From Candidatus Gastranaerophilales bacterium (GTDB lineage: Bacteria > Cyanobacteriota > Vampirovibrionia > Gastranaerophilales > Gastranaerophilaceae), in NCBI GenBank assembly GCA_944322865.1, contig CALUQJ010000014.1, positions 1 to 34,128 on the forward strand: a DNA stretch of 34,128 bases, in the 5' to 3' direction. Each line of letters opens with the position of its first letter. The stretch's first letter is position 1. The notes under the pieces are model-generated. The model was not told where the DNA came from and made no database searches. It worked only from the letters and a program-made list of their open reading frames with translations. A program made the translations under genes and the position numbers. Positions 1 to 34,128 of the stretch are shown here, piece after piece.

Positions 1-128
1 AACGACACACCCTACTGATTATTCTATACTTCCTCGGTAATTGGTTTTTCATATTCCCATTATACACTATCGTTCCAAAAAATTCAACCCTTGTTTTCTG
101 TTAGTTTAGCAAAAATGCCTAATATGTT

Positions 129-1226
129 CTACACGGCAAAGCGGAAGTGTACTATATCTCCGTCCTGAACTTCGTAATCCTTACCTTCAAGGCGGGTTAC
201 TCCTTTGTCTTTGCAGGCTGCATATGATCCGCATTCCACAAAATCTTTATATGCAGTAACTTCTGCTCTGATAAATCCTTTTTCAAAATCCGTATGTATT
301 ACACCAGCCGCTTGAGGCGCTTTTGCTCCAGCAGGAATTGTCCAGGCGTGAACTTCTTTTTCTCCGGCGGTTATAAATGTTCTTAGATTCAACAGGTGAT
401 ATACTGATTTTATCATACGGTCAATACCACTGTCCTCAACTCCGAGTTCGGACAGATATTCTCTTGCTTCGTCTTTACCTAATTCTGCCAGTTCTTCTTC
501 TATCTTGGCTGATATAAGTACAACTTCCGCATTATGTTTGGCAGCATACTCCTTAACCTGTTTAGTATAATCATTTCCGTCTTTCAAGTCGTATTCCGAA
601 ACATTTGCCGCATAAATAACGGGGTTTGTTGACATTAGATTTAACTGCTTGGCAACAGCCAATTCATCTTCATTAAAGTAATCTTTCAGGTTAATAAATG
701 TTCCTTCTGACAAAAGTTCCATAAGTTTTGTCAGAACTTTATCTTCAAGAACAGCGGCTTTATCACCGCCTTTTGCCTGTTTGGAAATACGTGCTTGCCT
801 TTTTTCTACTGAAGCCATATCCGCAAGAGCTAATTCGGTATTTATAACCTCTATATCATCCAACGGATTTACTTTTCCTGCAACATGGATAGTATTAGGG
901 TCGTCAAAGCAGCGCACTACCTGAATTATTGCATCTACTTCTCTTATGTTATGCAAAAACTGGTTGCCTAAACCTTCACCTTTACTTGCACCTTTAACAA
1001 GTCCTGCAATATCTACAAATTCGATTGCCGTCGGGATTATTACATCCGTCTTGCATAGTTTTGCAAGAATATCCAACCTTTCATCAGGAACATTTACGAC
1101 ACCTACATTCGGTTCTATTGTACAAAATGGATAGTTTGCACTCTGGGCATTCTTTGCGCTTGTAAGTGCATTAAAAAGTGTTGATTTTCCGACATTCGGC
1201 AAGCCGACAATACCTGTTCTCAGCAT
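129..1226 (-). CDS. ychF: Ribosome-binding ATPase/GTPase YchF (OBG family)
   Basis: Conserved P-loop NTPase that binds ribosomes and, in E. coli, prefers ATP and takes part in translation and oxidative-stress control. The 365 aa match the family's usual length of about 363. Visible are the G1 loop GLPNVGKST at residues 8-16, the G3 element VDIAGLVKGASKGEGLG near residue 70, the atypical G4 element NVSE in place of NKxD (the YchF hallmark linked to ATP preference), and the C-terminal TGS domain (from about residue 280, with the HTDFEKGFIRAEV block). It stands alone at the left edge. An extended -10-like TGTTATACT lies in the 65-nt gap upstream. Family assignment is very secure. Confidence 0.97.
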   Translation of the reverse strand: MLRTGIVGLPNVGKSTLFNALTSAKNAQSANYPFCTIEPNVGVVNVPDERLDILAKLCKTDVIIPTAIEFVDIAGLVKGASKGEGLGNQFLHNIREVDAIIQVVRCFDDPNTIHVAGKVNPLDDIEVINTELALADMASVEKRQARISKQAKGGDKAAVLEDKVLTKLMELLSEGTFINLKDYFNEDELAVAKQLNLMSTNPVIYAANVSEYDLKDGNDYTKQVKEYAAKHNAEVVLISAKIEEELAELGKDEAREYLSELGVEDSGIDRMIKSVYHLLNLRTFITAGEKEVHAWTIPAGAKAPQAAGVIHTDFEKGFIRAEVTAYKDFVECGSYAACKDKGVTRLEGKDYEVQDGDIVHFRFAV

Positions 1227-1291
1227 TTATTCAATTCCTTATTTATGTTATCACGATAGTTAAAGTATAACACAAAAATTCTATCGGCTCA

Positions 1292-1909
1292 CTACTTATT
1301 TGATACTATTTGATATTTTATATTGCTGTCTTTGAACAGTTTTTTCAATGCGCTATTTTCAGCAAGGTGAAAATAAACTTTTTGATTGTATTTTTTTATC
1401 TCATCAATGTGATCTGTAGGAAAATTTTCCCTCTCGCTGACAATTATTTTTATCATGTGAACTTTTGAACTTTGCGCTGCATATTCTAAAATTTGTAGAA
1501 AATCAGGGTTTCTTTCTACATTTGTAAAAATAAGATTGCGTATTGAAGTTATGGAGTTGCAGATTGCGTCAAATTGTTCTTTAAATTGAAAAAAAATTAT
1601 TTGTATTTGATTTTCAAATTCAAATGCCGGTTTATAAATATTACAATCTATACATTTGTAAGTTCGGTCTGCCGCAAGACTAAATTCCAAAAAGGGAATA
1701 TTTATTTCTCCCTTGTTTATAAAATTTTCGCTTTCTTCCTGAATAAACTTATTAATATACAAATTCTTTTTAAGCGGATTTAAAAATCTGCCGGATTTAA
1801 ACCAAATATATTTTTTAATTTCTACAGCAAATCTACTGTATGCATTAGCTACAAAATATGCCGACATGCATTCATTTTTTGCCGCTTTTGTATCCTTAAA
1901 TTTTTCCAT
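1292..1909 (-). CDS. Hypothetical protein, 205 aa
   Basis: Not recognised. The frame stays open upstream to a TTG at 1972, but that TTG is the first triplet of a near-perfect promoter (TTGACA, 17-bp spacer, TATAAA). Translation therefore more likely begins at the ATG at 1909, preceded by GGAAAG, giving MEKFKDTKAAKNEC. The protein is soluble in appearance, rich in Lys, Phe and Ile, with a Cys pair in YKCIDCNIYK in the middle and a C-terminal half alternating hydrophobic strands and helices (IRNLIFTNVER, IKIIVSER). No signal peptide or membrane segment is evident. It is divergent from an XRE regulator and lies in the same accessory patch as hicAB. Function unknown. Confidence 0.7.
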   Translation of the reverse strand: MEKFKDTKAAKNECMSAYFVANAYSRFAVEIKKYIWFKSGRFLNPLKKNLYINKFIQEESENFINKGEINIPFLEFSLAADRTYKCIDCNIYKPAFEFENQIQIIFFQFKEQFDAICNSITSIRNLIFTNVERNPDFLQILEYAAQSSKVHMIKIIVSERENFPTDHIDEIKKYNQKVYFHLAENSALKKLFKDSNIKYQIVSNK

Positions 1910-1943
1910 ACTTTCCAAAGACTGAATTGTGTCAGTAATTTTA

Positions 1944-1972
1944 TTTATATCATTTAAAACGATAATTGTCAA
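1944..1972 (-). promoter_or_regulatory. Sigma70-type promoter for the 205-aa gene
   Basis: On the minus strand a perfect -35 TTGACA (1967-1972) is separated by 17 bp from TATAAA (1944-1949). Expected transcription start is near 1937, leaving a 5' UTR of about 27 nt before the ATG at 1909. This argues against translation from the TTG at 1972. Confidence 0.75.
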
Positions 1973-1993
1973 GATAAATATCGTTAATCGTTG

Positions 1994-2008
1994 ATTACAT
2001 TTCGTAAT
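1994..2008 (+). promoter_or_regulatory. Candidate operator, small inverted repeat upstream of XRE gene
   Basis: ATTAC, 5-nt spacer, GTAAT form a perfect dyad 33 bp before the XRE start codon. It overlaps a possible -35 (TTGATT, 1991-1996). A compact dyad of this kind could be an autoregulatory XRE operator, but this is inference from position only. Confidence 0.3.
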
Positions 2009-2040
2009 AATAAAATATAAACTTTTAAATAGGAGCTTTT

Positions 2041-2355
2041 ATGGATTTAAAACAGAAAATAGGTAAACGAATAAAAGAATTACGAAAAAGCAAAAATTTA
2101 TCGCAGGAAAAATTATCGGAACTCGCGGATATTGCACAAAATTCCCTGAGTAATATAGAAACAGGCGACAATTTTTTTACAGCTGAAACACTGGAAAAAC
2201 TTATTACAGCATTGGAAATAGAGCCTGATGAATTGTTTAAATTTGATCATTTTAAGAGTAATGAAAATATGCTTGAAGAAATTAACAAACTGTTGAATGA
2301 ACATCCTGAAAAAATCCCCGAATTTTACAGGATTGTTAAAGCTATTATTTTGTGA
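2041..2355 (+). CDS. XRE-family helix-turn-helix regulator
   Basis: A 104-aa DNA-binding protein. Residues 1-65 form a standard Cro/CI-type HTH domain: IGKRIKELRKSKNLSQEKLS, then the recognition region AQNSLSNIETGDNF and the helix KLITALEIEPDELF. The short C-terminal tail (about 35 aa, EEINKLLNEHPEKIPEFYR) may mediate dimerisation. ATG is preceded by AGGAG at 2032-2036. It is the only plus-strand gene in the left 25 kb and is divergent from the 205-aa unknown gene, so it probably regulates that gene, itself or the nearby hicAB. Its target is not shown by sequence. Confidence 0.88.
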   Translation: MDLKQKIGKRIKELRKSKNLSQEKLSELADIAQNSLSNIETGDNFFTAETLEKLITALEIEPDELFKFDHFKSNENMLEEINKLLNEHPEKIPEFYRIVKAIIL

Positions 2356-2383
2356 GAATAAATAAAATAAGAAAATAAGTAAG

Positions 2384-2749
2384 CTATGCCGTTTCCTTTA
2401 ATTTTTCTTCTACAGCTTCGTCTATTAGTGTATTAATACTAATACCTAATGATTTTGCGCGTTTTGCAATTCTGTAATGCTTGTCTGGAGTTGTTCTGTA
2501 CGGAATTTTACCCTTAAAATCTATAGGTTTTAAAGGTTCCGGAATCTCATCCCCATAATGCAATGAGCAAGTAATATAAGACTTCAAGGCATCTTGTATC
2601 ATTTCGGCAGCTTCGTTTATTGTATCTCCATGGGACATACATCCTTTTAATTCTACAATAGATGCAATATAGCATTCATCTTCGTCAGACCACTCAAAAC
2701 GATAAGTCCAAGGTAAATTTAAATAGTAATCTAGATTTTTTTCTGACAT
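2384..2749 (-). CDS. hicB: HicB-family antitoxin
   Basis: Antitoxin that binds and neutralises HicA and usually represses the operon. The 121 aa begin with the HicB partial RNase H-like fold (YRFEWSDEDECYIASIVELKGC, then GDTINEAAEMIQDALKSYI) and end with a ribbon-helix-helix-like DNA-binding tail (KIPYRTTPDKHYRIAKRAKS... INTLIDEAVEEKL). The start codon follows directly on the hicA stop (TAA then ATG), with AAGGAGG inside the end of hicA as ribosome binding site, so the pair is translationally coupled. Toxin-first order is the usual hicAB arrangement. The RHH tail fits the palindromic operator found upstream of hicA. Confidence 0.92.
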   Translation of the reverse strand: MSEKNLDYYLNLPWTYRFEWSDEDECYIASIVELKGCMSHGDTINEAAEMIQDALKSYITCSLHYGDEIPEPLKPIDFKGKIPYRTTPDKHYRIAKRAKSLGISINTLIDEAVEEKLKETA

Positions 2750-2989
2750 TTAAAATTCCTCCTTAATTAGAGCCGCTTGTATCATTTTCATTGCATATTT
2801 TTTTAGAGGTTTTTGAGTTGCAACAAGTGTTATTTTATCGCATCCTGATTTTCTGAAGGTTTTGTGCGAACTACCGCTTTGTGGAAATTCTGATGTATAC
2901 CCTAGATCAATCAGTAATTTTTCTGCTTCTGCAAAAGTTATACAAGCACCATCCAGTATTTTTTTAATAAGCTTATCTCGTTTACTCAT
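2750..2989 (-). CDS. hicA: HicA-family mRNA interferase toxin
   Basis: Small double-stranded-RNA-binding-fold toxin that cleaves mRNA. The 79 aa show the HicA pattern: an N-terminal helix with AEAEKLLIDLGYT, the conserved GSSHKTFRK strand carrying catalytic His42, and the C-terminal KPLKKYAMKMI helix. It is slightly longer than the minimal family size (about 60 aa). No Shine-Dalgarno sequence precedes the ATG. The -10 element TATCAT lies only 7 nt upstream, so the transcript is probably leaderless or nearly so, in contrast with hicB, which has a strong site. Translation bias toward the antitoxin would suit a TA pair. Confidence 0.92.
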   Translation of the reverse strand: MSKRDKLIKKILDGACITFAEAEKLLIDLGYTSEFPQSGSSHKTFRKSGCDKITLVATQKPLKKYAMKMIQAALIKEEF

Positions 2990-2994
2990 ATATT

Positions 2995-3026
2995 ATATGA
3001 TATCATATTTTGATATCATATGTCAA
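2995..3026 (-). promoter_or_regulatory. hicAB promoter with perfect palindromic operator
   Basis: An 11-bp perfect inverted repeat, ATATGATATCA, 5-nt spacer TATTT, then its complement, spans 2995-3021. On the minus strand TTGACA (3021-3026) and TATCAT (2997-3002) are 18 bp apart, so the dyad fills the space between -35 and -10. Occupancy by the HicB ribbon-helix-helix domain would block RNA polymerase. The dyad and promoter are seen directly; the protein bound is inferred. Confidence 0.75.
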
Positions 3027-3049
3027 GTGTTTGTAAAAATTTTTAAAGC

Positions 3050-3076
3050 AAAATGACAGGTATCACCTGTCATTTT
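3050..3076 (-). terminator. Intrinsic terminator of secA
   Basis: A perfect 12-bp stem (arms 3050-3061 and 3065-3076; core GACAGGT/ACCTGTC) with a 3-nt loop sits 19 nt after the secA stop. On the minus strand it is followed by a T-rich tail. It isolates secA from hicAB. Confidence 0.88.
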
Positions 3077-3094
3077 AAAAATATTTTTACGATT

Positions 3095-5722
3095 TTAAGC
3101 CTCTTCTGGTCCAATGACTTGTACGCCAAATTTTGCACGGAATAGGTGTTTTACGGTGTCGCCTTGAATTTCATACATCATTTTGTTAAACAAATCATAC
3201 GCTTCGCGTTTGTATTCAATAAGCGGGTCTTTTTGTCCGTATGCACGTAAACCAATGCCTTCGCGCAGTATATCAATGTTGTGAAGGTGATCGATCCATT
3301 TATTGTCTACAACGCGTAACAGAATATCTTTTTCCAGATTTCTTATAACGTTATTAGGCGTAAATGGTTTTTGCAATTCAGGATTTTCGTGGTATTTGGT
3401 GAGTATGTCATTATAAAAATTGATAACTTCTTCTTCGTGATCACGATATGCCTTAATTGCAAAATCTTTCAGTTTTTCATAAATAGCTTCATACCTAAGA
3501 TTTTGGATATCAGTTACCTTAATTGCTGATAATTGCGGAACTATTGAGTGCAATTCTTTTATCATAGTTACAAGATCTTCATAGATATATTCATCAGGGT
3601 TTTGCCCCGGCGCAATGTAACTTTTTATAATTCGTTCTATTTCGCGTTCAATCATATAATAAATATCCTGGCTCAGGTCATCACCACGTAAGACACGGCG
3701 GCGCTGTGCATAGAATTTTTCACGCTGGATATTCATCACATCATCGTATTCAAGAACACTTTTTCTTATGTCAAAGTGATAGGTTTCAACTTTCTTTTGT
3801 GCTGATTGGATTTGACGGGTAATCAACGGGGATTCTATCGCCATATTTTCATCAACGTTAAGAGCATTCATTAAGGTTGTAATTTTGTCGCCGCCAAAAA
3901 TTCTCATCAAATTATCTTCAAGAGATAAGAAAAATCTTGTAGAACCCGGATCCCCTTGACGTGCAGCACGACCTCTTAACTGGTTGTCAATACGGCGGGA
4001 TTCGTGGCGTTCTGTACCGATAACGTGCAGTCCGCCTGCTTCCACAACCTGTTTGTGTTCTTTTTCTGTTAACATTCTTGCTTTTGCAAGTAATTCTTCT
4101 TTTTTAGCCTCGTATTCGGGTGAATTTTCATCTAAATGCAGAGAGTCTAAAACTTCTTTTGCCAAATATTCAGCGTTACCGCCAAGCAGAATATCAGTAC
4201 CACGACCTGCCATATTGGTGGCAATTGTAACTGCACCTACACGTCCTGCCTGAGCAATAATATATGCTTCTTTCATATGATGTTTTGCGTTTAAGACATT
4301 GTGCTTGATGCCAAGCTTTTTAAGCAGTGCAGATACATATTCTGATTTTTCAATACTTATAGTACCGACAAGCACAGGACGTCCTTTTTTGTGCTGTTCT
4401 ATGATATCTTGAACAACTGCATTAAATTTTGCACGTTCATTTTTGTAGATAACATCAGGATAGTTAATCCTGATATCAGGTTTATTGGTTGGAATAGATG
4501 TAACCTCAAGGTTATAAATCTTGCCAAATTCGGCTTCTTCTGTCATTGCAGTACCTGTCATGCCTGATAATTTCGGATATAGGCGGAAAAGATTCTGGAA
4601 TGTTATGCTGGCAAGTGTTTGGGTTTCATCCTGAATTTTTACCCCTTCTTTTGCTTCAATAGCTTGATGAAGTCCGTCAGACCAACGGCGCCCCTCCATT
4701 AGACGTCCCGTAAATTCATCAACTATCATTACTTCGTTATTCTTGATTACATAATCAGTATCACGTACAAATAATTCTTTAGCTTTCAGGGCTTGCAAAA
4801 GGTGATGCGCATATTGGGTTGAAATATCGAATAAATCTTTTACTCCCAAAAGTTCTTGCGCGTGATCAATACCTTCTTCTGTTAAAATAATATTTTTATT
4901 TTTTTCATCAACTTCATAATCTTTAATTTTTTCCAGTTGTGGTGCTATTTTAGCCATTAATTGATATGTTTCTGCTGACTTTTCGACCCGTCCGCTTATA
5001 ATAAGCGGCGTTCTAGCCTCATCAATCAGGATACTGTCAACTTCGTCTATTATGGCGTAGTTGTAAGGTCTTTGAACAAGCATTTCAACACTGCCTGCCA
5101 TGTTGTCACGCAAATAGTCAAAACCAAATTCATTATTGGTTCCGTAAGTAATATCACAATCGTATGCTGCTTTTTTAGCGGCAAAATCTTCAGCACTGCG
5201 CCCGCCAGAGAGGATTACGCCTACACTTAACCCTAAAAATTTGTAGATTTTTCCCATCCATTCGCTGTCACGTTTTGCGAGGTAGTCATTAACCGTAATT
5301 ACGTGAACACCTTTACCAGTCAAAGCATTAAGGTAAGCCGGTAAAGTTGCAACAAGAGTTTTACCTTCACCTGTTCTCATTTCTGCAATGTGCCCGTTAT
5401 GCAGGAAGTATCCGCCTATAAGCTGAACATCAAAGTGACGCATATTCAATACACGTTTTCCGGCTTCACGGACAGTTGCAAAAGCTTCCGGTAAAATTTT
5501 GTCCAGCGCTTCTTTTTCTAATTTTCTGTCAGTTTTGAAATCCTCTGATGTCGGGCGAGCAGCAAGAATTGCCTTAAATTCATCGGTTTTAGCACGTAAT
5601 TCAGCATCTGTCATCTCTGCAAAAATCGGTTCCAGTGCGTTTATATGGTCAATTACGCCCATCATATTTTTAATTTTTCTTTCGTTGGGATCACCTAACA
5701 ATTTTAATAATAAGCTTATCAT
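3095..5722 (-). CDS. secA: Preprotein translocase ATPase SecA
   Basis: Motor of Sec-dependent protein export, working with SecYEG at the inner membrane. The 875 aa show the DEAD motor: Walker A MRTGEGKT (residues 115-122), DEVD (226-229) followed by [10 protein letters not shown], the preprotein cross-linking region, the NBD2 block [18 protein letters not shown] with [26 protein letters not shown], and the helical scaffold/wing domains to the end. The C-terminus stops at VIGPEEA and lacks the CxCx8C(H/C) zinc finger that binds SecB in many Proteobacteria, as is common in other phyla. A GGAGAGG lies about 13 nt before the ATG. It has its own terminator and appears monocistronic. Confidence 0.98.
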
Positions 5723-5817
5723 TATAATTAATTTTCCTCTCCATAAATATCTGTAACTTTATGTTAACACAGATATACGGAAATATAAACCTCTTAAGGA
5801 AAATTTTATTATTCATA

Positions 5818-5848
5818 AAAAATCCTGATGTTGATAATCAGGATTTTT
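5818..5848 (-). terminator. Intrinsic terminator after the 539-aa gene
   Basis: Arms AAAAATCCTGAT (5818-5829) and ATCAGGATTTTT (5837-5848) with a 7-nt loop. The stem overlaps the TAA stop codon (5847-5849) and is followed on the minus strand by a run of T. Confidence 0.85.
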
Positions 5849-7466
5849 ATGAATTGAACATTGTAAATACTTTTTCTACGTTCTTACTAATCATACTCTT
5901 GACCGTATCAAATTCGGTTGTAAGAGCTGAAATTTCAAGGTCAAGGTTTTTCATTTCTATTTCAAGCGTTTCTTCTTTGTAATTTAATTTATTTTTCTTA
6001 GTTGTGTATTCAGCTTCAGCGAGAGTTACCGCTTCGTCGTCAGTTACTTCACCAACACAGCCGTTAGCTGTATAATGGTCTTGATAATAGTAGTTATTTG
6101 TATTTATAGAAGATATGAAGTATTGTCCGTTTTTCAACGCATTCTGTAAAAATTCGTTGTCATTTACATCCTCATTTCTGGTCCAGCCGTGATTACAAAT
6201 ATTGTTATACAATACGTTAATGAAGTCTGCAACCATCATATCTTTTTCTTCGTAAACAGAATCCGGCTGCTTCATAACATACATGTAATTGTAGTCATTT
6301 GTTACAAAATTTGATTCAGAGGCTTTTTCAGTGTTATAGTAATCTGCTTCATAGCCGCTTAATGCAACTGCATAGTTGGTTAAGAACATTTCAACCAAAT
6401 TGGAAAGGCTGACGCACATTCCTCTGCGTACGTTGTAAACACCGCCGTTTCTATCATTTGCCTCGGTCAATACATCGTCTGTTGACGTAAATAAGCTACC
6501 ATATGATGTTGTATTATCTGCTAACTGCTGAATAGTTTCATTTAATGCAAATTCAAAAGCTTGTGTATCTTCTGTTTGGGTATCAACCGGCAGTAGTGCT
6601 CTAAACAGAGTACTTATATCAGCCAAAGCAGACATTACCTCATTGGTACCATCTATCGTGCCTTCGGTTGCATTTCGTTCTTTAACAAGCTCTTTCAGTT
6701 TTTTTACAAAATCTGTTTCAGACATATTAAAATTAATTGTAACATTGCTTGTTAACAAATCTACAATTGTGAAATTTTCAGTATATTTTGAGCCGTTTCT
6801 ATAAACAGTACCGTAAGTACCGTCGTTTGTGAATGTTAATTTGGATTCTAAATCTTTATAGTTTTGATACTGAACAGAATTAGGGTCAAGCTGGCTCGTG
6901 AATGACGGATCAAGAAGGTTTTCAAAATAGTTAACCATAGTTGGAAGTGTCATAGCCTGAGCAATACTCTTATCTAACAGCTGTCCGCCAAAACCTGCTT
7001 TCTCACTCCATTCAATAGTAGGATTACCATTAACCCCAATAATAGCATCAGCAACAGCACTGGAAATATATCCGACACTCGCTAATGCTTGAACAAAAGT
7101 GTTACGACCGGCAAGGCTTCCTGTTGACGAAACAGAATCAATACCCGCAGCTTCGCAGGCTTGTGCCAGTTGCTCATCTAAAACAATCTGACCTGTTCTG
7201 TTCGTTACAAGGAACGGACTGTAACCGTTTAATTCTGACGGACTCATCATAATATCGTAACTTAAATCATAAACAGTACCGTCTTCTGTTTCTCCGTCCC
7301 AAACTAATTTAGTAGCATCCAATGCTCTCTGGTACTGATCACTCAATTCAGAAAGTTCACGGGTAATAGAAAGCTTTTCCTGTGCAATTGCCATAGAACG
7401 AAATTCACAGTCAGCTTTTCTGGCAGTGATGGCTAAAAATCTTGCTTGTGAAGCAGCCAATCCCAT
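5847..7466 (-). CDS. Gastranaerophilales-type MGLAASQ protein, 539 aa, unknown function
   Basis: I recognise the N-terminus MGLAASQARFLAITARK as typical of a family common in gut Melainabacteria, but know no function for it. Residues 1-55 are helical and heptad-like (EFRSMAIAQEKLSITRELSE), the centre is rich in Asn, Thr, Ser and Tyr, and the last 70 residues again look like a coiled coil (LNYKEETLEIEMKNLDLEIS ... MISKNVEKVFTMFNS). Helical ends around a variable middle recall flagellin/hook-type export substrates; that is analogy, not homology. No signal peptide is evident. Ribosome site AAGGACGGAG precedes the ATG. It sits just downstream of the phage terminase gene, so it may be cargo, a structural phage protein, or simply a host neighbour. 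Confidence 0.75.
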   Translation of the reverse strand: MGLAASQARFLAITARKADCEFRSMAIAQEKLSITRELSELSDQYQRALDATKLVWDGETEDGTVYDLSYDIMMSPSELNGYSPFLVTNRTGQIVLDEQLAQACEAAGIDSVSSTGSLAGRNTFVQALASVGYISSAVADAIIGVNGNPTIEWSEKAGFGGQLLDKSIAQAMTLPTMVNYFENLLDPSFTSQLDPNSVQYQNYKDLESKLTFTNDGTYGTVYRNGSKYTENFTIVDLLTSNVTINFNMSETDFVKKLKELVKERNATEGTIDGTNEVMSALADISTLFRALLPVDTQTEDTQAFEFALNETIQQLADNTTSYGSLFTSTDDVLTEANDRNGGVYNVRRGMCVSLSNLVEMFLTNYAVALSGYEADYYNTEKASESNFVTNDYNYMYVMKQPDSVYEEKDMMVADFINVLYNNICNHGWTRNEDVNDNEFLQNALKNGQYFISSINTNNYYYQDHYTANGCVGEVTDDEAVTLAEAEYTTKKNKLNYKEETLEIEMKNLDLEISALTTEFDTVKSMISKNVEKVFTMFNS

Positions 7467-7494
7467 GGTTTACTCCGTCCTTTCTGTTTTACTT

Positions 7495-7519
7495 AGTAAT
7501 ACATTATGGTCCTATTACT
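7495..7519. repeat. Inverted repeat upstream of the 539-aa gene
   Basis: AGTAATA (7495-7501) and TATTACT (7513-7519) form a perfect 7-bp dyad with an 11-nt spacer, about 29 bp upstream of the start codon, in the 122-bp gap between terL and this gene. It could be an operator or a 5' UTR hairpin. No T-tract follows on either strand, so it is not an intrinsic terminator. Confidence 0.4.
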
Positions 7520-7588
7520 CTGGTTTACGGCTTTTTGGGTTTAAAACTTTAAAACATTTATACTTTATGTAACAAATATTTACAATTG

Positions 7589-8878
7589 TTATAGAGTTAT
7601 CGGCCAGTAAAAATCTACCAGATATGATGCTGCATCAAAAGGATGTGACAAGAATTTTAATTCTTTCGACTGTTTAATTTGCTGATATGTCGGAATATCA
7701 ATTTGTGAGGTACCTTCTTTGTATTTAAGATTGTAGATATTATACAAAAGCTTTTCGCATTTTTTGTCGACATATAGGCATATTTCGCCGTCAGCAGAAC
7801 GAACTTTTGCATTGAATGCCATAACCCTGTTTTTTATAGGCGGATTGTAAGGTTTTATCTTAATTTCTACATCATATCCGTGTTTAAGCAGCATTTTTTT
7901 AATGATTACATAATTTGTGTATTCACTTGTACAGCTGCGGTTGTCGCCTGAGGCATCGCCGTTTATGATAATTTTGCCTTTGTGATTAGGATAGCGCCTG
8001 CAAAATTCTTCACAGGCTTTTGCAGTTGTCGTGTTTTCCAGAACTATTTCATCAAAATAAAATACTTTATCATCGGTTTTATGAGCAAGAACCCACGCCA
8101 TTGGATCCACATTGAAATCGCAGCTTATGTGTAAATCAAATTCAGGCTGATAAGATATCTCCTTCACATTTTCTTCTGTAAAGTCTTTTATTACAAGCCC
8201 GTTATTATATTCCGCATTTTGAGCAAGTACAAATATTTTATAATACTGCTCATCATATAACTTTTTCAATTCTTCGCAGTAACCTTCGGGCAGATAGATA
8301 TTCTCAGTAGTTGGTGCAGTGATAAGCCGGTAGTTTTCGGGCGGATTAACCATAAAAGTTTTATAAATCCAGCCGCGGCACATTTCAGGGTTTGTATGCC
8401 CGAAAATCCTATATTTAAAGTTTGTCCAACTCTTTTTAATTTTTTGCCGCATTCGGCTTAAAAGCATCAAAAATGTATCATAAGGAATATCAGACATTTC
8501 TTCTATTTCCACAAATCCTAAATTCAATGATTTTAACTTGTTTGGTTCATCAAAATGCCTGAATAAAATTTCAGAACCGTTTTTAAACCTCATTTTTTGC
8601 TGTGAGGCAGACCATTCATAATCTTTTCCCTCCATAAAGCCCATATTATCAAGATGTTCAAAATAAGTTTGTAATGTGGTATCTCTGACTAAAGTATATG
8701 TTTGCGCGCCGACAAGCCCCCTTATTCCGGGAAACTTATGACAGAGCAAAATCCCAAGCAGTGACCCGGAAAAGGTTTTGCCTGATCCATAACCTCCCTG
8801 ATAAACAGCAACATCCAGCTTTTGATTGTGCGGTATCTCCAAAAATTCCCGCTGAGCCTTTAATAACTTGTATTCCAT
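7589..8878 (-). CDS. terL: Phage terminase large subunit
   Basis: DNA-packaging motor: an ATPase that pumps DNA through the portal, plus a nuclease that cuts concatemers. The 429 aa show Walker A GGYGSGKT (residues 28-35), Walker B FVEIEE (122-127), the coupling region (residues 130-165, ending HTNPEM), and an RNase H-like nuclease domain with acidic residues D254 (ISCDFNVDPMAW), D308 (IINGDASGD) and D415 (HPFDAASYLVDFYW). Length and motif order fit the Terminase_6/Terminase_3 type. All catalytic residues are present, so it should be active. It lies downstream of the portal gene but beyond a terminator hairpin, the reverse of the usual terL-then-portal transcription order. Confidence 0.95.
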   Translation of the reverse strand: MEYKLLKAQREFLEIPHNQKLDVAVYQGGYGSGKTFSGSLLGILLCHKFPGIRGLVGAQTYTLVRDTTLQTYFEHLDNMGFMEGKDYEWSASQQKMRFKNGSEILFRHFDEPNKLKSLNLGFVEIEEMSDIPYDTFLMLLSRMRQKIKKSWTNFKYRIFGHTNPEMCRGWIYKTFMVNPPENYRLITAPTTENIYLPEGYCEELKKLYDEQYYKIFVLAQNAEYNNGLVIKDFTEENVKEISYQPEFDLHISCDFNVDPMAWVLAHKTDDKVFYFDEIVLENTTTAKACEEFCRRYPNHKGKIIINGDASGDNRSCTSEYTNYVIIKKMLLKHGYDVEIKIKPYNPPIKNRVMAFNAKVRSADGEICLYVDKKCEKLLYNIYNLKYKEGTSQIDIPTYQQIKQSKELKFLSHPFDAASYLVDFYWPITL

Positions 8879-8927
8879 AAATTAATTTTCCCTCATATAT
8901 GTTTTTGTGAATAATTTTGTAAAAAAA

Positions 8928-8963
8928 GTGCCGCCTGAGTGTCCCAAAGAAAAAAGGCGGCAC
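8928..8963 (-). terminator. Intrinsic terminator between portal and terL
   Basis: Arms GTGCCGCCT (8928-8936) and AGGCGGCAC (8955-8963), loop of 18 nt. On the minus strand the GC-rich 9-bp stem is followed at once by seven T. It lies 15 nt beyond the portal stop and 50 nt before the terL start, so it should reduce terL relative to portal. Confidence 0.8.
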
Positions 8964-8978
8964 AGAGATGTCTAATCA

Positions 8979-10667
8979 TTATGCTGTTTGCTCTTCTGTA
9001 GAAGGATTTGGTGTATTATTCTTGGTATCTGTTAAAAAATTATTTGCGTTTTCTATTCCGTACTGTTCAAGTGCGAATTTAAAACATTCCAGCCAATTTA
9101 CGCTTTCTTTTACATTCGGAAGTTCAGCCAGATTTTTTAGAACTTCAAACAACTCTTTTATACGTGTTTTTCTTTCAAAAGTTGCCTTACGGTCGCCGTA
9201 GCGGTAGATGTAATTTGCATTCCTTATTTTGTCATCAATCTCAAGAAAGCCGGTATTGCCGTGATCATTTACGGCAATTAGCTCTCTTCCCAGTTTGAAA
9301 TTAGCGATAATTTCAGCGGTTTTCTCAACCATAGGTATAATGACTTTTCTGTTAATCGCATCAAGCATCATATTCAATCTGACTTCCTGCCCGTTAGCAG
9401 AATAATTAAGTTCAGTTGCAGTACGGTTAACAGGCTGAATATCTCCAGCCATGTTCTTAAAAATTCCGGTTGCGCTTTCTATTGTACTTTTAAAGTAATT
9501 CAGAAAATCCCAGCCGACCATGGCTTTGTCAAATTCAAGCGGTGTCGGCGGCTGCGGCATTAGAGCCGCGTCATATTCAATAATTTTGCCCGGTCTGACA
9601 TCCTGTTGACCTTTGAAACAGCCTTTAGGGGCTAAATACGGCGGATTCATCATTAAGGCAAGCGCATCCAGCTGTTCATTCAAAATGGTTGAAGATATAC
9701 TGTTTAAGACAAGTGCTACGCGTAACGGTGAAATTCCGCGACCGGTACGGGGATCTTCTATTACATTTGCATAGATAAAAGGATTTATTACAAAAGGATT
9801 AGCCTCAAACCTTATAATTTCCCGGCGCCCTGCAACTACTACAATTTTGTTTTTTAAAATCTTGCCGTTTGCAAGTTCTATATCTCCCCAGTATTCTAGT
9901 ATTTCTAGCTTATTATCATCTACTGATCTGTCATTTTCTGTTCTTCGTTTTTTCGCCACCACTCCTCTCAATATTTCTTTTTTAACTTCATTTAGCAAAT
10001 TATTTGATTTATCAGATATAATATCGTCCATTGTGCGGTATGTTCTGTAAATTTTTGCACATGAATCCCAGTTATCAACATCGAATTTGTCGAATACAAA
10101 ATCTTCCGGTTTTATATGCTTAATTTTGGCATTATCATAAATAACTTTTTCTTCAATAACAAACCCGGGTTCATAGCCGGATTGTAATTGTTCTTCAAGG
10201 GTAAACGGACGTCTTATCTGTTTAATTTTTGTATCCCAGCCGACGAATAATGTAGTTTCGCCGGTTTCAACAATACTGTCTATAACTTTATCCAGAATAT
10301 TTTCAATATTCATTTGTTCGAAAGTGTTAACGAGCATTGCTTTTTGCCTGTTGGCATACATCTGTGTTTCCGGAGTCGTACCTGAAACATCAAACATTGC
10401 ATCAGCATGTGAATATAAATTCTGACTTATATGCGATTTAAGTGTCTGCGCAAGTTCATAAATATCAGGCAGTGACATTTTTGTATCCCAGGCATTTGAA
10501 TAAGGTAAATCAATATCATATATTGCATTCCGCACAGTTCTTATGTCACTTAATTGAGAAGCTCGTCTGTTCTCGTACTCATCGTATTTTTTGCAAATTA
10601 TATTTACCAGATTAACCTGTTCGCCTACACTCAATTCTTTTGTTAGATCATCTTTTTGTATTTCCAT
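8979..10667 (-). CDS. Phage portal protein
   Basis: Dodecameric ring at the capsid vertex through which DNA enters and leaves. The 562 aa resemble podovirus/P22-like portal proteins: N-terminal capsid-interacting region with DLPYSNAWDTKMSLPDIYEL, then a wing-like region (GETTLFVGWDTK, IKHIKPEDFVFDKFDVDNWD), the stem/crown core (INPFIYANVIEDPRTGRGIS, LRVALVLNSISSTILNEQLD, MMNPPYLAP), and a helical tail. The fold is recognised by pattern, without any diagnostic catalytic motif. Ribosome site AAGAGG lies upstream. It follows the 120-aa gene by 22 nt and is probably co-transcribed with terS. Confidence 0.85.
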   Translation of the reverse strand: MEIQKDDLTKELSVGEQVNLVNIICKKYDEYENRRASQLSDIRTVRNAIYDIDLPYSNAWDTKMSLPDIYELAQTLKSHISQNLYSHADAMFDVSGTTPETQMYANRQKAMLVNTFEQMNIENILDKVIDSIVETGETTLFVGWDTKIKQIRRPFTLEEQLQSGYEPGFVIEEKVIYDNAKIKHIKPEDFVFDKFDVDNWDSCAKIYRTYRTMDDIISDKSNNLLNEVKKEILRGVVAKKRRTENDRSVDDNKLEILEYWGDIELANGKILKNKIVVVAGRREIIRFEANPFVINPFIYANVIEDPRTGRGISPLRVALVLNSISSTILNEQLDALALMMNPPYLAPKGCFKGQQDVRPGKIIEYDAALMPQPPTPLEFDKAMVGWDFLNYFKSTIESATGIFKNMAGDIQPVNRTATELNYSANGQEVRLNMMLDAINRKVIIPMVEKTAEIIANFKLGRELIAVNDHGNTGFLEIDDKIRNANYIYRYGDRKATFERKTRIKELFEVLKNLAELPNVKESVNWLECFKFALEQYGIENANNFLTDTKNNTPNPSTEEQTA

Positions 10668-10689
10668 AGTAATTTCCTCTTGTTAAGAC

Positions 10690-11052
10690 TTATTCACAAA
10701 ATTCGGTATACTCAAATTTCACGTAGACATCGCCGTTGGCAAACGATGACATACTTCCGCGTGCGATACTGTCCCTCACATTTGCCTGTAATCCAAGTAA
10801 GGCTTCTGCCTGAACTCCGTTAATACAGCTTTCTGTTTTGGATTTTCTGTTATAGACCTTGAACACGGAATTTGCGGAAAAAATTAATTTGGGCGGAACC
10901 TGTTTAATATCGGTAATGTGTCTTGTAACTTTTTTTGCTTTAGCCTTTTCTATTTCTTCTACATACTCACTTTCTATCTTCTTTTTAATTAAATCATCAA
11001 GCGAGGTGTTTGCTAAGAGTATTTGTTCAGCATTAGTGTCTTGATTTTTCAT
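10690..11052 (-). CDS. Hypothetical phage-module protein, 120 aa
   Basis: Not recognised. It lies between terS and portal with short spacing on both sides (29 and 22 nt) and has a clear AAGGAG site, so it belongs to the packaging operon. Residues 1-45 are charged and helical (LIKKKIESEYVEEIEKAKAK); the rest looks beta-rich (PPKLIFSANSVFKVYNRKSK, GVQAEALLGLQANVRDSIAR, GDVYVKFEYTEF). A basic patch follows the acidic helix. It could be a head accessory or a terminase/portal cofactor; no homology is claimed. Confidence 0.75.
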   Translation of the reverse strand: MKNQDTNAEQILLANTSLDDLIKKKIESEYVEEIEKAKAKKVTRHITDIKQVPPKLIFSANSVFKVYNRKSKTESCINGVQAEALLGLQANVRDSIARGSMSSFANGDVYVKFEYTEFCE

Positions 11053-11081
11053 AAGTTTAATCTCCTTAAAATTTTAGTTTG

Positions 11082-11513
11082 TTAAATTTTTTCATCATCT
11101 AAATTTGAAATAGTAATAATTTTGGCTGGCTTATAATCCTCTGTTTCCGGTTCATTAAAGCCGAGATACTTGCAAAGACTTTCAAGAGCTTTTAGTCCGG
11201 CAGAAGTATCACGCAGCTTTCGTTTTCCTGTTGCACAGCCGTCTTTATCGAGAATATCTTCTTCCGTTAGTGAAAATTCGGCTATCTGTAATAACTTTTG
11301 TATTACATAACCCTTGTGTACACAAAGTGAAGATATTTGATTCTTAATTTGAAGTTTTATTTCATTTATTACAAATTTGTCAGAAAGTAATCTTTCAGCG
11401 ACCTCTTTCAAATCCTTTGATTTATAACCGGCACGCCGGGCTGAAAGCTCGCCGTCTAAAGATTTTATGTATTCTGAAACAAATTTTTTCTGTTGATTTG
11501 TCAGTCGTTTCAT
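11082..11513 (-). CDS. terS: Phage terminase small subunit
   Basis: DNA-recognition subunit of the packaging motor. The 143 aa begin with the Terminase_2-type HTH signature, LTNQQKKFVSEYIKSLDGEL then SARRAGYKSKDLKEVAERLL, followed by helical oligomerisation sequence (VINEIKLQIKNQISSLCVHK, YVIQKLLQIAEFSL) and a C-terminal tail with LRDTSAGLKALESLCKYLGF. No clear ribosome site precedes the ATG. A 141-nt gap upstream may hold a promoter. It is separated from terL by the 120-aa gene, portal and a terminator, whereas terS and terL usually adjoin. Confidence 0.88.
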   Translation of the reverse strand: MKRLTNQQKKFVSEYIKSLDGELSARRAGYKSKDLKEVAERLLSDKFVINEIKLQIKNQISSLCVHKGYVIQKLLQIAEFSLTEEDILDKDGCATGKRKLRDTSAGLKALESLCKYLGFNEPETEDYKPAKIITISNLDDEKI

Positions 11514-11654
11514 CGTTAAAAGTTTACATTTCTCAATATAATTTGTGTTTTTATGAAAAAAATTGTATAATAACCATGCTATTTATATTTCGGCTAGTGT
11601 AAATCTTAACAGGGGGCAATGAATTTTACTTCCTGTTTTTTTTGCGCTGATTTA

Positions 11655-12293
11655 CTAGCGCCGGAACAATCTTACAAACGGCGTATAATCAGCATCTATA
11701 GCTATTTTTGAACGCATATTTGCAAGAGCGGCATTATACATATCCTGCCAGTAGCTGAATTTTACATGCTGCGGATCTCCTTTAAGGCGCAGGCATGTTC
11801 CGTAAACAAGTATTTGTTCAGTGAAGGGTTCAGGAATTAGCGCTTTATCATCGGCTTCTTCAAGATAACTTTTTTCCTGATTTTCGGCTGAAACAGCAAG
11901 ATTACGGGTATAGTAAATGATATTTATAAGTTTGTTCTCTTCAAATTCCGGAAACAGAAACTTGTCATTAAAAACACTAAAAACCCGTCCTCTGTCGCGG
12001 TATTTCAAGAATAATTGGAAGTTTTCGCAGAAATTATACTTAATTCCGTCTATATAGACCGCCAAAATTCTTCCATAAATGTTATTTGCAACTGTTTTAG
12101 TTCCGGCTGGCAGTGTCAATTCTTCTTGCCTGAGAAGAAAATTCCAATTCATAGAGGAACAAACATCCTGTGCCACTAAATTTATATAGTTTTTTATTCT
12201 CTGATGCTCCGGTTTTATCAGGTCTGAAAAATCTTCAACCTGCCGGAAATTCAATTCTGATAAACATTTGTTTATAATATCAAGATAATTCAT
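11655..12293 (-). CDS. Phage head-to-tail adaptor (gp4/gp11-like neck protein)
   Basis: Neck protein that docks on the portal to close the filled head. The 212 aa show the layout of podovirus adaptor proteins: MNYLDIINKCLSELNFRQVE, then a long helix ending QDVCSSMNWNFLLRQEELTL, a beta region beginning LPAGTKTVANNIYGRILAVY, and a C-terminal helical block with IPEPFTEQILVYGTCLRLKG and FSYWQDMYNAALANMRSK. Assignment rests on this pattern and on position next to scaffold and coat. It is the only neck or tail-related gene in the module. Ribosome site CAGGAGAT is good. Confidence 0.7.
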   Translation of the reverse strand: MNYLDIINKCLSELNFRQVEDFSDLIKPEHQRIKNYINLVAQDVCSSMNWNFLLRQEELTLPAGTKTVANNIYGRILAVYIDGIKYNFCENFQLFLKYRDRGRVFSVFNDKFLFPEFEENKLINIIYYTRNLAVSAENQEKSYLEEADDKALIPEPFTEQILVYGTCLRLKGDPQHVKFSYWQDMYNAALANMRSKIAIDADYTPFVRLFRR

Positions 12294-12319
12294 ATATTTA
12301 ATCTCCTGTTAATTTGGGG

Positions 12320-12343
12320 ATACGGGGGCATGTACCCCCGCAT
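12320..12343 (-). other. GC-rich intergenic hairpin between scaffold and adaptor genes
   Basis: On the minus strand CGGGGG, loop TACATG, CCCCCG, extended by a G-U pair and two A-T pairs, lies 6 nt after the scaffold stop. No T-tract follows; instead the ribosome site of the adaptor gene comes next. It is more likely an mRNA-stability or processing element than a terminator. Confidence 0.55.
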
Positions 12344-12349
12344 GCCTTT

Positions 12350-12931
12350 TTATCTTCTGATAAGTCCTTTACGCATTTGATCCATAATAGCTTCTTCGTT
12401 TTCAAGAAATTCTTTTGTGGACATTTTCCCTATTTCAGCACGTGAAAATGAGCGGGAAAACTTGCTGTCTGTACCGGCTCCTTGAGCATTAGAAGTCATA
12501 CGGCTTTTGTCATAGGAATTTCGGCTGTTGAGATTTTTTTCATAATCAGCTTTTTTTGTGTAATTTTCAACTGCCTGATTTTCAAGAGTTCCTATCATGC
12601 CGGATATAGCATTGTAATTTTCTTTGTTTAAATCTGGATTAAGTTTTTTTAAGTAGTCAAACAGTTCCGTGTAATTTTCAGCAACAGTATATCCGTCATT
12701 ATTTTGTGATTGCTGTGTGTGCGGCTCTTGCTGCTGAGGCGGAATGTTGTTTTCGGCTGACTGGAGTCCAAGTGATTGTTTAAGCCAGCTCATACCTTCC
12801 TGCTCTGGAATTGCGCCGTTTTTAATCAAAGATATTATTGTGTTCATGTTATCTAAGACATCGGTCTTTTTTGCTGTATTTGTAGTAGAGGAAGGTGTTT
12901 GATTTTTATTTTGTTCTATATCTTCTGACAT
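12350..12931 (-). CDS. Phage capsid scaffolding protein
   Basis: Internal assembly chaperone of the procapsid. The 193 aa are hydrophilic and low in complexity, with a Thr/Asn-rich start and a Gln-rich stretch near residues 64-78 (PPQQQEPHTQQSQ). The C-terminus FSRAEIGKMSTKEFLENEE followed by AIMDQMRKGLIRR closely resembles the F-x-R-x-I-x-x-M-S-x-x-E-F pattern ending many phage scaffolds, the part that binds coat protein. It lies directly downstream of the coat gene, although scaffolds are usually encoded upstream of coat. AAGGAG precedes the ATG. Confidence 0.8.
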   Translation of the reverse strand: MSEDIEQNKNQTPSSTTNTAKKTDVLDNMNTIISLIKNGAIPEQEGMSWLKQSLGLQSAENNIPPQQQEPHTQQSQNNDGYTVAENYTELFDYLKKLNPDLNKENYNAISGMIGTLENQAVENYTKKADYEKNLNSRNSYDKSRMTSNAQGAGTDSKFSRSFSRAEIGKMSTKEFLENEEAIMDQMRKGLIRR

Positions 12932-12969
12932 AATTTCTCCTTTTTATTTTATGTGTACATTTAGGAAAA

Positions 12970-12991
12970 GCGGGTGTAAAAATACACCCGC
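12970..12991 (-). terminator. Probable intrinsic terminator after the coat gene
   Basis: Arms GCGGGTGT (12970-12977) and ACACCCGC (12984-12991), 6-nt loop, 8 nt beyond the coat stop codon. On the minus strand it is followed by TTTT only, so read-through into scaffold is likely. It would give high coat and lower scaffold expression. Confidence 0.65.
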
Positions 12992-12999
12992 GCAAGGGG

Positions 13000-13899
13000 T
13001 TATGATGCACTAAATATAGCTTTTGCAAGTGCTTTCGGCTGCACTGTTTTTGCACCATATAAATACAACCCTCTGACTAAGTCAGAAAAACTGTCTTTAT
13101 CTCTCAGGGTTTCAATTCTCGCGAGTTGTGAGGCAAAAGTAATTGCTTCATTTGTTCCGGCAAGAACATAGTATTTATTTGCGGTTGCAGTCAAATTTGT
13201 TGAAACAAGTACATCCATGCCGGCAATTCTGCCTATTGCACCTTCACGTAATGTTTTATCCGCAACATTGTGTGCACTGATAAATTCAGAGCTTTGTAAA
13301 AGATAGGATTCAATTGTAGGGTTAATCACTACCCAAGGACGAATACCGGCATGTACGGCATCTGAATTTTTCAGGCAGAGGGCGAGTTTTACAAACTGTT
13401 CGTAAATAGTGGTCTTACTCAAAGCAATAGGTGTTTCGTCACTACCTATTGTATTTGCGGTTTCTACATTGCTATGCATTGACAATAAATAAGCATCCTG
13501 AACTTCTTCAATAGCTTTCTTTGCGTTTGCAAGATGCGCAATCATAATATCGGTATTTGCCTGAACATGCGCAATATCATTGATTTTGAATGCAAAGAAT
13601 TTTTTCTGATCAATAACCAGATCCTGAGATTCAGGTTCTAATTCATCATAGGTAATGTTTGATGTGCCCAGGGTTGAAATTGAAACTTTTGCCGGTGTGA
13701 TAATTTTTACGGTATCACCCTGATTAGCAATTTCACCTTCGTAATTTCTGTTAACACATTGCAGCATTACACATTCTTTTTCTAGTAAAGCATTGAGTTT
13801 TTGGCTCCAGACCTCCGGTATAAATACGTCATATGCATTTGTAGATGCTGAAGTTGATGCCGGCTGCTGTGAACCTCCTGTTTGTGCTGATTCTGTCAT
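13000..13899 (-). CDS. Phage major capsid (coat) protein
   Basis: Shell protein with an inferred HK97-type fold. I place the start at the ATG at 13899 (MTESAQTGGSQQP), because AAAGGG lies 9 nt before it, while the ATG six codons upstream (13917) has no ribosome site. That gives 299 aa. After a Ser/Gln/Thr-rich N-arm come typical coat segments: VFIPEVWSQKLNALLEKECV, GEIANQGDTVKIITPAKVSI, the YDELEPESQDLVIDQKKFFA strand, IRPWVVINPTIESYLLQSSE, GAIGRIAGMDVLVSTNLTAT and the C-terminal FSDLVRGLYLYGAKTVQPKA. The pattern is close to P22-type and other podovirus coats. Confidence 0.87.
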   Translation of the reverse strand: MTESAQTGGSQQPASTSASTNAYDVFIPEVWSQKLNALLEKECVMLQCVNRNYEGEIANQGDTVKIITPAKVSISTLGTSNITYDELEPESQDLVIDQKKFFAFKINDIAHVQANTDIMIAHLANAKKAIEEVQDAYLLSMHSNVETANTIGSDETPIALSKTTIYEQFVKLALCLKNSDAVHAGIRPWVVINPTIESYLLQSSEFISAHNVADKTLREGAIGRIAGMDVLVSTNLTATANKYYVLAGTNEAITFASQLARIETLRDKDSFSDLVRGLYLYGAKTVQPKALAKAIFSAS

Positions 13900-13969
13900 T
13901 TTGAATTTCCCTTTCATTTTTCATAACTACAACAGACCAATATGTGAAAAAATACACATATCGAAAAAT

Positions 13970-14458
13970 TTATCCCTGTAAGATGTACCATTTTACTTTT
14001 GAGCGAATAAAAGCCCCGATATCATCCTGTGCCACCCAGGGATAAGACGGTATATAGATGATATCAATTTTTCCCGCACTGCTTGTTTTCGGATTTTTTA
14101 GACCAAATTCATAATGCGTTAAGACGGTATTAGGATTTACTTTAATATTGTATTTAACCGCCAGTTCAGCGCATAATTTCATTGAAGCCTCAAATTGTTT
14201 TGCAGTAATCGGATAACTGCCGGTCAAATTCCGGCTTTTAAAACCGTTCATTGCGCAGAGCGCTACTCCTATCGAGGCGGTATTACCGCCCCCGGTATGC
14301 GCTGCGTATTGTCCGGGTTTACATATTTCATTATTTTCCGGTTTGTACTTTCCGTTATGCACATTCCCGTCTTTATCAATCAGAAAATGATAACATTCAA
14401 GCTCATGTGCATTCGGATAATATCCTCCGGCTGTCCAATGAAGTATAATTCGTTTCAT
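13970..14458 (-). CDS. N-acetylmuramoyl-L-alanine amidase (PGRP/T7 lysozyme-like endolysin)
   Basis: Zinc amidase that cuts the bond between MurNAc and the stem peptide. The 162 aa form a single Amidase_2 domain: HWTAGG gives ligand His7, TVLTHYEFG gives His115, and GKID near residues 129-132 supplies Lys130 and the third ligand position (Asp132; Cys in T7 lysozyme). Other family features are YHFLIDKDG, AAHTGGGNTASIGVALC and KQFEASMKL. No signal peptide or membrane anchor is present, so release would need a holin, and none is seen. It lies between the LuxR-type gene (8 nt) and the coat gene. Likely the lysis enzyme of the module. Confidence 0.9.
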   Translation of the reverse strand: MKRIILHWTAGGYYPNAHELECYHFLIDKDGNVHNGKYKPENNEICKPGQYAAHTGGGNTASIGVALCAMNGFKSRNLTGSYPITAKQFEASMKLCAELAVKYNIKVNPNTVLTHYEFGLKNPKTSSAGKIDIIYIPSYPWVAQDDIGAFIRSKVKWYILQG

Positions 14459-14466
14459 AAATTTCC

Positions 14467-14697
14467 TTAAATAAATCGTTTGTATTTTTTATTGAATTCA
14501 GTTACCCATTTCGGATTTCTCATGATATAAGCCAAAACTGCATGTCCTCTGTTTCGAGCGTTGAGTTTTAATACCATTCTCTGAACATGTGTTCTAACTG
14601 TCCCATATTGAATTTTTAATTTGTTACCGATTTCTTGATCCGAATAACCTAAAGCAACCAAAGCCAAAACATCAAGTTCCTTTGGTGACAAGTCCAT
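14467..14697 (-). CDS. Stand-alone LuxR/GerE-type helix-turn-helix protein
   Basis: A 76-aa protein that is essentially only a LuxR C-terminal DNA-binding domain: LSPKELDVLALVALGYSDQE, IGNKLKIQYGTVRTHVQRMV, then KLNARNRGHAVLAYIM. There is no receiver, PAS or autoinducer domain. It heads the endolysin/coat transcription unit, right after a terminator, so it is a good candidate for controlling late genes of this module. Ribosome site AAGGA is 6 nt before the ATG. Single-domain GerE proteins occur in phages; the target here is unknown. Confidence 0.85.
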   Translation of the reverse strand: MDLSPKELDVLALVALGYSDQEIGNKLKIQYGTVRTHVQRMVLKLNARNRGHAVLAYIMRNPKWVTEFNKKYKRFI

Positions 14698-14799
14698 CTT
14701 AATTCCTTCGTTTTAAATGAGTATTTTTACTTTATTTCTTAAGCTTAACTGAAAAAATCACGATTTCGCTTAAAAATATTTCCTCTGTTTTAAAAAAAC

Positions 14800-14818
14800 G
14801 GGAGGAGTAATTCCTCCC
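14800..14818 (-). terminator. Intrinsic terminator after the zinc-ribbon gene
   Basis: Arms GGGAGGA (14800-14806) and TCCTCCC (14812-14818), 5-nt loop, followed on the minus strand by seven T. It is 28 nt beyond the stop of the 136-aa gene and separates it from the LuxR-type gene. Confidence 0.85.
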
Positions 14819-14846
14819 CTGAGAGTAAGATAATTAATTGGATTGT

Positions 14847-15257
14847 TTAAATGGATTTTTTCCTTGTTATTTTTTCTTTTTTACCAAAGGATTTAGAGTC
14901 AAGGTTTTGATCTGTTCCGAGTTTCATATTGCTCAGGTTTGAATAACATCTTTTAATAACGCCATATTCGTTGTAATTCAGATAAAATCTACCGTAATAA
15001 TTGGTGTACTTAATATGGACGATTTCATAAAGGATGTCTTGCTTTAGTCTTTCAAAGAAGTTTTCGGCCTTTTGGTTCGTTTTACGAACAGTAACCACAT
15101 CACCGTCAGATGTAATCTTAGTGAGTTGAACTACCATATGACCGCAGGTTGGACATTTGGTGAGTACATCTACTTCACATATTAAAAACCCGATTTGCGG
15201 CACGAGTCTAAAGGTCCTTGTCTTACGCAAGGCGCCGCAGCAATGTATATATCCCAT
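14847..15257 (-). CDS. Zinc-ribbon-like hypothetical protein, 136 aa
   Basis: Function unknown. The start is set at the ATG at 15257 (MGYIHCCGALRKTRTFRLVP) because GAGGAGAT lies 5 nt upstream; an in-frame ATG 63 nt further up has no such site. The first 45 residues carry Cys pairs CCG and CPTCGH, plausible as a zinc ribbon, and a Thr/Arg-rich strand between them. The second half is helical and basic (NFFERLKQDILYEIVHIKYT; tail KKEKITRKKS). It may bind nucleic acid. It has a long, hairpin-rich 5' leader and its own terminator, so it is a separate transcription unit at the edge of the phage module. Confidence 0.78.
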   Translation of the reverse strand: MGYIHCCGALRKTRTFRLVPQIGFLICEVDVLTKCPTCGHMVVQLTKITSDGDVVTVRKTNQKAENFFERLKQDILYEIVHIKYTNYYGRFYLNYNEYGVIKRCYSNLSNMKLGTDQNLDSKSFGKKEKITRKKSI

Positions 15258-15272
15258 TGAGATCTCCTCATA

Positions 15273-15360
15273 TGCAAATATACGAAATATTTGCACAGTT
15301 ACTCCACGAGTAGTAAGCAAACAACTTTACCATCTAACTAAGGCGGGTTTCTATTCCCGC
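15273..15360 (-). promoter_or_regulatory. Structured 5' leader of the zinc-ribbon gene
   Basis: Three hairpins follow one another on the minus strand before the ribosome site: GCGGG/CCCGC with an 8-nt loop (15343-15360), TTACT/AGTAA (15299-15316, with a competing ACTC/GAGT stem inside), and an 8-bp perfect stem TGCAAATA/TATTTGCA (15273-15295) ending only about 5 nt before GAGGAG. A -10-like TATACT lies upstream near 15390. The last stem could gate ribosome access. This leader and the terminator at 15415-15460 account for most of the gene-free stretch 15258-15548. Confidence 0.5.
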
Positions 15361-15414
15361 GGGCTTGAGTCTTAACTTACATAACCAGTATAACCGATTG
15401 TAAAAAAAATAAAA

Positions 15415-15460
15415 GTCCACAAATCTGTGTACACAAACTTGTGTACACAGATCTGTGGAC
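15415..15460 (-). terminator. Very long terminator hairpin (22-bp arms) after the radical SAM gene
   Basis: Arms 15415-15436 and 15439-15460 pair at 21 of 22 positions around a 2-nt spacer; key elements are GTCCAC at the outer ends and TGTGTACACA in each arm. On the minus strand it is followed by TTTTATTTTTTTT. It lies 88 nt after the radical SAM stop. Each arm also holds its own palindrome, so a protein-binding role is possible. Confidence 0.7.
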
Positions 15461-15548
15461 AGCCGATCGTCGTTTCGCTTGCAGCACAAGGGATTCCGCG
15501 ATTTCATTTTTGCACGAAATTCATCATTTTTTTGATATTTTCCAAAAA

Positions 15549-16619
15549 TTATTTTACTGACAATTCGCAGCACATTTGGCATGCCCCAAATACACGGGAT
15601 GCCTTTAAATTTTTCCGGAAACAGCGGTAATTAGGGAGATTGAAGGCATCCTTTAATGGCATCCCTTTTACATTACCGATTTTTTGAGAAAGGCATGGGT
15701 AAATATCCCCGCATGGATTTATCATCATATTGGAATAAGGGTATAAACAAGGTTTATAAATTTCCTTTACCGGCTTGTCCGCAGGTGTATTAAAAAACTC
15801 CTCTATTTTTGCAATCGGATCTTTTGCATATTCAAATTTCGGGGAAAAACGTATCTGAACTTTTGAATGTTTTTTTAAGGCTTCCAATTCTTTGTAAACC
15901 TCTTTAAAATGCGCCATATCAAAATATTTTTCTATCGGATAATTCCCGTTAAATTCAGGCACAAAGCGGTCAAATAATATTGAATTTTGTTTCAAATTGT
16001 TGTTCCGCAAAAAAGAAATTGATAAAAAATTAAACTTCATTTCATCACACATTTTGTAAAGTTTAACTAAATCATCAAGATTATTTTCAAGAACAATTGT
16101 TTTAATATCAACCATAGGACGCTTAGAGCGGGCATTCATTTTTTCAAAATTAGACATTATTTTGTCAAAAATTCCGGCTTTAGCTCTGTTTTTGTCGTGA
16201 TTATCTCCGTATCCGTCCAAAGACACAGATAAAAGCATCATCTTGGATTTTATAAAAGCATCTATTATTTCATCGTTTATCAGAATTCCGTTTGATACAA
16301 CATTTAATTTCCCGAAAGTTTTTTGGGCGGTTTTCATCAATATGTCAATGAAATCTTTGCGTATCAAAGGTTCTCCGCCAACAAGTGTTACAAAAGAGTA
16401 CCACGGTATCTGATCAATAATTTTAAACCACTCTTCTGTCGTAAGCTCATCTTTATCACGGGAATTTCCTACATAACAATACGGACACTGCAAATTGCAG
16501 CGATAGGTTAATTCGAAAAAATACCTCAATGGCATTAAAGCTTTACCTGAATTGGAGAGATAAGAAGGTAATGCATAAATATTTCGTCCGAGATCAAACA
16601 GATTTGACAAATTTCCCAT
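15549..16619 (-). CDS. Radical SAM/SPASM domain protein
   Basis: Radical SAM enzyme of unknown substrate. The 356 aa contain the [4Fe-4S]-SAM motif CNLQCPYC (Cys41, Cys45, Cys48), LVGGEPLIRKDF for SAM binding, and VSLDG. The C-terminal SPASM-type region has INPCGDIYPCLS and ends FGACQMCCELSVK (Cys347, 350, 351), implying auxiliary clusters. SPASM proteins often modify peptides or act in cofactor and sugar pathways, but no precursor peptide is convincing nearby. The start overlaps the end of the TrpD-like gene by 26 nt, with GAGGG 7 nt before the ATG, so the two are coupled. It is the last gene of its operon. Confidence 0.9.
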   Translation of the reverse strand: MGNLSNLFDLGRNIYALPSYLSNSGKALMPLRYFFELTYRCNLQCPYCYVGNSRDKDELTTEEWFKIIDQIPWYSFVTLVGGEPLIRKDFIDILMKTAQKTFGKLNVVSNGILINDEIIDAFIKSKMMLLSVSLDGYGDNHDKNRAKAGIFDKIMSNFEKMNARSKRPMVDIKTIVLENNLDDLVKLYKMCDEMKFNFLSISFLRNNNLKQNSILFDRFVPEFNGNYPIEKYFDMAHFKEVYKELEALKKHSKVQIRFSPKFEYAKDPIAKIEEFFNTPADKPVKEIYKPCLYPYSNMMINPCGDIYPCLSQKIGNVKGMPLKDAFNLPNYRCFRKNLKASRVFGACQMCCELSVK

Positions 16620-17613
16620 TTTCTAACCCTCTTAATATATTTAGTGCCTCTTGAGTTTTAATGCAGCTTTTTGCCTCTTCTATTCCCTCCAAAATACTTT
16701 TTACCTGTCCTGAAAGATAAATCATTGCCCCGGCATTTAGCAAGATAACATCAAGCATTGCTCCCTGTCTTTTATTTTCAAAAATTTCTGTTATAAATTT
16801 AGCATTCTCAGCTCCGTTACCGCCTTGAATTTCAGAAAGACTTGCACGTGACATTCCGAAATCTTCGGGTTTTACAAAGTATTCCTTAATCTCGCCGTTT
16901 TGCAATTCAAGAACTCTTGTTTCAGAGCATATACTTATTTCATCAAGATTTGGTTCAAGCCCGTTTACAACAAGTGCCCTGTCTGTCCCGAGTTTTTGCA
17001 ATGCATACGCTATTTGGTCACACATTTGATTTGATGAAACTCCAAGCAGTTGTGCATCAGGAAATGATGGATTTATCAATGGTCCTAAAAAATTGAATAT
17101 GGTTTTAATTCCGATTTGCCGGCGTATCGGATTATTAACACTTGCAAATTCATTAAAATACGGTGAATGAACAAATGTTATTCCGTTTTTATTAAAGCAT
17201 TCTAAAGCTTCTTCCGGCGTGCTCATAATATCTATCCCGAGAGCGCCTAAAAAATCAGTGCTTCCGCTTGCGCTTGTGATAGAAGAATTTGTTTGTTTAA
17301 TAACATTTACTCCGCAGGCACGTGCGACAATTGACGCAGAGGTTGAAATATTAATTGTTTTAGACAGGTCAGCGCCTGTACCGCAGCTGTCTACAACATA
17401 TTTATCAGTAATTACGCGTCTTGCGTAATTACGCATATTAGCGGCAAACGCATAAAATTCTTCTTTATTAACGCCTTTAGCTGTAACCGCAGTTAAAAAA
17501 GCTGCAATTTGCGCTTCAGACACCTCTTTGTGCGCAATACTATCAACGGCAAATTTTATTTCATCAAAGGATAAATCTTCCTTTGCCATTAATTTTTTCA
17601 ATAATGTTTTCAT
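16594..17613 (-). CDS. TrpD-like phosphoribosyltransferase (anthranilate phosphoribosyltransferase family), divergent substrate motif
   Basis: TrpD transfers phosphoribose from PRPP to anthranilate in tryptophan synthesis. The 339 aa keep the fold and PRPP/Mg2+ elements: CGTGAD (77-82), NIST (88-91), Lys106, Asn109, Arg164 in NPIRRQIGIKTIFNFLGPL, and the metal pair in LDE (223-225). The usual KHGNR substrate motif, however, reads KQTNS (106-110): His, Gly and Arg are replaced. It has no trpE, trpC or other trp neighbours; instead it lies 6 nt after a ZIP transporter and overlaps a radical SAM gene. It may be a true but divergent TrpD or a paralogue using another acceptor. I therefore withhold the trpD symbol. 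Confidence 0.85.
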   Translation of the reverse strand: MKTLLKKLMAKEDLSFDEIKFAVDSIAHKEVSEAQIAAFLTAVTAKGVNKEEFYAFAANMRNYARRVITDKYVVDSCGTGADLSKTINISTSASIVARACGVNVIKQTNSSITSASGSTDFLGALGIDIMSTPEEALECFNKNGITFVHSPYFNEFASVNNPIRRQIGIKTIFNFLGPLINPSFPDAQLLGVSSNQMCDQIAYALQKLGTDRALVVNGLEPNLDEISICSETRVLELQNGEIKEYFVKPEDFGMSRASLSEIQGGNGAENAKFITEIFENKRQGAMLDVILLNAGAMIYLSGQVKSILEGIEEAKSCIKTQEALNILRGLENGKFVKSV

Positions 17614-17619
17614 AATAAA

Positions 17620-18417
17620 TTATCCAATTAAAATTAAGCTTACCCATATAAAGAGCATGCCGGCAAAAATACCGACCATAGACAAATGCCAGTTTCCGTA
17701 TTCACGTGCAAGCGGCAAAAGTGTATCAAACGAAAGATAAATCATAATCCCGGCAACAGCAGCAAGCAGCATTCCTACCATAACCTGTGGTAAAAACAGA
17801 CTGAAAAGCAGCATGCCGACAAGTGCACCTACCGGCTCAGTTAATCCGGATAGTGCAGCATAAAGCATTGCATAACGTTTTTTACCTGTGACCTGATACA
17901 TTGGCAGTGCTACAGCTATACCTTCGGGAATATTGTGTATTGCAATAGCCACAGCAACCGACAATCCAAGTGTAAGATTTTGCGTTGCTGAGAGAAATGT
18001 TGCCATGCCTTCAGGAAAATTGTGTACACATATTGCAATAGCGGTAAACAATCCGGCGCGTTTGATTCTGTGTTTACACATACTATGCCCTTCCGGGTCT
18101 AGTAATTCATCTGGATCTATATGGTCTGGCAAGAAGTAGTCAATGAGCATTGCAATGCCGACACCGAGAATAAATCCGAGTAAAACCAGCCATTCATGTA
18201 TATGCGGAAAATTAACAGAAAGCATTTTCCCTGCTTCCGGAATAATATCGGTAAATGAAAGAAATATCATTACACCGGCAGAAAAACCGAGTCCTACGGA
18301 AAGTGCTTTCAGATTATCTTTTTTAACTACAAATGCTATACCGGCGCCTATTGCCGTTGTTAAACCGGCTAAAAGCGTCATTGTCATCGCAGTTCCAAAA
18401 TTTTGCGGTAAATCCAT
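17620..18417 (-). CDS. zupT: ZIP-family divalent metal transporter (ZupT/GufA-like)
   Basis: Inner-membrane importer of zinc and possibly iron or manganese. The 265 aa contain about eight hydrophobic segments and the two ZIP metal-site helices with CVHNFPEGMATF and AIAIHNIPEGIAVALP, whose His, Asn and Glu residues build the binuclear metal site. A cytoplasmic loop DHIDPDELLDPEGHSMCKHR offers extra His and acidic ligands. GGAGG lies 8 nt before the ATG. It is first in the tight operon with the TrpD-like and radical SAM genes; metal supply for the iron-sulphur enzyme is a possible link, but only inference. Confidence 0.9.
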   Translation of the reverse strand: MDLPQNFGTAMTMTLLAGLTTAIGAGIAFVVKKDNLKALSVGLGFSAGVMIFLSFTDIIPEAGKMLSVNFPHIHEWLVLLGFILGVGIAMLIDYFLPDHIDPDELLDPEGHSMCKHRIKRAGLFTAIAICVHNFPEGMATFLSATQNLTLGLSVAVAIAIHNIPEGIAVALPMYQVTGKKRYAMLYAALSGLTEPVGALVGMLLFSLFLPQVMVGMLLAAVAGIMIYLSFDTLLPLAREYGNWHLSMVGIFAGMLFIWVSLILIG

Positions 18418-18488
18418 TATCTAAACCTCCGCAAATATATTATCACAAAAAAGTTTTACATTGTGAGTTAAAACTCAATACCTCAAAT

Positions 18489-19493
18489 TTATGCTCTGTC
18501 CCAGCGGCCGCAGGTTCCGCCCCAGCGTGCGATAATATTTCCTTTAATATCTTTTATCTTGTCGACATGTTGAACTTCATCCACGCCTTCTACAATAGTA
18601 ATTACCTCACAGTTATTAGAGCATCCGTTGCATTCACAAGTGATAGAGGAAAAATGCATTTCACCGACTTCCCAACCCTTGAATTTGGTCGGTGTTTCTG
18701 TATACTGGTGGTTTTCCATTGCAAGAAGAGCAGCCCCTATTGCACCCATTGTCTGATGATTTTCCGGAACAACAACCTTGTGCCCGAGAGCTTCTTCAAA
18801 CGCTTTTACCATGCCGGAATTTGTTGCGACGCCGCCCTGGAATGAAAATACTGGCAGCAACTCTTTTCCTAATGCCAGATTACTCAAATAATTACGCACA
18901 AGCGCCTGACATAGTCCGTACAGTAGATCTTCAACCGGGTAGCCTAATTGTTGTTTATGTATCAAATCACTTTCGGCAAAAACACCGCATCGACCTGCTA
19001 TACGCGCAGGATTGGTTGATTTTAATGCTGTAGCGCCAAAATCCTGTATTGGAACATTTAATCTGTTTGCCTGCTGGTCAAGAAAACTTCCTGTTCCTGC
19101 TGCACACACGGTATTCATAGCAAAATCAGTTACAATACCGTCACGAAGAATAATGATTTTGCTGTCCTGACCGCCTATCTCAAGAATTGTCTGTACTCCC
19201 GGAACATTAATACTTGCCGCAACAGCGTGTGCTGTAATTTCGTTTTTAATAATATCAGCACCTACAAGCGCACCGGCTAAGTTTCGTCCGGAGCCTGTTG
19301 TTCCTACTCCTTGAACATCATAATCTGTAATCGCTTTTTTTAAAAGTTCTCTTAATCCTGTCTGAACAGCTATAACCGGCTTGCCGGCTGTTCTCAACAT
19401 ATAACTGTCTACATATTTACCTTTTTCATCGACTAATGCGAGTTTAGTTGTTACTGACCCGACATCTATCCCTAAGTATACTGTTAAACTCAT
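18489..19493 (-). CDS. BadF/BadG/HgdC-type acyl-CoA dehydratase activase
   Basis: ASKHA-fold ATPase that injects an electron into 2-hydroxyacyl-CoA dehydratase or benzoyl-CoA reductase-like partners via a [4Fe-4S] cluster shared by the dimer. The 334 aa show the phosphate-binding loop GIDVGSVTTK (8-17), VGTTGSGRNLAG, EIGGQDSK, and the two cluster cysteines Cys130 (TVCAAGTGSF) and Cys169 (GRCGVFAESD). A further Cys-rich segment CECNGCSNNCEV follows the ATPase core near residue 290. No dehydratase partner is adjacent, so its substrate enzyme is unknown. The family is typical of anaerobes. AAGGG precedes the ATG. Confidence 0.92.
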   Translation of the reverse strand: MSLTVYLGIDVGSVTTKLALVDEKGKYVDSYMLRTAGKPVIAVQTGLRELLKKAITDYDVQGVGTTGSGRNLAGALVGADIIKNEITAHAVAASINVPGVQTILEIGGQDSKIIILRDGIVTDFAMNTVCAAGTGSFLDQQANRLNVPIQDFGATALKSTNPARIAGRCGVFAESDLIHKQQLGYPVEDLLYGLCQALVRNYLSNLALGKELLPVFSFQGGVATNSGMVKAFEEALGHKVVVPENHQTMGAIGAALLAMENHQYTETPTKFKGWEVGEMHFSSITCECNGCSNNCEVITIVEGVDEVQHVDKIKDIKGNIIARWGGTCGRWDRA

Positions 19494-19547
19494 ATTTATC
19501 CCTTTTTCTTTATATTCCTGCTAATGATTTTAACACAAAAAATATCT

Positions 19548-22500
19548 TTATGCTGCATCAAGCGAACGGATATCAATATCTATTCTGTCTTGAAATTTAT
19601 GTTTAAGTGTATTTACAAGCTCATTTGATGAATTAACCCAGAACATAGAAGCTGTTAATACCTTATGTTCACCGCTGTCATCTTTTATTTTGAATGCAAC
19701 AGGATCAGAGCCGGCATTTTTGCAGAGTGTATTTTTGAGCATTACCAGTTCTTCAAATTTTATATCATCCAGCAATTCAATAGTAAATATATTGGAGTTA
19801 TCAACAGTTTTAACTGTATCTACAATTATAACCGGTGGTTCATCTTCTGATCTGCGGCTGATTTTACCCGAAATTATTACACGCTGTTCATTTTGTAAAT
19901 ATGTTCCGTATTCTGCAAGTTTTGTATTAAAAGTAATAGTTTCGACCTTGCCCGTCAAATCCTCAACAGTACAGAATTTTATAAACTTTGTCGGATCTTT
20001 TTTGGTAGGAATTTGTTTGCAGGCAGTAATCAAACCGCATATTGTAACAACTTTATCGTTAGGTTGTTCTGCGAGTTCAGATATCTTATGCGTCATCAAA
20101 AACGGCAGTTTATCTCTGATGGTTGAAAGTGGGTGGCTTGATACATAAAATCCTAAAAATTCTTTTTCAAACATTTGTAACTGTCTTGCGTCAAATTCTT
20201 CATCACTTCCTGCAAGTTGAAATTCATTATAACCGATGTCGTTATCTTCGCCCAATCCTGCAAAAAGGCTCACCTGACCGAGAGCTTTAGCCTGATTTTC
20301 GCGGTTTGCGGTTGCAACTATATATTCAAGATTTTCTAAAAGCTGCTTACGGCTTTTTTCGATTGTTCCGAACGCACCAGCTTTGATTAAACCTTCCATA
20401 ACTCGTTTGTTACTGCATTTTGAATCAACGCGTTTGCAAAAATCATAGATAGATTTAAATTCGCCGTTAGCTTCGCGTTCTGCCAGAATAGCTTCCACAA
20501 CAGCTTCACCAACCTGTTTAATGGAGGCAAGTCCGAATCTTATATTGTTCCCGTCAGGTGTAAATTCCGCATAAGATTTATTGATATCCGGAGGCATTAC
20601 CTGAATACCGAATTTCAAAGCTTCTTCAATGTATAATTGTGTTTTATCCTGATCACCTGATACACTTGATAAAATTGAGGCAAGGTATTCCTGCGGGTAG
20701 TGACATTTGAGATAAGCTGTCTGATAAGCAACAAACGCATAAGCAGCAGAGTGTGACCTGTTAAAGCAGTAAGACGCGAATTTCTCAATCTGTTCAAACA
20801 ATGCTGCCGCATCTTTTGATTCCATGCCGTGCCGTGCTGCACCTTCAATAAACTTACCTTTTTGCTGCGCCATTTCATCAAGCTTTTTCTTACCCATCAT
20901 ACGGCGAACCATGTCCGCTTGTCCTAAGGTGTAGTCGGCTAATACCTGGAACACTTGCATAATCTGTTCTTGATATACAATTGTGCCATATGTATCTTTC
21001 AAGACAGGTTCGAGAAGAGGATGTGCATACTTAATTTCCTGGCGTCCATGTTTTCTTTCAACAAAGTCCTGTACCATGCCGGATTCCAAAGGACCCGGTC
21101 TGAACAGTGCAACAAGAGCGCCTAAATCTTCAAACACGTCAGGACGTAAATCCTTAACCAGTTTTTTCATACCGGAAGATTCAAGCTGGAAAACTCCGTC
21201 TGTTTCGCCTGTTATAAGCATGTCATAAGTGGGTTTATCATCCAGCGGAATTCTATTTATATCAAACTCAATTCCTTTTGTCTTTTTGAGCAGTTTCATA
21301 GTCTTATGTATCATTGTAAGAGTACGTAAGCCCAAAAAGTCCATTTTTAAAAGCCCAAGCTTTTCAAGGTCAGCCATAGGATATTCGGTTACAATAATAC
21401 CGTCTTTTGAAGGCTGAACAGGAACTATTTCGTTTAAAGGTTTATGCGCGATGATGACACCAGCCGCGTGGGTACCTGTATTGTTTTTTATGCCTTCAAT
21501 ACAGCGTGACATATCAACAAGTTTTTTAACGTCTGGATCTTCATCATACAACTTTTTAAGTTCCATGCCGTCAAGCATTGCATCATCAATATGAGCTTTG
21601 GGTTCATTCGGAATTAATGCAGAAAGCTGGTTGCTTCTTGCAAACGGAATATCAAGAACGCGGGCAACCCCTTTCATAGCTGCTTTTGCTGCATAAGTAC
21701 CGAATGTGATAATCTGGCATACTTTATCTTCACCGTATTTTTTAGATACGTAATCAATAACTTCACCACGTCTTTCGATACAGAAGTCAATATCGACATC
21801 AGGCATACTGTAGCGTTCCGGATTCAAAAATCTTTCAAACAATAAGTGGTGGCGAATCGGATCAAGATCGGTAATTTCCAGCGCATAAGCAACAACAGAT
21901 CCGGCAGCTGATCCACGTCCCGGTCCGACCGGAATATCATGGGTTTTGGCAAAGTGAACAAAATCCCAAGTAATCAAAAAGTATGCTGAAAATCCCATCT
22001 GTTCAATGATACCGAGTTCATATTTAACACGATCTTCGATCTCCTGAGGGATGTCGCCGTAACGTTTTTTTAGCCCTTCATGAACTTTTAAATCAAGATA
22101 ACTTTCAACTGTGTGTCCCGGTGGAACTTCGTAATGCGGCAGAGGGCTTTTGCCCATTTCCAGAATAAGGTGGCATTTTTCTGCAACTTCGACCGTATTT
22201 TGAATGCATTCATCAAACATTGCACTGTCCATCCAACGGAAGCTGTCACGTAATTCCTCAGGTGTTTTTACATAAAATTCATTATTCGGAAAATGAAATC
22301 TGTTCGGTTCATTTTTGAGAGCGTTTGTCTGTAAACATAACAGTGTGTCATGCCAGTCGGCATCTTCTTTGCGCAAATAGTGAGAATCGTTTGTGATAAT
22401 CATTTTAATGCCGAGTTCTGATGCAAGTTTTATTAAATCAGGATTTGTACGTTTTTGTTCTTCAAGTCCATGGTCTTGTAGTTCAATGTAATAATCATCG

Positions 22501-23006
22501 CCGAATAAATCTTTATACTTTTGAGCTGTAGCTTTAGCTGCTGCATAATCATTTTTAAGCAAATTTTGCAGCACTTCTCCGCCAAGGCATGCTGATGCGC
22601 AAATCAGACCTTCTGAATACTTTTGAAGAAGCTCAAAATTTATACGCGGTTTGTAATACATGCCTTCACAATGCGCAATTGATACAAGTTTTACAAGGTT
22701 CATGTACCCTGTTTTATCTTTTGCGAGAAGCACAAGGTGATACAGAGGATTGTGTGATGAATCTTTTTCGTGAATATCTCTGTCATGCACATAAAACTCA
22801 CAGCCGATTATTGCTTTTACTCCGAGTTCTTTTGCTGTTCTGTAAAATTCGATTGCAGAATACATTACCCCGTGATCAGTTATTGCAACAGCAGGCATGT
22901 TGTTTTCTTTTGCAAATTCACACAGTGCTTTGACTTTTATTGCACCGTCTAGCAAAGAATATTCACTATGCAGATGTAATGGCACGTATTGTGTATTTTT
23001 ATCCAT
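19548..23006 (-). CDS. dnaE: DNA polymerase III alpha subunit
   Basis: Replicative polymerase. The 1152 aa begin with the PHP domain (VPLHLHSEYSLLDGAIKV, AITDHGVMYSA), followed by palm motifs GPGRGSAAGS and PDVDIDFC with catalytic Asp residues, FQLESSGMKKLVKDLRPD, FRPGPLESGMV, YQEQIMQVFQ, the helix-hairpin-helix region and an OB-fold (VVTICGLITACKQIPTKKDP). Size and order fit DnaE1. A GTG two codons upstream (23012) is also possible; neither start has a strong ribosome site and I prefer the ATG. It lies 42 nt downstream of two WYL regulators on the same strand, a suggestive link with DNA-damage control. Confidence 0.97.
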   Translation of the reverse strand: MDKNTQYVPLHLHSEYSLLDGAIKVKALCEFAKENNMPAVAITDHGVMYSAIEFYRTAKELGVKAIIGCEFYVHDRDIHEKDSSHNPLYHLVLLAKDKTGYMNLVKLVSIAHCEGMYYKPRINFELLQKYSEGLICASACLGGEVLQNLLKNDYAAAKATAQKYKDLFGDDYYIELQDHGLEEQKRTNPDLIKLASELGIKMIITNDSHYLRKEDADWHDTLLCLQTNALKNEPNRFHFPNNEFYVKTPEELRDSFRWMDSAMFDECIQNTVEVAEKCHLILEMGKSPLPHYEVPPGHTVESYLDLKVHEGLKKRYGDIPQEIEDRVKYELGIIEQMGFSAYFLITWDFVHFAKTHDIPVGPGRGSAAGSVVAYALEITDLDPIRHHLLFERFLNPERYSMPDVDIDFCIERRGEVIDYVSKKYGEDKVCQIITFGTYAAKAAMKGVARVLDIPFARSNQLSALIPNEPKAHIDDAMLDGMELKKLYDEDPDVKKLVDMSRCIEGIKNNTGTHAAGVIIAHKPLNEIVPVQPSKDGIIVTEYPMADLEKLGLLKMDFLGLRTLTMIHKTMKLLKKTKGIEFDINRIPLDDKPTYDMLITGETDGVFQLESSGMKKLVKDLRPDVFEDLGALVALFRPGPLESGMVQDFVERKHGRQEIKYAHPLLEPVLKDTYGTIVYQEQIMQVFQVLADYTLGQADMVRRMMGKKKLDEMAQQKGKFIEGAARHGMESKDAAALFEQIEKFASYCFNRSHSAAYAFVAYQTAYLKCHYPQEYLASILSSVSGDQDKTQLYIEEALKFGIQVMPPDINKSYAEFTPDGNNIRFGLASIKQVGEAVVEAILAEREANGEFKSIYDFCKRVDSKCSNKRVMEGLIKAGAFGTIEKSRKQLLENLEYIVATANRENQAKALGQVSLFAGLGEDNDIGYNEFQLAGSDEEFDARQLQMFEKEFLGFYVSSHPLSTIRDKLPFLMTHKISELAEQPNDKVVTICGLITACKQIPTKKDPTKFIKFCTVEDLTGKVETITFNTKLAEYGTYLQNEQRVIISGKISRRSEDEPPVIIVDTVKTVDNSNIFTIELLDDIKFEELVMLKNTLCKNAGSDPVAFKIKDDSGEHKVLTASMFWVNSSNELVNTLKHKFQDRIDIDIRSLDAA

Positions 23007-23048
23007 AAGCACATGCTAGCATAGTGAATATCAAATTTAAATAAAATA

Positions 23049-23975
23049 TTACGAATAATTTGCGATTGTTTTATCCAGAAGTTCTTTCATCTGTTCTTTT
23101 ACAGCAATTGGTGTGCACACTGTACAATTTGTACCGTATCGCATTAATCTGTGTAAAAGAGATGAAACGTCTTCATTTGTGTTGACAACAATTAAATTGC
23201 CTCTTGAATCAGTACCTTTTGAATACTCATTTGTTCTGAGCTTGTAATTTTGCGCAAGACGACCGCGTAATTTGAAAACAATAGACGTTGTATTCATAGC
23301 AGGCATGCCTGATTTTTGAGGTGATTGAACAACTGAACGTATACTGTCAAGCGGAATATCATACAATTGAGAATCTCTGTTATTATACAATTTTATCAGC
23401 GCTTTACGCTTTTCAAAAATAAGATCCAGAGGTTTACCAGTAACTTTCATTTCGTCTTTTCCGTTTTCGGTGTAAGTTACTTCCAAAATTTGGTTCTCTT
23501 CAATATATTTTTCAAATTCATCAAATTTTTCTTTTAATTTTTTAAAGTAAAAAGAAAAATCAAACTCATCATCAGTTGCTAATTCTGTTGCAATCTGCTG
23601 CGTTTCTGAATCGTAACGTATTTCCAGGGCACTTATAAATTTATCAAAACTTTTCAATGCACGTTCAGACAGAATTAATTTTGCGCAGCTTTTGAACTTT
23701 TGAATTGCTTCGAGTTCTTCTCTTGTGAAATTGTATGTGTAAGGCAAATTAAACGCACGGTATTTGTCCTTATTCTTTTCCACATGTATTCCGAATACTT
23801 TAAGGCTGTTTAAGTATTTGCATAGGTTTACATTGGCATTATTCGGTGAAACCTTGTCATCCATAAAAATATGCAAAACATCTTTGAAATCAGCTTCCCC
23901 TTGATATAACAAAGAAAGCAGCTGGAACATTTTAATTCCGGAATCGTTATATTTTACAGAGAGTTCTTTAGTCAT
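23049..23975 (-). CDS. WYL-domain transcriptional regulator (second of a PafBC-like pair)
   Basis: The 308 aa start with a winged-helix-like region (DSGIKMFQLLSLLYQGEADF, YLNSLKVFGIHVEKNKDKYR), continue with a helical linker, and contain a degenerate WYL domain (VTGKPLDLIFEKRKALIKLY then LYDIPLDSIRSV) and a WCX-like C-terminus. The ATG at 23975 is preferred, because GAGGAG is 7 nt upstream; an ATG two codons earlier would be only 1 nt from it. The start overlaps the stop of the upstream WYL gene by 8 nt. PafB/PafC pairs respond to DNA damage in actinobacteria, probably by sensing single-stranded DNA; the same role here is inferred. Confidence 0.85.
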   Translation of the reverse strand: MTKELSVKYNDSGIKMFQLLSLLYQGEADFKDVLHIFMDDKVSPNNANVNLCKYLNSLKVFGIHVEKNKDKYRAFNLPYTYNFTREELEAIQKFKSCAKLILSERALKSFDKFISALEIRYDSETQQIATELATDDEFDFSFYFKKLKEKFDEFEKYIEENQILEVTYTENGKDEMKVTGKPLDLIFEKRKALIKLYNNRDSQLYDIPLDSIRSVVQSPQKSGMPAMNTTSIVFKLRGRLAQNYKLRTNEYSKGTDSRGNLIVVNTNEDVSSLLHRLMRYGTNCTVCTPIAVKEQMKELLDKTIANYS

Positions 23976-24909
23976 TGTCATACTCCTCTCTCATTTCTTT
24001 AAGTTGTTCTACAAAAGTCTTTTTAAATTCCTCCGGTTCAACAACCACACACAATGCACCATGCTCAAGCAGACGCTGGTTTATATAGAACATATTGTTG
24101 CCGGTTATAGAGATAACAGCATAATCTTTCCCTGCTTCAAGAAGTTTTTCTTCCGGAAGAAGTTCAGGAGCATGCCCGCCTGTCATTAACTTGTAAGTTA
24201 CAGTAACTTCTTTATTGCCTTCAAATTTTTCATCAGGATCTTTAATTTCGAGTATCGCAGTTATCCTGTTAACCTGAAAATCAGTATCCTGATTGTATTC
24301 AAAACCAGAAGCTTTTATATAGAGTTTGCCGCTGTTATAAACAAGGCGCTTAGCAATCATTTTTATATCTTTAATACCTGAGCGCGGAGAGTTATATGCT
24401 ACTGTAATTTGTTTGTGAGCTCTACAGCAGTATAACAGAGTATCTACTAACTGTTGGTTTTCTTTTTTCAGCACAGATGCTTTTTTGTATTCTTCTACAA
24501 ATTCCGGATCGTCAATGTAGTTTGTTAATTTCATAAGCAGTCTGTCAAGTTCAATAATTTCTTCAGCAGAAAGATTTTTTGTAAGTGTCTTATAGATCTT
24601 TATTACAGATTTCTTTTGTTCTGCTGTTAGTTTTAATTTGAAAGGATTTTCAGTAATCCAGTATTTTGAAACCCCATCCTGTCTTATTCTTTTAATATGG
24701 CAGCCTACGCGTTTAAAAGAGTTCATGTAAACACGCATTGTATCCATTGAAAACTTTTCTCTTACATACGGCTGGTTTTCAAAATATTCTTTTACATCTA
24801 AGTAAGATTTAGGTCCTTCGGTCAGCAGTGAGAACATTATCAATGTCTTGTAACCTGTGAAGGACATCAAGTTGTAACTAATAGTATCGTTTCTTAAAAA
24901 TTCTTTCAT
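23968..24909 (-). CDS. WYL-domain transcriptional regulator (first of a PafBC-like pair)
   Basis: The 313 aa have a winged HTH-like N-terminus (FTGYKTLIMFSLLTEGPKSY, YMNSFKRVGCHIKRIRQDGV), a helical connector, and a WYL domain ending in the diagnostic pattern AKRLVYNSGKLYIKASGFEY with FQVNRITAILEI, where ligand-contacting Tyr and Arg residues are expected. A WCX-like C-terminal domain follows (TVTYKLMTGGHAPELLPEEK, LLEHGALCVVVEPEEF). It resembles its neighbour in architecture, though the sequences differ widely, as in PafB/PafC. AAGGAG is close to the ATG and a promoter lies just upstream. First gene of a WYL-WYL-dnaE unit. Confidence 0.87.
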   Translation of the reverse strand: MKEFLRNDTISYNLMSFTGYKTLIMFSLLTEGPKSYLDVKEYFENQPYVREKFSMDTMRVYMNSFKRVGCHIKRIRQDGVSKYWITENPFKLKLTAEQKKSVIKIYKTLTKNLSAEEIIELDRLLMKLTNYIDDPEFVEEYKKASVLKKENQQLVDTLLYCCRAHKQITVAYNSPRSGIKDIKMIAKRLVYNSGKLYIKASGFEYNQDTDFQVNRITAILEIKDPDEKFEGNKEVTVTYKLMTGGHAPELLPEEKLLEAGKDYAVISITGNNMFYINQRLLEHGALCVVVEPEEFKKTFVEQLKEMREEYDND

Positions 24910-24926
24910 ATGATCTCCTTAAAAAT

Positions 24927-24956
24927 AGTATAACAAAATCCTAACCAATTTGTAAA
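24927..24956 (-). promoter_or_regulatory. Promoter of the WYL-WYL-dnaE unit
   Basis: On the minus strand TTTACA (24951-24956), 18-bp spacer, TATACT (24927-24932, preceded by TGT as an extended -10). The start of transcription would fall near 24920, just ahead of the AAGGAG ribosome site. Confidence 0.6.
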
Positions 24957-25137
24957 GCTATTTTTTAAAATTTTTCATGCCCGATTTAATTTCTGTAAAA
25001 AGTTTTTGTCAAATAATTTTTGACTATTTTTTACCTAATTTCATTAAATTTTCTTCATTAAGTTTTAAGAACTTGAATTTTTCTTATTCATATCAAGGGG
25101 CATGGTCAATTGTAAATTTTATTTTACTTTTTTTTAC

Positions 25138-25166
25138 TTGTCAATTTTTTTACTAAGTTTTACATT
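25138..25166 (+). promoter_or_regulatory. Promoter of the candidate non-coding RNA / anmK leader
   Basis: TTGTCA (25138-25143) and TACATT (25161-25166) are 17 bp apart, predicting a start near 25173, immediately before the tandem hairpins. The -10 is only moderately close to consensus. Confidence 0.5.
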
Positions 25167-25174
25167 ATGAATAT

Positions 25175-25206
25175 GGGGAACGAAAGTTCAGGAGAACGAA
25201 AGTTCA
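25175..25206 (+). repeat. Tandem direct repeat, 2 x 16 bp, each self-complementary
   Basis: GGGGAACGAAAGTTCA followed directly by GGAGAACGAAAGTTCA, differing at one base. Each unit holds the dyad GAAC...GTTC around GAAA. It may act in RNA as twin hairpins or in DNA as a double protein site. Confidence 0.85.
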
Positions 25207-25416
25207 TAATAAAGCTGGAAAGACGGCTACCGGAAACCAAAACAAATTTAAAATAAGAAAAAGAGGTGATGGCTAAAAATTAAGTAACAATAATTTTAGT
25301 GGAGAAACAAAAAGGATTTAAGGTCAATGGGATGTTGATTAGGGATTGTTTTTTTTAAGATCTTGGAAGAAGAAATTTTTTATATGTATAGGGGTAGGAT
25401 ATGTTTGTAAAAATCT

Positions 25417-25443
25417 AAAGCTTGCGTTAATGCAAGCTTTTTT
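25417..25443 (+). terminator. Intrinsic terminator immediately before anmK
   Basis: A 9-bp perfect stem AAAGCTTGC/GCAAGCTTT (25417-25425, 25432-25440) with a 6-nt loop and a run of six T. It ends 14 nt before the anmK ATG, so it must either end an upstream RNA or act as an attenuator for anmK. Confidence 0.8.
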
Positions 25444-25444
25444 A

Positions 25445-25450
25445 TATAAT
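25445..25450 (+). promoter_or_regulatory. -10 box of anmK (probable leaderless transcript)
   Basis: A perfect TATAAT ends 6 nt before the anmK ATG, and no Shine-Dalgarno sequence intervenes. A weak TTGCGT lies 17 bp upstream (25422-25427), inside the terminator stem. Transcription would start at or next to the A of ATG. Confidence 0.5.
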
Positions 25451-25456
25451 ACTTTT

Positions 25457-26590
25457 ATGTCAAATGAACTTGAACCCAAAAAAATTATAGGCTTAATGTC
25501 CGGAACTTCATGTGACAGTATTGACGCGGGATTATGTGAAGTGTATCCGGATTTGTCCTGCAAATTAATTACGGGAATAAATTACAAATATCCTGAGCAT
25601 ATCAGAGCAAAAATATTTAACCTTTTTAATGGGCAGGCTGATATTCAGGATGTCTGTCAGATGAACTTTGCAATAGGACACTGTTTTGCTGATGCTTGTA
25701 AACTTATCATATCAGAGCATGAAAAACCTGATATGATAGCAAGCCATGGGCAAACTATTTATCACTTTCCTTATGATGACAAGCTTGACGGGATAAATTT
25801 ACGGAGCACTTTACAGATAGGTGAAAGCTCTGTTATAGCTGAAGAAACAGGATGTATGGTAATCTCAAATTTCAGGGAAGCTGATATAGCAGCGGGCGGT
25901 GACGGTGCCCCGCTTGTATGTTTCGCTGATGAAAAATGGTTTAAGCCGTTAAAGAAAAATGTCTGTGTGCAAAATATCGGCGGCATTTCTAATGTTACAG
26001 TTGTTTCAAAAGAAAATGATACTTTTGGATTTGATACCGGCGCAGGTAACATAATTATTGATTACTGTGCAAACAAATTCTTTGGCATGCCTTGCGACAA
26101 AGACGGCGCTATTGCAAATGAAGGTTCAATTTCTGAAAGCTGGCTTGAATGTCTTCTTCAGGAGGAATATTATTTTAAAAAGCCGCCTAAAACAACAGGT
26201 CGAGAATATTTTTCTCCAAAATATATTGAAAATGCTCTTAAATTTGGACCTAAAGATCCGAAAGATATTCTGGCGACGGTTACGGCTCTGACTGCAAAAT
26301 CAATTGCACAATCTTATGAAAGATTTATTTACCCGCATATGAATATAGAAGAAGTTATAATCGGTGGCGGTGGGGCTTATAATCCTACATTAATGAAATA
26401 TTTGCGCCACTATTTGCCTAAGCATGTAAACCTTAAAACACATGACGATTACGGTATATCAAATAACTTTAAAGAAGTCATGGCTTTTGCATTGCTTGGA
26501 TACTGCAATTACTATGGCATACCGGCAAATCTTCCTTCCTGTACAGGCGCCAAAAAGAGAGTTGTTTTAGGTAAAGTGACTAATTGCTAA
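25457..26590 (+). CDS. anmK: Anhydro-N-acetylmuramic acid kinase
   Basis: Phosphorylates and opens 1,6-anhydroMurNAc to MurNAc-6-phosphate in peptidoglycan recycling. The start at 25457 (MSNELEPKKIIGLMSGTSCD) gives 377 aa, close to the E. coli enzyme (369); the frame continues upstream, but only through the terminator hairpin. Family features: IGLMSGTSCDSIDAGL, ASHGQTIYHFP, the catalytic-region GDGAPLVCFADEKWF, NIGGISNV, FGFDTGAGNIIIDYC, and VIIGGGGAYNPTLMKYL. It is on the plus strand, apart from other recycling genes, with its own terminator at 26631-26670. dacB and the phage amidase in the window also act on murein. Confidence 0.95.
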   Translation: MSNELEPKKIIGLMSGTSCDSIDAGLCEVYPDLSCKLITGINYKYPEHIRAKIFNLFNGQADIQDVCQMNFAIGHCFADACKLIISEHEKPDMIASHGQTIYHFPYDDKLDGINLRSTLQIGESSVIAEETGCMVISNFREADIAAGGDGAPLVCFADEKWFKPLKKNVCVQNIGGISNVTVVSKENDTFGFDTGAGNIIIDYCANKFFGMPCDKDGAIANEGSISESWLECLLQEEYYFKKPPKTTGREYFSPKYIENALKFGPKDPKDILATVTALTAKSIAQSYERFIYPHMNIEEVIIGGGGAYNPTLMKYLRHYLPKHVNLKTHDDYGISNNFKEVMAFALLGYCNYYGIPANLPSCTGAKKRVVLGKVTNC

Positions 26591-26630
26591 TTTACCTGAC
26601 AGGATTATAATGAAAATTGTATTATTAAGA

Positions 26631-26670
26631 TTTGTCACTTTTTCCAACTTTTGTGGCAAATAATTTTTTT
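26631..26670 (+). terminator. Probable intrinsic terminator after anmK
   Basis: TTTGTCAC (26631-26638) and GTGGCAAA (26653-26660) pair over 8 bp with one G-U pair; the 14-nt loop is T-rich, and seven T follow at 26664-26670. It is 41 nt beyond the anmK stop. Confidence 0.6.
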
Positions 26671-26712
26671 ACAGGTTATATAATAGAGGTAAACCCAAAG
26701 GAGATTATTAAA

Positions 26713-27009
26713 ATGATTAACAACGTTCAATTTACAGGAAACCCCGCTAAAAGCCTTGAAAAAGGTATTAAAGTAGCTACTGATGCGATGGAATCTTTTG
26801 CTGCAAGCAGACAAAATATTTCTAAAGATGCTTTAAATTCTGATGCTTTACAAAATATTGCAAAAGAATCAGTTGCTATATCTAAAAAGCCTTTTCAATC
26901 TGCTCCGAAACTTGATGATTCAATGATTGAAAGAGCTGATTCTTATGCACTTTCTCATGGCACACCAAAAGAACAAATCAATACTGGTAAACTTGATTAT
27001 TTAGCATAA
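26713..27009 (+). CDS. Small Gastranaerophilales-type protein (MINNVQFTGN...), 98 aa
   Basis: Function unknown. The ATG at 26713 follows AAAGGAG by about 9 nt, and a TATAAT box (26679-26684) lies just upstream, so this is a separate well-expressed-looking unit. The N-terminus MINNVQFTGNPAKSLEKGIK resembles a motif I associate with many small proteins in gut Melainabacteria, where an F-T/Q-G element follows the first residues. The rest is Ala/Ser/Lys-rich and probably helical or disordered (ATDAMESFAASRQNISKDAL; ESVAISKKPFQSAPKLDD). No signal peptide or membrane segment is seen. Its last 13 nt overlap the end of convergent nnrD. Confidence 0.85.
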   Translation: MINNVQFTGNPAKSLEKGIKVATDAMESFAASRQNISKDALNSDALQNIAKESVAISKKPFQSAPKLDDSMIERADSYALSHGTPKEQINTGKLDYLA

Positions 27010-27803
27010 TTAATAAAAGCAGTAGGTAAAAACCTGATTGTATCATTTGCGGTAACGCAATATTCAGTCAGGTTTTTTGCTGCCAGATCGCCGCTAAGTC
27101 CGTGCAGATAAACGCCAAGTGCTGCTGCGTCAAACAGTTCCAGACCTTGTGCTGTTAAACTTGCGATAACGCCGGCGAGCACATCCCCGCTGCCGCCTTT
27201 TGCAAGCGCAGAGGTTTCTGTTGTGTTTTTAAATATTTTTTCACCGTCTGTAACTATTGTTTCATGGGATTTTAAGACAGTTACACAATTATAACGCGCA
27301 CAAATTTCTCTTGCGGCTTTTTCTGTATCCGAAAGCACATTATCTAAATTGCATCCAATCAGGCGGGCTGCCTCAAGCGGATGAGGTGTTAAAATCGTAT
27401 CAGTCGGCAATGTAATTTGATTTTTTGCCAGAATGTTTAAGCCGTCTGCATCTATAATCGTCGGAATTTTAGAGTTTTCTATTGCTCTTTTGAATATATT
27501 CACTGCCTCATCAGATGTAGAAAGTCCGCAGCCAATTAACAACACAGTAAAAGTTCTTAGTTTTTCTTCTAATTCCGACAAGGGCGCAAAGGTAATAATC
27601 GGTGATTGGGCAGAAACCGCCTTAATAACGCTTTCTTCACTCATAAGACAAACTAATCCGCATCCTGCTGTCATTGCCGCAACTGATGAAATATAAGCAG
27701 CACCCGGCATGTATTTTGAGCCGGCAATGTTTAATATTTTGCCAAATGTTCCTTTGTTGGAATCTAGCGGGCGGCATGGTAATTCAGTCAAATTATAATC
27801 CAT
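26997..27803 (-). CDS. nnrD: ADP-dependent NAD(P)H-hydrate dehydratase
   Basis: Repairs hydrated NAD(P)H (S-form) in the cytosol using ADP. The 268 aa match the dehydratase half of the bifunctional enzyme: GTFGKILNIAGSKYMPGAAY, GCGLVCLMSEESV, IIDADGLNILAK, TPHPLEAARLIG, VLKSHETIVTDGE and the catalytic ATP/ADP loop LAKGGSGDVLAGVIASL. The partner epimerase domain (NnrE) is absent here, so it must be encoded elsewhere or lacking. The start overlaps trmL by 11 nt. It is the last gene of a long minus-strand operon and converges on the small plus-strand gene. Confidence 0.95.
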   Translation of the reverse strand: MDYNLTELPCRPLDSNKGTFGKILNIAGSKYMPGAAYISSVAAMTAGCGLVCLMSEESVIKAVSAQSPIITFAPLSELEEKLRTFTVLLIGCGLSTSDEAVNIFKRAIENSKIPTIIDADGLNILAKNQITLPTDTILTPHPLEAARLIGCNLDNVLSDTEKAAREICARYNCVTVLKSHETIVTDGEKIFKNTTETSALAKGGSGDVLAGVIASLTAQGLELFDAAALGVYLHGLSGDLAAKNLTEYCVTANDTIRFLPTAFINYAK

Positions 27804-28242
27804 TTTGTCTTATGACCTCATAAGTTACTATTGCAACCGAATTGGACAAATTCAAGCTTCTCTGACCTTCTTTCATCGGAATAGTTAGTGCCGTATCTGA
27901 TGTTACGTATTTTTCCGGCAGACCTCTTGTTTCAGGACCGAATACAATAAAATCACCGTCTTGAAATTTGATATCTGTATAAACACGTTTTGTTTTAGTC
28001 GTCAGATAATAAAAATTAGCATCTTTATTCACGGCGAGCAATTCTTCCATTGTATCAATTTTATGCAAATCAACACTGTCCCAGTAGTCTAAGCCTGCGC
28101 GTTTTGTGTATTTGCTTGATAAAGAAAAACCTAATTTGCCAACCAGATAAAGACTTGCTCCTGTACAAGCACATAATCTTGCAATATTACCAGTATTTTG
28201 CGGAATTTCAGGTTCGTACAAAACAATATTTATTTTTGCCAT
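27793..28242 (-). CDS. trmL: tRNA (cytidine/uridine-2'-O-)-methyltransferase TrmL
   Basis: SPOUT methyltransferase that 2'-O-methylates the wobble base 34 of tRNA-Leu isoacceptors. The 149 aa are almost exactly the E. coli length and show all motifs: VLYEPEIPQNTGNIARLCA (motif 1), FGPETRGLPEKY (motif 2) and IPMKEGQRSLNLSNSVAIVT (motif 3) forming the trefoil-knot SAM site. Its ATG shares a base with the stop of the preceding phosphatidyltransferase gene (TAATG), so the two are translationally coupled. Confidence 0.95.
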   Translation of the reverse strand: MAKINIVLYEPEIPQNTGNIARLCACTGASLYLVGKLGFSLSSKYTKRAGLDYWDSVDLHKIDTMEELLAVNKDANFYYLTTKTKRVYTDIKFQDGDFIVFGPETRGLPEKYVTSDTALTIPMKEGQRSLNLSNSVAIVTYEVIRQNGL

Positions 28243-28847
28243 TATTTGTTTTCTTTCTCAAACAAGCTTTTGCTTTCAACAACAACAGGAATACCTCTGA
28301 CGACGCAGAATATAATTGCTGCCCAGGCAAAAAACATTGTGATATTGTGGAATAAACCTATGTGCTGCCAAAATTCAATACCTGGTGTATTTGCAATAAT
28401 CAGGAATAAAAATGCCACAACTTTTGCTACAGCATAACTTATTCGCATAAATCTTGAAGAACAAATAAATGAGCCGAGTTTGGTTTTCTGCATACTTTTT
28501 GCGCCAAATGCAGTGTAGCCTTTAGAAAGAGCAACACTTCTCAGACTGTCTGTAGTAAATGCTCTGAAAACGCAAACAAGAGGAAATAAAATACTTATCC
28601 AGCCCATTACTGCAAAAACAATCCAGTAGGACGCCTCAACTATTCTATCGCCCATTATATCTAAGACAGAGCCCAAATCAGAGGATTCGTTAAATTTTCT
28701 TGCGACATACCCGTCAACCCCATCCAGCACAAAGGCAAATATGGTTAACAATAATGCAAGCACATATGCCCAGGTTGTTCTTATATATAATAGTGCTATT
28801 GCAAACAGTGCAACAAAAATTCTGAATATAGAAATGAAATTTGCCAT
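28242..28847 (-). CDS. CDP-alcohol phosphatidyltransferase family protein
   Basis: Inner-membrane enzyme that joins a CDP-linked lipid or alcohol to a second alcohol. The 201 aa contain the full signature DG-x2-DG-x2-AR-x8-G-x3-D-x3-D (Asp42, Gly43, Asp45, Ala49, Arg50, Gly59, Asp63, Asp67) and about five or six hydrophobic helices. The acceptor cannot be told from sequence; PgsA-like phosphatidylglycerophosphate synthase is possible, but its location beside sugar-metabolism and glycosyltransferase genes would also fit an inositol- or sugar-lipid enzyme. AGGGAG precedes the ATG. Confidence 0.9.
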   Translation of the reverse strand: MANFISIFRIFVALFAIALLYIRTTWAYVLALLLTIFAFVLDGVDGYVARKFNESSDLGSVLDIMGDRIVEASYWIVFAVMGWISILFPLVCVFRAFTTDSLRSVALSKGYTAFGAKSMQKTKLGSFICSSRFMRISYAVAKVVAFLFLIIANTPGIEFWQHIGLFHNITMFFAWAAIIFCVVRGIPVVVESKSLFEKENK

Positions 28848-28878
28848 TTTTTATCTCCCTAAATCTGTTATGCAAGAC

Positions 28879-29877
28879 TTATTTTTTTGTTCTTGATAGC
28901 GCAAAATTAACTTTATCCAGTTGTTTTACTTTATCACCGAGCATGATTTTTTCTGCTTCTTCAAGAATGCTTACGACAGTATAACCGTTTTCACCGTCAG
29001 AACGTGCTTTTTTACCTTTTTCACAGCAGCTTATAAAGTGTTGGCATTCAAGTTTGAGCGGTTCAATTTCAAGATAATCAAGCTCAATATTTTGAGTATT
29101 GCCTGCTTTAAAGTTATCAAATATAACCAGCTTATGTTCAGGTACTGTATCATCAAGAATTGCAGTAGCTTTTGTTCCGCGTACGAGTAATGTAACGTGT
29201 TTACGCGGGGTAATCCAGCTGTCTGAAATATGCCCGATAACGCCACCTTCAAATTCAATACCAATATGAGTTATATCCATAATTTCATTATGATCTGAAG
29301 AGCAGCCCATTGCGCTTATTACACGCACAGGATCTTTACCAGTGACATAACTTATCATAGATACATCGTGCGGAGCCAAATCCCACATTACACTACGGTC
29401 ATTTTTGAAATAGTTTACGTTTAATCTGTCGCTTTGAGCATAAACAATATCTCCCAAAGCCCCTTCTTCAATAAGCATTTTTAAACGATTAACAGCAGGG
29501 TGATACAAAAGCAAATGACCGACCATAAGCACGAGTCCTTTTGCATTTGCAAGTTCTGTCAAATCTTTTGCTTCCTGTGCAACCGTAGAAATTGGTTTTT
29601 CTACATAAACATGCTTACCTGCCTCAAGCATTGCTTTTACCATTTTGTAATGCGTATGGCTCGGAGTTACAACAACAACGCCGGTTATTTGCTTGTTATT
29701 AATAATCTCATGAAAATCTTTTGTTACATGAACACCCGGATATTGTTCGGTTACTTTTTTCAAATTTTCTTCATCAATATCACAAACCGTGTCCAGTGCA
29801 TTAAGATTGTAGAAATTTCTGACGATATTTCTGCCCCAGACACCACATCCTATTACAGCTATTTTTTGTTCTGTCAT
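28879..29877 (-). CDS. Gfo/Idh/MocA-family NAD(P)-dependent oxidoreductase
   Basis: Probable nucleotide-sugar or sugar dehydrogenase. The 332 aa carry the Rossmann motif VIGCGVWGRNIV (8-19), VVVTPSHTHY, the catalytic EKP (VYVEKPIST) and GHLLLYHPAVNRLKMLIEEG. A catalytic His lies in WDLAPHDVSMISYV. These features are closest in pattern to UDP-GlcNAc 3-dehydrogenase-like enzymes (WbpB/WlbA/GnnA), but other substrates are possible. Its position between a CDP-alcohol transferase and a GT2 enzyme supports a role in surface glycan or lipid synthesis. Ribosome site AGGGA is adequate. Confidence 0.9.
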   Translation of the reverse strand: MTEQKIAVIGCGVWGRNIVRNFYNLNALDTVCDIDEENLKKVTEQYPGVHVTKDFHEIINNKQITGVVVVTPSHTHYKMVKAMLEAGKHVYVEKPISTVAQEAKDLTELANAKGLVLMVGHLLLYHPAVNRLKMLIEEGALGDIVYAQSDRLNVNYFKNDRSVMWDLAPHDVSMISYVTGKDPVRVISAMGCSSDHNEIMDITHIGIEFEGGVIGHISDSWITPRKHVTLLVRGTKATAILDDTVPEHKLVIFDNFKAGNTQNIELDYLEIEPLKLECQHFISCCEKGKKARSDGENGYTVVSILEEAEKIMLGDKVKQLDKVNFALSRTKK

Positions 29878-29950
29878 TTTTAATCCCTAATCTTTATCAT
29901 GTTCTTTATTTTATTATAGTACGAGCAAAAAAAGTTTTGCAAACAAAAAT

Positions 29951-30808
29951 TTATTTTCTTTGCTGTTTCATTGCCTCAATACGAATTTTATGCATCTGTT
30001 CGCAAGATTCCATAAAATAATCTTTATCCTGCGGCGGGAAGAACTGTGCTAATTTTTCCAGCAACGGTTTCGGAAAATCAGAAACCATAACCATAGCTTC
30101 CAGCATTTCATCGTTAAGCGGATATAACGATCTGAAATTTTTCATATATATGAGTTTTGTTTCATCAAGGCATCTTTGCTGATTGTTTAACGCTTTTTCG
30201 CCTAGCTTATATGTTGTAAAATTCCCCGGAAAATGCATACCTTTATATTTTTTCATCATTAATCTGATAATCAAATCAAAATCAGACATCATTTTAAATT
30301 TTTCATCGAAAAATCTTTCTTTTTCAAGAACGGATTTTTTGAAAAACATCCCCTGACGCGCACACGGCATTACCTGAAACACGTTGTAAATTGCCGGTTC
30401 AAACAGAAATACAAATCCATCAGGGTGTCTGCAATATGCTGGGGAAAAACTAAAATCAGCCTGCTCTGCTTCCATAAAATTAACAACATCTGTAATTGCC
30501 GTTATATCATGGTAAAAATCATCACAGCTTACGAAAGATATATATTTACCTTTTGAACGCATAATCCCTTTGTTATATGCAGCAAATTTACCGGTATCAC
30601 GTTCTGAATAAAAATTCAGATACCCTTTATTTTTATAATTTTTCAAAAGTTCAAGTGTCCCGTCAGTTGAGGCATTATCCACAATGATATGTTCTATTTT
30701 CGGATAAGTCTGTCTGTCTATCAGTGAGAGCAGGAGATTAAAATCATCTGTCTGACCTTTTTCAAAAATATTATAAGTTGTTGTTATTATGGTTACTGTC
30801 GGTTCCAT
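29951..30808 (-). CDS. Family 2 glycosyltransferase
   Basis: Inverting GT-A glycosyltransferase using a nucleotide sugar, probably for cell-surface polysaccharide. The 285 aa have the nucleotide-binding start VTIITTTYNIFEKG, IEHIIVDNASTDGTLELL, the GKFAAYNKGIMRSKGKYISF block, the DxD-like SCDDFYHD, and an acceptor-region KMMSDFDLIIRLMMK, in which the acidic residues may act as base. No membrane helix is seen, so it is likely cytosolic or peripheral. It lies about 73 nt from genes on both sides in the same direction. Confidence 0.92.
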   Translation of the reverse strand: MEPTVTIITTTYNIFEKGQTDDFNLLLSLIDRQTYPKIEHIIVDNASTDGTLELLKNYKNKGYLNFYSERDTGKFAAYNKGIMRSKGKYISFVSCDDFYHDITAITDVVNFMEAEQADFSFSPAYCRHPDGFVFLFEPAIYNVFQVMPCARQGMFFKKSVLEKERFFDEKFKMMSDFDLIIRLMMKKYKGMHFPGNFTTYKLGEKALNNQQRCLDETKLIYMKNFRSLYPLNDEMLEAMVMVSDFPKPLLEKLAQFFPPQDKDYFMESCEQMHKIRIEAMKQQRK

Positions 30809-30880
30809 TTAAGTTTATCCTTTTTTATTTAATATAGCATACGAATAACATTAATGCGAATTGTTACTGATTTTTAATAT

Positions 30881-32227
30881 TTAGTAGTTACTGTAAACAG
30901 CGCGTAATACATATTCTTCCAGCATTTTTTTATCTGCCGGTGAAGACTTGGAATCATTAATCATTATATCAAAAACAACATTATTTCCGCGTTGAGTTTT
31001 CAGATATCCTGCTATAGCGCTAACATCAGAACAAGTTCCTGTTTTAGCTTTAAGATTATCTTTGAAATACAGCATTCTGTGTGCAAGAGTGCCTTCTGAA
31101 GGTATTGGAAGATTGTTAACAAGATTTTCATTTTTTGCTTCTTTTGCCAGGAAATCTGTCATAAAGTCTGCGGTCATAAGATTATTTTTAGATACTCCGC
31201 TTCCGTCAACTACACGAATATCAGCGGCGTTAAGTTTATTTTTTTCAATATAAGCATCAAGCATTTGTTTGGCATGCTCAATTGAGCCTGTATTATTTAC
31301 AAATTTCCCGCCTGCAACTTTAAATAGTGTTTCAGTAACGAAATTATTACTTTCTTTAAGTATAGCTTCTGTTGCAAGAGCAAGCTCATGTTCTGTCATG
31401 TCAACAAGATAAACATCTTTTTGAGGAAGCTTTGCCTGCTTAAATCCGTTGTAGTAATCCATATGTTTTTCGCGTATTGCATCTTCCAGCCTGAGCATAA
31501 AATACCTTTTGGGATAATTGGTCGGAATTTTTATGACAAATTGCTTTTCTACAGTTCCTTCAGCAGTAATTACATCTGGAGTTATAAAGTTTTTTCTGCT
31601 GAATTGAACATCGTTAACTTCACCTGTTGTTACAAGGTTTAAGAATGTAAGCGGGTAAAATATTGACAAATAAATTTGTGCAGGCGCACCTTTTTGGGTA
31701 GGTTCTATAAAAACATTCAACAAATTTTTATCAAGATTATATGAACTGAATTTTGGCATAAGCGGATTCATCTCATCGTCCCATTGCCAGCCTTCACCCC
31801 ATTCCACACTATCAATTACAAAATCGTCTATGTAGAATTTTTTAGGTTCTACTATTTTTTTTGAAACAGCATTGCCTATTAGTTTTTCCAAATCATTTGT
31901 TGTCAAAAAAGGATCAGCTCCTAATTTGAGATAGACTTCATTATTTGTATTTTTGTACAATTCAGTTTTAAATTTAAAATCCTGTCCGAGAGTATCAACG
32001 GCAGCAGTATAAGTTACGAGTTTAAGCGTTGAGGCAGGTATCATAGGACGTTTTTGGTGTAATTCATATAGAGTTTTTCCGGTATCAGCATTTTTGACGG
32101 AAATAGCTATTGCGCCGCGGTTTACACCGGAATCAGAAATAGCATTATCTATTGAATAAGCATAAGTAATCCTACAGGTTGTGATAAATGCTATTATTAC
32201 GATTAATATTTTAACTAACTTACTCAT
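30881..32227 (-). CDS. dacB: D-alanyl-D-alanine carboxypeptidase/endopeptidase (PBP4 type, peptidase S13)
   Basis: Periplasmic murein-trimming enzyme. The 448 aa begin with a signal peptide (basic start, hydrophobic KILIVIIAFITTCRI, likely cleavage after TYA near residue 24). Catalytic motifs: SxxK as PASTLKLVTY (Ser66, Lys69), SxN in VVDGSGVSKNNLMT, and KTGT in LKAKTGTCSDVSAIAGYLK. The region between motifs 1 and 2 is large, as in PBP4. Its start overlaps the upstream nitrilase gene by 8 nt, and GAGGT lies 8 nt before the ATG. Probably secreted by SecA. Confidence 0.94.
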   Translation of the reverse strand: MSKLVKILIVIIAFITTCRITYAYSIDNAISDSGVNRGAIAISVKNADTGKTLYELHQKRPMIPASTLKLVTYTAAVDTLGQDFKFKTELYKNTNNEVYLKLGADPFLTTNDLEKLIGNAVSKKIVEPKKFYIDDFVIDSVEWGEGWQWDDEMNPLMPKFSSYNLDKNLLNVFIEPTQKGAPAQIYLSIFYPLTFLNLVTTGEVNDVQFSRKNFITPDVITAEGTVEKQFVIKIPTNYPKRYFMLRLEDAIREKHMDYYNGFKQAKLPQKDVYLVDMTEHELALATEAILKESNNFVTETLFKVAGGKFVNNTGSIEHAKQMLDAYIEKNKLNAADIRVVDGSGVSKNNLMTADFMTDFLAKEAKNENLVNNLPIPSEGTLAHRMLYFKDNLKAKTGTCSDVSAIAGYLKTQRGNNVVFDIMINDSKSSPADKKMLEEYVLRAVYSNY

Positions 32228-33047
32228 AATATTTTACCTCATATGAATTTTTAATATCGTTCATTATCAAACATTCTTCCCTATATTGGCGCATCTGACT
32301 TAAATTTATTTTAACCGACATTGCGCCTTCCTTCTGGTCTTTAATTTCAGCAACTGTATTACCAAGATAATCAAATATTCTGGAGTGCCCTATATTCCAT
32401 TCAGATTCCGAGATCTGACCGGATTGCGTGAGCGCAACCATATATGCCTGATTTTCTATTGCTCTGCATCTTGTTAAGGTTTCCCAGGCTATCGGTTTAT
32501 GAAGTCCCCAGGCAGCCATGTTAATAAGCAATTCGACTCCTGCTTTTCTGTATGCCCTGAATATCTCCGGAAATCTTATGTCATAACATATTGTAAGACC
32601 TGTTTTTATTCCGTCAATATTAACCATAACAGGTGAAGAACCGGTTGTTATGTATTTGTTTTCGTCCGCACCGTAAGAAGAGTACAGATGATTTTTAGAA
32701 TATTTTGCAATAAGTTTGCCCTGCCTGTCAATTACCGGACAGGTATTTAAATATGTATTATCATCAATTTTCTCAATAAAACTGCCGCCAAGAATATAAG
32801 AATTGTATTCTTTTGCAATTTTAGAGAGAAGATTTACTGTTTCGCTATTGCCAAGATATTCAGCGGATTGACGGAAGTAACGGCAATCCCAGCCAACAGT
32901 CCAAACCTCGGGCAGAATAATTATGTCAACTTCTTTATTTACATCACGATGAATAAGCTGACTGACCTTTTCAAAGTTTTTATATTTATTCCCTATTTCA
33001 GAGCACATCTGAATTGCAGATATGTTCAGATTTTTTTCTTTTTCCAT
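32220..33047 (-). CDS. Nitrilase-superfamily carbon-nitrogen hydrolase
   Basis: Cytosolic amidase with the Glu-Lys-Cys triad: Glu47 (IILPEVW), Lys118 (YSKNHLY) and Cys154 (TICYDIRFPE). The 275 aa match the compact omega-amidase / deaminated-glutathione-amidase branch (YafV, Nit1/Nit2-like), with AAWGLHKPIAWETLTRCRAI and ENQAYMVALTQSG. The exact substrate is unclear. It overlaps the acyltransferase gene upstream by 22 nt and dacB downstream by 8 nt, so the three are coupled. No clear ribosome site precedes the ATG. Confidence 0.92.
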   Translation of the reverse strand: MEKEKNLNISAIQMCSEIGNKYKNFEKVSQLIHRDVNKEVDIIILPEVWTVGWDCRYFRQSAEYLGNSETVNLLSKIAKEYNSYILGGSFIEKIDDNTYLNTCPVIDRQGKLIAKYSKNHLYSSYGADENKYITTGSSPVMVNIDGIKTGLTICYDIRFPEIFRAYRKAGVELLINMAAWGLHKPIAWETLTRCRAIENQAYMVALTQSGQISESEWNIGHSRIFDYLGNTVAEIKDQKEGAMSVKINLSQMRQYREECLIMNDIKNSYEVKYYE

Positions 33048-33706
33048 AGATTAGCTTTTTTAGCCTCCTGCCAGACATCCGGAATACGTTTTTGTAAATC
33101 TTCCAAAGAATCTTTGATAATCTTTTTGAACTCGGCATCTTGTTCCGGTGTGCTGTCCTGGGGAACATAAATCGGCTCCCCATAAAGATTAACTATTTGA
33201 GTATCAAAAACAGGGGTTGTCATTTTATCCCAGGATGGAAGTGTGATAAAGGTCTTTTGAGGGGAATACCAGCAGACCGGGACTATCGGAGCCCCGGAGA
33301 GTTTTGCAAGTTTAATAGCTCCATTTTTGACAACATGCAGCGGACCATGCGGACCGTCTACCATAATCGCAACACATTCACCTTCTTTTAAACGTGAAAG
33401 CATTTGCATAGACGCCTCTACGGCACCTCGTTTTTTGGCTGATCCGCGAACTGTTTTAAAACCTAAAGATTCTGTTGCATAAGCAACTATTTCTCCGTCA
33501 ATGGAATTGCTTATTAAAATGCTTAAATGCGCTTTATCTTCTATTCCGTATACGCAAAACTGATCGGAATGCCACATAACATAAATACAAGGGGTTAATA
33601 CCTTATTATTCACTTCCAGAATATGAGTAAACGGTTCCTGAAATTTCATAAAACCTTTTACTATGGATTTAAAAATCCAGACATTTTTTTTGTTGATTAA
33701 TCTCAT
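33026..33706 (-). CDS. DUF374 lysophospholipid acyltransferase-family protein
   Basis: Probable acyltransferase for an outer-membrane lipid (lipid A or related). The start at 33706 (MRLINKKNVWIFKSIVKGF) gives 226 aa; the frame is open further up, but those codons run through the promoter and the region divergent to flhB. DUF374 features: IYVMWHSDQFCVYG (H-x-x-x-x region), LISNSIDGEIVAYATESLGF, TVRGSAKKRGAVEASMQMLS, CVAIMVDGPHGPLHVVKNGA and SGAPIVPVCWYS. A perfect TATAAT ends 6 nt before the ATG without ribosome site, so the mRNA is probably leaderless. First gene of the long minus-strand envelope operon. Confidence 0.88.
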   Translation of the reverse strand: MRLINKKNVWIFKSIVKGFMKFQEPFTHILEVNNKVLTPCIYVMWHSDQFCVYGIEDKAHLSILISNSIDGEIVAYATESLGFKTVRGSAKKRGAVEASMQMLSRLKEGECVAIMVDGPHGPLHVVKNGAIKLAKLSGAPIVPVCWYSPQKTFITLPSWDKMTTPVFDTQIVNLYGEPIYVPQDSTPEQDAEFKKIIKDSLEDLQKRIPDVWQEAKKANLWKKKKI

Positions 33707-33712
33707 AAAAAA

Positions 33713-33742
33713 ATTATACCATAAAAAGAAAGGGCATATAAA
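33713..33742 (-). promoter_or_regulatory. Promoter of the envelope operon, leaderless type
   Basis: On the minus strand TATAAT (33713-33718) is followed by six T and then ATG. A TTTATA (33737-33742) 18 bp upstream serves as a weak -35. The spacing puts the transcription start at the start codon. Confidence 0.5.
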
Positions 33743-33809
33743 GTTTAAATGCAAAAGACCGGATGATAACTTTTTATGGTATAGTATAAATAGAAAGAGG
33801 AACTTTCCA

Positions 33810-34128
33810 ATGGGTGATGAAGATAAGCAGTTTGACGCCACACCGCGCAAATTGGAACAAGCTAGAAAAGAAGGGCAGGTTGTAAAATCAAAAGATTTTT
33901 CAACAGCTATTTCCCTGCTTATTCTTTTTTCAGCTATTGTTGGTCTTGCCCCATTTGTGTGGAATCAGATTGTTCAGCTATACACTCTTTTGTATGAGCA
34001 AATCCCCAATGCGCATCTGTCTGAAATAGGCATGAGTTATATACTTATGATTACTCTTAAAACAACCTGTATGATTATAGGTCCTATACTATTTCTGGCA
34101 TGGTTTGTTGCAATTATGGCAGATTTTA
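33810..34128 (+). CDS. flhB: Flagellar/type III export protein FlhB (N-terminal part)
   Basis: Export-gate membrane protein that sets substrate specificity of the flagellar or virulence type III apparatus. Only the first 106 codons are in the window. I read MGDEDKQFDATPRKLEQARK followed by EGQVVKSKDFSTAISLLILF, the standard FlhB/SctU start (TPRKLxxARKEGQV.KS), then a first hydrophobic segment and the beginning of a second (YILMITLKTTCMIIGPILFL). AGAGG at 33796-33800 precedes the ATG. It is divergent from the envelope operon across about 100 bp. FlhB is more likely than a virulence SctU, but the cleaved NPTH region lies outside the window. Confidence 0.9.
   Translation, partial: MGDEDKQFDATPRKLEQARKEGQVVKSKDFSTAISLLILFSAIVGLAPFVWNQIVQLYTLLYEQIPNAHLSEIGMSYILMITLKTTCMIIGPILFLAWFVAIMADF

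Follow-up and report, generated by a model that had tools for sequence, protein, structure and literature searches.

Phage-derived head and packaging genes in Gastranaerophilales chromosomes: a probable domesticated, gene transfer agent-like element

Phage head and packaging genes that lie intact among bacterial housekeeping genes, with no recognizable tail, integration, or replication genes beside them, raise the question of whether they are a prophage remnant, a phage satellite, or a particle that the host has domesticated. We addressed this question for a block on the minus strand at positions 7589-15257 of a 34,128-bp stretch of DNA from a Candidatus Gastranaerophilales bacterium (hereafter the window), which is one complete contig from a genome of 1.80 Mb and 99.6% completeness. 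Gene calls were simple ORFs, assigned to families by profile matches (Pfam and phrog). The block contains intact TerL, portal, TerS, adaptor, scaffold-like, and MCP genes together with an amidase gene, and the features of the locus are as follows.

3095..5722, minus strand: secA, host flank (Pfam SecA domains), near the cluster in many relatives
7589..8878, minus strand: TerL (PF04466 Terminase_3, 3.3e-19; phrog_2, 2.8e-33), ATPase and nuclease motifs intact
8979..10667, minus strand: portal of the SU10 podovirus type (PF23899 SU10_portal, 3.2e-22; phrog_332, 2.5e-35)
10690..11052, minus strand: o120, a conserved 120-aa cluster protein, position kept across relatives
11082..11513, minus strand: TerS (PF03592 Terminase_2, 1.6e-14)
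11655..12293, minus strand: head-tail adaptor of the SU10 type (PF24175 SU10_adaptor, 2.3e-6)
12350..12931, minus strand: putative scaffold-like protein, slot and C-terminal motif kept, N-terminus fast-evolving
12970..12991, minus strand: terminator-like hairpin between the MCP and scaffold genes (consensus scan)
13000..13917, minus strand: MCP (phrog_267, 8.8e-49)
13970..14458, minus strand: N-acetylmuramoyl-L-alanine amidase, the endolysin (PF01510 Amidase_2, 1.5e-15; phrog_5867, 2e-32)
14467..14697, minus strand: LuxR/GerE-type HTH protein of 76 aa (PF00196, 6.7e-14), position kept
14800..14818, minus strand: terminator-like hairpin that sets o136 apart from the LuxR-MCP-TerL genes (consensus scan)
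14847..15257, minus strand: o136, a conserved 136-aa leader gene, position kept across relatives
15415..15460, minus strand: strong terminator-like inverted repeat, a 20-bp stem followed by a T-run
15549..16619, minus strand: radical-SAM/SPASM gene, conserved host flank, next to the cluster in relatives too

Transcription on the minus strand runs through o136, the LuxR/GerE-type gene, the amidase, the MCP, the scaffold-like gene, the SU10-type adaptor, TerS, o120, the SU10-type portal, and TerL. An earlier note made from the letters alone had described the terminases, portal, coat, adaptor, and endolysin as intact, and both the ORFs and the profile matches agree with that description. The TerL motifs GGYGSGKT, VEIEE, DFNVDP, NGDASG, and FDAASY are largely invariant across 33 relatives; a PF03237 search of the window genome was empty because its TerL matches PF04466 instead. 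PF24175, the Pfam family of the window adaptor, also matches its counterpart in a distant cluster, L066, at 7.6e-20. The scaffold named in the earlier note stands in part: its slot and C-terminal motif fit, but no Pfam or phrog profile matched it, and the assignment is inferred from position and from a C-terminal motif common to the same-slot protein of distant clusters.

Three ORFs of the block, those of o120, the LuxR-type HTH protein, and o136, had not been listed before. The AlphaFold model of o120 (pLDDT 85) gave no fold match in the PDB, and in sister families this gene adjoins the nozzle and adaptor genes. The LuxR/GerE-type protein heads the structural operon and is a candidate regulator. 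No Pfam or phrog family matched o136, whose CxxC motif suggests a possible zinc-ribbon protein. Among the terminator-like elements, the hairpin at 12970..12991 possibly controls the dosage of MCP versus scaffold, and the repeat at 15415..15460 separates the cluster from the radical-SAM operon upstream and may insulate it.

A profile search from secA to the radical-SAM gene detected no integrase, repressor, or replication gene, as the earlier note had claimed. Neither a tail nor a holin gene was found in the block itself (7589-15257), and the 34,128-bp window contains no tRNA. The GC content of the cluster equals that of its flanks (36.3 vs 36.2%).

Domestication had been expected to show as conserved synteny, purifying selection, and a vertical phylogeny. 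Across relatives, the order of the cluster and its secA and radical-SAM flanks are kept. Each of the six genomes sampled from the window's genus has a single intact copy of the cluster, and the MCP is single and intact in the other five (82-93% identity) as well as in many genomes of the family. At a TerL identity of at least 75%, 38 genomes out of a family sample of 88 have the cluster, with no internal stops in TerL, and many genera of this family are without it. In a separate scan of 80 GTDB loci, the gene order was identical in all 49 loci spanning TerL to the amidase. Analysis of the 20-kb surroundings placed the cluster mostly between secA-g539 and radical-SAM/g265, and next to dnaE in one genus. 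The g539 gene, which adjoins TerL, was rejected as a part of the element: it is a member of a repeated host family with common termini and does not accompany the cluster near dnaE. Hosts were assigned from MAGs; the named GTDB matches are Candidatus Gastranaerophilales or Melainabacteria MAGs, including Ca. Gastranaerophilus phascolarctosicola, and some matches titled 'Fusobacterium' or 'Heliobacteriaceae' were read as mislabelled. In sister families of the order, the same gene families are intact and arranged in other orders or at several loci (e.g., G099 and G107). Another family of the class has a portal-scaffold-MCP-adaptor-nozzle cluster, in some genomes with a fibre gene, and its terminase lies elsewhere in the genome. 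Both arrangements are candidate elements of this type.

Almost all other carrier genera have extra cluster genes compared with the window's genus, namely a gene for an approximately 509-aa protein between the MCP and the amidase, a GNAT acetyltransferase gene between the portal and o120, and in many cases an LLH-type holin gene between the scaffold and the MCP. The model of the 509-aa protein (pLDDT 80) matches the podophage nozzles and tail proteins of Pa223, VP1, SU10, and P22 (gp10) with E-values down to 1e-18, a fold match that identifies it as a probable tail nozzle. The nozzle is present in all 32 other carriers sampled, in two cases as a partial gene where the contig ends. Whole-genome profile searches (E<=10) of the six genomes of the window's genus found no nozzle gene, the one weak fragment having an E-value of 0.03, and no GNAT gene was found in any of the six; relocation of either gene within the genus, or divergence of the nozzle, was accordingly rejected, and displacement of tail genes, raised earlier as a possible refutation, was not observed for the nozzle. 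The window junctions at the former nozzle and GNAT sites are tight (53 and 22 bp, respectively). The holin and a 76-aa membrane-type protein are missing from the cluster in five of the six genus genomes and kept only in G005, a congener whose amidase has an in-frame stop codon. Since the other genera carry the nozzle, the lack of a tail is a secondary, genus-level loss of an ancestral gene; the earlier description 'without tail' holds for the nozzle in this genus, but the adaptor is present. Weak matches to tail fibres were traced to host metabolic genes or apparent fibres of other prophages and were rejected as homologues, leaving no tail fibre or receptor-binding gene found for the cluster. 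When rates are scaled to TerL, most parts, the adaptor among them, show no acceleration in this genus over the nozzle-bearing genera, the scaffold-like protein alone being faster, which indicates that the head and packaging set was kept under selection after the nozzle was lost.

Such a pattern could also be explained if the window's genus no longer transfers DNA and uses tailless capsids for bacteriocin-like lysis, as an intracellular DNA or cargo compartment, or as a decoy. The genome-wide loss of the nozzle and GNAT, the absence of the holin and the membrane-type protein from most clusters of the genus, and the continuing constraint on capsid and packaging genes are all compatible with this explanation. 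However, the constraint on TerL, TerS, and portal points to DNA packaging still mattering, and an undetected replacement tail is possible; we consider this role unlikely.

The selection and phylogeny of the cluster bear on a second alternative, a prophage remnant, recently or repeatedly acquired, that is decaying at a preferred site. Nei-Gojobori dN/dS ratios were 0.01-0.03 for TerL, 0.02-0.06 for the portal, and 0.03-0.08 for the MCP, compared with 0.01-0.03 for SecA; dS is near saturation, and the values are therefore rough, though far below 1. The ratios are the same in nozzle-less and nozzle-bearing genera. As judged from these ratios, the cluster is under strong purifying selection, with TerL, at about 0.02, as constrained as SecA. 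A tree of six cluster proteins was compared with the tree of RpoB, the sole host marker. The cluster and RpoB trees have 12 of 22 splits in common, both recover each genus represented by more than one genome, and they nowhere disagree at branches with support of at least 95 in both; the distance matrices are correlated (Mantel r 0.80, a value reached by no permutation). AU tests rejected an identical topology in both directions, so that strict congruence is not supported and some exchange, or error in the trees, may affect the deep branches; the expectation of a vertical phylogeny is thus borne out at the genus level only. In a wider RpoB tree, whose deepest branches are poorly supported, the carriers fall mainly in one large group with nested non-carriers, and G020 lies at its margin. 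A remnant would fit the missing nozzle, GNAT, and holin of the window's genus and the amidase stop codon in one relative. It is already largely contradicted, and we regard it as very improbable, by the absence of stop codons from the full TerL copies of carriers (the MCP has one), the low dN/dS (near 0.02-0.08) in both groups of genera, the order kept in 49 of 49 copies, and the genus-level agreement with the host tree; the earlier view that the block is not the product of random decay is upheld by the same intact single copies, fixed order, and low dN/dS.

The relation of the cluster to free phages was assessed by TerL comparison. The best deposited phage TerL (INPHARED) is 27% identical. All IMG/VR contigs with at least 76% TerL identity represent this cluster, several of them with host flanks, and in the TerL tree they cluster together with the chromosomal copies. 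At 62-68%, contigs join either the sets of the sister families or phage-like loci that have diverged further, and those at 54-60% form a separate group. Two loci at 54-56% TerL identity, L159 and L176, have genes for a tyrosine integrase and for DnaB-type replication and illustrate the make-up of a genuine temperate phage whose TerL is related; the integrase, replication, and repressor genes expected of a temperate podophage were not found in the block. The gene order of the distant phages, TerL-portal-(scaffold)-MCP-adaptor-nozzle-GNAT, differs from that of the chromosomal cluster, which has therefore been rearranged. The satellite reading offered in the earlier note, a capsid-encoding (PICI-like) satellite whose helper phage supplies the tail, could draw on the tailless head and packaging set of the window's genus and on these TerL-related temperate phages as possible helpers, but it can be dismissed as highly improbable given that no integrase, other mobility gene, primase, or satellite regulator lies in or near the single-copy cluster, that its chromosomal context is kept across genera and it co-diversifies with the host, and that most genera carry a nozzle of their own.

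The block is most probably a domesticated, vertically inherited, podovirus-type particle cluster, a gene transfer agent (GTA)-like element of Gastranaerophilales, in agreement with the domestication or GTA-like reading of the earlier note. At the level of sequence, it combines phage-derived head, connector, packaging, and lysis genes, without mobility or replication genes, in one intact copy whose order and host flanks are kept, with genus-level co-divergence and strong purifying selection. The published GTA criteria comprise proteins derived from caudoviricetes, encapsidation of mostly random host DNA, endogenisation, often at several loci, a head too small for the element's own genome, vertical inheritance, and delivery of DNA to other cells (PMC9662315). 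Gene-level evidence matches three of these six: caudoviricete-derived proteins (terminase, portal, adaptor, and MCP profiles, and the nozzle fold in relatives), full endogenisation (a host-flanked single cluster, with dispersed loci in sister families), and vertical inheritance with co-diversification, for which the AU result is a caveat. Based on these criteria and on the retained terminases and portal, we infer a GTA-like role and refer to the element as GTA-like rather than as a proven GTA, with putative packaging and delivery roles.

Among published elements, FpGTA of Faecalibacterium comes closest; it was described as the first GTA-like element of the podovirus type. Its approximately 10-kb operon encodes TerS, TerL, portal, scaffold, and MCP, seven strains are without the second operon carrying the tail and lysis genes, and particles with packaged 8-9 kb DNA were shown (PMC12946183, 2026). 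Both elements are podovirus-like and GTA-like, occur in gut bacteria, and have a head and packaging set that is sometimes without tail genes; the Gastranaerophilales cluster, likened to FpGTA by description, belongs to another phylum and is described here at the gene level. SU10 and P22 have portal and adaptor families in common with the cluster, and the nozzle fold with its relatives, but are autonomous phages with replication genes, and the best deposited phage TerL is as distant as given above. The alphaproteobacterial type I GTAs are of long-tailed ancestry and have full tail genes. RcGTA, CcGTA, and others of that type resemble the cluster in being caudoviricete-derived, chromosomally fixed as a cluster, and vertically inherited (PMC9662315), whereas the connector and nozzle here are of the podovirus type and the window's genus is without even the nozzle. 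BhGTA (VSH-1, Brachyspira) and BaGTA (Bartonella) are independent, vertically inherited phage exaptations (PMC9662315), set beside the cluster by description, with other hosts and ancestors. We found no GTA-like element of Gastranaerophilales or Melainabacteria in the open-access literature, a search that covered few subscription journals and preprints, and as far as that literature shows, the element is undescribed in the order.

If the cluster works as a GTA-like element, the LuxR-type protein would help to switch on the operon in some cells, the scaffold-like protein and the MCP would build a procapsid around the portal, and TerS and TerL would fill the heads with host DNA, there being no phage genome to package. 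The amidase would then release the particles, and their DNA would reach kin cells and enter by recombination. Delivery would proceed through a P22/SU10-like nozzle in most genera. In the window's genus, the clean loss of the nozzle and GNAT together with the constrained head and packaging genes leaves two options: either a protein of unrecognised type has replaced the nozzle, or the particles act without one. Under the latter option, DNA-filled heads would be freed by lysis, and competence would bring their DNA into recipients; ComEC, encoded in the window genome, is compatible with such uptake but is no evidence for it. We tentatively suggest, as a possibility rather than the expected outcome, that this genus has a functional DNA-packaging capsid without a nozzle, serving as a domesticated gene-transfer or DNA-storage particle with exit by lysis and entry by competence instead of injection.

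In a large group of gut bacteria, the cluster has probably settled for good in the chromosome as an inherited locus, and its particles would carry the bacterium's own DNA. If it is active, the range of GTAs would widen to include gut bacteria that are non-photosynthetic kin of cyanobacteria, as well as an ancestor of the podovirus type whose genes were reordered. Gastranaerophilales would then offer a natural series, from dispersed sets in sister families through the compact nozzle-bearing cluster of most carrier genera to the nozzle-less cluster of one genus, in which one can ask which parts selection keeps and what use packaging has without a recognised tail. That a genus keeps the cluster intact after losing the tail tip protein is unusual. 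These chromosomal loci are entered in viral databases as contigs of viruses.

The gene for a GNAT acetyltransferase lies beside or near the gene for the nozzle, the ~509-aa podovirus-type tail protein of other carrier genera, in phages and sister-family loci (L182, L183, L190, L192, L348, and L353), and the window's genus has lost both genes together. This proximity, combined with the joint loss, suggests that the two proteins are functionally linked. Collinear portal-scaffold-MCP-adaptor-nozzle clusters, some of which include a fibre gene, were found in another family of the class (L066-L070), with the terminase gene located elsewhere in the genome, and are a candidate second GTA-like lineage.

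The genome G044 harbors a divergent gene set (L343 and L344; TerL 59%) that spans more than 20 kb, contains repeated small membrane-type genes, and adjoins housekeeping genes. No integrase was recognised among the few proteins scanned from this set, which may be a prophage or another domesticated element. Most of the IMG/VR viral contigs L113-L137 represent the Gastranaerophilales chromosomal cluster, and several carry host flanks; these chromosomal copies have apparently been misclassified as viruses in the database.

In the congener G005, the amidase gene (L034:10555-11037) is interrupted by one in-frame TGA, the rest of the frame being open. The 539-aa protein adjoining TerL in the window (5847-7466) evolves fast and belongs to a family repeated within the genome, whose members have common N- and C-termini and variable middles. 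Between ychF and secA (2041-2989) lie an HTH gene and a HicBA-like toxin-antitoxin pair, and the content of this segment varies from congener to congener.
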